In this document: in pieces, positions 1-64,000 of the stretch
How positions within the stretch are numbered: the stretch's first letter is position 1
Layout: each line of letters starts with the position of its first letter
Assembly: GCA_011525625.1 (NCBI GenBank)
Contig: WYAX01000014.1
Span: 1 to 64,000 of the forward strand
DNA: 64,000 bases
Direction: 5' to 3'
From: Nitrospira defluvii
Lineage (GTDB): Bacteria > Nitrospirota > Nitrospiria > Nitrospirales > Nitrospiraceae
Made by a program: the position numbers and the translations under genes
Notes under the pieces: model-generated
Database searches by the model: none
The model's input: only the letters and a program-made list of their open reading frames with translations
Told to the model about the DNA's origin: nothing

Positions 1-1
1 C

Positions 2-1504
2 ATCGCATCATTGCAGCAGCAATTGCAGGGGGCACAGCGCGAGGCCGACGAGACGAGGCAGGCAGTGACGGCGCTGGAAGAGAAGCTGGTGTCGGCGCAG
101 GCGGAGGTGACGCAGGGCGCCGATCAACACACGTCGCTTGAACGGACCATTGCATCATTGCAGCAGCAATTGCAGGGGGCACAGCGCGAGGCCGACGAGA
201 CGAGGCAGGCGGTGACGGCGCTGGAAGGGAAGCTGACGTCGGCAAAGGCGGTACAGCCTGGCCGTGGGGCGACGGGAGCGGCTGAGCAGGAAGATGTCCG
301 GCAGGAGTGCGCCCGGTTCGGTATCCTGACGAGGGATCCGATTTTGCTACGCTGTTGGAAGGATCTCAAAAAAGCAGCCGATACCTCGACTCCGATCCTG
401 ATATTGGGCGAAGCGGGAACCGGGAAAGAGTTGTTTGCCCAGGCTGCCCACCGGCTGAGCGCACGGTCAGCACGCCCGTTTGTGCCGGTCAATATGGCGG
501 CGGTGCCTCCAGACCTCTTCGAGAGCCAGCTTTTCGGCCATGTCCGCGGTTCGTTCACTGGCGCGGTGCACGATCATGAGGGGTATTTTCTGCAGGCTCA
601 CAAGGGGACGATTTTTCTCGATGAGATCGGTGATCTGCGCTCCGACTTGCAGGCGAAATTGCTGCGTGTGTTGCAGGAAGGCGTGGTGACACTAGTAGGG
701 GATCGAAAAGCCGTTGCGGTGGATGTGCGTGTGGTAGGCGCGACGAATCGAGATCTCCTCCAAGGCATCGCGGAAGGGTGGTTTCGAGAGGACCTCTATT
801 ACCGGTTGCACGGCATCGAGCTTCGTTTGCCGCCGCTGCGGGAGCGACAAGGCGATATCGAAACACTCGCGATGAAGTTTGTCGAGCAGGCGGCAGCGAA
901 GAGCCGTCACCCGAAGATGGTCCTTTCGCAAGGAGCGCTGAATCGGCTCACGAGCTGGTCCTGGAAGGGCAACGTGCGAGAACTGAAACGGTGTCTTGAG
1001 AATGCGGTGATTCTGGCGGATGGCTCCACCATCCTTGAGGAGGATCTTCGCTTGGCGGGATCTGCGGCTCTCGCGCCTGGGGTTGCTGTCGCAGTACCGG
1101 CGGCTGAGGCATCGGATGGGAATAGTGATCCGAGGAAAAGCGACCAGGCGTTACTGCGAGTGCTTCGCGACCACAGCTTTGACTTGCAGGCGACGGGTGC
1201 GACCCTGGGATGGGATCGCAGTACGGTCATGCAACGGTTGAAGGGCATGTGCTTCCAGGCATTGGTCGAGGCCAAGGGTGATCAACGGAATGCGGCATCG
1301 AGTCTGGCGGGTCAGCCTGGGCTCACCAGACTGGTGGAGGTGAAGTTGAAAGAGTACGTCGAGCATCTGAACAAGGTGGTGGCAACATTTCCATCCGAAG
1401 CGGCTGCGGTGGCGGGATGCCGCAAGCGATTCAAGAATCTGCCGGAGCGGTATCAGGACGCGTTGGCGACACTGGTTCGATTGCACATGGATGGCGGAGG
1501 GTAA
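2..1504 (+). CDS. sigma-54-dependent transcriptional activator (bEBP), 5' end outside window
   Basis: ATP-driven activator of sigma-54 RNA polymerase. The gene enters from upstream, so the N-terminal sensory part is not visible. The first ~95 visible residues are coiled coil, with a 49-residue unit repeated (first unit at bases 5-151, second from 152) that is nearly identical at DNA level. The AAA+ core follows, with Walker A GEAGTGKE (about residue 135), the sigma-54 contact loop as GSFTGA rather than GAFTGA, Walker B TIFLDEIGDL, and the FREDLYYRL arginine-finger region. The C-terminus has a Fis-like helix-turn-helix (DRSTVMQRLK) and then ~80 further helical residues of unknown role. No receiver domain is visible. 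A sigma-54-type promoter lies at 57649-57664, but no link to this protein can be shown. Function as a bEBP is certain; its signal is unknown. Confidence 0.93.
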   Translation: MASLQQQLQGAQREADETRQAVTALEEKLVSAQAEVTQGADQHTSLERTIASLQQQLQGAQREADETRQAVTALEGKLTSAKAVQPGRGATGAAEQEDVRQECARFGILTRDPILLRCWKDLKKAADTSTPILILGEAGTGKELFAQAAHRLSARSARPFVPVNMAAVPPDLFESQLFGHVRGSFTGAVHDHEGYFLQAHKGTIFLDEIGDLRSDLQAKLLRVLQEGVVTLVGDRKAVAVDVRVVGATNRDLLQGIAEGWFREDLYYRLHGIELRLPPLRERQGDIETLAMKFVEQAAAKSRHPKMVLSQGALNRLTSWSWKGNVRELKRCLENAVILADGSTILEEDLRLAGSAALAPGVAVAVPAAEASDGNSDPRKSDQALLRVLRDHSFDLQATGATLGWDRSTVMQRLKGMCFQALVEAKGDQRNAASSLAGQPGLTRLVEVKLKEYVEHLNKVVATFPSEAAAVAGCRKRFKNLPERYQDALATLVRLHMDGGG

Positions 1505-1543
1505 GCTTCCGGTCGGAGGATGAGTGTGAAGGAGGATGGACCG

Positions 1544-1951
1544 ATGGCTCCTGTATGGCGACTGGCTGCGTTCACAGTGTGTTGCATAGTGCTTGTATCG
1601 GGGCTGTTTCTGGTCGTACCGGCCGACGGGAGTGGCTGCGAAAAATGGAAGTCGGAATTCCTGACCGGGGCGATGACGCTGACCTCCTACATCAATACAC
1701 ACCACAAATACTTTCAGAACAAATTGGGCCGTGTCGAGTTTGAGGCGCAGGCCCTCAATCTTGTGGCCAAACTGATGGCAATTGAAACCCGTGCCAAGTC
1801 AGTCGCATCGTGCGTTCACCCTGACGATAAATTCGAAGGCCGGAAGCGGCTGCTGCTGCAGACCTTGGCGGTCGTCATTCCGCTCATGAAAGCCGGAGAT
1901 GTCGTGGCGCCGGAAATCCGAGACCGCCTGGAGCGCGAGGGGCAAAATTAG
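1544..1951 (+). CDS. small exported helical protein, unknown function
   Basis: Encodes 135 residues with an N-terminal hydrophobic segment (AFTVCCIVLVSGLFLVV) that reads as a signal peptide or anchor, followed by a mainly helical, charged domain with two cysteines (about residues 32 and 86) that could pair in the periplasm. The start at 1544 is chosen because AAGGAGG (1529-1535) sits 8 bases before it; the in-frame ATG at 1520 has its purine stretch directly against it. It lies 39 bases after the sigma-54 activator on the same strand and could be cotranscribed. I do not recognise the family. Confidence 0.72.
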   Translation: MAPVWRLAAFTVCCIVLVSGLFLVVPADGSGCEKWKSEFLTGAMTLTSYINTHHKYFQNKLGRVEFEAQALNLVAKLMAIETRAKSVASCVHPDDKFEGRKRLLLQTLAVVIPLMKAGDVVAPEIRDRLEREGQN

Positions 1952-2094
1952 TGGAGAGCAGGGAGAGATCCATCGGCGAGGATGTTTGTGAGTTCAGGAT
2001 TGGGTGGAGCGTGTGTGAGGTGACAGGGGGCGAGCACCCCACACACGTATTTGCCTTTGAAGCGGTCCCGCTTCAGCAAGGTATGATTCCAAGG

Positions 2095-2439
2095 TTAGCG
2101 AGCTGGCGCGTTATCCGAACAGGCCGCAGGGTTGGCCAAACAGAAAAGCGCCAGCAAAGCGATAGTCGGCACAATAACCTTTTCCGCCGTGTCGTTGGCG
2201 TTGGATTGGCTCTGGGTCAAGAGACGTGATGGGCCGACCCATTCCACAGCCCCGTTCAGATATCGGACCTTGACCCATCCGTTTTCCTTGCCAAGGACCA
2301 CGACGAGCTGGTTTTCGAAGAGGTGATCCAGATAGTAGGTGTCGCCCCGGTCGACGAAGCGATAGTCGGCCGCGTGACTGGCGACCGGCGCGAGAAGGAA
2401 GAGGCTGCAGAGTCCGAGAACCAGTAATCGTGTCATCAT
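2095..2439 (-). CDS. exported SH3-like domain protein
   Basis: Encodes 114 residues. The signal peptide MMTRLLVLGLCSLFLLAPVA ends at a likely AHAAD-type cleavage site. It is followed by a short bacterial-SH3-like stretch (YYLDHLFENQLVVVLGKENG, then a VKVRYLNG...EWVGPSRLL turn), and a C-terminal hydrophobic segment (VPTIALLALFCLANPAAC) that may be a second membrane span. The start was chosen over the longer frame because AAAGGAG lies ~8 bases upstream on the minus strand and the signal peptide begins there. It is convergent to the neighbouring plus-strand gene. SH3-like domains of this kind often bind peptidoglycan or metal-loaded partners; here the role is inferred only. Confidence 0.72.
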   Translation of the reverse strand: MMTRLLVLGLCSLFLLAPVASHAADYRFVDRGDTYYLDHLFENQLVVVLGKENGWVKVRYLNGAVEWVGPSRLLTQSQSNANDTAEKVIVPTIALLALFCLANPAACSDNAPAR

Positions 2440-3194
2440 GGCATGCTCCTTTGTGTGGAAAGTTGGATTCCGTTCCATTGCACCTGCCGGTTGATTGAGC
2501 AAGGCGGGTGCCGGGGGATTTGGATTGATGAAAATCTCGTAAGGTATTGAGGTACAAGGAAATATGGAATGAGTCACCAGGGAGATCGTGTGGGGAGATT
2601 CCAAGCGTTCCCGCATCCTGCGGGGAGTCCTGAGAGGATGCTCAAGAATTTCACCGTTCCGACAGCCGGTCATTCAGCGATCGCATCGGGGATTTCAGCA
2701 GAAGGCATGCGCGGAGCCGGAGCAGCTGCGCAAGGAATAGGGGTTGCAGTGGGCGGAGAATCTCTGAAGGAGCGTGAGGCCTCTCCATGCCAGACCGTTT
2801 AATGGTCTTATCATCAGCATCAACATGCTGGACTTGTATCTCTCTGAGCGGGTCAAGGAACTGATCGGCGAGAAACAGACCTCCACGACCACCAAACCCA
2901 ACACCGTGCCGGATTTTCCGATCGCGCTGCGACGCTAGGGCCGGTTCAGTCCTTTCCTGCCTTCCCATTCCCTGCGGGGTGCGGCGCATTCCCGTCGCCC
3001 TGCGGGGATGCCGCTTGCCTGTAACGGCAAGGGGTTCTGCGTCCTCTTCCCGCGATCCTCTCACGTCCACCCCGTACCCTCTCGTTTTTCCACACGATTC
3101 TGGCTAGGGGCCCTCAGTCATATTTCCGGTGAGGCCGCTGGCATCAGGGTTGCCATAACCCATTGGCACAACCCACTACGGATTGGAGGACGCC
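2440..3194. other. 755-bp gene-poor stretch with possible gene remnants
   Basis: No convincing full gene. Two short plus-strand frames overlap: 2638-2802 (54 residues, alanine/glycine-rich middle) and 2825-2938 (37 residues, beginning MLDLYLSERVKELIGEKQ), the latter open upstream to 2768. The second looks protein-like and might be the tail of a frameshifted gene, but I cannot name it. Between 2956 and 3040 are two copies of CCCTGCGGGG and a small CTTGCC/GGCAAG hairpin. A minus-strand promoter for the SH3-like gene probably lies near 2460-2570. Confidence 0.3.
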
Positions 3195-3299
3195 ATGTTG
3201 GAACTTGCGCTTCTCGTCTCCATCAGCCTCGTGGCAGCAATGGATTTCCTGGGTGTCGGGTCGGAATCTCACGGCCCGAACTGCCTGCGGCATGAATAG
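3195..3299 (+). CDS. possible 34-residue membrane microprotein
   Basis: Short frame MLELALLVSISLVAAMDFLG... with one hydrophobic segment and a polar tail ending CLRHE. GGAGGA (3185-3190) stands 4 bases before the ATG. It ends 59 bases before the next gene, which also has a single membrane anchor. There is no homology to lean on; the case rests on the ribosome-binding site and the hydrophobic profile. Confidence 0.35.
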   Translation: MLELALLVSISLVAAMDFLGVGSESHGPNCLRHE

Positions 3300-3358
3300 T
3301 GGGCCACGGTGGGCTGGCTTGGCCTAGGTGGATAATTTTCTACACAGGGAGGTGTGTC

Positions 3359-3751
3359 ATGGGGAACTTTATTTTTGGGGCGATCATTGCGGTGCTGGGG
3401 CTGGCCTATGTCGGAGGCTGGGATCCTGGCAATGAAGCGGTGGGTGAAATTGTGACCGTTCACCAGATGCCGGATGTGGGCGTCTTGGATGGAGTGCCGG
3501 ATGCCGGTGTGCGCGTGAAGGCCGTGGTGAAGAATGCTGGAAAGAAGGGGGTGCTGAGAGTGCGTGCCAAACTGTCGACTTCAGAAGGGGAGTGGGTACG
3601 AGAGCAGCAGCTACATTTCGACGCAGATGAGACGAAAGACCTGAGGTGGTTCTTTCATGAGCCCACCGTCAACGCATCCAACGTTCAGTCGTGGGTAGAG
3701 GTGTCGCCTGGAGTACGGTCCGTCAAAGAATCGAAAAAGAAAGAAGCCTAA
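3359..3751 (+). CDS. membrane-anchored extracytoplasmic beta-domain protein
   Basis: Encodes 130 residues: one N-terminal transmembrane segment (NFIFGAIIAVLGLAYVGGW) and then a soluble domain of alternating beta strands (VRVKAVVKNAG, LRVRAKLST, LHFDADE), ending in a lysine-rich tail. The strand pattern 'V.A.VKN.G.KG...V.A.L' resembles the FxLYD/CARDB-like immunoglobulin-type domains seen on surface-anchored proteins, but this is inference. The start at 3359 was preferred over the longer frame because AGGGAGG (3346-3352) is 6 bases upstream and the anchor begins at once. Function unknown. Confidence 0.7.
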   Translation: MGNFIFGAIIAVLGLAYVGGWDPGNEAVGEIVTVHQMPDVGVLDGVPDAGVRVKAVVKNAGKKGVLRVRAKLSTSEGEWVREQQLHFDADETKDLRWFFHEPTVNASNVQSWVEVSPGVRSVKESKKKEA

Positions 3752-4000
3752 CGCGGCAGTCTTGAGGCGGTATTGAAGGCTGCTGCCTTCTGCTACAGGC
3801 TTCGGAGTGCAACTGTAGCGCCGCTCCACGGGTCTGGTGCGCACGGCGGCTGTGTATGTTGCAAATCCAGTCCATTCGCCGTGCCAGCTCCATCTGTACC
3901 TGGGCATTGCCTTTGCTCACTCCATGAGAAGGATCTCCGAGGGCTGTCGTCTCGGCAACAGGGAGACCACCTCACATCCTTCTTCACCCAGGGGTGCAAC

Positions 4001-5125
4001 ATGGCAGAGGAACAGAGCACAAAGAGCAGCAACACGATCACGTTGAGTGTGATCAAGGCGGACATCGGCGGGTTTGTCGGCCATTCGGCGATGCATCCGG
4101 CCTTGATGGATTGCGCGAAGGAGAAACTGGCCGTAGCCAAGAAGAGCGGGTTGTTGGTCGATTATCATGTATCGGCCTGCGGGGATGATTTGCAGCTGAT
4201 CATGACGCATCGCCATGGCGTGGACCACGAACCGGTTCATCGGTTGGCGTGGGATACGTTTGAATCCGGCACCGCGGTGGCTAAGGAACTTCATCTGTAT
4301 GGCGCGGGACAGGATCTGTTGGCCGATGCGTTCAGTGGAAATGTGCGCGGGCAGGGGCCCGGTGTCGCCGAGATGGAATTCGTGGAACGCAAATCCGATC
4401 CGGTGCTGATCTTTATGGCGGATAAGACCTCGGCCGGAGCCTGGAATCTTCCGCTGTATAAGATGTTTGCCGATCCGTTTACGACGGCAGGATTGGTGAT
4501 TGCTCCGACGCTGCATCAGGGGTTCCGCTTCGAGGTACACGACATCTACAAACACAAGAAGATCACCTTCGATTGTCCGGAAGAGTTGTACGACATGCTG
4601 ATGTTCATCGGGTCGCCGGGTAAGTATACGGTCAAGGCGGTGTATTCCAGGGCGGACGGCACCATCGCCGCCTCCACCTCCACCGAGCGGCTCTCTTTGA
4701 TTGCAGGCAAATATGTGGGCAAAGACGATCCGGTCATGATCGTCCGCGCGCAGCAGAATTTTCCGGCGGTGGGGGAGGTGCTCGATCCGTTTCGTTATCC
4801 CTGGATCATCGAGGGCTGGATGCGAGGCTCGCACTATGGTCCGTTGATGCCGGTTTCGGTGAAACAGGCGACGCCGACTCGGTTCGATGGCCCCCCGCGC
4901 GTGGCCTGCCTGGGGTTTCAACTGGCCGGCGGTCGGTTGATCGGGCCGCGGGATATGTTCGACGATCCGTCCTATGACGAAGCGCGGCGGGATGCGAATC
5001 GTATCGCCGATGTGTTGCGCCTGCATGGTCCCTTCGAGCCGCATCGGTTGCCGTTGGAGGATATGGAATATACGACGATGCCGCAGATCATGAAGAAGCT
5101 GGAAGGTCGTTGGGGGCAGCTCTAG
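4001..5125 (+). CDS. fbp: fructose-1,6-bisphosphate aldolase/phosphatase (archaeal type V)
   Basis: Bifunctional gluconeogenic enzyme. It condenses dihydroxyacetone phosphate and glyceraldehyde-3-phosphate and dephosphorylates the bisphosphate to fructose-6-phosphate in the same protein. At 374 residues it has the usual length. Family landmarks visible are the N-terminus TLSVIKADIGG.VGHS, the metal-binding SACGDDLQLIMTH, DKT..GAWN, FADPF.TAGLVI, RFEVHD and the long conserved C-terminus. The enzyme is typical of archaea and deep-branching autotrophic bacteria and fits carbon fixation by a reductive route. The frame stays open ~230 bases upstream, but the conserved N-terminus and an AGGGG six bases before 4001 decide the start. 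A cupin gene follows 21 bases downstream. Confidence 0.93.
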   Translation: MAEEQSTKSSNTITLSVIKADIGGFVGHSAMHPALMDCAKEKLAVAKKSGLLVDYHVSACGDDLQLIMTHRHGVDHEPVHRLAWDTFESGTAVAKELHLYGAGQDLLADAFSGNVRGQGPGVAEMEFVERKSDPVLIFMADKTSAGAWNLPLYKMFADPFTTAGLVIAPTLHQGFRFEVHDIYKHKKITFDCPEELYDMLMFIGSPGKYTVKAVYSRADGTIAASTSTERLSLIAGKYVGKDDPVMIVRAQQNFPAVGEVLDPFRYPWIIEGWMRGSHYGPLMPVSVKQATPTRFDGPPRVACLGFQLAGGRLIGPRDMFDDPSYDEARRDANRIADVLRLHGPFEPHRLPLEDMEYTTMPQIMKKLEGRWGQL

Positions 5126-5146
5126 GTTCTCCTCCTTCGAGGTCGT

Positions 5147-5440
5147 ATGATGGCTCCGGTCGATCAACAGGCGGTGGCGTCGGAGTGGCGGGCGAGGGGC
5201 TTCAGTTGTGATCTTTGGGTTGATCCGCCCGGGCAAGTATGGGAGGATTACCGCCACGCGACCGACGAATTGGTCATGCCGGTCGTCGGCCGGTTGGAAC
5301 TGGAATTCGACGGGCGCTGTCTGCGGCCCGTCGTGGGCGAAGAGATCCTGATTCCGGCCGGTGTGCGCCATACCGTCAGAAACATCGGCGGGACGACTGC
5401 TCAGTGGCTCTATGGGTATAAGCGGATGCAGACTGGCTGA
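5147..5440 (+). CDS. cupin-domain protein
   Basis: Encodes 97 residues, a single small beta-barrel cupin. The second cupin motif is clear (IPAGVRHTVRNIG); the first is HATDELVMPVVGRLELEFDG, so one histidine plus the acidic residues could bind a metal. Such single cupins are often sugar or small-acid binding, or metal-dependent isomerases or oxygenases; the substrate cannot be told. It lies 21 bases after fbp and 29 before the ACT-domain gene on the same strand, so a short operon is likely. The start is the first of two adjacent ATG codons, behind GAGG. Confidence 0.82.
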   Translation: MMAPVDQQAVASEWRARGFSCDLWVDPPGQVWEDYRHATDELVMPVVGRLELEFDGRCLRPVVGEEILIPAGVRHTVRNIGGTTAQWLYGYKRMQTG

Positions 5441-5469
5441 TGGACTGACTCACGGAGGGAGAGGAGCCG

Positions 5470-5880
5470 ATGCCGACAACGACGCAGTTTGTGGTGAGTG
5501 GACAGAGCAAGCCGGGTGTGCTGGCGGAGGTGGCGTCCGTGCTCGGCGCCGCCGGGGTCAACATCAAAGCCTTTTCCGCGCCTGAAGTCACGGGGCCCGG
5601 AAAATTGCGGTTGATTGTCGCGGACGTCGATGCCGCGAGGATCGCCCTGAGAAAATCCAAGATCAAATTCCGCGAAGAGACCGCCTTGATCCTCAGCCTG
5701 GAGAACAAACCCGGCGCGTTGAAACAGGTCGCCGATTCGTTGACCAGGGCCCGCATCAACGTGAAGTGCGGCTACTGCACGCCTTCCCGGGAAGGCAAAC
5801 GCGCCATCGTCGTCTTGACGGTGTCCAACACGACGAAAGCCCTCGGGGTGCTGCGCACCCATTCACTCGACGAATTCTGA
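5470..5880 (+). CDS. tandem ACT-domain protein
   Basis: Encodes 136 residues made of two ACT folds: residues ~5-65 (SKPGVLAEVASVLGAAGVNI) and ~70-136 (NKPGALKQVADSLTRARINV). Each begins with the '.kPG.L..va..L...gvNi' signature of amino-acid-binding regulatory domains. No catalytic domain is attached, so it is a stand-alone ligand sensor that probably acts through a partner protein. The SD GGAGGGAGAGGAG is strong. It sits between the cupin and the RlpA-like gene. Which amino acid it senses is unknown. Confidence 0.88.
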   Translation: MPTTTQFVVSGQSKPGVLAEVASVLGAAGVNIKAFSAPEVTGPGKLRLIVADVDAARIALRKSKIKFREETALILSLENKPGALKQVADSLTRARINVKCGYCTPSREGKRAIVVLTVSNTTKALGVLRTHSLDEF

Positions 5881-5888
5881 TCTCCTCC

Positions 5889-6584
5889 ATGCAGAGGGAG
5901 AAGAAGACCGGCACCTCTCGTCTCCTTCTCCCTCTCTTCGTTCTGATTCTGACCTCATGGCTGAACGCGTGCTCTGGCTGGGCTCCGGCCCGCCCTGTGT
6001 ATCCACCAGGATACCCGATCGGTGTTGTCGAACGGGGGAGCGCCTCGTGGTATGGCCCTGGTTTTCACGGCAATCGCACGGCGAACGGGGAAGTCTACGA
6101 CATGCACAAACTGACGGCGGCCCATCGGACGTTGCCCTTGGGGTCGGTGGCCGTCGTGCGCTCCCTGACGACCGGCCGACAGGTCACGGTCCGGATCAAC
6201 GATCGCGGCCCGTTCGCGCGCGGCAGGATTCTCGATCTGTCTCTGGCCGGCGCACAGGCGGTGGGCATGGTCGGGCGGGGTACCGATGACATCGAACTGC
6301 GAGTCGTCGGTTACCAAGGCCGGGCAGGGGAGATGGGTGTCCTACGGGTGCAGGTCGGTTCCTTTGCCGATCCTGCGAACGCGGCTGCGCTGGTGGAACG
6401 CCTGCGCGGAGTCTACCCGGGCACGCGGGCGGTGACGGTGGAGTTGCCCGAGGGACGCCGGTATCGGGTGTATGCCGGACAGTATCAGACGGAAGCGGCG
6501 GCAGAGCAGGCCGCCGGGCATCTCAAGAGGGCCCTCGATACCGACCCGTTTATCGTACGTGATGACACGGTGAGGAGTCCGTAG
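5889..6584 (+). CDS. rlpA: RlpA-like septal ring lytic transglycosylase/SPOR lipoprotein
   Basis: Encodes 231 residues. There is a type II signal peptide with lipobox LNAC (about residues 24-27), then a double-psi beta barrel (about residues 45-140) with the RlpA landmarks ASWYGPGFHGNRTANGE, LPLGS.V.V, VRINDRGPF and RILDLS.AGA. A C-terminal SPOR domain (about residues 150-225) binds denuded peptidoglycan at the division septum. In the family the barrel cleaves naked glycan strands in daughter-cell separation. The start at 5889 gives a normal lipoprotein signal; the frame is open further upstream, inside the ACT gene. It starts 8 bases after that gene. Confidence 0.92.
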   Translation: MQREKKTGTSRLLLPLFVLILTSWLNACSGWAPARPVYPPGYPIGVVERGSASWYGPGFHGNRTANGEVYDMHKLTAAHRTLPLGSVAVVRSLTTGRQVTVRINDRGPFARGRILDLSLAGAQAVGMVGRGTDDIELRVVGYQGRAGEMGVLRVQVGSFADPANAAALVERLRGVYPGTRAVTVELPEGRRYRVYAGQYQTEAAAEQAAGHLKRALDTDPFIVRDDTVRSP

Positions 6585-6862
6585 GGAATCACGAGTGTCA
6601 TCGGGCATGGCTATCAAGCGAAATTGTTGATATCCTGATCTTTCGGCGGCGGGTAGGGAATTGTGGTAACGCTTGATGCGACTGCCTGCCTGTGCTAATG
6701 GTAGTACGCGATGGATGAAAGTGACCCGAGAGGACCAATTCTGGTCGTCTTCTCACGACATGCGGTCAGTCTTGCAGTTCGACCCCTGCGCGTCGAACTG
6801 ATCCAAGCTCTTGACGTTCACACACACAACGTGGTTCGGACTCTCTAACCTCGATAGGTCGT
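6585..6862. other. intergenic region before the CorC-like gene
   Basis: 278 bases without a gene. A sigma-54-like string at 6664 has the wrong GG-GC spacing (see rejected items). TTGACG occurs at about 6812 without a good -10 partner. The imperfect inverted pair 'GTTCGAC/GTCGAAC' near 6776-6798 could form a hairpin ahead of the downstream gene. Nothing else can be supported. Confidence 0.35.
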
Positions 6863-12068
<5,206 letters not shown>

Positions 12069-12069
<1 letters not shown>

Positions 12070-13022
12070 TATCGGCCGGGGTGTAGAGGGTCGTCACTTT
12101 CGAAAAAGAAATCACCAAGCCCTCTGGGCAAGGCCTGATCGCCCAACGCGCGCTTCCGTTTGCGGGACTGGGTCGGCAGATCGAGCGCTTCTTCGCCCAA
12201 CACCTTGATGAGCGACTCCCTCCAGGCGGCATCGGCCGCCAAGGGGTGGGCGGGGTCCTGGGCGCAGCGTTTCAGCGCATATTGCAGGAGGTGAATCCCG
12301 TCGCGTACGGAGTATTCGAGGCTGAGTTGATGGGCCTCCTGCAGGAACTCCACCGTCAGGGCCAGCATGTCGGCGGGAGCGAAGGGCAGGTGATAGCGCA
12401 GAATCGCCAGTTCATCTTCGCGAGTGGGAAAGCCCATGCCGAGGGTCGGTTGGAGCCGCGACAGGATGTAGTCGGGCACTTCATACGTCGAGGCGTCTTC
12501 GTTCATCGTGACACAACATCGGAATTCAGGATGCGCTCTGATAAGCAGGCCCGCGATGATCGATTCCACGCAGCGCCGGTGATCCAACAGCGGAGCCAGG
12601 GAGGCCCAGCTCTTTTCGTTCATCCGGTTGCCTTCGTCGAGCACGCAGATGCTTCCGGTGAGCACCGCGGTGACCAGCGGCGAGGCGTGATAACTGATCG
12701 TGCCGGATTCTGCCAGGACAGGCGTAATCAACAGGTCTTCGGGGCGGGTATCCGCGGTGCATTGAAAGACATAGAGGTCTTGCTTGCGTTCGCGGGCGCC
12801 GGCCATGGCCAGCGTGGTTTTGCCGATGCCCGGTTGCCCGGTGATCCGGGGCGAGAGCGGCAAATCGCGTTCGTCGATCACGAGCCAGCAGGCGAGCAGC
12901 TGCTTGAGAATTTCCCGGTTGCCGATCCACTCCTGGCCCATGGTCATGGGTTGAGCCAGGTGCAGTGAGATGCCTTCGATGGAAATCGTACGCGCGGCGG
13001 CCGGTTGCTGGCTGGATGACAT
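12069..13022 (-). CDS. MoxR-like AAA+ ATPase
   Basis: Encodes 317 residues, a single AAA+ module. Walker A is [11 protein letters not shown] (about residue 62), Walker [11 protein letters not shown] (about 127; most relatives have DEINR), sensor 1 CVTMNED, an arginine-finger region ILSRLQPTL, and a helical lid rich in leucine. MoxR ATPases act as chaperone-like remodelling factors for a partner encoded next door, usually a von Willebrand-A protein; here the partner gene overlaps by one base and lacks an obvious metal site. The start at 13022 was chosen for the module boundary ([17 protein letters not shown]); upstream sequence in frame looks non-coding. It is divergent from the LysM lipoprotein gene with ~240 bases between. 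Confidence 0.88.
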
Positions 13023-13259
13023 GGTCTTTCGTGCCGATGATTGGATAGAATGGCTGGAACGAAATTCTTGAGCGAACGGTAGCATAGGGGCGGGGAGGGG
13101 GTCAAACGCTGTATCGACCCATTTCACTTTGACTTTCGCTGCCTTGGACCGTATCCTACCCACTTTCGCAAGCTGCGAATCGGGAGCGGATGCGGCACCA
13201 CCATTCTCCCTCGGGGAATCGACTACCGTCCACTTAGATGGCCGCAACGGAGGAGCGAG

Positions 13260-13952
13260 ATGATGACTGAGCGAGACGGATCCATGAAACAGGCAGCCGT
13301 ACGGTCACTTGGATTGCTGGTACTGTGCAGCATGGGGTTGAGCGGGTGTGTGATGTCGGAGAAATATGAAGCGGAGAAGGCGCGTAGTCTGAACTTTCAG
13401 CGTCTCCTCGCGCAGGAAGAAAAGCGCAGCGCTGAGCTGGATAACGAGGTCAAACGCAGCAGGCGCGAGTTGAGTGAATACGAAGCCCGCAATCGTGAAC
13501 TCAATGCCCAGGTGGAGGCGGTGCGTCAACAGGCGGCGCAGATCCAGGAAGAAGCGCAGGCCATGAAAGAGGCGAGCCTGCTGGAGAAACGGGCACAAGA
13601 GGACATGAAGCGCCTGACGACCATTCCTTCGAAAGCCAAAAAAGCGGCACCGAAGAAGGATTTTACGGCGGCTGTCGACGAAGCCCTCAAGGCCGAGGTG
13701 CCGACCGATCTGAGCCTCGAGCCGGCGAAGGATTCGGCAAAGGAGCTTCTCGGTCAGGCAGAGACGGCGCTGGAGTCCGCCGGGGCGGCCGCGGCCTCCT
13801 TGGGAGCCACCACGCATACGGTCCGTCCGGGAGACACGCTCTATCGTATCGGGCAAAAGTATCACGTCGGGCTGGATCAGTTGCGTACGTGGAACAACAT
13901 GACCAACAACACGGTCGTCGTCGGACAGAAGTTGGTCGTCAGTCAGCCGTAG
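13260..13952 (+). CDS. LysM-domain lipoprotein with long coiled coil
   Basis: Encodes up to 230 residues. A type II signal peptide with lipobox LSGC (about residues 27-30) is followed by a strongly charged coiled coil (about 40-125), a low-complexity Ala/Lys linker, and one C-terminal LysM domain (about 184-228: [29 protein letters not shown]) that binds N-acetylglucosamine polymers such as peptidoglycan. GGAGG lies 9 bases before the first of two ATG codons; ATG at 13284 is also possible. It is an outer-membrane-anchored peptidoglycan-binding rod by inference. Only 30 bases separate it from trpE, so the trp operon may be read from its promoter. Confidence 0.88.
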
Positions 13953-13982
13953 CCGGATGGGCGCGTCGTAGTACTCGGTTGT

Positions 13983-15482
13983 ATGATGGCGAAGCAGCAT
14001 TATTCTTTAACCCTCGAAGAGTTTCGAGCCCTCGCGGCGGAAGGGAATCTGATTCCGCTGTACCGGGAGATTCTGGCGGACTATGAGACGCCGGTGTCGG
14101 CGTTCGCCAAGATCGACCACGGAACGACCGCCTATCTGCTGGAGAGTGTCGCCGGCGGAGAGAATTGGGCGCGCTATTCGTTTCTTGGAAGCGGCTCGTC
14201 GGCGGTGATCCACGAAGAACAGGGCGATCTCGTGTTGACCCGCGGGAAGAAACGTCTGCGTATCCAAAGCCGTGGGAATCCGCTGGAGCGGCTTCGCGAA
14301 TTGATGGACGAGTACCGGCCGGTAACCGTGCCGGGCTTGCCGCGGTTTGTCGGCGGAGCCGTGGGTTATTTGAGCTACGACATGGTGCGAACGTTCGAAG
14401 AGTTGCCGTCTCTCCGCAATGACAGTCTGGGGTTGCCGGACTTCGCCTTCTTGTTGACCGACACGCTGCTGATTTTCGACAACGTCTCGCAGAAGATCAA
14501 AGTGGTTGCCAATGCCTATGTGGAATCCACGAAAGATCGCGACATTCGTGAGGCCTATCGGCACGCGACGGCGCGGATTGAAAAGATGATCGCCCGCCTG
14601 AAGCGGCCGGTGCGGCAGCCACGTCAGCAGCGGCGTCGCAAGCCGATTACGTTCACGTCCAACATGAACAAGGCCGACTTCGAGAAGATGGTCGTGGCGA
14701 CGAAAGAGTATATCCGGGCGGGGGACATCGTGCAGGCCGTCTTGTCGCAGCGCTGGGAAACCCAGATTCACACGACGCCGTTTCAGCTGTATCGCGCACT
14801 GCGCGTCATCAACCCCTCGCCCTACATGTATTATCTGCGCGTCGGGGGTGTGGAGCTGGTAGGCTCCTCGCCCGAAACGCTGGTGCGTTGTGAAGACGGA
14901 CAGATCTCGTTGCGGCCGATTGCGGGGACACGTCGTCGCGGGAAGACGCCGGAAGAGGATCGGGAACTGGCGCGGAATCTGTTGGCGGATGAAAAAGAAC
15001 GGGCCGAACATGTGATGTTGGTGGATCTGGGGCGGAACGATGTGGGACGTGTGGCCGCTCGCGGATCGGTGAAAGTCGATTCATTGATGCAGGTTGAACG
15101 GTATTCCCACGTCATGCACATCGTTTCCCAAGTGACGGGACAGTTGGAAAAAGGCAAATCCATCTACGATGTCACGCGTGCCTGTTTCCCGGCCGGGACC
15201 GTCTCGGGTGCGCCGAAAATCCGGGCCATGGAGATCATCGAGGAGTTGGAGCCGACGCGGCGCGGGCCCTATGCCGGGGCGGTGGGCTACTTCGGGTTCT
15301 CCGGCAATATGGATATGTGCATCAATATCCGGACCGTGGTGATCAAAGGGCGGCAAGCCTATATCCAGGCCGGCGCGGGCATCGTGGCCGACTCCGTTCC
15401 TGAACATGAGTATGAGGAAACGTGCAACAAAGCGCGCGCGATGATGAAGGCCATCGAACTCGCCGAGCAGGGACTGGAATAA
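13983..15482 (+). CDS. trpE: anthranilate synthase component I
   Basis: Converts chorismate to anthranilate, the first committed step of tryptophan synthesis, with TrpG supplying ammonia. 499 residues. It has the chorismate-binding core with KADFEKMVVATKEYIRAGDI, the QAVLSQRW strand, SPETLVRCEDG, RPIAGTRRRGKTPEED, and FPAGTVSGAPKIRAMEIIEELEP. The N-terminal domain contains the ENWARYSFLG region used for tryptophan feedback binding (LLES-type element at LLESVAGGENWARYSF). No leader peptide or attenuator is seen in the 30 bases before it. Two adjacent ATG codons could serve as start. Confidence 0.97.
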   Translation: MMAKQHYSLTLEEFRALAAEGNLIPLYREILADYETPVSAFAKIDHGTTAYLLESVAGGENWARYSFLGSGSSAVIHEEQGDLVLTRGKKRLRIQSRGNPLERLRELMDEYRPVTVPGLPRFVGGAVGYLSYDMVRTFEELPSLRNDSLGLPDFAFLLTDTLLIFDNVSQKIKVVANAYVESTKDRDIREAYRHATARIEKMIARLKRPVRQPRQQRRRKPITFTSNMNKADFEKMVVATKEYIRAGDIVQAVLSQRWETQIHTTPFQLYRALRVINPSPYMYYLRVGGVELVGSSPETLVRCEDGQISLRPIAGTRRRGKTPEEDRELARNLLADEKERAEHVMLVDLGRNDVGRVAARGSVKVDSLMQVERYSHVMHIVSQVTGQLEKGKSIYDVTRACFPAGTVSGAPKIRAMEIIEELEPTRRGPYAGAVGYFGFSGNMDMCINIRTVVIKGRQAYIQAGAGIVADSVPEHEYEETCNKARAMMKAIELAEQGLE

Positions 15483-15572
15483 GCGCGTGAAACGTGAAAG
15501 GTCGAATGTGAAACGCAGGAACTGTGACTCGACGAGATACGATTCACGAGCGACGAACGACGAGCGCCGCGT
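15483..15572 (+). repeat. spacer repeat, 'CGTGAA/CACGAGATACG' family, copy A
   Basis: The 90 bases between trpE and trpG contain CGTGAAACGTGAA right after the trpE stop codon, a further GTGAAACG, then ACGAGATACGATTCACGA. The same ordered elements occur in copies B (27875-27939) and C (49224-49331). It has no coding content. It may be a degenerate mobile or palindromic repeat, or an RNA processing site within an operon. Confidence 0.5.
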
Positions 15573-16136
15573 ATGTTGTTGATGATCGACAATTACGACT
15601 CGTTTACCTACAACCTCGTGCAGTACTTCGGCGAGTTGGGGGAAGATGTCGTCGTGTATCGGAATAATAAGATTTCCATTGCCGAGATCGAGGCGCTCAA
15701 GCCGGCGCGGCTGGTGATCTCTCCCGGCCCCTGTACGCCGAACGAGGCCGGTATTTCAGTCGAGGCGATCCGGCATTTCGGCGGGAAACTTCCGCTGCTG
15801 GGCGTCTGTCTCGGCCACCAGTCGCTGGCGGTGGCTTTTGGTGGCGAAGTCATCCGCGCTGAGCGGCTCATGCATGGAAAGACCTCGATGGTGCGTCATG
15901 ACGGGCGCACGATTTTTCGCGATCTTCCCAATCCGTTCGAAGCGACTCGGTACCACTCTCTCATCGTGAATCGGAAAAATCTGCCTGAGTGTTTCGAGAT
16001 CAGCGCCGAGACCGCCGAGGGCGAAATCATGGGGATGCGGCACAAGACGTTGGGTATCGAAGGCGTGCAGTTCCATCCTGAGTCCATTCTCACCACCGCC
16101 GGCAAGGAGCTGTTGCGTAATTTTCTGAAGTTGTAG
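15573..16136 (+). CDS. trpG: anthranilate synthase component II (glutamine amidotransferase)
   Basis: 187 residues. Class I glutamine amidotransferase that delivers ammonia to TrpE and, in many bacteria, also to PabB for folate synthesis. It opens with [19 protein letters not shown], carries the oxyanion-hole motif [11 protein letters not shown] and the nucleophile elbow [11 protein letters not shown] (Cys about residue 79), and completes the triad with His/Glu in [11 protein letters not shown]. Separated from trpE by the repeat-bearing 90-base spacer and from trpD by 38 bases. Confidence 0.96.
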
Positions 16137-16174
16137 CGTATTTATCGACGCGGCACCCGCCACCGGTTCGTACC

Positions 16175-17191
16175 ATGATCAAAGAGGCAATTCACAAACT
16201 GGCCGAACGGGGCAACCTGACCGAGGCTGAGGCCGAGACGGTCATGGGCGAGATCATGGACGGAAGCGCGACGCAGGCGCAGATTGCCGCATATTTGATG
16301 GGGCTGCGGATGAAGGGCGAGACCGTCGAGGAAATCGCCGGGTCGGTGTTGGCGATGCGTGCGCGGGCGACCAGAATTCGGGTCAGGGATGCGCAGGTCG
16401 TGGACACGTGCGGGACGGGTGGAGATCGCGCCCACACGTTCAATATCTCCACCACGGCGGCTTTTGTGGTAGCCGGGGCCGGGTTGACGGTTGCCAAACA
16501 TGGCAACCGCTCGGTGTCGTCCAAGTCCGGCAGTGCAGATGTGCTGGCCGCGTTGGGTGTGGCGATCAATCTTCCGCCCGAACGGGTGGCCGATTGCGTC
16601 AACGAGGTGGGGATCGGTTTCCTCTTCGCGCCGCTCTACCACAGTGCCATGAAACATTGCGCCCAGCCGCGACAGGAACTGGGCATTCGCACGTTGTTGA
16701 ATATCCTCGGCCCGCTCACGAATCCGGCCGGAGCCCGGCTGCAGGTAGTGGGAGTATTCGACGCGGGCTTGACGGAACTGTTGGCCAAGGTGCTGGTCCA
16801 CCTGGGCGCGCAACATTGTTTTGTCGTGCATGGCATGGATGGATTGGATGAGATGACGGTGACCGACCGGACCCGGGTGTCGGAAGGCAGGGCCGGGGTG
16901 GTATCGAGTTATTCGATCGACCCCTCTGAATTCGGCCTCGCGCGAGTTCGCGCGAAAGAACTTGTGGGCGGCAGTGCTGAGGAGAATGCGGCCATCACCC
17001 GCGAGATTTTCCGTGGGCGCAAAGGGCCAAAGCGCGACATTGTCTGCCTCAATGCGGCGCCTGCGTTGGTGGCTGGGCGCAAAGCCAAAACCCTGCAGGA
17101 CGGATTCGAGTTGGCCCAACGGACGATCGACTCCGGGGCGGCGATGGAGAAAATGGAACGCTTGATCGACTTTACCAAGAAGGCCTCGTGA
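16175..17191 (+). CDS. trpD: anthranilate phosphoribosyltransferase
   Basis: Transfers phosphoribose from PRPP to anthranilate. 338 residues. It has an N-terminal helical domain (LTEAEAETVMGEIMDG), the PRPP loop VDTCGTGGDRAHTFNIST, the KHGNRSVSSKSGSADVLAALG anthranilate-contact region, and GIRTLLNILGPLTNP. C-terminal residues DEMTVTD are the metal-site landmark. The gene lies within the trp operon, 5 bases before trpC. Confidence 0.97.
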   Translation: MIKEAIHKLAERGNLTEAEAETVMGEIMDGSATQAQIAAYLMGLRMKGETVEEIAGSVLAMRARATRIRVRDAQVVDTCGTGGDRAHTFNISTTAAFVVAGAGLTVAKHGNRSVSSKSGSADVLAALGVAINLPPERVADCVNEVGIGFLFAPLYHSAMKHCAQPRQELGIRTLLNILGPLTNPAGARLQVVGVFDAGLTELLAKVLVHLGAQHCFVVHGMDGLDEMTVTDRTRVSEGRAGVVSSYSIDPSEFGLARVRAKELVGGSAEENAAITREIFRGRKGPKRDIVCLNAAPALVAGRKAKTLQDGFELAQRTIDSGAAMEKMERLIDFTKKAS

Positions 17192-17195
17192 CATC

Positions 17196-18020
17196 GTGAT
17201 TCTCGATCGGATCCTCGAACATAAGAAAGCTGAAATTCGCCACAAGAGTAGTCGCGGCTACCTTGCGGAGCTGAAGACCAAAATTCGTGATGCAGGGCCG
17301 ACGCTTGGATTTGCGGTCACGCTGGATGCGCGCCGCACGCCGACCAGGCCGGCCTTGATCGCCGAGGTGAAAAAAGCGTCTCCCAGCCTGGGGCTGTTAC
17401 GGCCAGAGTTTGAGCAACGCTTTGAACCGGTCGGTATCGCGGAAGCCTATCGTGAGCATGGAGCCAGCGCGGTCTCAGTCTTGACCGACAAAGACTTCTT
17501 CCAGGGTCAGTTGGACTATCTTGCCGATGTGAAGGGGAGGGTGGGGCTTCCGGCACTGAACAAAGAGTTCATGGTCGCTGACGTTCAATTTTACGAGGCC
17601 CGCGCCTATGGGGCCGATGCGGTGCTCTTGATCGTGGCAGGTCTGGAAAAACGCCAGTTGATCGACTTTGCCGCGCTCGCCAAGGAGTTGACCCTGGATG
17701 TCCTGGTGGAAACGCACCACGAACGTGAGCTCGATATTGTGCTCGAATGGCTGCCGGACGTGCGCATGATCGGCATCAACAATCGCGACCTCAAGACGTT
17801 CTCGACCGATCTCGGCGTGACCCTGCGGTTGGCCAAGCGGATTCCCTCCGACAAACTGATCGTGAGCGAGAGCGGCATTCACAAGCGCGAGGATGTCGTG
17901 CGGTTGGTCGAGGCGGGGGTACATGCCATGCTGATCGGCGAGTCGTTGATCCGGGCGCAGGATATCGGGGTGAAGATACGTGAGTTGCTGGGCGACGAAC
18001 CGAAGGAGGAGGCGCGATGA
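17196..18020 (+). CDS. trpC: indole-3-glycerol-phosphate synthase
   Basis: Closes the indole ring. 274 residues, a TIM barrel with ILDRILEHKKAEI at the N-terminus, the catalytic lysine region IAEVKKASPS, SVLTDKDFFQG, LNKEFMVADVQFYEARAYGADAVLLIV, the LVETHHERELDI strand, and the phosphate-binding ESGIHKREDV and LIGESLIRA. It starts with GTG 5 bases after trpD. Its stop codon overlaps the ATG of the small lipoprotein gene (ATGA). Confidence 0.96.
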   Translation: MILDRILEHKKAEIRHKSSRGYLAELKTKIRDAGPTLGFAVTLDARRTPTRPALIAEVKKASPSLGLLRPEFEQRFEPVGIAEAYREHGASAVSVLTDKDFFQGQLDYLADVKGRVGLPALNKEFMVADVQFYEARAYGADAVLLIVAGLEKRQLIDFAALAKELTLDVLVETHHERELDIVLEWLPDVRMIGINNRDLKTFSTDLGVTLRLAKRIPSDKLIVSESGIHKREDVVRLVEAGVHAMLIGESLIRAQDIGVKIRELLGDEPKEEAR

Positions 18021-18331
18021 AGCGGATTCTCGCGTGTGGTGTGACGATCGGATTGTTGACCCTTACCGCTTGCGTCAGCCAGGAAATTCATGAATTTTCC
18101 CCCAAGTGGGACTCCTGGATGGGCAGCAGCAAGGACGATCGCATCAAGGAGATGGGCATTCCCACTCGCTGTCACTCGTTCAAGGACGGCGGCGAACTCT
18201 GCGAGTGGATGGTTCCGCAGCAAGACGGACGTCAGGATCTGATCGGACTTACCTTTAACCCGAAAGGGCAAGCCTGCCAATGGTCCTATCGCGGTTTCTA
18301 CGGCGCGCAGAAGAGCAAACAGAGTTGCTGA
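18017..18331 (+). CDS. small lipoprotein embedded in the trp operon
   Basis: Encodes 104 residues. The type II signal peptide MKRILACGVTIGLLTLTAC ends with lipobox LTAC (about residues 16-19). The mature part contains four further cysteines (RCHSF, ELCEW, ACQWSY and a C-terminal KQSC), so disulphides are likely, plus the pattern KWDSWMGSSKDDRI. It overlaps trpC by 4 bases (ATGA) and ends one base before the trpF start, so it is cotranslated with pathway enzymes despite being exported. No link to tryptophan synthesis is obvious. The fold and partner are unknown. Confidence 0.85.
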   Translation: MKRILACGVTIGLLTLTACVSQEIHEFSPKWDSWMGSSKDDRIKEMGIPTRCHSFKDGGELCEWMVPQQDGRQDLIGLTFNPKGQACQWSYRGFYGAQKSKQSC

Positions 18332-18332
18332 A

Positions 18333-18980
18333 ATGATGCTCAAGGTCAAGATTTGCGGCCTGACGAATGCCGAGGATGCGGCCGTGGCGGTGGAAGCCGG
18401 CGCGGATGCCGTCGGATTCGTGTTTCACCGGAAGAGCCCGCGTTGCGCGGAGACATCGGCGGTGAAGGCCATCATCAGGGAGCTGCCGCCTTTCGTGTTA
18501 CCGATCGGTGTGTTCGTCAACGAAGAACCGAACGTCGTCCGCGACGTAATGGACAGTTGCGGCCTGGCGCTCGCGCAATTGCATGGTGATGAGACGGCGG
18601 CCTATTGCGAGACGTTGGGACGCCCCGTTCTCAAGGCCATCAGGATCAGGGACCGTGGATCCTTCCTGGCCCTGGCCGAGTTCCAAGGCCGCGCCGGCGT
18701 GCGTGGGTTTTTAGTGGATGCGTTTTCGCCGGACGCGTATGGCGGAACAGGGCAGCTGGCCGATTGGTCGTTGGCAGCGGAAGCTGCGGCAGTGGCCCGT
18801 ATTCTCCTGGCCGGTGGGCTCACGCCGGAGAATGTCGCGCAGGCTGTCGGTCAGGTGCGTCCCTACGGCGTCGACGTGAGCAGCGGCGTCGAGGCGCGAC
18901 CCGGCAAGAAGGATCATGCGAAGGTTCGAGCGTTTGTGCAGGCCGTCAGGTTGGCATCCTGTCAGCAGGACCTTGCGTAG
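18333..18980 (+). CDS. trpF: phosphoribosylanthranilate isomerase
   Basis: Amadori rearrangement of phosphoribosylanthranilate. 215 residues, a TIM barrel with KVKICGLTNAEDA (catalytic Cys), GFVFHRKSPR, the LAQLHGDET strand, the catalytic aspartate in FLVDAFSP, LAGGLTPENVAQAV and GVDVSSGVEA, which form the phosphate site. It begins one base after the lipoprotein stop. A second ATG follows directly and could be the start. Confidence 0.96.
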   Translation: MMLKVKICGLTNAEDAAVAVEAGADAVGFVFHRKSPRCAETSAVKAIIRELPPFVLPIGVFVNEEPNVVRDVMDSCGLALAQLHGDETAAYCETLGRPVLKAIRIRDRGSFLALAEFQGRAGVRGFLVDAFSPDAYGGTGQLADWSLAAEAAAVARILLAGGLTPENVAQAVGQVRPYGVDVSSGVEARPGKKDHAKVRAFVQAVRLASCQQDLA

Positions 18981-19074
18981 TTGCCTGGGCTGCCTGTCGT
19001 CTGCCCGTGGTGGTGGCGGACGTTTCGGGCATGTTGTTATACTTTCGTTTCCATGATTAGCTGAAGGACAAGCG

Positions 19075-20265
19075 ATGGCGATACCAGATCGACATGGGCG
19101 ATTCGGACTCTATGGCGGGCGCTACGTCCCTGAGACCCTGATGCCGGCCTTGCTGGAGCTGGAAGAGGTGTATCAGCGGACCAGGCGGGACCGGAAGTTC
19201 CAGACCGAATTCAAACATTACTTGAAGGAATATGTCGGGCGGCCGACACCGTTGTATTTGGCTCAACGCCTGACGAAGCGGCTGGGTGGGGCGAAGATCT
19301 ATCTGAAGCGGGAAGATCTCTGTCACACCGGCGCCCATAAGATCAATAACGCCATCGGACAGGCGCTCCTCGCGAAACGCATGAAGAAGCCTCGTCTCAT
19401 TGCTGAGACCGGCGCAGGGCAGCATGGCGTGGCAACGGCGACGGTGGCCGCCATGTTCGGCCTGGAATGCGAAATCTACATGGGTACGGAAGATATGCAG
19501 CGCCAGGCGCTGAACGTGTTTCGCATGCGGTTGCTCGGTTCGAAGGTGACGGGTGTGGACGCCGGGAGTCGGACATTAAAAGATGCCATCAGCGAAGCGA
19601 TGCGTGATTGGACCACCAACGTGCGGACGACGCACTATGTGCTCGGTTCTGTGCTGGGCGCGCATCCCTATCCGATGATGATCCGTGACTTTCAGTCCGT
19701 CATCGGTCGTGAGGCCCGCAAACAAATCCTGACAGCGGAGGGGCGACTTCCCGACTGTTTGATTGCCTGTGTCGGTGGCGGCAGTAATGCCATGGGCCTT
19801 TTCCATGCCTTTGTTCCGGACAAGAGGGTCAAAATGCTCGGCGTGGAGGCGGGTGGCCTCGGCGTTGAGAGCGGCAAACATGCGGCCCGGTTTGCAGGCG
19901 GGCGGCCCGGCGTCCTGCAAGGCACCATGACGTATCTCCTGCAAGATGAAAACGGCCAGGTCAATCTGACCCATTCCGTGTCGGCCGGACTCGACTATGC
20001 GGCCGTGGGGCCGGAGCACAGTTACCTCAGGGAATCGAATCGCGCAGAGTACACCTCGGTGACGGATGATGAGGCCTTAGCGGCATTCGATCTGTTGGCC
20101 AGGGAAGAGGGCATCATGCCGGCGCTCGAAAGTGCGCATGCCATCGCCGAAGTCGTGAAGCGCGCGCCGAAGATGAAAAAGAATCAGATTCTTGTGGTGA
20201 ACCTCTCGGGGCGCGGCGATAAGGATGTGCAGCAGGTAGCGAGAATCAAAGGCGTGACCCTCTAG
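19075..20265 (+). CDS. trpB: tryptophan synthase beta chain
   Basis: Condenses indole with serine using pyridoxal phosphate. 396 residues. It begins with the family N-terminus [22 protein letters not shown] (shown here by its first residues only), and has the PLP lysine in [30 protein letters not shown], the phosphate-binding [12 protein letters not shown], and the C-terminal [17 protein letters not shown] sits ~8 bases before the ATG. Its TAG stop merges with the left end of the inverted-repeat element that separates it from trpA, an unusual arrangement because trpB and trpA are usually almost adjacent. Confidence 0.97.
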
Positions 20266-20390
20266 CAGGATGTTGAACCGGGCCGCCAGCTGCGTTCTCG
20301 CGGCGGTCAGAGGTTCGACGTACGCACCTGAGTACGCCTCACGTCTTTCCTTGTTGCGGCCTTGCTGGACGGCCCGGTTGAACATCCTGC
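20265..20390. repeat. inverted-repeat (MITE-like) element, copy 1
   Basis: 126 bases. The left arm at 20265-20285 and the right arm at 20370-20390 pair with 20 of 21 positions (GCAGGATGTTGAACCGGGCCG against its complement; one mismatch). The interior holds a CGTACGCACCTGAGTACG pair and the segment TTGCGGCCTTGCTGGACGG shared with copy 2 (56374-56498). In RNA it would fold into one long hairpin between trpB and trpA and could act as a processing or partial termination site. It encodes no transposase. Confidence 0.85.
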
Positions 20391-20435
20391 AGCGGACGAT
20401 GAGACTGGATTAGAAAGAGACAGGGGTATATTGAT

Positions 20436-21236
20436 ATGAATCGTTTGGATCACACATTCGGTCGATTGCAGGCGCAGGGAGAAAAAGCGCTGATCACCTA
20501 CATCATGGCAGGTGATCCGTCGTTGCAGGACACGGAGCAGTTGGTGCTCGAACTCGAGCGAGCCGGCGCCGACGTCATCGAGCTGGGCGTGCCCTTCTCC
20601 GATCCCATCGCCGACGGACCGGTGATTCAGCAGGCGGCGGAACGTGGTCTCCAAAGCGGAACGTCGCTTTGCAAGATTCTGGATTCAGTACGCCGCCTGC
20701 GCGCGACGACACAGATTCCCATCGTGCTGATGGCCTATTACAACAACATCCACGCATTCGGGGAAACAGCGTTTTGCGGAAAGGCGGTCGAAGCCGGTGT
20801 GGATGGACTGATTGTGCCGGATATGCCTCCCGACGAAGCAGGCCCCTTGCGCGGTCCGGCCGATGCGGCGGGACTCCATCTGATTTTCCTGCTGGCACCC
20901 ACAAGCACATCCTCGCGCCGCGCCTATGTCGCGAAGGAGTCCGGCGGATTTGTCTATTATGTTTCCCTGACAGGCATCACTGGCGCTAAACTGAACGACA
21001 TGGCGGGGGTGCGGGAGAACGTCGCCAAGATCAAGAAACATACGAAGACGCCCGTCGCCGTGGGGTTTGGTGTCGCGACTCCGGAGGATGCCGCGAGCGT
21101 CGCACAAGTGGCCGATGGAGTCATCGTCGGCAGTGCGATCGTTCGTCGGGTAGGAGAGCATGGGCAGGATGGCCGACTCGTTCAGGAAGTGGGGACCTTC
21201 GTGCGTTCACTCAAGGGTGCGATGCAGCCGACCTAG
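20436..21236 (+). CDS. trpA: tryptophan synthase alpha chain
   Basis: Cleaves indole-3-glycerol phosphate and channels indole to TrpB. 266 residues. The catalytic Glu and Asp lie in VIELGVPFSDPIADGPVIQ; also YYVSLTGITGAK and the phosphate-binding GFGVATPEDAA and VIVGSAIVR. It starts 45 bases after the inverted-repeat element, with AGGGG upstream. It is the last gene of the trp cluster; ~187 bases follow before the GAF-domain gene. Confidence 0.97.
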   Translation: MNRLDHTFGRLQAQGEKALITYIMAGDPSLQDTEQLVLELERAGADVIELGVPFSDPIADGPVIQQAAERGLQSGTSLCKILDSVRRLRATTQIPIVLMAYYNNIHAFGETAFCGKAVEAGVDGLIVPDMPPDEAGPLRGPADAAGLHLIFLLAPTSTSSRRAYVAKESGGFVYYVSLTGITGAKLNDMAGVRENVAKIKKHTKTPVAVGFGVATPEDAASVAQVADGVIVGSAIVRRVGEHGQDGRLVQEVGTFVRSLKGAMQPT

Positions 21237-21423
21237 GCGCGCGGCGGCATCCTCATTTCGTGTATCTTCCGCGCACTCCGTCCCAATCGATCTTCAGTCT
21301 CTGCTCCGCGTTTCCGACCTGATTTCCAGGACCCTGCGTTTTCCCGTCGACCAGAGAATACCTAGTCCAGACGGAAGGGTGTTGCCGTCTGGCCATGATG
21401 AACGCTTCATATGAGGAGATGCC

Positions 21424-22503
21424 ATGGCCGTCGTTCGTCGTAAGATCGCTCGAAGCAGCCGCAAGACCACAGTGAAAAAGTCTCCGGCCGGTTCCCGCCG
21501 TAAGCTTGTGTCGAGGGCTCCTGCTCCCGTGCGAGAGGACCGTCTGCTCCAGACGCTCCAACACGCGCTCTTCAAGAGCCTCTCGTATGCTGAGGGTGAG
21601 GGACGTTCTCCGATTGGTGTCGCAGCGGTATTCGTGCAATCGTTCCTCCAACTCACGAAGGTTCATGCCATTGCCTTGTATGTTCGGGATGAACAGACCC
21701 GCGAGATGACCTGTCTGGCGGAAGCCGGCGGCAGCGATGCCTCGGTGGCCGGACAGTGGCAAGCCGGTTTGACACAGGCGGAACAGCAAACGCGGATCAG
21801 CCTCGCCGACCTGCACGGAATCCGTTTGCATCGCATCGGCCGGATGGACGGCGTGGTCATGTTTCAAGCCGGGAAGTCGCAGAGGGTGTCTCCACGTATG
21901 GCCCTTTCGCTGTTGACGACGATTGAGCCCTGGCTGTCGGTTCTACTGGATCATGCCCGGCTGACCGTCAAGTATGCGGCGAAGATCCTTCGCATTCAGC
22001 ACATGGAGCAAGTCAGTGATCTGTTGAATTCCGCCCTGGGCGAGCAGGAAAAATTGCGGCGGGCCTTGGACGCGGCGATTCGACTCGTCGAGGCAGAAGC
22101 CGGGGCCTTGTTTCTGGGTACGAGCGACGGGTCGTTGCGGTTGTCCGCGATCGGCGGGGAACGGGTGGCAGGGCTCACGGCTCTGCAGTCGAGCGTTGCA
22201 GCCGGGGTGCATCGCACGGGACAAGCCGTCTTGATTACCCAAAACGCACAGGATGCCCGCCTGGCGGCCGGTCAGGGGTGGCAAGCGGTCCTTCCGGTGG
22301 CTTCTCTAGTCTCGGTGCCGGTTCGCATGGGAGCTCGGGCCGTGGGTGTGCTGGAAGTGGTGAACCGGCGGAGCGGCAAGCCTTTCAGCAATTGGGATGT
22401 GCTGGAGCTGGCGAGTCTTTCGAATCAGTTCGGCTTGGCTATCGATAATCTGCGCCGGGGACCGGTCGGCGAGGCGGGCGTAAAAGAATCCCTCACGCCC
22501 TAA
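21424..22503 (+). CDS. GAF-domain protein
   Basis: Encodes 359 residues. A basic, low-complexity N-terminus (RKIARSSRKTTVKKS) is followed by a divergent sensor-like region (about 40-180) and a clear GAF domain (about 195-350: LRRALDAAIRLVEAEAGALFLG, VAAGVHRTGQAVLITQNA, LVSVPVRMGARAVGVLEVVNR). No kinase, cyclase or output domain is attached, so it is probably a sensor that works through protein contacts. GGAG stands 6 bases before the start. Its stop codon overlaps that of the convergent lipoprotein gene by 4 bases. The ligand is unknown. Confidence 0.85.
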   Translation: MAVVRRKIARSSRKTTVKKSPAGSRRKLVSRAPAPVREDRLLQTLQHALFKSLSYAEGEGRSPIGVAAVFVQSFLQLTKVHAIALYVRDEQTREMTCLAEAGGSDASVAGQWQAGLTQAEQQTRISLADLHGIRLHRIGRMDGVVMFQAGKSQRVSPRMALSLLTTIEPWLSVLLDHARLTVKYAAKILRIQHMEQVSDLLNSALGEQEKLRRALDAAIRLVEAEAGALFLGTSDGSLRLSAIGGERVAGLTALQSSVAAGVHRTGQAVLITQNAQDARLAAGQGWQAVLPVASLVSVPVRMGARAVGVLEVVNRRSGKPFSNWDVLELASLSNQFGLAIDNLRRGPVGEAGVKESLTP

Positions 22504-23105
22504 CGTTTCTCAGGGGGCATGTACTTGATCATGTCCGAAGCGAGCTTCGTGGCAAGATCCTTCATGTCCGGCCGGATGAATAAGTAGCTTTCCTGCACCT
22601 GGTGCCGTGCTTTCCAGACAATCGCCCCGTTCACGGCGTCGACCAGGCGCATACTCAATCCCACCCTTGCGATATTATCGCCTTCTTCCCTCGTATATTC
22701 CCAGGCGTTGACCTTGACCACGAGCAGGGAGTCCGCCCCCAAGGCATGTCCGATCTTAATGGCGGAATTCTTGTCCGACTGGCCGGTCGTTTCCATTCGG
22801 GAGAAATAGGTGACGAGGGCATCGAACGCGTCTTTTGTCGTTTGGAAAGTGTCGGTGACCTGATCCGGGGGGACCACCTTTTCAACCCGACGGCTCTTGA
22901 TCAACACCTTGGCCACCACTTCTTCGACGTCTTCGCGCGCGCTGTCGTAGACGCCGGAGATGGGAAGAATTGCCATGGTTTTCGGGTAGAAGCCTCGTGC
23001 CGCCGGCCCTTCCCACATTTCCTGTAACCCACCGCAGCCGGCGAGGAGTCCGGAGAGCAGAAGGCAAACAATCACGCTGAATTGCAAGGAGGTGCGTCGT
23101 GTCAT
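22500..23105 (-). CDS. lipoprotein, LpoB/CsgG/DUF799-like (putative)
   Basis: Encodes 201 residues from the ATG at 23105. Signal peptide SLQFSVIVCLLLSGLLAGC, lipobox LAGC. The mature domain has KTMAILPISGVYDSAREDVEEVV near the start, an alternating alpha/beta body, and IKIGHALGADSLLVVKVNAWE, the pattern of LpoB/CsgG/GNA1162-type periplasmic domains ('adLlvvg.v..w'). This is fold-level inference. A GTG at 23138 is an alternative start; neither has a good SD. It lies 46 bases downstream of the outer-membrane protein gene on the same strand. Confidence 0.8.
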   Translation of the reverse strand: MTRRTSLQFSVIVCLLLSGLLAGCGGLQEMWEGPAARGFYPKTMAILPISGVYDSAREDVEEVVAKVLIKSRRVEKVVPPDQVTDTFQTTKDAFDALVTYFSRMETTGQSDKNSAIKIGHALGADSLLVVKVNAWEYTREEGDNIARVGLSMRLVDAVNGAIVWKARHQVQESYLFIRPDMKDLATKLASDMIKYMPPEKR

Positions 23106-23151
23106 GGTACGTACAATAAGTGTAGCAGATTGGTGCACAGCCGACAGCGTC

Positions 23152-24297
23152 CTAGAAGGTCATCGCGATGGAGCCGGACGCCAGGGCGGCCTGATCTCTA
23201 AAATCATACCCGCCGGCGATATCGATGCGCAAGGCGAGGATGCGAAGCCCGAAGCCTGCCGTCGGGATAAACGGGGTCTTGGCATCCTGCATATTCTTGA
23301 AGGCACCGAGCCGGAACGACAGCAATTCGGAAAGAATCGTCTGTTCAGCCCCGAGGCTGAGCACTTGGCTGTAGACGCCGGGGGTCAGCGTGTTGTTCTT
23401 GGTAATGTCGACATCGGCGGTGAGTGTCAGAGAGTTGTAGGGGTTGACGGCGATGCCTGTGCGCACCTGCGGCAGTAATTTGAACTTGTCGCCGTTCGGT
23501 GCGTCGAACGTCGGAGCATTGATGTCCTTCGCCACGATGCCCATCCGCAACCAGGAGGAGGGCCGGAACATGGCGCCCACATCAATGCCGAGGGCGGTTG
23601 AGATTTTGGCGCGCCCGATGTCCTCAAACACTCTGACGTCGTCGCTTGCGCCTCGGATATTGGTCGCGCCGGTATAGGCCGCGCCCTGGATCACCTTCCC
23701 GGTGATACCGATCGAGAACATGCGGTCCATGAAGGCGTAGGCATAGGATAGGGCGGCCTGCCGCACTTCCAGTCCGTTCATGGCGAATTGTCCGTTTACG
23801 GTCAGGTTGGTGCCGTTATTCGTAAACCCGACCGGACCGCGGAGGAACCCGCCTGCGGTGGCGACATCGGAAACATTGAACCCGAGTGCATGCTCTCCGA
23901 AGTTGCCCTTCACATAGAGCCCACCGGACGCGGCGGCGGTGAGATTGGTTCCAGGCCGGTTCATGCGATCAATGTGCTGCTGGAGGCGGGCGATGTTGCC
24001 GGCGGACGTGTCATTCAAATTCAGGTTGTTGATGTCCTTCAGGGTGTCGAACACGTCTGCGCGATCGACGACCTGACCGCCGCCCTGAATGCGCATGTCG
24101 AATTTCTTGCTCATGGCCATGCCGGCAGGATTCCAGTAGGTGGCAAGGGAGTCCGACGTCGTCGCGACGCCGGCTCCACCCATACCCATCTGGCGAGAGC
24201 CTACGAACACGAACTCGACTGCTGCGGCATGAATCGGCAGCAGGATGACAAGCATCCAGGCGGCAAACCGAAAGCACGGAATCCAGTGTAACGTCAT
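23152..24297 (-). CDS. outer-membrane beta-barrel protein, TraF/FadL-like (OMPP1-type)
   Basis: Encodes 381 residues. After a signal peptide (RFAAWMLVILLPIHAAA) comes the hallmark R.MGMGGAGVATTSDSLATYWNPAGMA, shared by FadL/OMPP1 and TraF_2/UPF0164-type barrels, and then repeated amphipathic strands to a C-terminal phenylalanine (GSIAMTF), as expected for Bam-dependent barrels. It probably lies in the outer membrane as a channel or structural protein; the substrate is not known. The start at 24297 gives the signal peptide. It is downstream of the lolC/E-lolD block, consistent with an envelope operon. Confidence 0.85.
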   Translation of the reverse strand: MTLHWIPCFRFAAWMLVILLPIHAAAVEFVFVGSRQMGMGGAGVATTSDSLATYWNPAGMAMSKKFDMRIQGGGQVVDRADVFDTLKDINNLNLNDTSAGNIARLQQHIDRMNRPGTNLTAAASGGLYVKGNFGEHALGFNVSDVATAGGFLRGPVGFTNNGTNLTVNGQFAMNGLEVRQAALSYAYAFMDRMFSIGITGKVIQGAAYTGATNIRGASDDVRVFEDIGRAKISTALGIDVGAMFRPSSWLRMGIVAKDINAPTFDAPNGDKFKLLPQVRTGIAVNPYNSLTLTADVDITKNNTLTPGVYSQVLSLGAEQTILSELLSFRLGAFKNMQDAKTPFIPTAGFGLRILALRIDIAGGYDFRDQAALASGSIAMTF

Positions 24298-24391
24298 AGG
24301 AATCAGTTCACTCCAAACAGAGTTGGAACAATAGCGCAGTCTACGAAAAGATGCGGAAACCGTCAAGAAGTGGTTGTCCGAGCACAGGTGT

Positions 24392-25060
<669 letters not shown>

Positions 25061-25111
25061 GCGTCAACTACGATGGTCAATGCTCCAAGGTCTCCCGGCA
25101 CTGCTCCCCGT

Positions 25112-26389
25112 TCATTCATAACGCAGCGCCGCGGCCGGGTCGAGTTTTGCCGCCTGAAGCGACGGGTACAGCGTGGCGGCGAAGCTGATGACAATCGCCG
25201 ACCCTGCGACGAGCAACACATCCGATCCCAGCACATGCACGGGGATCTTAGAGATGTAGTAGACAGTCGGATCGAAGGTCCAGAAGGTCTGGATCAGCCA
25301 GAGGAACGCATACCCCAGCGGCACTCCGATGGCCGCGCCCGAACAGCCGATGATTAGGCCATTGAGCATGAAGATTCGCATGATGCCCTTGCGGGTGGCG
25401 CCCATGGCTTTCAGTATCGCGATCTCGCGTTGTTTCTCGGTCACGATCATCGTGAGCGTACTGACGATGTTAAAAGAGGCCACGATGGTGATCAACACGA
25501 GCAGCAGGAACATCATCGTCTTCTCGAGCTTCAGCGCCGAGAACAGATTCCGGTTCATTTGCATCCAGTCGCGTGCCCAGAAGGCGAAGCCAAGCTGCTG
25601 TTCGATGGCGCGGGCCACGTCGCTTGCACGAAACACATCGGCGACCTTGACTTCGATGCCCGTGACGGTCGCGCCCATGTTGAAAAACTTCTGGGCTTCT
25701 CCCAGCTCGATATAGGCCAGGGAGGAATCGTATTCGTACATGCCCGATTGGAACAGGCCGACCACGACGAACTGCCGGATCTTCGGTGTCATGCTGGCGC
25801 CGGTGATCGGACCCACCGGCGAGACCACGTTCAGCGTATCCCCCGGGAAAACGCCGAGGCGCATCGACAACTCCTTGCCCAGAATGATGCCGGGCCGCAT
25901 GGCCGTATCCGGGCCGTTTGGTTCCCGTTCCTTTTCGGGGATGACGACCTTGACCGTATGCGACAGATCATCCAGGTTTCCGTTGATCAGGTTGTGCGCG
26001 AGTTCGGTCACCGCGCCTTCCCGGGTAGGATCAATCCCGCGGAGGATGATCCCCTGCACGCCGGATGGAGAGGTGAGCAGCACCTGTCGGAAGATAAACG
26101 GGGTGGCGGCGACGACTTCCGGCACGGTTGAGACTTTCTTCACCTGTTCTTCATAGTCCGTCATGGACTCTTTCATACGGTCGTTCACGAGAATGTGCGC
26201 CGTGGTGCCGAGAATCTTCGCCTGCACGTCTTCTTTGAAGCCGGTCATGATGCCGACGGTCCCGATCAATGCCGCGACGCCGAGCGTAATCCCGACGATG
26301 GAGACGATGGTGTTGAACGAGATGGTGCGATTGCGCCGTTTCGCGCGCAGATATCGGAGGCCGATATAGATTTCGTAGGGCAGCGCCAT
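25112..26389 (-). CDS. lolC: lipoprotein-releasing ABC transporter permease
   Basis: Inner-membrane partner of LolD. 425 residues with the MacB-like layout: an N-terminal transmembrane helix (TIVSIVGITLGVAALIGTVG), a large periplasmic domain (~210 residues), and three C-terminal helices. The EKQREIAILKAMGATRKGIMRIF coupling helix and the start YEIYIGLRYLRAKRR are typical of LolC/LolE. It begins 3 bases after lysS. Since only one permease gene is present, calling it lolC or lolE is arbitrary. Confidence 0.92.
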   Translation of the reverse strand: MALPYEIYIGLRYLRAKRRNRTISFNTIVSIVGITLGVAALIGTVGIMTGFKEDVQAKILGTTAHILVNDRMKESMTDYEEQVKKVSTVPEVVAATPFIFRQVLLTSPSGVQGIILRGIDPTREGAVTELAHNLINGNLDDLSHTVKVVIPEKEREPNGPDTAMRPGIILGKELSMRLGVFPGDTLNVVSPVGPITGASMTPKIRQFVVVGLFQSGMYEYDSSLAYIELGEAQKFFNMGATVTGIEVKVADVFRASDVARAIEQQLGFAFWARDWMQMNRNLFSALKLEKTMMFLLLVLITIVASFNIVSTLTMIVTEKQREIAILKAMGATRKGIMRIFMLNGLIIGCSGAAIGVPLGYAFLWLIQTFWTFDPTVYYISKIPVHVLGSDVLLVAGSAIVISFAATLYPSLQAAKLDPAAALRYE

Positions 26390-26392
26390 GTC

Positions 26393-27874
26393 TTACTTCT
26401 CAGGCCTCAGTTGCGGGAAGAGCACCACATCCCGGATGGAGGCCTGATTGGTGAAGAGCATGACCAGACGATCAATGCCGATCCCTTCGCCGGCGGTGGG
26501 GGGCATGCCGTATTCGAGGGCCCGCAAGAAATCTTCGTCCACTCGATGCGCTTCTTCGTCGCCGGCCGCATGTTGGGCCGCCTGGGCTTCGAAACGTTCC
26601 CGTTGATCGAGTGGATCATTCAACTCGGAAAAGGCGTTGGCCAGTTCGCGCCCCGCGATGTAGAGCTCGAACCGGTCGGTCAGCGAAGGGTCGGAATCCT
26701 TCCTCCGCGCGAGGGGAGAGATCTCAATCGGGTAGTCGGTGATGAAGGTCGGCTGTTGCAGCTTCGGCTCGACCGTTTCCTCGAAGATGTCGTTGAGCAT
26801 GTTCACGAGAGCTGCCTGTGGATCGACTTCGACTCCGAGCCGTTTGGCGGCAGCGAGGGCTTCGTCGCGGTTCGTGAGCGCGGAGGGGGCCAGGTTGTTG
26901 ACCTCCAGAATCGCCTGATGGTACGACCAGCGCCGCCAGGGCGCGCCCAGATGGATCTGGGTGCCCTGATACTCGATCGTCGTGGTGCCGAAAATGTCCT
27001 GGGCCAACCGGCTGAAGAGCTCCTCGGTCAGCACGATCAAGTCGTGGTAATCGGCATAGGCGACGTAGAATTCCAGCATCGTGAATTCGGGGTTATGGAT
27101 CGTCGAGATGCCTTCGTTCCGAAAGTTGCGGTTGATCTCAAACACACGAGGAAAGCCTCCTACGATCAAGCGCTTGAGGTAGAGCTCCGGTGCGATGCGC
27201 AGGTAGAGCTCGGCGTCCAGGGCGTTGTGATGGGTGACGAAGGGCTTGGCCGCGGCGCCACCGGGAATCGGATGCATCATCGGGGTTTCCACTTCCAGGA
27301 AACCCCGCTCGATAAGAAACGCGCGAATGCCCGAGACGATTCGGCTCCTCAGCGCAAAAATCTGGTGCACCTGAGGATTGGCAATGAGATCGACGTAGCG
27401 CTGACGGTATCGGGTCTCGACATCGGTCAGGCCATGCCATTTTTCCGGCAGCGGACGTAGCGCCTTACTCAGAAAGGTCAGCGTCTTGGCTTCGACGGTG
27501 AACTCATTGGTCTTGGTGCGAAAGAGGATGCCCGTCACGCCGATCCAGTCACCGAGATCCAGCCCTTCCGAGATCTGGTGGGTCTGTTCGCCCAACGTGT
27601 CTTTTTTCAGGTAGACCTGCAGGCGGTCCGATCCGTCCTGCAGCACGGCGAAGGCGGCCTTGCCGAAGCGGCGCAGTCCGACAATCCGGCCGGCAATCGT
27701 GCAGCTGATCTGTTCCTGCTCCAGGGTGTCCTTGGTCTTCTCGCCGTGCAGGCGTACGAGTTGGCCGGCCCGGTCCTTGATCTCGAAGCGTGTGCCGTAG
27801 GGCGCCACACCGAGCTGGCGGAGCTGATCGAGTTTCTTGATGCGCTGCTGACGTTGATCGTTCAATTCATCCAT
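26393..27874 (-). CDS. lysS: lysyl-tRNA synthetase, class II
   Basis: Charges tRNA-Lys. 493 residues. An N-terminal OB fold (about 50-150; AGRIVGLRRFGKAAFAVLQD) binds the anticodon. The class II core has motif 1 in FLEVETPMMHPIPGGAAAKPF, motif 2 in RVFEINRNFRNEG and the lysine site HNPEFTMLEFYVAYADY, and motif 3 in GIGIDRLVML. It lies downstream of prfB with a 65-base repeat-bearing spacer, and 3 bases ahead of lolC; prfB-lysS linkage is common in bacteria. Confidence 0.97.
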   Translation of the reverse strand: MDELNDQRQQRIKKLDQLRQLGVAPYGTRFEIKDRAGQLVRLHGEKTKDTLEQEQISCTIAGRIVGLRRFGKAAFAVLQDGSDRLQVYLKKDTLGEQTHQISEGLDLGDWIGVTGILFRTKTNEFTVEAKTLTFLSKALRPLPEKWHGLTDVETRYRQRYVDLIANPQVHQIFALRSRIVSGIRAFLIERGFLEVETPMMHPIPGGAAAKPFVTHHNALDAELYLRIAPELYLKRLIVGGFPRVFEINRNFRNEGISTIHNPEFTMLEFYVAYADYHDLIVLTEELFSRLAQDIFGTTTIEYQGTQIHLGAPWRRWSYHQAILEVNNLAPSALTNRDEALAAAKRLGVEVDPQAALVNMLNDIFEETVEPKLQQPTFITDYPIEISPLARRKDSDPSLTDRFELYIAGRELANAFSELNDPLDQRERFEAQAAQHAAGDEEAHRVDEDFLRALEYGMPPTAGEGIGIDRLVMLFTNQASIRDVVLFPQLRPEK

Positions 27875-27939
27875 CGGTAGGTCTCTCGTCTTTCGTATCT
27901 CGTGGTTCGCGTACGACGCTTCACGAACAACGCTTCACG
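27875..27939 (-). repeat. spacer repeat, 'CGTGAA/CACGAGATACG' family, copy B
   Basis: Read on the minus strand, ACGTGAAGCG follows the prfB stop codon at once, then CGTGAAGCG again, then CCACGAGATACGAAAGACGA before lysS. The order and sense relative to transcription match copy A between trpE and trpG. There is no coding content. Confidence 0.5.
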
Positions 27940-29083
27940 TTAAATGTCGTCATCTTTCATGGCGACCGGCTCGGCTGCCTTGCCGCCGGTCATTTTTCTC
28001 TGGAGATAGGCTTCGATGAATCCATCCAGATCGCCGTCCATCACGGCGGACACCTGGCCGACTTCGTGGCCGGTACGATGGTCCTTGACCATCTGGTACG
28101 GCTGAAACACGTAGGAGCGGATTTGACTGCCCCAGGCGATATCCTTTTTCTCGCCGACGATGGCGTTGAACTCGGCTTCTTTCTTGCGCTGCTCCAGTTC
28201 AAACAATCGGGCGCGTAAAATCTTCATGGCGCCGTTGCGATTTTGGAGTTGCGATCGTTCGTTTTGACATTGCACGACGATGCCCGTTGGAATGTGGGTG
28301 ATACGTATCGCCGTTTCCACCTTGTTGACGTTTTGTCCGCCGGCCCCCCCGGCCCGGAACGTATCGATCCGGAGGTCCTTGTCTTCGATCACGACCTGCA
28401 CGTCATCGTCGAGCTCGGGATAGACGAACACGGAGGCGAAGGAGGTATGTCGCCGTTTATTGGCGTCAAACGGGGAGATCCGTACCAGACGGTGCACGCC
28501 GGCCTCGGCCTTCAGGTAGCCATAGGCGTAGGGGCCATTGACGGACAATGTGGCGCTCTTGATGCCGGCCTCTTCACCGGCCTGCAGATCCAGCGTTTCG
28601 ACTTTAAATCCTTTTTGTTCAGCCCATCGCACATACATGCGAAGCAGCATCTGCGCCCAATCTTGGGATTCGGTGCCGCCGGCGCCGGGATGGATCGCAA
28701 AGATCGCGTTGTTCGCATCCAGTTCACCCGAGAGTAACAGCTCAATGCGAAACTGGGCGACGGATTTTTCAAACGGGTCGAGCTCAGCCGTGAGTTCCTG
28801 CTCCAACCCGGCGTCACCCGATTCCAGGGCCAGTTCCAGCAGCGCCTCGATGTCGCTTTGCCGGCGTTCGGTCTCTCGCCAGCGGGAGAGTTCACGATCT
28901 AAGGCGGCCTTACGGCGATTGACCTTGGCGGCGGCCTGCGTATCTTTCCAGAAGTCGGGCTGGGAGGTCTTGAGTTCGATGTCGTTGAGTTCAGCGGTCA
29001 TCCGAGCCAGGTCAAAGATGCCCCCGTAGTTGAGCCAACTGTTCACCGAGGGTACGCACACGGGTCCGGACATCATCCAACAT
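27940..29083 (-). CDS. prfB: peptide chain release factor 2 (programmed +1 frameshift)
   Basis: Recognises UGA and UAA stop codons and releases the nascent chain. The true gene is joined: codons 1-23 from ATG at 29083 to CTT ending at 29015, then an in-frame TGA (29014-29012), then +1-shifted reading from 29013 to the stop at 27940, giving ~380 residues. Landmarks are SPF (stop-codon recognition) in [15 protein letters not shown] and the catalytic GGQ in [16 protein letters not shown] lies before the ATG. It is 18 bases after lnt. The annotated single frame beginning farther upstream would have a wrong N-terminus. Confidence 0.96.
29011..29026 (-). promoter_or_regulatory. prfB autoregulatory +1 frameshift site
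   Basis: On the minus strand the sequence reads CGG GGG CAT CTT TGA C. The CGGGGG is an internal Shine-Dalgarno-like stimulator 3 bases from the slippery CTT, and TGA C is the weak termination context that RF2 itself reads. When RF2 is scarce, ribosomes slip +1 and finish the protein. The layout matches the classical prfB site. Confidence 0.95.
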
Positions 29084-29101
29084 GGCTCGTTCCTTTCGTT
29101 C

Positions 29102-30736
29102 TTACGCTGGTCTCCCGGCTGGTTCTCCACCGGCGGGCTCTGTGTCAGGCGAGAAGTAGCCGGTCAGGCACAGAAGCGCGATGAGTATAGCACAGGCATA
29201 GGCAAAGAGATCACCGTATTGGGAGTAAAAGGTCTGTTGATGAGTGACGGGGATCGTGCCTCGTAGTGCCTCCTGAGTGAAGATCGGCGATTGCTGCAAG
29301 ACCCGGCCATAGGGATCGATGAATCCGGAGATGCCCGTGTTCGCTGCTCGCGCGAATGCAACATGATTTTCCACGGCGCGAAAGACGACCATGCTGAAAT
29401 GTTGATAGGGCGCCGATGAGGGGCCGAACCACGCGTCGTTCGTCACGGTAACCATGAAATCCGCGCCGTTGGCCGCAAACTGTCGCACGAGATTGGGGAA
29501 GATGACTTCATAACAAATGACCACACCGAATTTGAGATGGAAATCGGGATTGGTCGCGGCTGCCGCCAGCGGAGGAGATTTTTCGTGCGGCTTGAACATC
29601 AGGAGTGTCGAACCGGGACCGGCTTCGAAGTCCCCGATCCCTTCCACGAGCTTATCGAGAAAAAACAGCAGCGAGTTGTGAAACGGAATGTATTCGCCGA
29701 ACGGCACCAGATGTTGTTTGTCGTACCGACCCAGGATCTGGCCGTCCGTTGAGAGAAGGTAGGCGCTGTTGAGGAGGAACGGGCGGCCGTCCGGGTGCCG
29801 TCGCAACGCCGGGCTGCCGAACAGCAGCGGTGCCCCGGCGCGCCGCACCATGTCGCCGACGAGCTCTCGATATTGCGGTTCCATTTCATAGACGAAGGGG
29901 GTGGCAGCCTCCGGCCAGACGATGAGATCCAGATTGTCTCCGAGGCCGGTCGTCAGACGGTCGAAACGGCTCATGGTCTCATGCCGGAATGCGACATCCC
30001 ATTTCTGAGCCTGTTCGACATTCGGTTGGACAACGCCCACGGACAACGTCCGGGGCTGCACATGTTGGGCGGCGGACAGAAGGGTGGTGCCGTAAAACAA
30101 CGCCACCCCGAAGCCGGCGGCGGCGGCGACCGATGAGGGCCAGGGAAAGGAACGGAGCTGAAAACCACGGTAGGCCTTGAAACTCCAGATGAGCGTTTCC
30201 GCGAGTGCGGCATTCACCAATACCAGGAGAAACGAGACGCCATAGACTCCAAAGTGGTCGGCGAACTGGATGATGGGTAGCCACTGGTATTGAGAATAAC
30301 CGAAGAGGGCCCAGGGCAACCCCGAGAGAAAGTATGTACGGATCAGCTCAAGGGTGACCCAGAGAAAGGGCGCCGGCAGGAAACCCAGGGTTGGAAATGC
30401 CGTCCTGATCCAGGACAGGGCTCCGGCGTAGACGGCAAGATACAGCCCAAGATAGATGGTCAATAACAGCATCACCAGTGTGGCAATCGGCAAAGGCACC
30501 TTGCCGTACACGTTCATGGCGGTGATGACCCAGGACATGGCGCCCGTGAAAGCGACCGTACCCGCGAGCCAGCCGACACGAAACGCCCGCCGCGGCGCCG
30601 CATATTCGACGGCCATATGCAGGGGAACCAGGGCGAACCAGGCCACCATGCCAAGGTCGAACGCCGGAAAGGAAAGGGGGTAGAGAAAACCGCTCGCGCA
30701 GGCAAGCAGGATGAGGCGTGCGCGGGAGATGGTCAT
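29102..30736 (-). CDS. lnt: apolipoprotein N-acyltransferase
   Basis: Adds the third acyl chain to lipoproteins in the inner membrane. 544 residues: several N-terminal membrane spans (about 1-210), then a periplasmic nitrilase-like domain with the Glu-Lys-Cys triad visible in [10 protein letters not shown] (about residue 275), [14 protein letters not shown] (about 338) and [11 protein letters not shown] (about 407), and a last C-terminal span. The start at 30736 puts a membrane segment right at the N-terminus; the longer frame does not look coding. It heads the lnt-prfB-lysS-lolC-lolD run. Confidence 0.95.
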
Positions 30737-30833
30737 TGCCGGTAACTTAACGAAAGCATTGAAGAGATTCAACTGGCCTCTTGCGCAGGATCTATCCGTT
30801 TGCGGGAGAGGGTGGCGCGTCCAAGTGGCGAGT

Positions 30834-31232
30834 TCAATGGCCGCGTTGTCCACCGGGCGGTGTGAATCGGCCCGCTGATCCTGGATCTACCGGTCTCTGG
30901 GGTTGCGGGGAGGTCATCCCTGTAGGAGAGAGCGGGAGCAGCGGCGCGGGCGTGAGCCGATTCGGTGGTGCGGGTGCGCCGAACGGAGTGATCGTACCTG
31001 GCGACGCCCCTGACAAGGCATTCATCCCGTGAGAGGGGAGTCTGGGTCCTAGGGTGGTCGGTTGCTTGTTCCCGTGAGCATCCGAGTAAATGGCGTCGTT
31101 TTCGCCGAGGGGGGACAGGAGTCCCTGTGTGCCGTCCGGCTGTCGAACGGGAGATGACTGCGCGGCTGCGTGAGAGAATGAACCCAGAAGTGGACTGCAC
31201 GTCAGGAGCACGACAAAGCTGACGATGAGCAT
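30834..31232 (-). CDS. small secreted proline-rich protein
   Basis: Encodes 132 residues. A signal peptide (MLIVSFVVLLTCSPLLGSFSHAAAQ) precedes a low-complexity mature part rich in Pro, Gly and Ser with repeated 'GxxxPxG' turns (ITPFGAPAPPNRLTPAPLLP). There are no cysteines after the signal. AAGGA lies 6 bases before the start. It ends ~100 bases before lnt starts, on the same strand. It resembles in style, not in alignment, the secreted protein at 44073. Function unknown; probably disordered in the periplasm or on the surface. Confidence 0.62.
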   Translation of the reverse strand: MLIVSFVVLLTCSPLLGSFSHAAAQSSPVRQPDGTQGLLSPLGENDAIYSDAHGNKQPTTLGPRLPSHGMNALSGASPGTITPFGAPAPPNRLTPAPLLPLSPTGMTSPQPQRPVDPGSAGRFTPPGGQRGH

Positions 31233-31638
31233 GGGCGTCCTTCCTACGACCGAGTGAAGCCGGGGCGACGGATCCTGCGGAGATTCTATCAAGTGCGACA
31301 TCGCTGTTTCGATGACGACTCCGGTGACCTCCGTGACATGACGACGGTTGGGAACCCGCGCCGGCGCTCAACTTTTCCCGTATTGACCGAGTTTTTCTCG
31401 AAGCGTAGACTGATATCATCACTTCAGCACCACCCCTTCTGCAGGTGGTCGCATGGTCTTCCGTGGCGAATATGACCGCCGCTGTGACCAAGCCAGCCTT
31501 GGCCCGATCCGATTCTGCGGCCTGTACCCTCATCAACCATCGCTTCAGCAATCTTCGGCTCAGTCGTTGGGCGTCCTGAGTCCGAAGACATCCATACGTG
31601 TGTCCCGGTGTCACCATTTAGAAAAAGGAGGTCTGTCT
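31233..31638. other. 406-bp non-coding stretch with a plus-strand promoter
   Basis: No gene larger than a few dozen codons is convincing. It separates the minus-strand lnt group from the plus-strand genes that follow. It holds a sigma-70-like promoter (31383-31411) and a ~230-base untranslated leader before the first SD-backed ATG at 31639. Confidence 0.5.
31383..31411 (+). promoter_or_regulatory. sigma-70-type promoter candidate
   Basis: TTGACC (31383-31388), a 17-base spacer, then TAGACT (31406-31411). The hexamers and spacing closely match those before tRNA-Leu at 58155-58183. It points to the 10-codon frame at 31639 and the membrane genes at 31741 and 32741. Confidence 0.5.
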
Positions 31639-31671
31639 ATGCAGGCTGGACTCCAGGTCTATGTGCCCTAG
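31639..31671 (+). CDS. 10-codon open frame with strong SD (possible leader peptide)
   Basis: AAAAAGGAGG (31622-31631) is followed 7 bases later by ATG and ten codons encoding MQAGLQVYVP, ending at TAG. The next gene starts 69 bases downstream with its own SD. The near-perfect ribosome-binding site before so short a frame suggests a leader peptide or a translated regulator. Chance or decay of a longer gene is possible. Confidence 0.4.
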   Translation: MQAGLQVYVP

Positions 31672-31740
31672 AGAGCGGCGTGTCGGTGTCCTGCCTGTGT
31701 GCCGCGCGCCGAACTTGGCTGAGGCAGGAAGGAGGGTGCC

Positions 31741-32688
31741 ATGGGACGACAATATGACCACGTCGATGTGATGGCAGCCATCGGATTGGTTGCCACTCTG
31801 TTCGGGGGATATCTTCTCGTGACGGCCGCCGATGGCTTCTGGCAGGCCCCAATCGCTCCTCGTATGCACAGTACTGTCGATGGAACGGACGCGGCTACTG
31901 GAATGCAGTATCTTCAACCGGTGTTAGGGCAGGCGATTGTGCAAGACCTGCTGCTCGATCAGGAGGCCGCGGCCACGCTGTCCGCCTCTACCATGGAACT
32001 CAATCGGGCAGTGGCTGAATCACAAGCCATGGCGACATCCCTACTGAGCCCGCTCGTCCTTGCGGAATTGCGTGCCTATGGGCAGGAGACCGACCATCAC
32101 GCACGTATGCAATATGTGATGGGAAAATCCGTGGTCAATCAGACGAGGCGAGGCATTCTCAGCGGGATCCTGTCTGCGGAACCGTCTGCCGAGGAGTTCA
32201 ATCGAAACCTGATTCGCACGGCCGAGTCGACGGGACAGCGGATGCATGACGAGTTCGTCGCGACCAGGCAGGCGACGCTCGGTCGGTCGATCGTGGATGC
32301 CATTCTGGATGAGGACCGGATGACCGCGGCGGCGCAGGAACGCGTCGGTCGGGCTGTGGTCCAGGTCACACAGGCGCAGGAAGGGTATGCAGAAGCCAAG
32401 GCCGGGCGGCAGGTCCAGCTGGCGAGCGCGGCGGTTGCGGCAGTGCGCACCGATGCGTTGATGGATCGGTTGGCGAGGCTGGAGGAGATGTCGAAGGAGC
32501 GTACGATTGTGGCCCATCATCGAAATGCGAGCGCGGATGTCTCTCGTGGGTTGCTGATTCTCGCTTGCGTGGGGTTGATTGTCTTGTTTGTGGGCGGGTT
32601 GGCGTTCAGCAGTCGCAAGGGTGAGCCGGAAGGCATCCCGCTCTGGAAGCTGGACACCCTACTGCATCTGCACCGGTCTGGACGATAA
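31741..32688 (+). CDS. membrane protein with two terminal TM helices and helical periplasmic middle
   Basis: Encodes 315 residues. One transmembrane helix near the N-terminus (VMAAIGLVATLFGGYLLVTA), a ~220-residue alanine-rich helical region with short heptad stretches (EERVGRAVVQVTQAQEGYA-type), and a second helix at about 275-293 (GLLILACVGLIVLFVGGLAF) followed by a short basic cytoplasmic tail. No known domain is recognised. The SD AGGAGGG lies 5-6 bases before ATG. It is followed by a 40-residue membrane protein on the same strand. Confidence 0.78.
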   Translation: MGRQYDHVDVMAAIGLVATLFGGYLLVTAADGFWQAPIAPRMHSTVDGTDAATGMQYLQPVLGQAIVQDLLLDQEAAATLSASTMELNRAVAESQAMATSLLSPLVLAELRAYGQETDHHARMQYVMGKSVVNQTRRGILSGILSAEPSAEEFNRNLIRTAESTGQRMHDEFVATRQATLGRSIVDAILDEDRMTAAAQERVGRAVVQVTQAQEGYAEAKAGRQVQLASAAVAAVRTDALMDRLARLEEMSKERTIVAHHRNASADVSRGLLILACVGLIVLFVGGLAFSSRKGEPEGIPLWKLDTLLHLHRSGR

Positions 32689-32740
32689 GGCGTTTCCTTG
32701 GGACTTGATGAGCCATTCCTAAGGGACGAAGGAGGGGACC

Positions 32741-32863
32741 ATGTCGTGGGAAAACTGGGCTGTGGCGATCGGGCTCGGGGCACTCCTGATGATGTTTTTT
32801 GTGCTGATGGAAATGTTCTTTGCCGGCCCGCGTCACCCGTTGGATCACTCTCAGCGCAAGTAG
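32741..32863 (+). CDS. 40-residue single-span membrane protein
   Basis: Encodes MSWENWAVAIGLGALLMMFFVLMEMFF followed by a short polar tail (GPRHPLDHSQRK). GGAGGGG stands 3-7 bases before the ATG, and the gene follows 52 bases after the two-helix membrane protein. The hydrophobic helix with a basic/polar end fits a small inner-membrane subunit or regulator of its neighbour. It is below the usual gene-calling size limit. Confidence 0.62.
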   Translation: MSWENWAVAIGLGALLMMFFVLMEMFFAGPRHPLDHSQRK

Positions 32864-32951
32864 ACGTTGGCGTGGAGAGGAGAGGGACATCGATATACAA
32901 GCGGGAATCGAACGTGTTCCATTCGTGTTGTTGAGATCATCAGAGGCAGGC

Positions 32952-33293
32952 TCAGTTCAGGCAGGACCACAGTCCGGGGAGCATGACTTTGGCCATGGCC
33001 CTGAGTTCGGATTCGGATTGAGGCGGGACTCCCGAGAGGGCGATGCCGAAGTCATGCCCCTTCGACCAGCGGACTGTTGCTCTGCGGACCAGCATGGGAA
33101 TATCCGGCGTCGGTTGGATCACAATCACCACCAACTCCATTCCTACCGTGACCGCCTCTCTTCCTCGAATTCGTCCCCCGGCCTGGGTAAAATCCTCCGT
33201 CACCCCGATGGTTTGAAACGTACCATTGGAATAGTAGATGGGGTATTGAACGTGGAGTCGTTTGGATCCACGTTCACGATAGGCTGTGTTCAT
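32952..33293 (-). CDS. PilZ-domain protein
   Basis: Encodes 113 residues, a single PilZ fold. Landmarks are the N-terminal RGSKRLHVQYPIYYSN (an R...R motif), the EDFTQAGGRI turn in place of D/NxSxxG, then VGMELVVIVIQP and RATVRWSKGHDFGIAL. PilZ domains bind cyclic di-GMP; the Ser-to-Thr change should be compatible, but binding is not proven. The start is fixed by the ATGA overlap with the upstream VanZ-like gene and an AAAGGAA about 10 bases before. Confidence 0.86.
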   Translation of the reverse strand: MNTAYRERGSKRLHVQYPIYYSNGTFQTIGVTEDFTQAGGRIRGREAVTVGMELVVIVIQPTPDIPMLVRRATVRWSKGHDFGIALSGVPPQSESELRAMAKVMLPGLWSCLN

Positions 33294-33799
33294 ATCGATT
33301 CGGTTCCTTTCGTCTGCACGCCCGTGTTCGTCAGTCTCGCGGAGAGGCATCGTCTCAAGAGATCTCGCGCAGGTTGCTGATACCGCATCAGTACGGCGGC
33401 CATGAGGCTGCCCACGAGATCATTCAGGAGGTCGGGGAAGGAGGCTTCACGGCTGGGAACCGTTCCCTGCGCAACTTCAGTCCAGAGTCCAAACACCAGT
33501 GTACCCAAGACACCAACCGGAACCGCATAGCGCACCGGCCATCCTCGCCGGCGCAATCCCCACATGACCATCCACGCCAGCATGCCGTAGGCCGGGATAT
33601 GTGCCTCGTCGCGCCAGTTTCCCGGCACGAATTCGATGAGAGTGCCGGTCACGCCTGCGCCTGGGGCCGCGACGGCGAGGCCCACGAGGAACCCCATGTA
33701 GCTGATGATGACGGCACCGACGAACAACATGTGAGGGAGCGTCTCCGGTAACGGCTTACAACCAGCGCAGAGTACCGTGCAGCGTGGAAGAACCGCCAT
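33290..33799 (-). CDS. VanZ-family membrane protein
   Basis: Encodes up to 169 residues with four membrane helices. The region FGLWTEVAQGTVPSREASFPDLLNDLVGSLMAA is the VanZ signature (conserved E...Q and D..aN..G). VanZ-like proteins modify sensitivity to cell-wall antibiotics in some bacteria, but most are uncharacterised. GAAGGA lies just before the ATG at 33799; an internal ATG at 33730 is possible. The stop overlaps the PilZ start by 4 bases (ATGA), so the two are cotranslated. Confidence 0.8.
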   Translation of the reverse strand: MAVLPRCTVLCAGCKPLPETLPHMLFVGAVIISYMGFLVGLAVAAPGAGVTGTLIEFVPGNWRDEAHIPAYGMLAWMVMWGLRRRGWPVRYAVPVGVLGTLVFGLWTEVAQGTVPSREASFPDLLNDLVGSLMAAVLMRYQQPARDLLRRCLSARLTNTGVQTKGTESI

Positions 33800-33894
33800 C
33801 GGTCCTTCGGCCGAAGGGCTACTGCTTTGGAGGGGCGGAACGCGCGAGAGATCGGAAGTGCTGAAGAGAGACCGAAGAGAGTCGACCGGGGCTC

Positions 33895-34407
33895 TCAGGC
33901 CTTCTTGTCAGGTGTTTGGTGATGCCATTGAGTAGGTGAGGCTGCAGAGGCCTGATAGGCCTGTCCGAAGCCGAGCACCAGATGGGCGTCTCGCATCCGC
34001 AGTTCCCACAAGGCAAAGTCGCCGAACCCGAACATCATCTTCGACTGGGGGAACTTGGCCAGATACCGTTGTTTGACCGACTCATACGATTCGTGGTCGA
34101 CGGGGAGGATGCGTGCGGTTCCCTGCACATTGAGGCGTTGAAGCGCCAGGGGGTTTTTGCCAGGCTCGTCCGGTTCGGCGATAAACAGGCTGACACGGAA
34201 ATCTTCCAAGAGGTGTTGGGTGTGCAGCGCCAGGCGACTCAGGTGGAGATAGGCGCAAGACCAATCTGCACCCAGCAAGTAAGGGACATGCGAGCCGAAG
34301 GGATGGCCGTTTCTGAGGGTCAGTAACACGCCGGTTCGCGCTCCTGTGATCAGGTGTTCGTACGCGGCTTGAATCTCTTCGTTCGGTTTCGAATCCTGCA
34401 TAGGCAT
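33895..34407 (-). CDS. pyridoxamine 5'-phosphate oxidase-like FMN-binding protein
   Basis: Encodes 170 residues with a split-barrel flavin-binding fold (about 15-130): ARTGVLLTLRNGHPFGSHVPYLL, LHLSRLALHTQHLLEDFRVSLFI, RLNVQGTARILP. The layout is that of the HugZ/PNPOx-like group, which bind FMN, F420 or haem and reduce or sequester small molecules. The start at 34407 is set by a near-perfect GGAGGTGA 4-5 bases upstream. It lies ~95 bases downstream of VanZ in the genome and is divergent from the lipoprotein cluster. Confidence 0.85.
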   Translation of the reverse strand: MPMQDSKPNEEIQAAYEHLITGARTGVLLTLRNGHPFGSHVPYLLGADWSCAYLHLSRLALHTQHLLEDFRVSLFIAEPDEPGKNPLALQRLNVQGTARILPVDHESYESVKQRYLAKFPQSKMMFGFGDFALWELRMRDAHLVLGFGQAYQASAASPTQWHHQTPDKKA

Positions 34408-34590
34408 TGACTCACCTCCACTTGCTGCATTGTAGCGGGCCGGAGACAATTGTCCAGTATCCAACGAGGTTGGCACGGCGGGGATTTGGAGTGTGCTGCA
34501 ATCGACTCGTTGCCTGACGTGTCCGGGAAGGCTAAGATGGGACGGCAATTGAACCGTCGACCGGCGACGCGAGGAAGGGAGAGGCAGACG

Positions 34591-34992
34591 ATGAGACATT
34601 CGCACTGGGGCATGGCGTTGGTAGGAATATGCATATTGATCGGGCTGACCGGCTGCGGCGGAAAACAAGCGGAGATCAAGGAAGACCGGCTGACCGTCGG
34701 ACGGGTACAAGGAGAAGTGAAGGTCGGTATGTCGGCCGCTCAGGTCGCCGAATTGCTGGGGTCGCCGAACATCGTGACCACGGACGACAAACGCCGTGAG
34801 GTGTGGATTTATGACAAGGTGTCGACCGACCGAGTGGACACGGCGAGCTCGACCTACGCCGGATTGATCATTTTGGGCGCGAACTCCAGCGATCGTTCCA
34901 GTTCGCAGCGGCAACGGACCCTGACGATCATCATCAAGTACGACGAAGACAAGAAGGTTCGCGACTTTGCCTACAACTCGACGCAATTCTAG
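34591..34992 (+). CDS. SmpA/OmlA (BamE)-like lipoprotein
   Basis: Encodes 133 residues. The signal peptide WGMALVGICILIGLTGC has lipobox LTGC. The mature part carries a SmpA/OmlA-type domain: VKVGMSAAQVAELLGSPNIV, then REVWIYDK and a late strand LTIIIKYDEDKKVRDF. In other bacteria this fold belongs to BamE, part of the outer-membrane assembly complex, but many paralogues have other jobs. The start was chosen for GGGAGAGG upstream and the signal peptide. It heads a tandem of four lipoprotein genes (34591-36646). Confidence 0.88.
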   Translation: MRHSHWGMALVGICILIGLTGCGGKQAEIKEDRLTVGRVQGEVKVGMSAAQVAELLGSPNIVTTDDKRREVWIYDKVSTDRVDTASSTYAGLIILGANSSDRSSSQRQRTLTIIIKYDEDKKVRDFAYNSTQF

Positions 34993-35584
34993 ACGGATCG
35001 GCCGGAGGCAGCCGCGCGTCTTGGCGGCCCTTCTGCTTGCCGTGGCACTGCCGATGCTCCTGGCCGGCTGCGCTCAACCGACGCAGCCGGCGGAGTTCTT
35101 TCAACTGACGCCGGAGAGCAGTGCGAACCGAGCCATGCAAACACGTGTGTTCGAGACCGCCACCGATCGTGAATTGTTGTCGGCCTCGGCCGCCGCGCTC
35201 CAAGACCTCGGATTTCAGATTGAGGAGAGCGTGGGGGAGGTCGGATTTTTGCGGGCAGCGAAGGAGCGGAGCGCTCGCGAATACGGACAGTATCGCAATC
35301 GGTTTTTCGTCTGGTTGCTGACGCTCGGCCATGTGCTCATCCCGGTCGACCTGCACCAAAAAGTCGCAGCGACCATCGTTGCCAGACCTATCAGCGACGA
35401 CAAATCCCGGCAAGAAGTGCGAATCATCTTCTACCGCGTGGTGTGGAAAGGGGACGGACAGGCGGACCGCAATTATATCCCCCCGGGTGAACAAAAAATG
35501 GAGATGATCCGCGATCAGGAAATCTATCAGCAATTTTTTGCGAAACTTTCCAAAGCCGTCTTTTTGGAGCCGCATGCGATCTAA
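34967..35584 (+). CDS. lipoprotein, tandem paralogue 1 of 3
   Basis: Encodes 205 residues from a TTG start overlapping the previous gene by 26 bases; TTG at 35021 is an alternative, both leaving lipobox LAGC intact. The mature domain shows a pattern shared with the next two genes: MQTRVFETATDRELLSASA, ALQDLGFQIEE, VGFLRAAKE near residue 85, and IYQQFFAKLSKAVFL at the C-terminus. It differs by a ~50-residue insert with a hydrophobic stretch (FFVWLLTLGHVLIPVDLHQ). I know no characterised family. It acts presumably at the outer membrane with its neighbours. Confidence 0.85.
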   Translation: MPTTRRNSRRIGRRQPRVLAALLLAVALPMLLAGCAQPTQPAEFFQLTPESSANRAMQTRVFETATDRELLSASAAALQDLGFQIEESVGEVGFLRAAKERSAREYGQYRNRFFVWLLTLGHVLIPVDLHQKVAATIVARPISDDKSRQEVRIIFYRVVWKGDGQADRNYIPPGEQKMEMIRDQEIYQQFFAKLSKAVFLEPHAI

Positions 35585-35596
35585 ACGTGAGGACAC

Positions 35597-36034
35597 ATGA
35601 ACTGGACTTGGGGAATCAAGGCGATGGCGGTGGTGGCGGGGACTGTCCTTCTCCACGGGTGTGTCGCGCCGGAGCCACGGCAGGAACTTTTTACGCCGAC
35701 CGATGCGCAGATGAAAATCCGGAGCGCGCAGACGCGTTCGTTCGAGGTGAAAGATCAGGCCATCGCGATGCGGGGGGTGATCGCCGCGCTACAGGATCTT
35801 GGCTTCATCATCGAACGAGCCAATGAGCCGCTCGGACTCGTGACGGCGGCGCGCTTCGCCGAACCAAACTATTACGACGTGCTCGGCGTTACGGTGACCG
35901 TGCGCGCTCAGGAGGCCGGGAAAACGATGATCAGGGCCAATGCGATTTACAACAGCAAGCCCATCGACGATCCCAAGGTCTATCAGAATTTTTTTGCGGC
36001 GGTGGAGCGGTCATTGTTTCTGGTGAAGGACTAA
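35597..36034 (+). CDS. lipoprotein, tandem paralogue 2 of 3
   Basis: Encodes 145 residues, the shortest of the trio. Lipobox LHGC at about residues 19-22. Shared core: IRSAQTRSFEVKDQAIAM, ALQDLGFIIERANEPLGLVTA, and VYQNFFAAVERSLFLV. It begins 12 bases after paralogue 1 and ends 3 bases before paralogue 3. It probably represents the minimal form of the domain, since the other two carry inserts between the second and third conserved blocks. Confidence 0.87.
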   Translation: MNWTWGIKAMAVVAGTVLLHGCVAPEPRQELFTPTDAQMKIRSAQTRSFEVKDQAIAMRGVIAALQDLGFIIERANEPLGLVTAARFAEPNYYDVLGVTVTVRAQEAGKTMIRANAIYNSKPIDDPKVYQNFFAAVERSLFLVKD

Positions 36035-36037
36035 CCG

Positions 36038-36646
36038 GTGCGTCGCCTGTGCGTCTCTGAGGGGATCGTCGCCTGGCCGGGCGTGTTCCGCAGCCCTCTT
36101 GCGACGGTTGGTCTGTTGTTGTGGCTCCTGTCGACGCTCGGGTGTTCACCCTATGAGTGGCGTCACGAAAACCAATGGGAGTCGAGGGATCAAATCTGGC
36201 TGTCCGAGTCCAGCCAGGTGAAGGTGCGTGCTGCGCAAAGCCGGATCTTCGACACCACCGATCGTCTGAAAACTATCCAAGCGGTCGTCTCCACCTGCCA
36301 GGATCTTGGATTTGCGGTGGACGTACTTGATGAGACGCTGGGTATCGTCTCTGCCAAAAAGTTTGACGACTATGAACCCTCGCGTCTCCATGACGCGTCC
36401 TACCACTTGTACCGGGACGATGGCCTCTTGATCCTCACGCGACAGTTCCGAAGCTGGGGGCCGTTTTATCACCGCAGCAACCTTGTGCGTCTGACCGTGA
36501 CCGTCCGACCGCGCGGGACGACGCAGTTGGTCGTACGGGCCAGTGCCCAGTATTACCTCAAAGCCGTCGAATCGCCTGAGCCCTACCAACAGTTTTTTCG
36601 TACGCTCGAGCAAGCGTTGTTTGTGCAAGCCAATATGCTGCCGTAA
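36038..36646 (+). CDS. lipoprotein, tandem paralogue 3 of 3
   Basis: Encodes 202 residues from GTG. The signal peptide SPLATVGLLLWLLSTLGC has lipobox TLGC. Shared core: VRAAQSRIFDTTDRLKTIQ, TCQDLGFAVDVLDETLGIVSAKKF, and PYQQFFRTLEQALFV. A ~45-residue insert (about 112-150) rich in Tyr, Arg and His separates blocks two and three. It starts 3 bases after paralogue 2, so the set is one transcription unit. It ends convergent with the oxygenase-like gene 48 bases away. Confidence 0.85.
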   Translation: MRRLCVSEGIVAWPGVFRSPLATVGLLLWLLSTLGCSPYEWRHENQWESRDQIWLSESSQVKVRAAQSRIFDTTDRLKTIQAVVSTCQDLGFAVDVLDETLGIVSAKKFDDYEPSRLHDASYHLYRDDGLLILTRQFRSWGPFYHRSNLVRLTVTVRPRGTTQLVVRASAQYYLKAVESPEPYQQFFRTLEQALFVQANMLP

Positions 36647-36694
36647 GCCGGTGATGCTTCGCGGACGCTGTGGATGGTTGGTAGCGGCGAACGG

Positions 36695-37405
36695 TCAGCG
36701 GCTGGGTTGGCCGGCGACAGTCTTCTGAGTTTCGTTGAACGTCGCGGACGTCAACACCGGATCGAGGTTAAACGCCACACTGATTCGAGGCGCCACTCCA
36801 TGATACGTATTCACGGCATGAAACAGCCACCCAGGAAACAACAGACACTGACCTGAAGCCGGAGTATAGGAGATGCTGGTGCCGGCATCATGTAATTCGG
36901 TCATGCTGTATTGGAGATAGGGCGCCAGCATGCGCGGCAGGCAGCCCCGTGGATCATAAATCTGCAACTCTCCGCCCTTCTCCTGTTCAGGGCACACTTC
37001 CCCCACATCGACGTAATAGACCCCAGCCCAAAAACTGCCCGGATGTGAGTGGGCTGCATTGGCGCCGCCGTGCCGTTGCACGTTGGCCCACACTTCAACC
37101 ACATCCCAGTCGGGTCGGCGATGTCCATGGCTGCAGCGCTCGGATAGAGTCGTGACTTGTTTGGCCACTTCGATCACAGGCGCAAACAAAGCCCGTAACG
37201 GCTCACCCGCCCACTCCAGCATCGACAGATCGTGCGGAGAAGACCAACCGATGACCTCCGTGTCCCGGTGCGTCGGAACGGAGGCTTCACGCTGCAAAAT
37301 TAATTCGGAAAGCGCGGCGTTGATGCGTTGGTAGTCAGCCGGAGTGAATACCAGCAGAGGCGTGGAAAAAAGCGGCGTGAGCTGGATCTCGATCTCGGTC
37401 GGCAT
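36695..37405 (-). CDS. putative Fe(II)/2-oxoglutarate-type oxygenase (TIGR02466-like)
   Basis: Encodes 236 residues. The jelly-roll iron site is suggested by HSHPGSFWAGVYYVDVGE and by the late LLFPGWLFHAVNTYHG, with RISVAFNLDP as the final 2-oxoglutarate Arg strand. This is the pattern of the TIGR02466 group of putative 2OG-Fe(II) oxygenases. The substrate is unknown. The start ATG at 37405 begins the conserved domain (TEIEIQLTPLFSTPL); no good SD is visible, and a start at 37465 remains possible. Confidence 0.8.
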   Translation of the reverse strand: MPTEIEIQLTPLFSTPLLVFTPADYQRINAALSELILQREASVPTHRDTEVIGWSSPHDLSMLEWAGEPLRALFAPVIEVAKQVTTLSERCSHGHRRPDWDVVEVWANVQRHGGANAAHSHPGSFWAGVYYVDVGEVCPEQEKGGELQIYDPRGCLPRMLAPYLQYSMTELHDAGTSISYTPASGQCLLFPGWLFHAVNTYHGVAPRISVAFNLDPVLTSATFNETQKTVAGQPSR

Positions 37406-37589
37406 GGAGGGTGTCCCATACTGATCTACGACCGTCGATGCGCCGCACGGTAGCCTCCGATACAAACGAAAGTCAACCTAGGGATTTGCCCAGGGCGCTC
37501 CAACGGAACGGTGCCACGGTATGAGTGCCTCCATGTGCGGCATGGACGCACAGGGGTAACCCGTCTGCGTTGAAAAGGCGGCGATCGGC

Positions 37590-37618
37590 TTGACAGCCCT
37601 TGGCGGCCGGCCTAGCCT
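37590..37618 (+). promoter_or_regulatory. sigma-70-type promoter candidate
   Basis: TTGACA (37590-37595), a 17-base spacer and TAGCCT (37613-37618), ~67 bases ahead of the small gene at 37686. A perfect -35 hexamer with optimal spacing; the -10 is weaker. Confidence 0.5.
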
Positions 37619-37685
37619 GGAGCAGGCGAGGGGCCTTGTGGTGCCGCAACAAACCGGCAATGGGCGCAAAGAATAGGAACGAACG

Positions 37686-37868
37686 ATGAAAAATGTTGAG
37701 ATGAGCGTCGAGGGTACTCTGTTGACCATCAAAGTGGATTTATCGAAAGAATTCGGACCGTCGGCCTCGGGGAAGACGACCATCATCGCCTCCACCGAGG
37801 GCAATGTGACGATTCCAGGGCGAGAGGAGAAGATCGGGCTGAACGTCTATCGTAAGAAAACAGCATGA
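37686..37868 (+). CDS. small conserved-looking basic protein
   Basis: Encodes 60 residues with three predicted beta strands (VEMSVEGTLLTIKVDLS, TTIIASTEGNVTIPG, IGLNVYRK) around a GPSASGKT turn, which looks like a P-loop by chance since the protein is too short for an NTPase. AGGAACG lies upstream. A promoter candidate is at 37590-37618. The stop overlaps an ATG (ATGA at 37865) that opens the long frame of the next regulator. Function unknown. Confidence 0.72.
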   Translation: MKNVEMSVEGTLLTIKVDLSKEFGPSASGKTTIIASTEGNVTIPGREEKIGLNVYRKKTA

Positions 37869-38029
37869 CCAGGGTCGTCCGTGAGGCGTCGCTGAAGCGG
37901 CCTGTGTGCCCGACCGTTGTGACGCATCGCATCTATGCCCGATATGCCGCTGGATTCTTGCCGTTAAAGGGAGGACAATACCGAACAACGCAGTGGAACG
38001 GTCGCACCTCTCAGGTTTCGTCGGACGCT

Positions 38030-39556
38030 ATGCTGATGTCCACGCCGGTTTCCACGCAGCCCGCTCCTACGATTCTCATTGTCGATGACGATCCCGACAT
38101 TTCCCTCGTTCTCCAAGATTTGCTCGAGCACGCCGGCTATTGTGTTCAGGTGGCCGGAACTGGCGCGGATGCTCTTGCCAAGGTCAAGGCGAAGTCTTTC
38201 TCCGCGGTGCTGCTGGATTTGATGCTTCCCGACATGGACGGGCTCTCCGTGTTGACCCTCGTGAAAGAACTTGATCCGGTCCTGCCGGTGATTATGTTGA
38301 CAGCGTTTGTGGAGGTGGCGAAGAAACATGCGTCTCTCACCGAAGGCGCGTTCGGGTACCTGACGAAACCCTATGATGGGGAGGAGGTGAAGGCGCTGAT
38401 CAAGAGGGCGGTCGGGGTCAAATATCTTTCCCTGGAAGCCGCCTCAGCTCGGCAGGCCTTAACCGCCAGCGAAGAGCGATTTCGAGAGGTCGTCCAGACT
38501 GCCCCCGACGCCATTGTGCTGGCCGATGGAGAGGGCTTTATCCTGTCATGGAATAGCGCGGCGGAACGCCTGTTCGGGTATGCAGCCGCAGAGATTCTGG
38601 GACAGTCGCTCACGAGAATCATGCCGGAACGGTACCGTGCCGACCATGAACGGGCATTGGCGCGGGTGCGCACGACCGGAGACCTGCGTCTGAAGGGCAC
38701 CGTCGTCACCATGCACGGGTTGCATCAGGACGGACGGGAGTTTCCCATCGAGATGTCGCTCAGCAGTTGGATGTCCGGCGGGCAACGGGTGCATTGCGGC
38801 ATTGTGCGCGACATCACGGCGCGAAAGGAAGCAGAGGCACGGTTGCTCCAGCAGCAGATCGAGCAACAGGTTCTCCTGGATTTGATCCCCGCGATGGTCT
38901 GGTACAAGGATTCACACAACCGTATTCTGCGCGCGAATCGGCGGGCTGCCGAGTCGTTGCACAAGAGCGTGGCGGAGATCGAAGGCCATCCCACCGATGA
39001 ATTTTATCCGGACGAGGCCGAGCGGTATCATCAGGACGATTTGGAGGTGATCGTATCCGGGCGCGCGAAACTCGGCATCGTCGAGCCGTATCGGGCCGGT
39101 TCGGGTGAGAAGCGTTGGGTGCAGACCGACAAGGTGCCCTATCTCGACACGCGAGGCACGGTGGTAGGCGTCTTAGTATTTGCGCAGGACATTACCGAGC
39201 GGAAACGGCAGGAGGCGGCCTCTCAGGATCGGGAGGACTTGCTGCGCCTCGTGATGGAGTCGGCGATGAATAGCCTCGTCGTGGCCGACGTGGAGGGTAA
39301 GATCGAGATGGCCAATAGGCAGGCGGAGCAGCAATTCGGCTACGAGGTTGGCGAACTCCCCGGTCAACTGCTGATGCAGGTGTTAGCCCATCCGCTGTGC
39401 GATACTATTGCTATGACGGCACCTGAGGTCGGACATGGAATGGGAAGGCGCAAAGACGGTACCGAATTCCCAGTTCGTATCCAGGTTCGACGGTTGGACA
39501 CGTCGACGGGTGTGCATGTCGTCGTGGCGATCTCTCCCGCGGAAGTGCCCGCATGA
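38030..39556 (+). CDS. REC-PAS-PAS-PAS regulator without output domain
   Basis: Encodes 508 residues from the ATG at 38030. A receiver domain (about 15-130) has ILIVDDDPDIS, the phosphoacceptor Asp in LLDLMLPDMDG, the Thr in IMLTAF and the Lys in YLTKPYDGEE. Three PAS domains follow (about 145-275, 290-410, 425-505), each with 'WN.AAERLFGY'-, 'RANRRAAESL'- or 'MANRQAEQQFGYEVG'-like strands and C-terminal DITARKEAE and DITERKRQE caps. No kinase, GGDEF, EAL or DNA-binding domain follows. The frame is open back to 37865, where ATGA overlaps the small gene; that longer start would add 55 basic, non-REC residues. It probably relays through protein contacts. Confidence 0.88.
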   Translation: MLMSTPVSTQPAPTILIVDDDPDISLVLQDLLEHAGYCVQVAGTGADALAKVKAKSFSAVLLDLMLPDMDGLSVLTLVKELDPVLPVIMLTAFVEVAKKHASLTEGAFGYLTKPYDGEEVKALIKRAVGVKYLSLEAASARQALTASEERFREVVQTAPDAIVLADGEGFILSWNSAAERLFGYAAAEILGQSLTRIMPERYRADHERALARVRTTGDLRLKGTVVTMHGLHQDGREFPIEMSLSSWMSGGQRVHCGIVRDITARKEAEARLLQQQIEQQVLLDLIPAMVWYKDSHNRILRANRRAAESLHKSVAEIEGHPTDEFYPDEAERYHQDDLEVIVSGRAKLGIVEPYRAGSGEKRWVQTDKVPYLDTRGTVVGVLVFAQDITERKRQEAASQDREDLLRLVMESAMNSLVVADVEGKIEMANRQAEQQFGYEVGELPGQLLMQVLAHPLCDTIAMTAPEVGHGMGRRKDGTEFPVRIQVRRLDTSTGVHVVVAISPAEVPA

Positions 39557-40026
39557 ATCTTCGTTTCGTGTTCATTATCCTGGTTCTCTGTTTTCTCGGC
39601 CTGCTGCTCGTTCTCGGCATCCGTACGGCTGTTCTGTGGGTAAGAGCGCATTTTCCTCAACGTGCCAATACCATCCTTGCGGGCGTATCCATGGCTGCCG
39701 CAGCGGCGGCGGTGCTGTTGGCGGCTGAAGCCATGGATCAGCCGCTGTTCCGGCCGCACGATCTGCTCACCCTACAGGAACCCGTGGTGGCGAAGACGAT
39801 CCCTGCTGATCGTGGCGCCGGTAGCATGATGTGCGTGGTGGATATCCATGAACATCTCGGCGTGTTGGAAGTCGAAGTCGAACGAGGTTTGCTCAGAGCG
39901 AGGGTGGAGAGTAATAGCGCCGCAGGGCCCGTGTTCTGTCCGATCGGCGCGGAGGTGCGCATCGATCTCACCTGGCTTCATCGTGTTTCAGTGACGCGAC
40001 GACAGCCTCAGGTCAGCGGTTCATAG
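39553..40026 (+). CDS. two-span membrane protein coupled to the PAS regulator
   Basis: Encodes 157 residues. It overlaps the regulator stop by 4 bases (ATGA), so it is translationally coupled. Two transmembrane helices (FVFIILVLCFLGLLLVLGI and ILAGVSMAAAAAAVLLAAE) precede a ~90-residue domain with beta character and two cysteines (MMCVVDIHEHLG, VFCPIGAEVRIDL). It could be the membrane partner or target of the REC-PAS protein; the family is not recognised. Confidence 0.78.
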   Translation: MNLRFVFIILVLCFLGLLLVLGIRTAVLWVRAHFPQRANTILAGVSMAAAAAAVLLAAEAMDQPLFRPHDLLTLQEPVVAKTIPADRGAGSMMCVVDIHEHLGVLEVEVERGLLRARVESNSAAGPVFCPIGAEVRIDLTWLHRVSVTRRQPQVSGS

Positions 40027-40432
40027 CGGTGTGCGGCCGCTCTTGACTCACCGGTGCAGAGAGGCCTATCGTACCTGAGTGGGGGGAGTTAACGCCCCGG
40101 GGGAATATGTACAACAAGGGGATTGAGTGTTGAGGATGGTGTGCATGCCCGGCTCGTACCGGGAAGCCTGAAGTCCTCCCGAGATCTCCGCCGTATCTAC
40201 CTCTCCTCGGTAGGTGCGTCCTCCTCCCACCCAAATCCTTCCGCTGAGAAGATCCGTTCTTTCGATTCTTCCAACTCCTTCGCGGTCGGTTCGTTGCCAT
40301 CTCCTGATCAAACGAGAATCCCGTCAAGGCTTGACTCTCCTGGTTGTTCCCTGTAAACGACGAAGAGGATACGTATCGTGTCTGCGGGTTGTGTGCCGTC
40401 GTTCGTTGTGAATTCCTTGCTTGAGAGGTTGA
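40027..40432. other. 406-bp intergenic region before topoisomerase VI
   Basis: No gene. It contains a G/C-rich block (GGGGGGAGTTAACGCCCCGGGGG near 40080-40102, given here only as its palindromic GTTAAC core) and a weak promoter candidate TTGACT (40331-40336), 17-base spacer, TAAACG (40354-40359), ~75 bases before top6B. Confidence 0.4.
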
Positions 40433-42562
40433 ATGGCCACCAAGACATCACGCCCACGTGCCGCCTCCTCCGCACCCATACCACCCTCCGATTCGAGTGA
40501 GCCAGCCGCGACGACGTCACGCAAGCAGACGCAGGCCGGAGTTTCGTCTGCTCCCGCAGTGACGGCCGTGGAGATGGGTGCGCGGCAGCGGGAGATTTCC
40601 GTCTCGGAGTTTTTCACGAAGAACCGGCATCTGCTCGGATTCGACAATCCGCGCAAGGCGCTGCTGACCTGCGTCAAGGAAGCGGTCGACAATTCCTTGG
40701 ATGCCTGTGAGGAAGCCGGGATTCTTCCCGACGTGACCGTAAAACTCGAAATCGTGACGACCGGCCAGACGCCCGTTGCGCCGAGCCAGGCGACGCGGTT
40801 CCGCATCACCGTCACCGACAATGGGCCCGGCATTGTCCGCCAGCAGATTCCACGCGTATTTGCGAAATTGCTCTACGGGTCGAAGTTTCATCGCATGCGC
40901 ATGAGCCGTGGACAGCAGGGCATCGGCATTTCTGCCGCCGGCATGTACGGGCAACTGACGACCGGGAAACCCGTGAAGGTCATTTCCCGCACCGGCCCGC
41001 GAGCGGCGGCGCACTATTTCGAAGTGCAGATCGACACGAAGAAGAATGAGCCGCTGGTGCACGAAAATAAACAGATCGAATGGCATCAGCCGCAGGGGAC
41101 CGAGGTGACGCTCGAAGTCGAGGGACGGTATCAGAAGGGGCGCGCGTCGGTCGACGAATGGCTGGAGCAAACATCGATTGCGAATCCCCACGTGCGGCTG
41201 ACCTACCGGACTCCGGAGGGGGAGACGAAGGAGTACCCGCGTTCCTATCACGAGCTGCCGCCGTCGCCGAGGGAAATCAAACCGCATCCCTACGGCATTG
41301 AATTCGGTGCCCTGCTGAAAATGTTGCAGGACACGAAGAGCCAGACGGTCGCCGGGTTCTTGGCCGGCGACTTTTGTCGTGTCTCACCGGCGCTGGCGGA
41401 AGAGATGTGCAAAGCGGCCAAACTCTCGCCCACCACGAAGCCCCGTGACGTGAAGCCCCAGGCCGCGGAGGGACTGTATCACACCATCCAGGCCACAAAA
41501 ATCATGGCGCCTCCGACAAACTGTATTTCGCCGATCGGGGAAAAGGCGATTCTTTCGGGGTTGTACAAGCAGATCAAGGGCGAGTTTTATACGGCGGTCA
41601 GTCGGCCGCCGGCCGTGTATCGCGGTTATCCGTTCGTCATCGAAGCGGGGCTGGCTTTCGGGAAAGGCCCGGAGGAGGCGACCAAGCCTCAGCAGGCCAG
41701 CGTGCCGCTTGCAGAGGGTGAAGACCAGGGGCATGAATCGGAATTGGCCCGGGTGATCCGATACGCGAATCGAGTGCCGTTGCTGTATCAGCAGTCCGCC
41801 TGTTCGACCTTCAAGGCCGTGCTCAGCACCACGTGGCGGAACTACGGCGTCACGCAATCCCGTGGGGCCTTGCCGGCCGGGCCCATGGTGATCTTCGTGC
41901 ATATGGCGTCCGTCTGGGTCCCGTTCACCAGCGAGTCGAAGGAAGCCATTGCGGACTACGATGAAATCCAGAAAGAAATCACCCTGGCGCTGCGCGAGGC
42001 GGGACGTCGATTGGGGATCTTTCTCCGTCGGCGTGAGCGGGCGGCGAGCGAGTTCCGGCGGCGCAATATTTTCGATCTCTATATCGAAGAGGTCGTTGCG
42101 GCCTGCAATCGCTTGAAAGGCGGGACTCTTCCGACCGAGAGGTTGAAAGCACAGTTACACAAGATCGCCAGTTCACGGACGGGTGGGCTCAAGACCGACG
42201 AAGCGCTGGGGAAGACCGGTGCCGGGCCGGAAGGACTGCCGCACTCGATCATCGTCACGGCCGAAGGGATTGAAGGCGAGACTGAGATCGCTCAGCAAGC
42301 TCCTGTGTCGCAGGCCGACTCTCCGGCGCCCATGCCTCCGGATTCGAGCCCGACACCGAAATCGCCCGCACGGGGAAGGCGAGTCGTCAAGCCGACGCCT
42401 GTCAGCGTAAACAGCAAGGCGACCGGGAAGGCCAAAGGCGCAGGGGCCCAGCAGGAGATGTTCGCCGCCGAACCGGTGCAGGCGAAGAAGGCGGCGCCGC
42501 GAAGAACATCGCCTCGAAAGACTTCATCCGGCGCCGCAAGGCCCACCCGCAAAAGGACGTAG
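40433..42562 (+). CDS. top6B: DNA topoisomerase VI subunit B
   Basis: ATPase subunit of a type IIB topoisomerase that passes one duplex through another. 709 residues. The GHKL fold is visible: N box KEAVDNSLDACEEAG (about 83), G1 DNGPGI (about 129), G2 GQQGIGISAAGMYGQL (about 161). The H2TH and transducer domains follow with the late lysine loop QSACSTFKAVLSTTWRNYG. A ~45-residue Ser/Thr/Pro-rich N-terminal extension and a ~100-residue Ala/Pro/Lys-rich C-terminal tail (KSPARGRRVVKPTPVSV...) extend the family core and may bind DNA. The enzyme is common in archaea and plants but patchy in bacteria. Confidence 0.95.
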   Translation: MATKTSRPRAASSAPIPPSDSSEPAATTSRKQTQAGVSSAPAVTAVEMGARQREISVSEFFTKNRHLLGFDNPRKALLTCVKEAVDNSLDACEEAGILPDVTVKLEIVTTGQTPVAPSQATRFRITVTDNGPGIVRQQIPRVFAKLLYGSKFHRMRMSRGQQGIGISAAGMYGQLTTGKPVKVISRTGPRAAAHYFEVQIDTKKNEPLVHENKQIEWHQPQGTEVTLEVEGRYQKGRASVDEWLEQTSIANPHVRLTYRTPEGETKEYPRSYHELPPSPREIKPHPYGIEFGALLKMLQDTKSQTVAGFLAGDFCRVSPALAEEMCKAAKLSPTTKPRDVKPQAAEGLYHTIQATKIMAPPTNCISPIGEKAILSGLYKQIKGEFYTAVSRPPAVYRGYPFVIEAGLAFGKGPEEATKPQQASVPLAEGEDQGHESELARVIRYANRVPLLYQQSACSTFKAVLSTTWRNYGVTQSRGALPAGPMVIFVHMASVWVPFTSESKEAIADYDEIQKEITLALREAGRRLGIFLRRRERAASEFRRRNIFDLYIEEVVAACNRLKGGTLPTERLKAQLHKIASSRTGGLKTDEALGKTGAGPEGLPHSIIVTAEGIEGETEIAQQAPVSQADSPAPMPPDSSPTPKSPARGRRVVKPTPVSVNSKATGKAKGAGAQQEMFAAEPVQAKKAAPRRTSPRKTSSGAARPTRKRT

Positions 42563-42570
42563 GACAGGTT

Positions 42571-43677
42571 ATGGCACAGGCGAAAGCGAAGAAAAACGGA
42601 GCCGTGGCGAAGAAGCTCGTCGGCATGGCCGATGTGGTGATTGCGGCGGCGCAGCGAGCGAAAGATCCGACCTTCGAGATTCCGATGCGCGCCCTGTCGA
42701 ACGTATCGTTCAACCCCCGACGAGGGCTGATCGAGATGGGCGACAAGAAACAAGCGCGGTCGTTCTTTAACGTCGGTATGGCGAAGAAGTTCATGCAGAC
42801 CATGCTCGTCGCCGATGCGCTGGCGGAGTTACAGCAGGCCGATCTGACCACGTCGCTGAGGGAGATTTATTACCGGACCAAACATACGATTCAAGACTCC
42901 CACGAGAACACGTTCGATACGCAGGACGAGTCCGATCCGATCATCGAGGATCTGGAAGTGTCGCTCATCGCCCTGCGCGAGGAACTGCATGTGCGGGCGG
43001 AAAACAGCGGGAGTATTGTGGGGCCGGTGGTGTTCGGCGATGACGGCGATCGGGTAGACTGCGCCAAGCTCGGCAAGGGCGGCTATTCCGTCCCCTCGAT
43101 CGTCGAGCCGGAGTATCTCGAAATCCGCCGTTGCACGGCCGACTTTCTGCTGTTGGTCGAAAAGGGCACCCAATGGAACCGCCTCTCCGAGGACAAGTTC
43201 TGGCGACGGTACAATTGCGTGTTGCTCACCGGCAATGGTCAGCCTCCTCGGGGCGTCAGGAGGCTCGCGCGACGTCTGCACGAAGAGTACAAGTTGCCGG
43301 TCTACGTGCTGGTGGACAACGATCCCTGGGGATACTATATCTATTCCGTGGTGAAACAGGGGTCGATCAATCTCGCGTTCGAGAGCCAGCGCATGGCGAT
43401 CCCCAAGGCGAAATTCATCGGGTTATCCAGCGCCGATCCGGAACGGTATGAGTTGCCGAGGAACGTGGGGATTAAGCTGAACGAGAAGGACATCACACGT
43501 GCCAAAGAACTCCTCAACTATCAGTGGTTCCAAAAGCCGGCGTGGCAGCAGGAAATCAAGCGGATGCTCACCAGCGGGCTGAAATACGAACTGGATGCCC
43601 TGGCCAACAAAGACTTTCAGTATTTAACCAAAAAGTACCTGCCGCGCAAATTGAAAGAGAAGGATTGGCTGGACTAG
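42571..43677 (+). CDS. top6A: DNA topoisomerase VI subunit A
   Basis: Catalytic Spo11-like subunit that cleaves DNA through a tyrosine. 368 residues. The 5Y-CAP domain has the active-site tyrosine in SLREIYYRTKHTI (about residue 98). The Toprim domain has the metal-binding glutamate in LLLVEKGTQWNRL (about 195) and the DxD in VLVDNDPWGYYIYS (about 248). FGLSSADPERYELP-type sequence near residue 285 is typical of the family. It follows top6B by 8 bases, with AGGACAGG as SD, so the two subunits are made together. Confidence 0.96.
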   Translation: MAQAKAKKNGAVAKKLVGMADVVIAAAQRAKDPTFEIPMRALSNVSFNPRRGLIEMGDKKQARSFFNVGMAKKFMQTMLVADALAELQQADLTTSLREIYYRTKHTIQDSHENTFDTQDESDPIIEDLEVSLIALREELHVRAENSGSIVGPVVFGDDGDRVDCAKLGKGGYSVPSIVEPEYLEIRRCTADFLLLVEKGTQWNRLSEDKFWRRYNCVLLTGNGQPPRGVRRLARRLHEEYKLPVYVLVDNDPWGYYIYSVVKQGSINLAFESQRMAIPKAKFIGLSSADPERYELPRNVGIKLNEKDITRAKELLNYQWFQKPAWQQEIKRMLTSGLKYELDALANKDFQYLTKKYLPRKLKEKDWLD

Positions 43678-43747
43678 CCGACGGGCTCGGGGGGCGTTGG
43701 AGCGACCCTCGTGTCGACACACCTTGAGATGCTCCTGGAGTCACCAT

Positions 43748-44053
43748 ATGCAGATGCTGATGTTGGCCTTTCGGTCCTCGTTGAAGGAACGAGTGCACGT
43801 GTTACTCGAACAGTGTGATGTCCGTGCGTACACGGAGCTGCCTGAGACCATCGGGGCCGGACAGACGGGGCCCGCGGAAGGCGTCTCCTTCTATCCGGGG
43901 GTCAACCATGTCATCATGGTGGCCGTGGACGATGCGCATGCCGACCGGGTCGAACAGGCCGTCAAGGCCTGGCGTGACGAAGTGGTTCAACGTCCCGCTG
44001 GGCAGAAGCCCTCCATTGCGGTCTTCAGTTGGCCATGCCGGCAGCTGCTCTAG
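43748..44053 (+). CDS. PII/CutA-like ferredoxin-fold protein (putative)
   Basis: Encodes 101 residues with a beta-alpha-beta-beta-alpha-beta rhythm: MLMLAFRSSLKERVHVLLEQ, VRAYTELPETIGAGQTGPAEG, HVIMVAVDDAHADRVEQAVKAW. This is the layout of PII-like signalling proteins or CutA, with the flexible T-loop region at about residues 30-50. The tyrosine and nucleotide motifs of true GlnB are absent, so it is not a classical nitrogen regulator. Start at 43748 with GGAG 7 bases upstream. It lies 70 bases after top6A. Confidence 0.68.
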   Translation: MQMLMLAFRSSLKERVHVLLEQCDVRAYTELPETIGAGQTGPAEGVSFYPGVNHVIMVAVDDAHADRVEQAVKAWRDEVVQRPAGQKPSIAVFSWPCRQLL

Positions 44054-44072
44054 TCTCAACATCGGAGTGTTC

Positions 44073-44492
44073 ATGAAACGGCCGGTCGAATCGTCTCCGC
44101 GGTGGGCTCGCATCTCGCTCACTGTTTTGAGTGTGGCGTTGCTGGCGTCCCCGTGTCGCGTGACGGCCCAGACATCGCCGCCAGCCTCGTCACAACAGTC
44201 GCAGCCGGGGCAGATTCCTCAAATGCCGGGCACTCTGCCGCTCCTGCAAAATCCATTTGCGCAACAGTCGACGATTACCTCGACCGCCTCAGGGGCCAGT
44301 GCGCCCCAAAGCAATACGATTCCTTCCAGCCAGGGCAAGTCGTTCGGGACCATCGGCAAAGGGTTGCCGGGTATGACCGGCGGGCCCGCGCTGACTTCCC
44401 CCATGGGATCGCAGGATCCCTCCTCACGCTACATGCGCCCCACGGTGATTCCGCCGCTGTTCTGTGATCCAGCGATCAACATTCCCTGCTGA
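44073..44492 (+). CDS. small secreted Ser/Pro/Gln-rich protein
   Basis: Encodes 139 residues. A long signal peptide (WARISLTVLSVALLASPCRVTAQ) leads to a low-complexity mature part rich in Ser, Gln, Pro, Gly and Thr (SSQQSQPGQIPQMPGTLPLL), ending in PPLFCDPAINIPC with two cysteines seven apart that could form a disulphide. GGAG lies 6 bases before the ATG. It is downstream of the PII-like gene by 19 bases. Style resembles the secreted protein at 30834, without clear alignment. Function unknown. Confidence 0.65.
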   Translation: MKRPVESSPRWARISLTVLSVALLASPCRVTAQTSPPASSQQSQPGQIPQMPGTLPLLQNPFAQQSTITSTASGASAPQSNTIPSSQGKSFGTIGKGLPGMTGGPALTSPMGSQDPSSRYMRPTVIPPLFCDPAINIPC

Positions 44493-44521
44493 CAACCCAA
44501 CACCCGCAATGGTGTCGGTCC

Positions 44522-44671
44522 GACAAGGTGCGGAAACGTCCGTCAGAGGCGTTTTCGCGCGACACGGCCGCCTCGGCGGTTCGGCGGCGTTCACACCGGT
44601 GGCGCTCATTCGTCTTCGCCTCGCGGAATCGGCTACGGCCTTGCTGCACTGCCGATTTGTGTGCATTCTGC
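44522..44671. repeat. inverted-repeat (MITE-like) element, degraded copy 3
   Basis: About 150 bases. The left end holds GTGCGGAAACGTCCGTC, which matches copy 2 (GATGCGGAAAACGTCCG). The right end holds ACGGCCTTGCTGCACTGCCG and GTGTGCATTCTGC, matching GCGGCCTTGCTG(G/A)ACGGC and GTGCGCATCCTGC of the other copies. The terminal repeats are decayed and the interior is longer. It lies between the convergent genes ending at 44492 and 44772. Confidence 0.6.
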
Positions 44672-44771
44672 GATGAATATTGACGTGAGACGGGATGTGG
44701 AGCCCGGCGCAAGCGAAGACGCAATAAGTGCGGGTTTTCCCATCCTGCTCCAGGGATGTCCCGGAGGACTA

Positions 44772-45206
44772 TCAGGAGTTTCGCTTAAAGCCCGTGCGTG
44801 GTTCGATGCGAATACTGCCGGTGGGGGTCATCGTGCCTTGCGGGTTGTCGGCGTCGAGCCACACGTTGAAGCGGATCGTGCCGGGTTTGGCGAAGCAGAG
44901 GCTGGCATACTGTTGGGGCGCGATCGTGACCGTGTCCTGCACTACGCCGAATCGGGAGAAGCCTTGCCCGCATTCGAGAAGTGCCGGGGTGCCTTCTTCA
45001 AGCAGGCGTAGCCTGACAGGCTCGGGATTCAAGTTTTGCCACCGAATCTCATCGCCGATCTGCGCGATGAGCTGGCGAGGAGCGATGTCCACTCGAATGT
45101 TCACGTAACGCACCGCGCCTGTGAGTTTTGTGCTGGATGGTGTTCCGCAGCCGCTGGTTGCGCTGGTGCTGAGGACCAGCAGACAGAGGTACATGATGTA
45201 ACGCAT
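44772..45206 (-). CDS. cupredoxin-like lipoprotein without visible copper ligands
   Basis: Encodes 144 residues. The signal peptide MYLCLLVLSTSATSGC has lipobox TSGC. The mature domain follows the plastocyanin-like strand order: VNIRVDIAPRQLIAQIGDEIRWQNLNPEPVRLRLLEEG, TVTIAPQQYASLCFAKPGTIRFNVWLD (quoted in parts). The '.GD.I.W.N...' block is present, but the following His is replaced by Val-Arg, and there is no Cys-His-Met set in the last loop, so copper binding is unlikely. No good SD for the ATG at 45206; the frame is open upstream. The gene is divergent from the Cys-rich secreted protein. Confidence 0.72.
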   Translation of the reverse strand: MRYIMYLCLLVLSTSATSGCGTPSSTKLTGAVRYVNIRVDIAPRQLIAQIGDEIRWQNLNPEPVRLRLLEEGTPALLECGQGFSRFGVVQDTVTIAPQQYASLCFAKPGTIRFNVWLDADNPQGTMTPTGSIRIEPRTGFKRNS

Positions 45207-45572
45207 GCGGGATTTTACAGAAACCGCGCGTCTCGCCGCTACTAGGATTGTTACGGGGTGGGAGAGCATGGTGTAATGCCTGTCAACCGGGGCAGGCCGG
45301 TCGTTGTCTTGAGTCACGAGACCCGTGTGGTTCAGCGCGCATCGTTCTGGTACGCCTCCGTCACCGACGGATCTGCAGGAAGGCGACCTGAAGCGTACCC
45401 TGGATTTTCGGGGCCTATATTCGACGGGCATTGAGCACAGTGGTGGGGTGTGTCCGGCGTGCCGTGTGGGCATGGGCGTTCTCCGGTGCTCGATGTGCTC
45501 AGCGAAGATGCGGGGCTTGATTTCATGCGGGATTCTTCCTATGCTGGCGCCCTCGGACAAGGAGGTGGGCTC
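45207..45572. other. 366-bp divergent intergenic region
   Basis: It lies between divergent genes for the cupredoxin-like lipoprotein (minus) and the Cys-rich secreted protein (plus), so promoters for both should be here. I see no strong consensus promoter and no coding frame with an SD. Confidence 0.35.
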
Positions 45573-45947
45573 ATGGGCAAGCAGGGACTGCGAGGGTTGC
45601 GAACGGTGGTGGCCGCCGCGTGTGCGTCATGCTTCGTGGCATGGGTCGGTCTGACTGTGCCGGTGCAGGCAGAGATGGCCGGGAGCTCGCATGTGACGCC
45701 GAGCGGTCAAACGCCGCCAAGTCGCACTCCGGTGCTCCAACAGACGCCCGCTCCGGTGGAGCCATCACTCCCGTTGCTGCTGGCCGAGGGGTCCAATTCC
45801 TGTGAAATCGTTTCTTGTGGAATGGGAATTAAGCAAACCTGCCAGATCACGTGTCCGGCCGATAAGACGCCCAAGTGTAGTTGCGACTGCGAGCGGAGTA
45901 TCGGCCCGATGTGTATGGATTACAAAGCGAACTGTCGCTGCGAGTAG
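45573..45947 (+). CDS. small secreted cysteine-rich protein
   Basis: Encodes 124 residues. A signal peptide (RTVVAAACASCFVAWVGLTVPVQA) precedes a Pro/Thr/Gln-rich linker (about 35-70) and a compact C-terminal domain with ten cysteines: SCEIVSCGMGIKQTCQITCP, KCSCDCERSIGPMCM and NCRCE. The spacing suggests a small disulphide-bonded or metal-binding domain. AAGGAGGTG stands 5-8 bases before ATG 45573. Function unknown. Confidence 0.72.
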   Translation: MGKQGLRGLRTVVAAACASCFVAWVGLTVPVQAEMAGSSHVTPSGQTPPSRTPVLQQTPAPVEPSLPLLLAEGSNSCEIVSCGMGIKQTCQITCPADKTPKCSCDCERSIGPMCMDYKANCRCE

Positions 45948-45953
45948 AGGCGG

Positions 45954-46172
45954 TCAGGCCGGTCGGTCATTGTCCGGTCCGGAAAATTCCGATCCACCCA
46001 CCGTCAGGCGCGGCCCTGGTACACGGTATTCTTCTCCAGCCCACGCCCCTAAATCGATCAACTGACAACGTTCGGAGCAGAATGGGCGCCAGGGATTGCC
46101 TTGCCAGGTTGTCGGTTCGTGGCATTCAGGGCAACGGCTCTGGGAGAGGTGAGAAGTGGACAAGGCCAGCAC
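45954..46172 (-). CDS. yacG: YacG-type zinc protein (DNA gyrase inhibitor family)
   Basis: Encodes 72 residues from a GTG start. The YacG zinc site is complete: [11 protein letters not shown], then [26 protein letters not shown], giving four cysteines as CxxC...CxxxC. In E. coli YacG binds gyrase and blocks its DNA binding. Here the gene is not beside coaE. Finding a gyrase inhibitor ~3 kb from a topoisomerase VI operon is suggestive but may be chance. It lies 22 bases downstream of the NlpC/P60-like gene on the same strand. Confidence 0.88.
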
Positions 46173-46194
46173 CTTCTGACGGGCGATGATGGAG

Positions 46195-46869
46195 TTACTG
46201 TATCACCCTGGTGCCGAACGCCGCAAATAACTCCCCGGTCAGGTACGCCGTCTGTTCCCCGTCACGCCAGCGTTTTCTCCGCATATAGTCATTGAGGACC
46301 CGACCGTTCGGTGAGCGGTGGAGATGCGGTTGTGCCACGTTCATCCGATAGCGCTCGATGGCCCCGGCCACCCGGCTGATAAACACGATGGTGCCGTCGC
46401 TCTCCACAGCTTCCACGATCCCGACATGCGTGAGCGGATCGTTGACGAGACCGTCCCCGTTGAAGTCCCAGGTGTTGTCGAAGAAGACCAGATCGCCTGG
46501 TTGCACGATCGGCCCGCGGTGGAGTCGTCCATGCTTCAGGAGATGGCTGTAAATGAGCCCCACGCCGTTGGTCGGCCCTTGGACTGCGGCCCCCTCGTAG
46601 AGATCAATGCCATGGGCCAGATAGATCGCGCGGGTCACGCCGGCACAATCGTAGCTGATACGTCGGCCCTGACTCTCGATCGTTTTAGCGCCGACCAGGT
46701 TCGCGGCGGTTCGGACGATGGCCTGCTGACGCGCATCGGGTTGCGTGGTGCGGCAGCAATCAGGCAATGGTGTCACGGCGCGGCGAGGTCCCTGCGATGA
46801 GGGGGCAGCGCAGGCGCTCAAGGCGATGGCCAGAACCAGGCCGAAGAGGGTGCGAGAGAGTACCGGCAT
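46195..46869 (-). CDS. NlpC/P60-like cysteine peptidase lipoprotein
   Basis: Encodes 224 residues. Lipobox LSAC (about residues 17-20). The peptidase core has the nucleophile in [13 protein letters not shown], the substrate-channel region [17 protein letters not shown], and the catalytic His in [12 protein letters not shown]. The family cleaves peptidoglycan stem peptides. An unusual point is the D.N.DG loop between the two motifs, which looks like a calcium-binding loop. It is upstream of yacG on the same strand. Confidence 0.85.
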
Positions 46870-46975
46870 ACTGCCTTAAGTATAGCTGGTCCGTCGCGCG
46901 TTCGACCCGGACAGGGTGCCATCCAGGTGGCCCGTCAGCCGTACCGGTAGACGGGTGGTCCTCCTGATCGACCCG

Positions 46976-48628
46976 TCACGCTCCAGCAGCGGCGAAAACC
47001 TGACCGATCAAGGCTTGGGCGTCCTCCTGAATGCGGCGTAGATGGGCGTGGCCCTTGAAGCTCTCCGCATACAGTTTATACACATCCTCGGTGCCGCTCG
47101 GCCGCGCGGCAAACCATCCGTTGGCGGTGGTGACTTTCAGCCCACCGATGGAGGCGTGATTGCCCGGCGCTTCCGTCAACATGGCGGTGATCGCCTCGCC
47201 TGCGAGTTCCCGGCTAGGAACCTGTTGCGGCGAAAGTTTTTGGAGGGCAGATTTTTGTGCTCTGGTCGCCGGAGCGTCGATCCGCTCATAGATCGGTTCG
47301 CCGAGCGAGGCCGTCAATTCCTTGTAGAGCGCAGCCGGGTCCTTCCCGGTGACCGCCAGCATTTCCGCAGCGAGCAGGTCCATGATGATGCCGTCCTTGT
47401 CGGTCACCCAGGTGGTGCCGTCGCGGCGCAGGAAAGCGGCGCCCGCGCTTTCTTCTCCACCGAACCCCAGCGACCCCTCGCTGAGACCCGGGACGAACCA
47501 TTTGAAGCCGACCGGCACTTCGACCAATCGGCGCGTGAGTGATTGGGCCACCCGGTCGATGATGCTGCTGCTGACCACCGTTTTGCCGATGCCTGCGTCG
47601 GATCGCCAACCGGGGCGATGGGCAAACAGATAGGCAATCGCGGCAGCGAGGTAGTGGTTGGGATTCATCAGTCCTGCGCCGGGGGTGACGATGCCGTGTC
47701 GATCCGTATCGGTATCGTTGCCGAAGGCGAGGTCGAACCGGTCTTTCAGCGTGATCAATGACGCCATCGCGTAAGGCGACGAACAGTCCATGCGGATCTT
47801 GCCATCCCAATCCAGCGTCATGAAGCGGAAGGTGGCGTCGACGCGTTCATTGACGATGTGCAGATCCAGTCCGTAGCGTTCGGCGAGGGGACGCCAGTAC
47901 GCCACGGCTGCGCCTCCAAGCGGGTCGACACCAAGGCGCAGCTTGGCCCCCTTGATCCGGTCGAGATCGACGACGTGGGCCAGGTCGGATACATAGGAAC
48001 CAACGAACTCATGACGCGAGGTGGTGGCTGCCGTCAACGCCTGTTCGTAGGGCAACCGTCTCACCCCGTGTAGCTTGGCCGCCAGCAGTTCGTTGGCCCG
48101 ATTCTCGATCACCCTTGTCACGTCGGTGTCGGCGGGGCCGCCGTGGGGCGGGTTGTATTTGAAGCCCCCGTCCTCAGGCGGATTATGCGACGGCGTCACA
48201 ATGATCCCATCGGCTCTGCCTGCGCTCCGCCCACGGTTGGTGGTGAGGATGGCGTGGGAAATCACCGGGGTCGGGGTGTAACCATCCTGTTGATCGAGAC
48301 ACACGTGGACCCCGTTTGCCGCTAAGACCTCCAGTGCAGTTCGTTGGGCAGGACCGGAAAGGGCATGGGTGTCCTTGCCGATGTAGAGCGGGCCGGTCGT
48401 ACCCATCGTGGTGCGGTACTCGCAGATGGCCTGTGTGATCGCGAGGATGTGTGCCTCATTGAATGTCCGCTTGAGCGAGGACCCGCGATGCCCGCTTGTG
48501 CCGAAACTCACCCGCTGCTGCGGATCGGAGGGGTCCGGCATCTCCTGATAGTAGGCCTGCTCAAGTTTGTCCAGGGCGACGAGTTGTTCTGGTTGTGCCG
48601 GTTGACCGGCGCGTGGATGATGAGCCAT
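46976..48628 (-). CDS. pgm: phosphoglucomutase (alpha-D-glucose phosphate-specific)
   Basis: Interconverts glucose-1-phosphate and glucose-6-phosphate for glycogen and polysaccharide synthesis. 550 residues. Family landmarks: [19 protein letters not shown], the phosphoserine loop [20 protein letters not shown], the metal loop [13 protein letters not shown], the sugar loop [16 protein letters not shown], and the phosphate loop [17 protein letters not shown]. The start at 48628 has GAGGAATCC just upstream and matches the family N-terminus. It is divergent from the thioredoxin-fold gene. Confidence 0.96.
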
Positions 48629-48779
48629 GGATTCCTCAGGAGACGACGATGGATGATGAATGACCGGATCAGTCCCGCTCAGTATATACGGCTCGATCTC
48701 GATTGTCAGGCGCGTGCTTGGTTGCAGGGTCCTCTGCCCGGGTGTTAAGATCCGCTCACGTTGAGGAGAGAGGTTGTCT

Positions 48780-49046
48780 ATGCCCAATATCACCTTGTTG
48801 CATTCACCGACCTGCGGAGCCTGCCCGTCGGCCAAACGCCTCTGGAAGGAACTGAGGGTAAAGTATAGCTTCAGCTATCGCGAAGTCGACATCACGACGC
48901 CGGACGGGCAGGAGTTGGCGAATCGCCATTCGGTTCGAGCGGTGCCCGCGACGATTATCGATGGCCGCCTGACTTTTGTCGGGGTACCCCCTCGGCAGAG
49001 TGCCGAAAAGGCGCTTCAGTTGAAGATGAAACCGCAGGGCGCGTGA
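48780..49046 (+). CDS. thioredoxin/glutaredoxin-fold protein
   Basis: Encodes 88 residues. The redox centre is [17 protein letters not shown] (CGAC, close to thioredoxin CGPC), then [30 protein letters not shown] with the cis-proline, which gives a short thioredoxin-like fold of the glutaredoxin or MTH895-type. It may reduce disulphides or act as a small cytosolic redox carrier. GAGAGG lies 7 bases before ATG 48780. It is followed 12 bases later by a zinc-ribbon mini-gene. Confidence 0.87.
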
Positions 49047-49058
49047 GATGGGAGCCGT

Positions 49059-49223
49059 ATGACCGTTCCAGATGACGATGATTTTGAACTCCCTGTCCTT
49101 CCCATGATCGACAAGGGTCCGCCTCCTGAATGCGGCACCTGCGGCGATCCTATGAAGTTCATCGACGGCGATTGGGCCTGTGTCGATTGCAACGGCGAAC
49201 TGCTCGGTCCGGAGACCGGGTAG
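49059..49223 (+). CDS. 54-residue zinc-ribbon protein
   Basis: Encodes an acidic N-terminus (VPDDDDFELPVLP) and one four-cysteine ribbon: ECGTCGDPMKF...WACVDCNGELLG (CxxC and CxxC spaced ~17 residues apart). GGAG is 4 bases before the ATG. It lies 12 bases after the thioredoxin-fold gene and probably forms one unit with it. Such ribbons often bind partner proteins or nucleic acid. It is below usual gene-calling limits. Confidence 0.7.
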   Translation: MTVPDDDDFELPVLPMIDKGPPPECGTCGDPMKFIDGDWACVDCNGELLGPETG

Positions 49224-49331
49224 CCGGCTCCGTCGTGCGTCGCCCGTATCTCGTGATGTGGAACACCGGAGCCTGCGAGTGAGAGGGTTTCGCTCCGCTT
49301 CACGGTTCACGTCCTACGACTGACGGTCTTC
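49224..49331 (-). repeat. spacer repeat, 'CGTGAA/CACGAGATACG' family, copy C
   Basis: Read on the minus strand: GGACGTGAACCGTGAAGCG, a ~45-base interior, then CACATCACGAGATACGGGCGACG. The block order matches copies A and B, but here the orientation is opposite to the flanking plus-strand genes. Confidence 0.5.
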
Positions 49332-52300
49332 ATGCTCCGCCTCGTGACCGGCCCGTTTCATCCCACGCTCGAATCCCGACTCGTTGACGATCTTCATGCT
49401 CTTAAATCGCAGCATCCGCAGGCCGCCCTGGCGCTCATCGTGCCGTCGGACCAGTTGCGGTTGTCGCTGAAGCGGTTGCTGGTCAAGCAGCACGGGCTGG
49501 CGCTCCTCAACGTCCATATTCTCTCGTTTCATCAACTTGCCTTACAGCTGGATGGTGAGCGGCGCGCTCGCGGCGGGTTGGTCGGCGGGGATCGGCAGAT
49601 CGACCTGGTGACGGATGTGTTTTTTGAACATCTCCTGAAGCATCTCGGTCGACGGGGCATTCCGCACACGGAGGCCCTGTGCCTTGACAATCTCCCGCCG
49701 GGGGCCTGGCCTGCCCTCTGGGCCAGTCTGCGTGACGTGAAGGATGCGACCGTGGATTCCATCATGGCTTTGCGCGCGGTCGAGGAAGGACAGTTTACGC
49801 CGGAGGATGAGCCAAAGCTCAAAGGATTATTTACGTTATATGCGGCGATCAGGGACGCGGCTTCGGCGCTTCGTGTAGGGTCGCCCGATGATCTGGCTGC
49901 GCTGGTCACGGAGTATGTACCGGAGTCGCTGTTCCTGCGTGGGCTCAGCGGAGTGTGGTACTACGGGTCCTACGATCTGACCCAGACTCAGTTGACCCTC
50001 CTGGAAACCCTGGCGGACTCATATCCTGTGACGGTGTACTTCCCGCTGGAAGCGGCACCAGGGTATGCCTTTGCGCAGCAGTTTCTGGAACGGTACCTCT
50101 ATCCCATGGCCGGACCTGCGCAGGTGCCGTCCGCCCCATCATCGCAACCAAGCCCATCTGATCGAGTCAGAGCAAATGTATCGGTGGAAGTTCAACACGC
50201 CGTGGGCGTGGACGATGAATTGACGCTCGTGTGCAAACAGATCCTGACGTTAATTGAATCCAACGGCTATTGTTTCGAAGACATCGGCGTGGTGGGCCGG
50301 ACCCTCGCTCCTTATCAGTCCGCGCTTGCACGAATTTTCGACCAGCACCGCATTCCCTTTGTGTCGAGCGCCGTCGTACCCCTGTTGCAACAGCCGGCGG
50401 TGAAGACTCTGCTTCACCTGGCTCAATTGAAGTCGAATGGGTTGCATCGACCGGCGGTGTTGGATGTAGTGACCTCTCCCTGGAATCGTCATGTGGCACA
50501 GGATACCGGTGGTCTTCCGCCTCGGCCCGATCTTTGGCGGAGGGCCGTGCAGGCATTGGGGATTATTCGGGGTGATGCGGAATGGCGACGGTTGGCGAGC
50601 TTTGCACAACTGGAATCCTGGCCTGATGAACGATCTGACGAAGTGGACGCAGTTCCCATCGATGGGGCCCAACTCCGGATGCTGTGGACCTGTCTCTCGC
50701 CGCTGCTCGACGACCTGAAGACACTGCCAGATTCCGGTGGGTATGCGGCGTTGACGGATGCGTTTTGCGTGTTGGCGGACCACCACCTCACATTGAACCT
50801 GACTGAGCATCGTTCCACCCACACGACGGCGCAAGGCGAGCAGGCGCGGGATGTAACGGAGGCCTTGACCGCGGTCTTTGCGCAGATGCGGATGCTGGAT
50901 CGCCTTGAGCTGACCGTCAGCTGGGCTGAATGGGCTGAGACGTTTGTGCACGTCCTGGAACGTTCAAGTTGTGCTCTCACCTCCTCTACGCATCAGGGGG
51001 TGCAGGTGTTGGATGCCATGGCGGCGAGGGGCGTCGGGTTTCGCGCACTGTTCGTGATCGGCATGAATGAACAGGTGTTCCCACGAGGGATTCAGGAGGA
51101 CGGTTTCCTGCGTGACCGGCACCGACTCATTTTGAGTGAGACGCTTGGCTATAAGATCGATCAGAAGCTGCAAGGGTACGGGGAAGAGGCGCTGTTGTTC
51201 GAACTCCTCTCGGCTTCCGCGTCGGATCGGCTGTATCTCTCGTACCAGCGGGCCGATGTCGACGGACGTCCGTTGGCCCCGTCTGGGTATGTGGATGCCC
51301 TCGGCGGTATGCCCCAAGCCATGCCTACGGCTGTGCAGTTGGCCCTCCCTCGTCGATGGTCGGATCGTGTTGATCTGCCGTTATTTGCGCCGTCGCTCTT
51401 GACGAGGGAAGAACTGACTGTCAGCGCGGTGCTGAGAGGCCAGGATGCGTCGGCGCTGTTGGACATGGTCGGACGCGACGGGCTGTTGTTCTCGCACGGA
51501 GCTGCCGCTCAAGTTGCCATTGAACAGAGCCATGCCTTGTTGAGCGGCTATGACGGTATGCTGGAGGACCAAACCACTCATTGGCAACGGGTCTGCGAAC
51601 GGGGGTTCTCCCCCACGGCTCTGGAAACCTATGCCCGTTGTCCCTTTCAGTATTTTGCCGCACAGGTCTTGAAACTGGAGCCGGTCTGGCTGGAGACCTC
51701 AATGGAACTGCCGCCGCCCGCCATGGGGCAACTTTGCCATGAAGCCTTGCGGCGGTGTTACGAGATCCTGATCGAACAGGGATGGGCGGCAGCCATGCAG
51801 TCGGCATCCGCGATCACGGCAGCTGTGGCGCAGGCCGTGGAGCGGACCTGTGCCGTCTACGCGAAGACCCATGGACCTGGGTACTTCCTTACCTGGCAGA
51901 TGGCGCAGGAGCGGGTGCGCCGGCTCGTGGCGTCGGTGCTGGCCTTCGACTGCGGGGCTGGGGCCTCGGGGTGTGTTCCGGTCGCGTGTGAAGTCGATGC
52001 GTCGGGAACCTTTCCCGATGGGAGCGTAGGCGCGACTGTGTCGATTCGTGGTCGATTCGACCGCATCGATCGGCATCCGACGTCCGGTGCACTGAGAGTG
52101 ATCGACTATAAATACCGTGCCCATGACCAGGTAGAGGCGAAGGATCGCAATCTGCTGCAAGCGGCGGTGCGGGCGCAGCGTCTGCAACCGGCCCTCTATG
52201 CCTTGATGACCCTTGCCGAGTCCTCGGGGCACGCGGGGCAAGTGTTGCCCGAACAGGTCGAGTTTGTGTATCTGCTGCCGCAAGGCGAACCTGCGGTTGA

Positions 52301-52550
52301 ACGGGCCTCGTTTCAGGCGTCCGCCTGGCAGGGACCCAGCGGCCCGCTGTTGAGTCGGACGGTGCAGACCTTGCTGGACGGCATCAGGAACGGCCGGCAT
52401 TTTATTGTGCCGGATGCGACCCATTGCAGCCACTGTGAATTTTCCACTCTCTGTCGTCGGACCCACCAACCGACTTGGTGGCGAGCCTATCGTGCGGCTC
52501 CCGCGAAATCGCTCCGGGAGATACGCTCGCAGAAGGTGGCGCGTGACTGA
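49332..52550 (+). CDS. addB: AddB-like nuclease/inactivated helicase
   Basis: Subunit of an AddAB-type double-strand-break resection enzyme. 1072 residues. The N-terminal helicase-like half starts LRLVTGPFHPTLESRL, so the Walker A found in active AddB is not present. The C-terminal PD-(D/E)XK nuclease shows GQLCHEALRRCYE, GRFDRIDRHPTSGALRVIDYKYR (IDYK, about residue 924), and the iron-sulphur cysteines: ARCPFQYFA (about 767) plus CSHCEFSTLC (about 1032). This is the AddB/Cas4-like cluster layout. It overlaps addA by 8 bases. Confidence 0.88.
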   Translation: MLRLVTGPFHPTLESRLVDDLHALKSQHPQAALALIVPSDQLRLSLKRLLVKQHGLALLNVHILSFHQLALQLDGERRARGGLVGGDRQIDLVTDVFFEHLLKHLGRRGIPHTEALCLDNLPPGAWPALWASLRDVKDATVDSIMALRAVEEGQFTPEDEPKLKGLFTLYAAIRDAASALRVGSPDDLAALVTEYVPESLFLRGLSGVWYYGSYDLTQTQLTLLETLADSYPVTVYFPLEAAPGYAFAQQFLERYLYPMAGPAQVPSAPSSQPSPSDRVRANVSVEVQHAVGVDDELTLVCKQILTLIESNGYCFEDIGVVGRTLAPYQSALARIFDQHRIPFVSSAVVPLLQQPAVKTLLHLAQLKSNGLHRPAVLDVVTSPWNRHVAQDTGGLPPRPDLWRRAVQALGIIRGDAEWRRLASFAQLESWPDERSDEVDAVPIDGAQLRMLWTCLSPLLDDLKTLPDSGGYAALTDAFCVLADHHLTLNLTEHRSTHTTAQGEQARDVTEALTAVFAQMRMLDRLELTVSWAEWAETFVHVLERSSCALTSSTHQGVQVLDAMAARGVGFRALFVIGMNEQVFPRGIQEDGFLRDRHRLILSETLGYKIDQKLQGYGEEALLFELLSASASDRLYLSYQRADVDGRPLAPSGYVDALGGMPQAMPTAVQLALPRRWSDRVDLPLFAPSLLTREELTVSAVLRGQDASALLDMVGRDGLLFSHGAAAQVAIEQSHALLSGYDGMLEDQTTHWQRVCERGFSPTALETYARCPFQYFAAQVLKLEPVWLETSMELPPPAMGQLCHEALRRCYEILIEQGWAAAMQSASAITAAVAQAVERTCAVYAKTHGPGYFLTWQMAQERVRRLVASVLAFDCGAGASGCVPVACEVDASGTFPDGSVGATVSIRGRFDRIDRHPTSGALRVIDYKYRAHDQVEAKDRNLLQAAVRAQRLQPALYALMTLAESSGHAGQVLPEQVEFVYLLPQGEPAVERASFQASAWQGPSGPLLSRTVQTLLDGIRNGRHFIVPDATHCSHCEFSTLCRRTHQPTWWRAYRAAPAKSLREIRSQKVARD

Positions 52551-55500
52551 ATCGGTGCAGATCCCCGACCAGGCCGCGCGGGAAGCCGCTGCCACGACCT
52601 TCGATCGCAACGTGGTGGTGATTGCCGGTGCAGGTACCGGAAAGACCACCTTATTGGTGAACCGGCTCCTGTATCTCCTCATGCGTCGCGTGGAGCCGCT
52701 GGATCTCTCGCGTATCGTCGCATTGACCTTCACCAACAAAGCCGCCACCGAAATGAAGCAACGGTTGCGCGAACGGTTGCGCGGATTGTTACAGGACGAG
52801 GGGCGGGAGGATCCGGTCGCAGCAAGCGGAACGGTCTCGATGACCGACCTGCGGGTCCGGTACGGCTGGACCACCGATGAGATTGTCGCCCGAGCCAGGG
52901 CTGCATGGCATGATCTCGAACGGGCGCAGATCGGCACCTTGCACAGCTTTGCCGCCCATCTGCTGCGCTTGTACCCGATTGAGGCGGGAGTGACGCCGAC
53001 CTTCCAGACGGATGAGGACGGCTCACGCTTCGAGGAACATTTCACCGCTGAGTGGGATTTGTGGCTGGATCGTGAGTTGGGGGAAGCAGGGCAGGATCAC
53101 GACCGTTGGCGGCGGTTGCTGACATCATGGAGTCTCGAATCCATACGGGAGCTGGCCTTTAGCCTGCATAGCGAGCTCATTGACCTTGATGGGTTGCGGC
53201 AGCAAATCGGCCAGAGCCGGTTGAGTGATAGGTTGCGGGCATGGTTTCTTGCTCGACACGAAGAGGCGGATCGGCTGCTGGCTCGATACGAGAGTCCGAA
53301 ACGGCGCAAGGTGGAATCGATGCTGGCGGCCATGAGCCTGCTATTCGGAGAGCTCGTACGTGCAGGGCTCGATGGTGCGGACAGTCTGCCGGATGAATCG
53401 CGTGAGTTGCTGGCGAAGGAGCTCGGCAAGGCCCCAAACGGCTGGGCAGAGGAAGATTTCGCGGTAGTCGAATCGTTACAGCGGATCGCCAAACGACTAC
53501 TTAAAGTCGATCATGAGGGGCTGTCGGACCTGCTGGATGTTTTGACTCCGTTCGTGCAGTCCATGCGGCGGTCGTTTGTGGATTCCGGCTGGCTCACGTT
53601 CGATGGTCTGGTCGGGAAGGCCCGCACCCTGCTTCGGGACCATCCGGCGATCCGAGAGCAATTAAAGCGTGAGTATCGCGCCTTGCTGGTCGATGAGTTT
53701 CAGGACACCGATCCGGTGCAGTACGAGATTGTCCTGTATCTGGCCGAACGCCTGGGCGGGCAGGCGGCATCTTGGCGGGATACCGAATCGGAGGCAGGGA
53801 AGTTATTTATCGTCGGAGATCCGAAACAGTCGATTTATGCGTTTCGCCGGGCCGATATCGAGGCGTTCGATCACGTGGTGGACAGGCTGGAGCGCGACGG
53901 CGCCTTGCGCTGTGAACTGGCGACGAATTTCCGCAGCCACGCGCAGGTACTGGAGGTGGTCAACGGTGTCTTCAACAATCTGTTGGTCGCAGAACCTTCG
54001 GTTCAGCCCCCGAATGTGCCCCTCACCGTGCAGCCGAATCGACCGAATCAGATGGGTGATCCAGGAGTCGAACTTCGGCTGGTCGTATCGGAAGACGCAG
54101 ACGATGTCGATGCCTCCGCAGCCACGCGAATGGAGGCGGAGCAAATCGGACTTACGCTCTGTCGCTTATTGTATGAATCCCAGTCAGGCGGTGGCGTCAC
54201 CGAATCGGACGCGCGGTTGCGGCCCGGGCACGTGGCGCTCCTGTTTCGAAAACTCACCCAGTCGGAACCCTACCTGGAAGCCCTCCGCCGCCATGGCATT
54301 CGGTACGTCATCGACGGGGAGAAACACTTCTATCGTCGCCAGGAAGTGATCGACGTGGTGAACCTGCTGTGCTGCATCGAAAATCCCCACGACCGCATTG
54401 CGCTGGTCGGGGTGTTGCGCTCCCCGTTGGGAGGGATTCCCGACCCCGTGCTGGTACGCCTTCGAGAGTTGCAGGCGCTGGATTACCGCAGGGCCGACCG
54501 GCTTGCCGACTGGACGAGTCCGCATGCCGAACCGCTCCGACGCTTGTATGGGGTCCTTGCCGCATTGCATGAGCGGGTGCGGCGTTGCCCGCTCCCCGAA
54601 GCCGTGGACCTCATCTTTCAGCAACTCCCGCTGTTGGAATTGGCTGCCGCGTCACTCCATGGGGAGCAGGCAGTGGCCAATCTGTTCAAGGTACGGCAGA
54701 TGGCTACGGACCTGGCCGATCGCCCCACGCTGACTTTGAATGGATTCATTGAGGTGATGCGGAAGCGGCTCATCGAGGAACCTGAGGAGGCGGAGAGCGC
54801 CCTGTCGGAGGATACGTTGGATGCCGTCCGAGTGTTGACGATCCACAAGGCAAAGGGGCTTGAGTTTCCGCTGGTGATTCTCGCCGGGTTGCACCATGGA
54901 GACGGGGCGTCACGAGGACGGTCGGGGCCACTCATTTGGCACGACTGGTCGACCGGTGTGCAGGGGCTCGATTTCGATGGCTGTTGCTCGGTTGGTGCCG
55001 TCTTAGTGGCTGAAAAAGCGCGTGCCCGCGAAGAGGCCGAGCGTCGCAGACTGTTTTATGTAGGCATGACCCGCGCCAGGGAATCGTTGTTGTTGTCCGG
55101 AGCGTTGCCGACACGTCGGGTGCGTGGCGCCTTGCTGGAGTTATTGGAGGAAGCGGCCGGGGCTGACTTGAACGGGGAGGAGCACATGGAGAGGCCACTC
55201 GCCGGGGTGGGGCTACGACACACGATCCTCAAGGGGAGTGGCCGGGTGCCGGCGAAGGAACGCACCAAACCGGTGATGCTGGAGGAGGGGGGGGCCGACC
55301 AAGAGGTCGTACGGCGATGGGAGCAGCGGGATCACATCTGGCAGGTCTACCGATCGGCCTCACTGCGTGTCTCACCGTCGGATTTTGTGCGCAAGCCGAT
55401 GCGGCTCCCCACAGGAGAATCGGCAGCGGCGGGGGGGCGACTTGCCGGGAACGTCTTCGGGACCATGGTCCATCGTGTGCTTCAGCAATGGGACTTTACC

Positions 55501-55929
55501 GGAGACGTGGAGCCCCAACTGACTGCCGTGACGGCGACTTCCTTCGCGCGCGATGTGCGGGATGATCGGGATCAGCAAGCCTTGCTGGAAGAGCTTCGGC
55601 AACTCCTGCGTACGTTTGCCGGATCGGAGCCCTATGCCCGCCTGCGCCGCGCGAGGGTCATCGGACGGGAGGTGCCGTTTCTCGTGCCGTGGAACGAGGG
55701 CCGCCAAATCCTGGAGGGGGTTATCGATGTCCTCTATCAGCTCGACGGGCAGCTCTGGATTGCAGATTATAAGACGGATGTGATTCCGCTCGATCAGGTG
55801 GCGACGCGGGCTGACGCTTATGGGGAACAGGCCAGATTGTATCGAGAGGCGGTTGGGCGTTCGCTGGGAGAACCGGTTGCGGGATTTGAGTTCATTTTTC
55901 TCCGGCACGGAGTCGCGATCACAGCATAA
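52543..55929 (+). CDS. addA: AddA-type helicase-nuclease
   Basis: UvrD-like helicase with a C-terminal nuclease, partner of AddB in recombinational repair. 1128 residues from GTG. Motif I IAGAGTGKTTLLVNRLL (about residue 27), Ia ALTFTNKAATEMKQRL, motif II LLVDEFQDTDPVQYEI, motif III VGDPKQSIYAFRRADI, motif IV NFRSH, V/VI TIHKAKGLEFPLVILAGL and RRLFYVGMTRARESLLLSG. The nuclease has GVIDVLYQLDGQLWIADYKTD (quoted in part; ADYKTD about residue 1073). It overlaps the addB stop, sharing the GTGACTGA junction, so the two are cotranslated. The longer frame upstream of 52543 lies inside addB and is not real. Confidence 0.95.
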   Translation: MTESVQIPDQAAREAAATTFDRNVVVIAGAGTGKTTLLVNRLLYLLMRRVEPLDLSRIVALTFTNKAATEMKQRLRERLRGLLQDEGREDPVAASGTVSMTDLRVRYGWTTDEIVARARAAWHDLERAQIGTLHSFAAHLLRLYPIEAGVTPTFQTDEDGSRFEEHFTAEWDLWLDRELGEAGQDHDRWRRLLTSWSLESIRELAFSLHSELIDLDGLRQQIGQSRLSDRLRAWFLARHEEADRLLARYESPKRRKVESMLAAMSLLFGELVRAGLDGADSLPDESRELLAKELGKAPNGWAEEDFAVVESLQRIAKRLLKVDHEGLSDLLDVLTPFVQSMRRSFVDSGWLTFDGLVGKARTLLRDHPAIREQLKREYRALLVDEFQDTDPVQYEIVLYLAERLGGQAASWRDTESEAGKLFIVGDPKQSIYAFRRADIEAFDHVVDRLERDGALRCELATNFRSHAQVLEVVNGVFNNLLVAEPSVQPPNVPLTVQPNRPNQMGDPGVELRLVVSEDADDVDASAATRMEAEQIGLTLCRLLYESQSGGGVTESDARLRPGHVALLFRKLTQSEPYLEALRRHGIRYVIDGEKHFYRRQEVIDVVNLLCCIENPHDRIALVGVLRSPLGGIPDPVLVRLRELQALDYRRADRLADWTSPHAEPLRRLYGVLAALHERVRRCPLPEAVDLIFQQLPLLELAAASLHGEQAVANLFKVRQMATDLADRPTLTLNGFIEVMRKRLIEEPEEAESALSEDTLDAVRVLTIHKAKGLEFPLVILAGLHHGDGASRGRSGPLIWHDWSTGVQGLDFDGCCSVGAVLVAEKARAREEAERRRLFYVGMTRARESLLLSGALPTRRVRGALLELLEEAAGADLNGEEHMERPLAGVGLRHTILKGSGRVPAKERTKPVMLEEGGADQEVVRRWEQRDHIWQVYRSASLRVSPSDFVRKPMRLPTGESAAAGGRLAGNVFGTMVHRVLQQWDFTGDVEPQLTAVTATSFARDVRDDRDQQALLEELRQLLRTFAGSEPYARLRRARVIGREVPFLVPWNEGRQILEGVIDVLYQLDGQLWIADYKTDVIPLDQVATRADAYGEQARLYREAVGRSLGEPVAGFEFIFLRHGVAITA

Positions 55930-55943
55930 GGAAGGGAGGGGGC

Positions 55944-56348
55944 ATGCGACACATGCTCTGGGCGGCGGTGGCAGTCATGGCGGTCATCGGGTGTGCGGGA
56001 CCGCGCAAAGTGGAGGTGCGACCGCTCCACGCACCGGCCGGCACGAGTGCGACCGTCAGTCAGCAGCTGGAGCAGGGGAATCGGTTACTGACGCAGGAGG
56101 ACTGGGTCGGGGCCCGACAGATCTATCTCGACACGATCCAGGCCGATCCCACGTTGGCGGAAGCCCATTACAATCTGGCGTTGGTCTTGGACAAATTGGG
56201 GGACAAGGCCGACGCCCGGAAACACTATGTCGCCGCGGCAAATCTGGCTCCCGGCAACAAGGTGATCTGGGATGCTCCACCACTGCGTAAATACGACAGC
56301 GAACTTGGATTGAGCAAAAAATCCTGGATGGACGCCAACCCGAAGTAG
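55944..56348 (+). CDS. TPR-repeat lipoprotein
   Basis: Encodes 134 residues. The signal peptide MLWAAVAVMAVIGC has lipobox VIGC. The mature protein has about two tetratricopeptide repeats (LEQGNRLLTQEDWVGARQIY, PTLAEAHYNLALVLDKLGDKADARKHY), a protein-binding scaffold. AAGGAAGGGAGGGGG precedes the ATG. It lies 14 bases after addA but its product is exported, so any link to recombination is doubtful. The inverted-repeat copy 2 lies 25 bases downstream. Confidence 0.87.
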   Translation: MRHMLWAAVAVMAVIGCAGPRKVEVRPLHAPAGTSATVSQQLEQGNRLLTQEDWVGARQIYLDTIQADPTLAEAHYNLALVLDKLGDKADARKHYVAAANLAPGNKVIWDAPPLRKYDSELGLSKKSWMDANPK

Positions 56349-56373
56349 TGTCAGGCGTGAGCCATGCGGGCTA

Positions 56374-56498
56374 GCAGGATGCGGAAAACGTCCGCCGGCG
56401 GCGTGCTCGCATCCCTCAACGGCTCACTGGACGGCGTGAGTACGATTCGCCACGTCGCTCGCTGCGGCCTTGCTGAACGGCTTTTGTGCGCATCCTGC
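56374..56498. repeat. inverted-repeat (MITE-like) element, copy 2
   Basis: 125 bases, nearly the same length as copy 1. The left arm GCAGGATGCGGAAAACGTCCG (56374-56394) pairs partly with the right arm ending GTGCGCATCCTGC (56498). The inner right block GCTGCGGCCTTGCTGAACGGC aligns with copy 1. It lies between the convergent TPR lipoprotein and lgt genes and could act as a bidirectional terminator. Confidence 0.82.
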
Positions 56499-56574
56499 AG
56501 GGTATTGTGCCACCGATACGGCCCATGAGGTGATCCTTGCGTCTTGGGCAACACACGAGTTGTTCCGCAGCCTG

Positions 56575-57405
56575 CTAGAGCGGGGCGGCCGATCCTGAAT
56601 CGGTTCGCAGTGGCCGCTTGCGTTGAGAGGCGATGGCGAGGATCACCGCGCCTGCGACGATCATCGGAAGGCTCAACATCTGCCCCATCGAGATCGAGCC
56701 GACGAGAAAGCCGATCTGTGCATCCGGTTCACGAAAAAACTCCACCACGATTCGGCAGAGCCCGTAGCCCATCAGAAATGCCCCAAACACCGTCCCCGCC
56801 GGGGGAAGTCGACGGGTAATCAGCCACAGCACCGTAAACAGCAACAATCCTTCCAGGAACGCTTCGTATAGTTGCGAGGGATGCCGGCAAACCATGCCTC
56901 CTGCAGGGAAGACCATGCACCAGTCCACGTCCGTCGGGCGACCGTAGAGTTCACCGTTGATGAAGTTGCCGATTCGCCCCAGTCCAAGGCCTACCGGGGT
57001 CACACCGGCGGCAAGGTCGGCAATGGTCAAGACCGTCATCCCCTGGCGTTTGGCGAACACAATCAACGCCACGATCGTGCCGATTAATCCACCGTGAAAC
57101 GACATGCCGCCTTCCCAAACCGCCAAGATTTTCAGGGGATTCTCCAGGTAGTAGGAGAGGTTGTAGAAGAGCACATACCCCAACCGTCCGCCGGCGAAGA
57201 CCCCCACCGCCGCATAGACGATCATGTCGTAGACTTGATCTTTGTCGAGCGGCAAACGTTGCGCTTTTGCCCGTGCTCCGATGATGAAGTAGGCCAGCGT
57301 GAGTCCGATCAGATACATGAGACCGTACCACCGGAACTGGAGGGGGCCGAGACGGAGAAATACGGGGTCGATATCGGGATACGGGATGGCGTGTAACCAG
57401 GGCAG
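56575..57405 (-). CDS. lgt: phosphatidylglycerol-prolipoprotein diacylglyceryl transferase
   Basis: First enzyme of lipoprotein maturation; attaches diacylglycerol to the lipobox cysteine. 276 residues with seven predicted membrane spans. It carries the Lgt signature GLGRIGNFINGELYGRPTDV, WEGGMSFHGGLIG with the essential His, and HPSQLYEAFLEGL. It complements lnt and the Lol genes elsewhere in the window. The start at 57405 is preferred for the GGAG upstream and the family N-terminus; ATG at 57423 is possible. Confidence 0.95.
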   Translation of the reverse strand: MPWLHAIPYPDIDPVFLRLGPLQFRWYGLMYLIGLTLAYFIIGARAKAQRLPLDKDQVYDMIVYAAVGVFAGGRLGYVLFYNLSYYLENPLKILAVWEGGMSFHGGLIGTIVALIVFAKRQGMTVLTIADLAAGVTPVGLGLGRIGNFINGELYGRPTDVDWCMVFPAGGMVCRHPSQLYEAFLEGLLLFTVLWLITRRLPPAGTVFGAFLMGYGLCRIVVEFFREPDAQIGFLVGSISMGQMLSLPMIVAGAVILAIASQRKRPLRTDSGSAAPL

Positions 57406-57648
57406 CATAGAAGGACTCCACATAGTTTCGCGATCTTATGTGAGCGCGACCGGCATTGCAAGGCAGGCCGAGAATCCTTGCTGGGCAAGGCTTGAGGCGG
57501 GGTCATGCGTGTTCATGACATGGACCTGTCGCTTTTCTGAAACGGTTGTCTCCTGCCATTGTTCACAAAACAGCACCGTTTATGAGAAGGGGCTCATGTG
57601 GCCTCATGAATGTGCCGCCATGACCCACAAATTTCAACGATTCACCTG

Positions 57649-57664
57649 TGGCATAGTTGATGCT
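57649..57664 (+). promoter_or_regulatory. sigma-54 (-24/-12) promoter candidate
   Basis: TGGCATAGTTGATGCT compares to TGGCACRNNNNTTGCW: the -24 GG and -12 GC have the exact 10-base interval, and 14 informative-or-free positions fit, with mismatches at C6 and T12. Expected transcription start near 57676, 59 bases before the YtxH gene. A sigma-54 activator is encoded at the start of this window. Confidence 0.6.
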
Positions 57665-57734
57665 CTACTTCGTCGCAGCTCTCGCCGGAATCAGTGAACC
57701 GTCAACCTTGTTGTTACAAAGGGAGGAAATCACG

Positions 57735-57986
57735 ATGTCTACCAAGGGGCGTGAAGCAGCGAAGATTGCAGCGATCATCGGTGGTGGAGCGGTGGTAGGG
57801 GCGGCGTTGGGGTTGCTGCTGGCTCCGAAGGCAGGGGCGGAGACGCGACGCGACGTCGCCCGGTATGCGAAGCGTGCCCAACTTCAGGCGACGCGCTTCG
57901 GTCGATCGGTGAAGACCGGAGTCTCATCCGTGGTGGAACGCAGCCGAGCGTTGGTCAAGAAAGACGATCACAAGGAGGCGGCGTAA
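57735..57986 (+). CDS. YtxH-domain small membrane protein
   Basis: Encodes 83 residues. One N-terminal membrane helix (IAAIIGGGAVVGAALGLLLAPKAG) with the LLLAPK.G.ETR signature of YtxH/GvpP-like proteins, followed by a basic amphipathic helix (RYAKRAQLQATRFGRSV). The family is often stress-induced, with unknown biochemistry. GGGAGG precedes the ATG. It sits behind the sigma-54 promoter candidate and ahead of a perfect 11-bp hairpin (58095-58124), so it is likely a single-gene unit. Confidence 0.85.
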   Translation: MSTKGREAAKIAAIIGGGAVVGAALGLLLAPKAGAETRRDVARYAKRAQLQATRFGRSVKTGVSSVVERSRALVKKDDHKEAA

Positions 57987-58094
57987 ACAGCCGTCCGGAA
58001 GGCCCGGCGCCGGCTCTGCGTGGCGAGCGGGTGCCGGTGTTGCGTGTCGTGCGGATGTGCGTCGATTGTGCCGACCAGAGCTGAAGAAGGTTGT

Positions 58095-58124
58095 AACGGC
58101 CTGTCTCGCAAGGGACAGGCCGTT
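58095..58124 (+). terminator. putative transcription terminator after the YtxH gene
   Basis: AACGGCCTGTC (58095-58105) and GACAGGCCGTT (58114-58124) form a perfect 11-bp stem with an 8-base loop. The following T run is short (TTT), so it may be a weak or bidirectional terminator. Confidence 0.65.
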
Positions 58125-58154
58125 TGCACAGCGTCGGTTTTACGCTCGGGTGAC

Positions 58155-58183
58155 TTGACCCTCCGGAACCCCGGTGTTAGATT
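58155..58183 (+). promoter_or_regulatory. sigma-70 promoter of tRNA-Leu
   Basis: TTGACC (58155-58160), a 17-base spacer and TAGATT (58178-58183), about 20 bases before the mature tRNA 5' end, the usual spacing for a stable RNA gene. Confidence 0.75.
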
Positions 58184-58203
58184 TCGCCGCGTCGCATTGC
58201 TCT

Positions 58204-58292
58204 GCGGGAGTGGTGGAATCGGCAGACACCCAGGACTTAAAATCCTGTGTCATACCAATGGCGTGCGGGTTCAAGTCCCGCCTCCCGCACCA
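58204..58292 (+). tRNA. tRNA-Leu (anticodon UAA)
   Basis: 89 bases with CCA encoded. The acceptor arm GCGGGAG (58204-58210) pairs with CTCCCGC (58282-58288), followed by A and CCA. The anticodon stem CAGGA/TCCTG encloses the loop CTTAAAA, anticodon TAA, which reads UUA and UUG. A long variable arm and the T arm GCGGG.TTCAAGT.CCCGC confirm a class II tRNA. Confidence 0.97.
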
Positions 58293-58380
58293 CAATGCCG
58301 GTCCAGCGAATTTCACGAGCCTCAGTATCGTTGCACGGTTCCCGCCTTCCAGACTCTGTCGGGATGGAGGTTCGCCGGTG

Positions 58381-58725
58381 TCAGAGCCCCCGGACCGATT
58401 GTCTCGGCTTCATGTAGTTCTGATCTTCGGTTCCCAAATCCTCATGGCAGATACGCGAATCGACAGAGGCCTTTACCTTCTCGATGATACCGCGTGACCG
58501 GAGCGACTCCCTGAGGGTATCCGGGGTCGGATAGCTGTCCATAATCACCGCTGGGCACACAACAAGGGTCCGCTCGACGGTTTGATTCAGCATGACTTTA
58601 AACTTGGTGTCGGCCAGGGGATCTCGTCTCGGCACCACCGCTTCTACGGCATAGGGAGGTTGAAATTCCGTCTCTAAGAACTCTTTGATGACTTGCACTT
58701 TTCGGCGCGCGTAGTCGTCTGTCAC
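58381..58725 (-). CDS. hypothetical alpha/beta protein
   Basis: Encodes 114 residues. The N-terminus MTDDYARRKVQVIKEFLETEF is helical, followed by strands YAVEAVVPRR, FKVMLNQTVERTLVVC and a helical stretch ending TPDTLRESLRSRGIIEKVKA, then a polar tail. AAAGGAAC lies 6 bases before the ATG. No family is recognised; a small cytosolic protein is likely. It converges on the tRNA-Leu gene. Confidence 0.65.
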   Translation of the reverse strand: MTDDYARRKVQVIKEFLETEFQPPYAVEAVVPRRDPLADTKFKVMLNQTVERTLVVCPAVIMDSYPTPDTLRESLRSRGIIEKVKASVDSRICHEDLGTEDQNYMKPRQSVRGL

Positions 58726-59040
58726 GATGAATGTTCCTTTCGGGCTCAGTTTCCATCACCGGTCGCCCTTGCCCGGACAGACCGCTGTGTGATGCTGGGT
58801 CGATCTTAAGAGATACACGATGTAAAATCCAAGACCGCGGCGGACTATCGTTCGGTCGATGCGCGAGATTGGGCCCAGCTTTCTCTGAAAGCTCACGGCG
58901 TTAGGGCAGCCCGCTACGTCCCTGTCCGCCCTCACATGTTCCATCGCTCGCATGACGGAGCCTTGGAGGGGGGTCTGATATACTTGCCATAGTTACTCAT
59001 GGCGATGTAGCTGTGATGTCTGGCTAGGGGAGACACGAGC
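58726..59040. other. 315-bp divergent intergenic region
   Basis: Lies between divergently transcribed genes. It contains a TATACT string (58978-58983) that could be a -10 box for the plus-strand zinc-ribbon gene, without a good -35. No coding frame or repeat is supported. Confidence 0.35.
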
Positions 59041-59541
59041 ATGGTACCACGCACCGCACCGGTGTCTGTGCAGCAGGATGAATACTCAGGCGGCGGCGAG
59101 CCGATCAGTCCTGCACCTGAAACGTCCCATTCGAGTCCAGCCACCTCCTCCGAGCATCACCACGTCGTGCGCTGTCCTTCCAGGAAGTGTCCCGGACTGC
59201 TGACGGTCTCTGAGCGAGACTATAATTTCCACTCCGGACTAGAAACCTGGGTTTGCAACGCGTGCGGGCATCGGGGCTTTCGCTCGCGTGAGGGCGTGAT
59301 CCACCTGTTTCGTGGAGGTTATGAGTTCAAGTTCAGTTATGGGCCATCCACGCAGACGATCACGGTGGTACTGAGTTCGGCGGCCGTCAACTTGTGGGGT
59401 ACGCACGGCGTCAACGACGAGCATCTGGCGAAAATGGCGGCGGAGTGGACATTATTATGTGGGAATACCACAACGCCGGTCAATCTTGGCCTTCCTTCCG
59501 AAGAGTTCGCCGACTTCTATTTGTACTTCTGCGGTGACTAG
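59041..59541 (+). CDS. protein with a four-cysteine zinc ribbon and C-terminal alpha/beta domain
   Basis: Encodes 166 residues. An N-terminal ~50 residues are polar and likely disordered. A zinc ribbon follows (RCPSRKCPGLLT, then WVCNACGHRGFRS). The C-terminal ~85 residues alternate strands and helices (FKFSYGPSTQTITVVLSSAAVN, EHLAKMAAEWTLLCG). GGGAGA lies 7 bases upstream. No characterised family is recognised. The neighbouring minus-strand gene at 59648 also begins with a zinc ribbon. Confidence 0.78.
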   Translation: MVPRTAPVSVQQDEYSGGGEPISPAPETSHSSPATSSEHHHVVRCPSRKCPGLLTVSERDYNFHSGLETWVCNACGHRGFRSREGVIHLFRGGYEFKFSYGPSTQTITVVLSSAAVNLWGTHGVNDEHLAKMAAEWTLLCGNTTTPVNLGLPSEEFADFYLYFCGD

Positions 59542-59647
59542 GGCTGTGGGTTATCGCCAGGGCCCTTCGTGTGTCGACGTCCTCCGACTTTAACGGGTGA
59601 CTCCTCGCTTTCCGCGGCGATCCGTCCTGGTGCCCCTTCCGGCTCCT

Positions 59648-60214
59648 TCACCATTTTCCAAGCCAGTTCCGACACCCTGCGTAATAGGCGGTAATCGCGA
59701 CGGCCAGGACGAAGAGTACTTGCATGACGTGTTGCACGAGCACGCTTGGGTCGATCGTGCGCGTGACGAAGAGAATGCCGGAAGCCACCAGGGTCACGAC
59801 GAAGGTGGTGCGCTTCGGACAAAGACTGCCGTCGCGTTTGCTTTGCATGGCCAGTACGATCCAGACACAGGCCCAGCCGATGGCGCCCACGACCAGCGCC
59901 GCGGCCAGGTCCGTCAGGCCGACCATCAGGCTGCTGAGACCCAGCTCCATTTTGGGACGTCGCGGCAGTTCGATGCGGATGCGATAGAGCTCACCGACCG
60001 ACAGTGCCAGCCAGATCAGGATGATGCCGAGTACGAAACTGCCACGGCCCATTTCGTCGGAAAACAGACGTTTGCGGGGTTTGGCGTCACCGGCTGATTT
60101 CAGAGGGAACCCCTGAAAGTGCGGGGTGAAGTCGTATCCACATTCGCAATACTGTGCGGCATCCGGATTGGCCAGCAGACAGCGTGGACATTCCAGGGGG
60201 ATGGGGTTGCTCAT
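59648..60214 (-). CDS. zinc-ribbon membrane protein
   Basis: Encodes 188 residues. The N-terminal ribbon LECPRCLLANPDAAQYCECG (CxxC...CxC) sits in the cytoplasm, then a basic linker and four predicted membrane helices (SFVLGIILIWLALSV, VVGAIGWACVWIVLAM, VVTLVASGILFVT, VLFVLAVAITAYYAG). Zinc-ribbon plus multi-span proteins are usually uncharacterised; the ribbon may bind a partner or control gating. It is divergent from the DUF423 gene. Confidence 0.8.
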   Translation of the reverse strand: MSNPIPLECPRCLLANPDAAQYCECGYDFTPHFQGFPLKSAGDAKPRKRLFSDEMGRGSFVLGIILIWLALSVGELYRIRIELPRRPKMELGLSSLMVGLTDLAAALVVGAIGWACVWIVLAMQSKRDGSLCPKRTTFVVTLVASGILFVTRTIDPSVLVQHVMQVLFVLAVAITAYYAGCRNWLGKW

Positions 60215-60284
60215 GTTGCCACGATACTCATGTTAGAATCGCGCGCGGGCTTTGCCTGGGACCATGGCTCTTGAGGAGGACCCG

Positions 60285-60680
60285 ATGCCTGTTTCAACAC
60301 GCCCCTTATTCTTTGCCTGTGCCGGCGCGCTCTTCGCCGCGACATCTGTGGCCGCCGGCGCGTTTGGCGCGCATGCGCTCAAGTCGATTCTCGATCCCTC
60401 AGCGTTGGCCGTCTTCGAGACGGCGGCACGGTACCAAATGTACCATGCTCTGGGTCTGTTTGTCGTAGCCTGGCTCTGGCGTGAAACAGAACATCCGTTG
60501 GCGATCAAGGCCGGCTGGTTGCTATGCAGCGGTATTCTCCTGTTCAGCGGGAGTTTGTATCTCGTCGCGCTGGCCGGGATCAAATGGATGGGGGCGCTGA
60601 CCCCGGTGGGCGGGGTCTCGTTTCTCGGCGGATGGACGTGCGTGGCCCTGGTCGCGTGGCGAGCCGGTCGCACTCAGTGA
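60285..60680 (+). CDS. DUF423 membrane protein (YgdD family)
   Basis: Encodes 131 residues with four membrane helices. The DUF423 pattern is clear: GALFAATSVAAGAFGAHALKS, FETAARYQMYHALGLFVVAWL and LFSGSLYLVALAGIKWMGALTPVGGVSFLGGW (quoted in parts). The function of the family is unknown. GGAGGA lies 6 bases before ATG 60285. Its 3' end overlaps that of the convergent gene by 7 bases. Confidence 0.9.
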   Translation: MPVSTRPLFFACAGALFAATSVAAGAFGAHALKSILDPSALAVFETAARYQMYHALGLFVVAWLWRETEHPLAIKAGWLLCSGILLFSGSLYLVALAGIKWMGALTPVGGVSFLGGWTCVALVAWRAGRTQ

Positions 60681-61672
60681 TGCTGACGACGCGGCGACAC
60701 CGTCGCCTTTCCCCCTCCCTCGTTGAAACAAGTGGCGGTGCGTTTCCCGGTGATTGATCCCCACCCGCCTGCCGTATTGACGAACGTCCCTTCCAAACGT
60801 TGGCCCTCTGCCGAAAAGAGCAGGCTGTCTTCCTGTACCCCGGCCCGGGTTTCCCATCGCAGATAGACGCTGTCGCCGAGGACCGTGATTTCGGCAGGAC
60901 TGTTCGAGGAGACGGTTCCGGGAGGCGCAAAGATCACGGATGTCTTCTCTTCGCGATGATTCTGATGGTTGTGAATGGACCATTGCCAGGTGCCGCAGAG
61001 ACGCGTGAGGCCTCGTTGTTGACGCACCTGGTCTTTCCAGTTGTAGATGCGAAACCATTCTCGATGGGCCGTTTGGGTCGCCCAGGCTTGAAGGCGCGCG
61101 GCAGCTCCGTTGAGCTGGGCAACCCGTTCCTCCGTCGGCGACTCGCTGCTCAGCGCCAGTATCTGTCTTAGTGAGGGTTCGAGAGAAGTGCCTTCGGTGA
61201 GCCACGGCAATTGGGCCTCGACCTGACGTTGCACCGCCTGGCGTTGGTCAGTCGTCGTCGAGGAATCCAGGTCCATAGCGGCCTGCGCCAATTGCCAGGC
61301 GGCGAGGGCGCGAGTCAGTTCGTTGGCCGCACGTGTGAGATCGGCGAGCAGTAATTCCCTGCTCATGGTCGGAGTCAGCCCCTTGGCTCCAACCGTCATG
61401 GCGGCATCCTGTAATCCCAACTGTGGCCCGATGGCCGCTTTGAATAGGGCAAGCGTCTCACCCTGCGCGGGAAGCGCCGCCAGTTGGGTAGCGTTGGCTT
61501 TCGCGACCTCGTAGAACGCCGGTAGCCGGTCGACCAGTGCCGGGGGCGGAGGGGGCGGCGTCGGCTCCTCGGAGCGACCGGCAACCGGGACAGTCAATAG
61601 AGTGAGAAGCGCGCAAGCGAGGAACAGGGAACAAGCGGCGTGATTCGGCATGACGGAAGCTGCTTTCTCCAT
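60674..61672 (-). CDS. exported protein with helical and beta-rich parts, unknown function
   Basis: Encodes 332 residues. Signal peptide LFLACALLTLLTVPVAGRSE, then a PTPPPPPP linker. A helical region (about 45-215, rich in Ala, Leu and Gln) is followed by a beta-rich C-terminal domain (about 225-325: LCGTWQWSIHNHQNHREE, ITVLGDSVYLRWET, GQRLEGTFVNTAGGWGSITGKR), which resembles small lipocalin-like 'extent of modification' domains. ATG at 61651 is an alternative start. It follows the hydrolase-fold gene by ~27 bases. Confidence 0.75.
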   Translation of the reverse strand: MEKAASVMPNHAACSLFLACALLTLLTVPVAGRSEEPTPPPPPPALVDRLPAFYEVAKANATQLAALPAQGETLALFKAAIGPQLGLQDAAMTVGAKGLTPTMSRELLLADLTRAANELTRALAAWQLAQAAMDLDSSTTTDQRQAVQRQVEAQLPWLTEGTSLEPSLRQILALSSESPTEERVAQLNGAAARLQAWATQTAHREWFRIYNWKDQVRQQRGLTRLCGTWQWSIHNHQNHREEKTSVIFAPPGTVSSNSPAEITVLGDSVYLRWETRAGVQEDSLLFSAEGQRLEGTFVNTAGGWGSITGKRTATCFNEGGGKATVSPRRQHH

Positions 61673-61699
61673 AGGGCGACGCGAGTGGGGGCGTGAGTA

Positions 61700-62497
61700 T
61701 TAGGCCCCCTGGAACGAGGCCTTGAGAAACGCGACCGTAGCGTCCCAGGCTTGCGCGGTGGCCTCGGCATTGTAGCCTCCCTGTCTGGTCTCATCGCAGA
61801 AGGCATGGGCGGTACCGGGGTAGGTTTTGATCTCAATGCGTTTCCCCTGGTTTGCGGCCGCGCGAAGCAGATCCACGTCCTGCTGGGTCGCCCAAGTATC
61901 GTCCTCGGCTTGATGGTAGAGCAGCGGGCTCATCATGTTGGTCAGTTGGTCGGGCGCCACGACCTTCCCGTAGTAGGCGACCGCGGCTCGCAGTCGTTTG
62001 CGTTGGCAGGCAAATTGGATGGCGAGGGACGCGCCAAGGCCGAATCCGACGACGCCGTGAATGTTGCGCTTGGTACGTTCGGTAGTGTTCAGATATTCAC
62101 AACAGCTGTTGATGTCTTGCAGCAAGAGCTTGTGGTTGCACTTTGCCGCCAGTGCTTCGGCTACCTCTGCGTTGCCGGTGACCATACCGCCGAGCCGGCC
62201 GTACAACTTTGGGATAATGACGCCGTAGCCCTCGCAGGCCAAGCGGGCGCCCAGCGCCGTGATCTGCGAGTTCATGCCCCACCAGTCGTGTAACAAGACG
62301 ATGCCCGGGCGTGACACCTTATCCTGATCCTGCGGCCAGAACTGCACGCACTCCACGTGGACGTCTTTGCTGACGCGCGTGCGGATATAGGGATCGACCA
62401 TCGCATCCGTCGGCGTCGGGATCGCCATGCCGCTCGGGAAGCGAGCCGTACCGGTTCCGATCTGATCCAGCGAAAAGGGGGCGGTTTGCGTAGTCAT
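61700..62497 (-). CDS. dienelactone-hydrolase-fold protein lacking the nucleophile
   Basis: Encodes 265 residues. The alpha/beta hydrolase frame of dienelactone hydrolases is clear: IVLLHDWWGMNSQITALGARLA, GYGVIIPKLYGRL, and GVVGFGLGASLAIQFA at the nucleophile elbow. Where relatives have GxCxG, this protein has G-F-G-L-G, so the catalytic Cys is Gly. The Asp (AEDDTWATQQ) and His (GTAHAFCDE) are kept. It may therefore be a binding protein or use another residue. The start at 62497 is taken for the domain boundary, with AAAGGA upstream. It is cotranscribed with the exported gene downstream. Confidence 0.85.
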   Translation of the reverse strand: MTTQTAPFSLDQIGTGTARFPSGMAIPTPTDAMVDPYIRTRVSKDVHVECVQFWPQDQDKVSRPGIVLLHDWWGMNSQITALGARLACEGYGVIIPKLYGRLGGMVTGNAEVAEALAAKCNHKLLLQDINSCCEYLNTTERTKRNIHGVVGFGLGASLAIQFACQRKRLRAAVAYYGKVVAPDQLTNMMSPLLYHQAEDDTWATQQDVDLLRAAANQGKRIEIKTYPGTAHAFCDETRQGGYNAEATAQAWDATVAFLKASFQGA

Positions 62498-62651
62498 GGG
62501 GGGTAGGGTCCTTTCTCCAGTGCTCTCTGCGTTCGACGATGGTCGTTGGGTACTATAGGGAGCGGATTTGGGCAATGTCAATCGAGGCGATGGCTCGCTG
62601 GCGGCGCGGTATTGACCGGCAGTGGCGCGGTCGGTAGAGTGCGCGGCAACC

Positions 62652-63641
62652 ATGTCTCACGAACGTCGTCCGCCGCTCGGCATCGGGTTGATCGGGCTTG
62701 GCCATCATGGCAGCCGCTACGCCAAACATCTCGTGCAGGATGTGACGGATGCGCGTCTCGTCGCCGTCTGCCGCCGTCGTGCAGAGGAGGGGAGTGGTCT
62801 GGCCTTCGCTCCCACCGTGCCGTGTTACGCGGACTACCATGACATGATCGGCGATCCTCTGGTGGAGGCCGTGATCGTCGTGACTCCGCCTGCACTCAAT
62901 CGTGATATTTGCGTCGCGGTCGCCGAGGCGAAGAAAGCCTTGCTCGTGGAAAAACCTCTCGCGACGACCGCCGACGAGGCGCGCACGATTGCCCAAGCGG
63001 CACGAGGCAGCGGGCAAATCATGATGACGGCCCAGACTCTGCGGTTTGATGCCGCGATACAGATGTTGCGTCAGAGGCAGTCCCAGATCGGCGCGCTCCA
63101 GTATCTTAGCCTGTCCAGTCGAATGGAGCCGCATGGCATGAGTGAGGAGAGCCGAGGATTCGGTGGGCGCGGCTGTTTGCTGGAGACAGGCATCCATCTG
63201 TTGGATTTGGTGCGTCTGGTCACGGGAGACAATGTTCAGACCGTCGCATGCGAAATGGATGTCGTCCCTCCGGATGGAGCGGAGCGGCGCATTTCGGGCC
63301 GCTTGACCACAGCACGTGGGGCGGTCTGTTTATTTGATGTCTCGCGTGTCACGTCGGGACGGGTGGGGCGTATCGAACTTATCGGTGCCGACGGGCAATT
63401 GTCGGCGGACTGGTGCGGGCAGCGGGTGATTCAAATATCGGCCCGACATGGTGCAGGAGACTGGCCGACCCGAACGGAACCGACTGTGCTGAGCGTCTTG
63501 CGGGCTTTCGTGCGGTCCGTCCGCGACGGCTTACCGCCTCCGGTGTCAATCGAAGACGGCAAGCGCGCAGTCGAGATCGCCGAGGCCTGTTATGCGTCGG
63601 CCCGGCAGGGTGGCCGGGCGATGCGGGTTGCGTATCGGTGA
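62652..63641 (+). CDS. Gfo/Idh/MocA-family oxidoreductase
   Basis: NAD(P)-dependent sugar or cyclitol dehydrogenase-like enzyme. 329 residues. The Rossmann domain has LGIGLIGLGHHGSRYAKHL and VEAVIVVTPPALNRDICV, the hallmark EKPLATTADEA (Lys of the EKP motif), and the C-terminal alpha/beta domain has GFGGRGCLLETGIHLLDLVRLVTG with the catalytic Asp/His pair, and SIEDGKRAVEIAEACYASA. The substrate cannot be told. The AsnC-like gene converges on it with one base between the stops. Confidence 0.92.
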   Translation: MSHERRPPLGIGLIGLGHHGSRYAKHLVQDVTDARLVAVCRRRAEEGSGLAFAPTVPCYADYHDMIGDPLVEAVIVVTPPALNRDICVAVAEAKKALLVEKPLATTADEARTIAQAARGSGQIMMTAQTLRFDAAIQMLRQRQSQIGALQYLSLSSRMEPHGMSEESRGFGGRGCLLETGIHLLDLVRLVTGDNVQTVACEMDVVPPDGAERRISGRLTTARGAVCLFDVSRVTSGRVGRIELIGADGQLSADWCGQRVIQISARHGAGDWPTRTEPTVLSVLRAFVRSVRDGLPPPVSIEDGKRAVEIAEACYASARQGGRAMRVAYR

Positions 63642-63642
63642 G

Positions 63643-63879
63643 CTAGGTTTCTGCAACGATGTGGGTATCGGTCTCTTCCACCCCTTCGATGGAATGAATA
63701 CGCGTAATCACGACGTCGGATAACGCCCGTTCATCTGCCACATTAATGAACACGAAAATGTCCGGCTGCCCGAAGCAGGCGTGAATTTGTTCCACGCCGG
63801 CGATACCCTTGAGAGCGGTAAGTACCGACTTGCCCTTGCCCGCTTTGACCTTGATCAGAATGTACGCTTTAGTTGCCAT
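63643..63879 (-). CDS. stand-alone Lrp/AsnC ligand-binding (RAM) domain protein
   Basis: Encodes 78 residues: AYILIKVKAGKGKSVLTALKG, VEQIHACFGQPDIFVFINVAD, ALSDVVITRIHSIEGVEETDTHIV. This is the C-terminal effector-binding domain of Lrp/AsnC regulators without the DNA-binding helix-turn-helix. Such single-domain proteins form dimers or decamers and bind amino acids. AAGGAGG lies ~3-8 bases before the ATG. It converges on the oxidoreductase gene. Confidence 0.9.
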   Translation of the reverse strand: MATKAYILIKVKAGKGKSVLTALKGIAGVEQIHACFGQPDIFVFINVADERALSDVVITRIHSIEGVEETDTHIVAET

Positions 63880-63950
63880 GCTGCCTCCTTGAGATACAGA
63901 TCGTGAACCATGTGACTGCGTCGCGTGACGTACGTTGCTGTGAGGGGCGG

Positions 63951-64000
63951 TTATTCTGTTGTTGCTCCGGGCATCTCCCGGCGGCGTTTGGCATAGACCT
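63951..64000 (-). CDS. 3' end of a gene entering from the right edge
   Basis: On the minus strand the last 50 bases encode VYAKRRREMPGATTE followed by TAA at 63953-63951. The codon usage and basic/acidic mix look like a real C-terminus, and it lies upstream of the AsnC-like gene on the same strand. Too little is visible to name it. Confidence 0.35.
   Translation of the reverse strand, partial: VYAKRRREMPGATTE

Follow-up and report, generated by a model that had tools for sequence, protein, structure and literature searches.

A conserved and partly mobile gene set encoding a BamE-domain lipoprotein and paralogous lipoproteins with a predicted helix-grip fold in Nitrospira and other bacteria

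The four-gene locus and its surroundings

The stretch of DNA analysed here (the window) comprises 64,000 nucleotides of Nitrospira defluvii (contig WYAX01000014.1, positions 1 to 64,000, forward strand). It contains four lipoprotein genes, hereafter the cassette, which lie head to tail on the plus strand. The initial annotation, made from the sequence without database searches, had described a BamE-like lipoprotein gene followed by three tandem paralogous genes, and all four were found at the coordinates it gave, with intergenic gaps of -26, 12 and 3 bases, the first being a 26-base overlap of genes 1 and 2. The paralogues are named A, B and C by gene order (genes 2, 3 and 4). The features and the evidence for them are:

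34591..34992, plus strand: gene 1, BamE-domain lipoprotein, 133 aa (Pfam PF04355; orthologues lead the cassette in the relatives examined; cross-phylum alignment)
34967..35584, plus strand: gene 2, paralogue A, lipoprotein, 205 aa (BLASTP with genes 3 and 4, tree, AlphaFold2, Foldseek)
35282..35350, plus strand: hydrophobic insert of paralogue A, about residues 106-128, GQYRNRFFVWLLTLGHVLIPVD (hydropathy of A-type members; AlphaFold2 helix)
35597..36034, plus strand: gene 3, paralogue B, lipoprotein, 145 aa (BLASTP, AlphaFold2, Foldseek)
36038..36646, plus strand: gene 4, paralogue C, lipoprotein, 202 aa, with an aromatic insert in the homologous core (BLASTP, tree)

Genes 1 to 4 start with ATG, TTG, ATG and GTG, respectively, and the orthologues of gene 2 share a conserved '[ML]PTT' N-terminus, which speaks for the TTG start of that gene. 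The lipobox cysteines are found in LTGC (Cys22), LAGC (Cys35), LHGC (Cys22) and TLGC (Cys36), and they are followed by G, A, V and S, respectively, with no Asp among them. According to the sorting rule of E. coli, lipoproteins without Asp after the cysteine go to the outer membrane, and by this rule outer-membrane sorting is indicated for all four products. Scans for promoters and terminators in the locus gave no clear signal.

The product of gene 1 reached PF04355 with 27 bits (cut-off 23.2), confirming that it is BamE-like, and it was the sole match over the cut-off in this genome, which has three weaker ones. It carries the signature GSPNIVTTD..RREVW.YDK.ST. With regard to narrower families, it scored 17.4 bits against OsmE (NF008423, cut-off 65) and so missed the equivalog level, and it matched phrog_3135 (PHROGs), a family of unknown function.

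Three genes close to the cassette encode the following products, none of which looks tied to it:

33895-34401, minus strand: pyridoxamine-phosphate-oxidase-like protein
36695-37417, minus strand: putative 2OG-Fe(II) oxygenase
37988-39556, plus strand: response regulator with PAS domains

Further downstream the window encodes a DNA topoisomerase VI B subunit (40433-42562, plus strand; Pfam Topo-VIb_trans, E 2e-53), and the next ORF (42571-43677, plus strand) reads like the A subunit; archaea and plants are the main known sources of topoisomerase VI. Genes beyond the BamE-like partner vary between genomes and neighbours differ between phyla, so that the neighbourhood was given up as a guide to function.

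Paralogy, predicted fold and relation to BamC

The three sequence blocks that the initial annotation had seen in genes 2 to 4 are real and above chance, as judged by BLASTP between the paralogues (E = 3e-11 for genes 2 and 3, 2e-17 for genes 3 and 4, and 3e-6 for genes 2 and 4) and by the 23 invariant columns of a three-way alignment. Different inserts between blocks two and three were also borne out: gene 3 has none, that of gene 2 is strongly hydrophobic and that of gene 4 is aromatic. Hydrophobicity is a general property of the A-type insert (median best 14-residue Kyte-Doolittle mean of 2.0 in 64 members). No Pfam or NCBIfam family was reached with conviction by genes 2 to 4 or by the 93-member family alignment, in agreement with the earlier statement that the trio belongs to no described family. 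PADLOC and PHROGs returned no more than weak matches for the paralogues, and a search of the whole genome (4.6 Mb) revealed no family members beyond these three.

Structure prediction, which had been proposed for the single proteins, gave one helix-grip domain each for genes 2 and 3. The AlphaFold2 model of gene 3, built from 93 sequences (a few rows from annotated records were left out of the structure inputs), has a pLDDT of 89.7 and shows, after the signal helix, the order b-a-b-b-b-b-a, a minimal helix-grip domain without an insert. The model of gene 2 (pLDDT 81) has the same core plus the helical hydrophobic insert, with a helix predicted at residues 106-118. In Foldseek searches the twelve best PDB hits of gene 3 (E 6.7e-6 to 2.1e-4), mostly to the N-terminal helix-grip domain, and the nine best of gene 2 (E 7.3e-4 to 2.6e-3) were all E. 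coli BamC. TM-scores of gene 3 against BamC were modest (0.36-0.47 by query length), and a second structural comparison gave BamC a Z of 10.4 (rmsd 3.5, 101 aligned), tying with Flpp3, KA1 and Bet v 1-type domains. As the helix-grip fold is common to many unrelated proteins, it should be underlined that the tied Z-scores and modest TM-scores support the fold class better than any special kinship with BamC. At this level the models confidently predict a single BamC-type helix-grip domain in each of genes 2 and 3.

A profile comparison pointed in the same direction. With hhalign, the mature domains aligned to the BamC N-domain with E 8.6e-4 over 105 columns (probability 23%) in the structurally correct register, while reversed profiles and BamE, used as controls, gave E 0.18-0.49. 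Mature domains were used because signal peptides, when kept, misleadingly placed BamE above BamC. This profile similarity is suggestive of a relationship to the BamC N-domain. The family profile was also run against PDB sequences and hit RNase H only, at chance level (E 0.028 or worse).

The modelled paralogues are nevertheless not BamC, since each has one domain and the long BamD-binding lasso is absent from both models. The distance from the lipobox cysteine to the first strand is about 24 residues in genes 2 and 3 versus about 75 in E. coli BamC, the latter counted from what we take to be its mature start (the 2laf domain begins at residue 101). The BamC family PF06804 did not match the three window paralogues, and of the 93 members a single one hit it, at E 0.012 only; the similarity thus stays under the Pfam cut-off. 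A canonical BamC was not found in this genome, whereas a gammaproteobacterial genome (G681) holds the family and canonical BamC together, indicating that the cassette comes as an extra and not as a replacement linked to the loss of BamC.

Distribution, history and mobile copies

Among Nitrospira relatives the order BamE-A-B-C was constant apart from a few departures: contig ends, a decayed copy in N. moscoviensis and a locus with a broken C. In the decayed copy (L129, 5470-6927) A lacks its start, the BamE-like gene is gone, B has no signal peptide and C is still open. In the other (L090, 6622-10766) C is interrupted and reads as two ORFs; roughly 3 kb downstream there is a second ORF of the C type. 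Some relatives of the same genus have no orthologue of gene 1 and three have no cassette; this patchiness, together with the decay in N. moscoviensis, indicates that the cassette is dispensable.

BamE-A-B-C was also present in records titled Nitrospinaceae, Deltaproteobacteria, Nitrosomonas and Methylomonas, the binning of the last two being unsure. The cassettes from the bins labelled Nitrosomonas and Methylomonas (L140 and L143) branch with Nitrospinota copies and may be binning errors or transfers. A form with two paralogues (BamE-A-C) occurs in records titled Alphaproteobacteria, Rhodospirillales, Planctomycetota and Deltaproteobacteria, as well as in Gammaproteobacteria, and a form with one A-like paralogue in Leptospirillum-like genomes, deep Nitrospirota and small genomes. 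The 'gene triplication' of the initial annotation therefore represents no more than the largest common state. Because the smaller versions also carry the BamE-like gene, the basic unit is this gene plus one A-like paralogue.

At E <= 0.01, profile searches recovered family members from 68 of 295 Nitrospirota genomes. At E <= 1e-6 they did so from 16 of 289 genomes in the class to which L150 belongs and 13 of 321 in that of L143 (by title Alphaproteobacteria and Gammaproteobacteria, respectively), and from 8 of 198 in the phylum of L144 and 6 of 199 in that of L152 (by title Planctomycetota). In these four groups outside Nitrospirota, the family has a BamE-like gene next to it in 36 of the 41 evaluable genomes (12/15, 11/13, 7/7 and 6/6, in the order above), counting one locus per genome and leaving out loci cut by contig ends. 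At one alphaproteobacterial locus (L181 of G537, 3569-6458) the BamE-like gene lies amid five family genes on both strands. The cassette, or its end, is also present on three 'viral' IMG/VR contigs (L177, L178 and L179).

In a maximum-likelihood tree built from 65 family members, the lineages A, B and C follow gene position; rows labelled off-pattern there correspond to loci where a member is missing or untrimmed. A formed one group with support 99/95 when the single-copy outgroups were left out, the join of the single-copy proteins to A being unsure owing to long branches. B formed one group as well (85/81), and C grouped with the second paralogue of the systems that have two (93/96), which hence consist of A and a C-type gene. 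Gain in the order BamE plus A, then C, then B would be the simplest story. The initial annotation had named as evidence against itself a known single-copy family with a strain-specific tandem; such an arrangement disagrees with lineages that track gene position across many Nitrospira and Nitrospinota genomes. Pairwise distances over 70 loci correlated between BamE and A (r = 0.87) and between BamE and C (0.70); both correlations are expected of co-inheritance and are not by themselves proof of contact.

In a tblastn search of plasmids the set appeared on two Azospirillum brasilense replicons and on the 8-kb Acinetobacter baumannii plasmid p4E072658 (CP061710.1, L154), whose annotation lists the products as three hypothetical proteins; BamE with one paralogue is found on a Vibrio plasmid. 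On p4E072658 the BamE-A-C genes (4892-6277) are the sole genes between two inversely oriented pdif sites:

CP061710.1, 4749-4776, plus strand: pdif site 1, 3 mismatches
CP061710.1, 6327-6354, minus strand: pdif site 2, exact

No such sites arose in 100 shuffles. The sister plasmid NZ_CP133719.1 is homologous to p4E072658 up to each site (3837-4759 and 6323-7930) and has a cold-shock gene and hypothetical genes between the sites instead of the cassette. The flanking sites and the differing content identify this plasmid copy of the cassette as an exchangeable pdif module of the kind known from Acinetobacter, whose cargo is often adaptive or stress genes (PMC6449649). On at least one occasion, the whole set has been transferred from one replicon to another. 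The same plasmid holds a sulP gene between two further pdif sites (1821 and 3618). Taken together, the gene set is real, conserved and partly mobile; it is new in family, composition and spread, being described nowhere in the literature searched, and its building blocks are domains of known kinds.

A possible outer-membrane accessory complex and its known counterparts

BamC and BamE are accessory lipoproteins of the E. coli BAM complex, with helix-grip domains in BamC (PMC13067283, PMC3359395). BamC has two such domains and grips BamD by an N-terminal lasso, while BamE contacts BamA and BamD (PMC13067283). The reading we favour, with a confidence somewhat short of even, is that the cassette encodes an accessory outer-membrane lipoprotein complex of a BamE-domain lipoprotein and one to three BamC-like helix-grip lipoproteins. 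The linkage fits the four products being subunits of one assembly, which would probably act on BAM or outer-membrane assembly. In favour of a complex are the paralogy, the fixed BamE-A-B-C or BamE-A-C order, the BamE adjacency, the tree lineages that track position and the BamE/A co-divergence, as well as the helix-grip models with BamC as top hit, the profile similarity to the BamC N-domain, the genome without BamC and the status as sole pdif cargo. As sole cargo the cassette presumably must work with components already in its hosts, and its recurrence in distant groups and its swap-in on the Acinetobacter plasmid make it look like a portable outer-membrane accessory. The wider proposal is more doubtful: a portable BAM-accessory module, independent of or ancestral to E. 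coli BamC/BamE, that spreads across phyla (also by Xer/pdif) and adjusts OMP assembly in its hosts. Counting against BAM are the commonness of the fold, the absent lasso, the patchy cassette, the coexistence with BamC in G681, and the fact that no bam gene was recognised among ten annotated neighbour proteins.

The proposed complex could work as follows. Once sorted, the lipoproteins would sit in the inner leaflet of the outer membrane, where the BamE-like and helix-grip subunits may bind each other in a hetero-oligomer; hydrophobic inserts, those of paralogue A as well as of the BamE-like protein, would dip into the membrane. The complex would assist machinery that Gram-negative cells have in common, BAM being the likeliest candidate, and, like BamC and BamE in E. 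coli, tune membrane integrity or the assembly of outer-membrane proteins. Paralogues B and C would be subunits added later with divided roles.

Some of the same evidence can be read otherwise. By Z-score the fold is equally near Bet v 1-type proteins, Flpp3 and BamC, and paralogue A has hydrophobic inserts, so that the products might form a ligand-binding envelope cassette in which Bet v 1/START-type cups at the outer membrane hold a hydrophobic molecule or lipid, with a BamE-like anchor and no BAM role. The adaptive or stress genes often found in pdif modules (PMC6449649) would agree with this, but BamC was the Foldseek top hit of both models and the constant partner is a BamE-domain protein; we regard it as unlikely, though the strongest of the rivals. 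The weak OsmE match of the BamE-like protein and the variable number of paralogues (one to three or more) would instead suit linked but independent, co-regulated envelope-stress lipoproteins (OsmE-like and others) that never form a complex. Such independence seems quite improbable given a gene order kept across phyla amid variable surroundings; the co-divergence of BamE and A argues the same way, though co-transfer alone would give it too. Patchy spread, decay in N. moscoviensis and carriage on plasmids and between pdif sites are typical of surface- or entry-exclusion and anti-phage traits, and three IMG/VR contigs contain the cassette, which might thus have spread by protecting the envelope from phage or conjugation. 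This has little probability in our view: PADLOC gave no match of note, a search of a phage collection gave none, annotated neighbours show no steady link to defence genes, and the cassette is deeply conserved in Nitrospira.

Returning to the accessory complex that we favour, comparison with known systems shows where the cassette stands. Its plasmid copy shares with other Acinetobacter pdif modules (OXA-24, sulP, ohr and others) the discrete, exchangeable cargo between inversely oriented XerC/XerD sites, the cargo here being a three-gene lipoprotein cassette. If the complex is real, a family that travels with a BamE-like partner would hint, in a form open to testing, that accessory factors of outer-membrane assembly can pass from species to species as cassettes. 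Gene 1 resembles BamE (SmpA/OmlA, PF04355) as a small lipoprotein with a BamE domain, and is set apart by its own signature, by an insert that is hydrophobic or Gly-rich, and by being steadily linked to the helix-grip family; OsmE, a BamE-like stress lipoprotein, is matched only weakly and far under the cut-off. BamF, the alphaproteobacterial BAM lipoprotein, has a disordered N-terminus with the BamF motif and no helix-grip domain (PMC3359395). The Francisella lipoprotein Flpp3 is a single-domain helix-grip lipoprotein and gave the highest Z of the second structural comparison (11.2), but the identity of the match is only 9%. We know of no BamE partner or paralogue operon for Flpp3.

The closest comparison is with BamC (NlpB, PF06804), likewise a lipoprotein of helix-grip fold, the top Foldseek hit of both modelled paralogues and a weak profile match. 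The cassette paralogues differ in having one predicted helix-grip domain per chain rather than two and in occurring outside the beta- and gammaproteobacteria. In a widespread undescribed family of single-domain lipoproteins that travels with a BamE-like partner, the accessory complex would provide a simple natural BamC-like/BamE-like pair beyond those groups. The description also gives a name to a gene set that, though conserved, is at present listed under 'hypothetical proteins' in nitrite oxidisers as well as in many other bacteria. The paralogues differ from BamC also in their arrangement, as one to three tandem copies behind a BamE-like gene.
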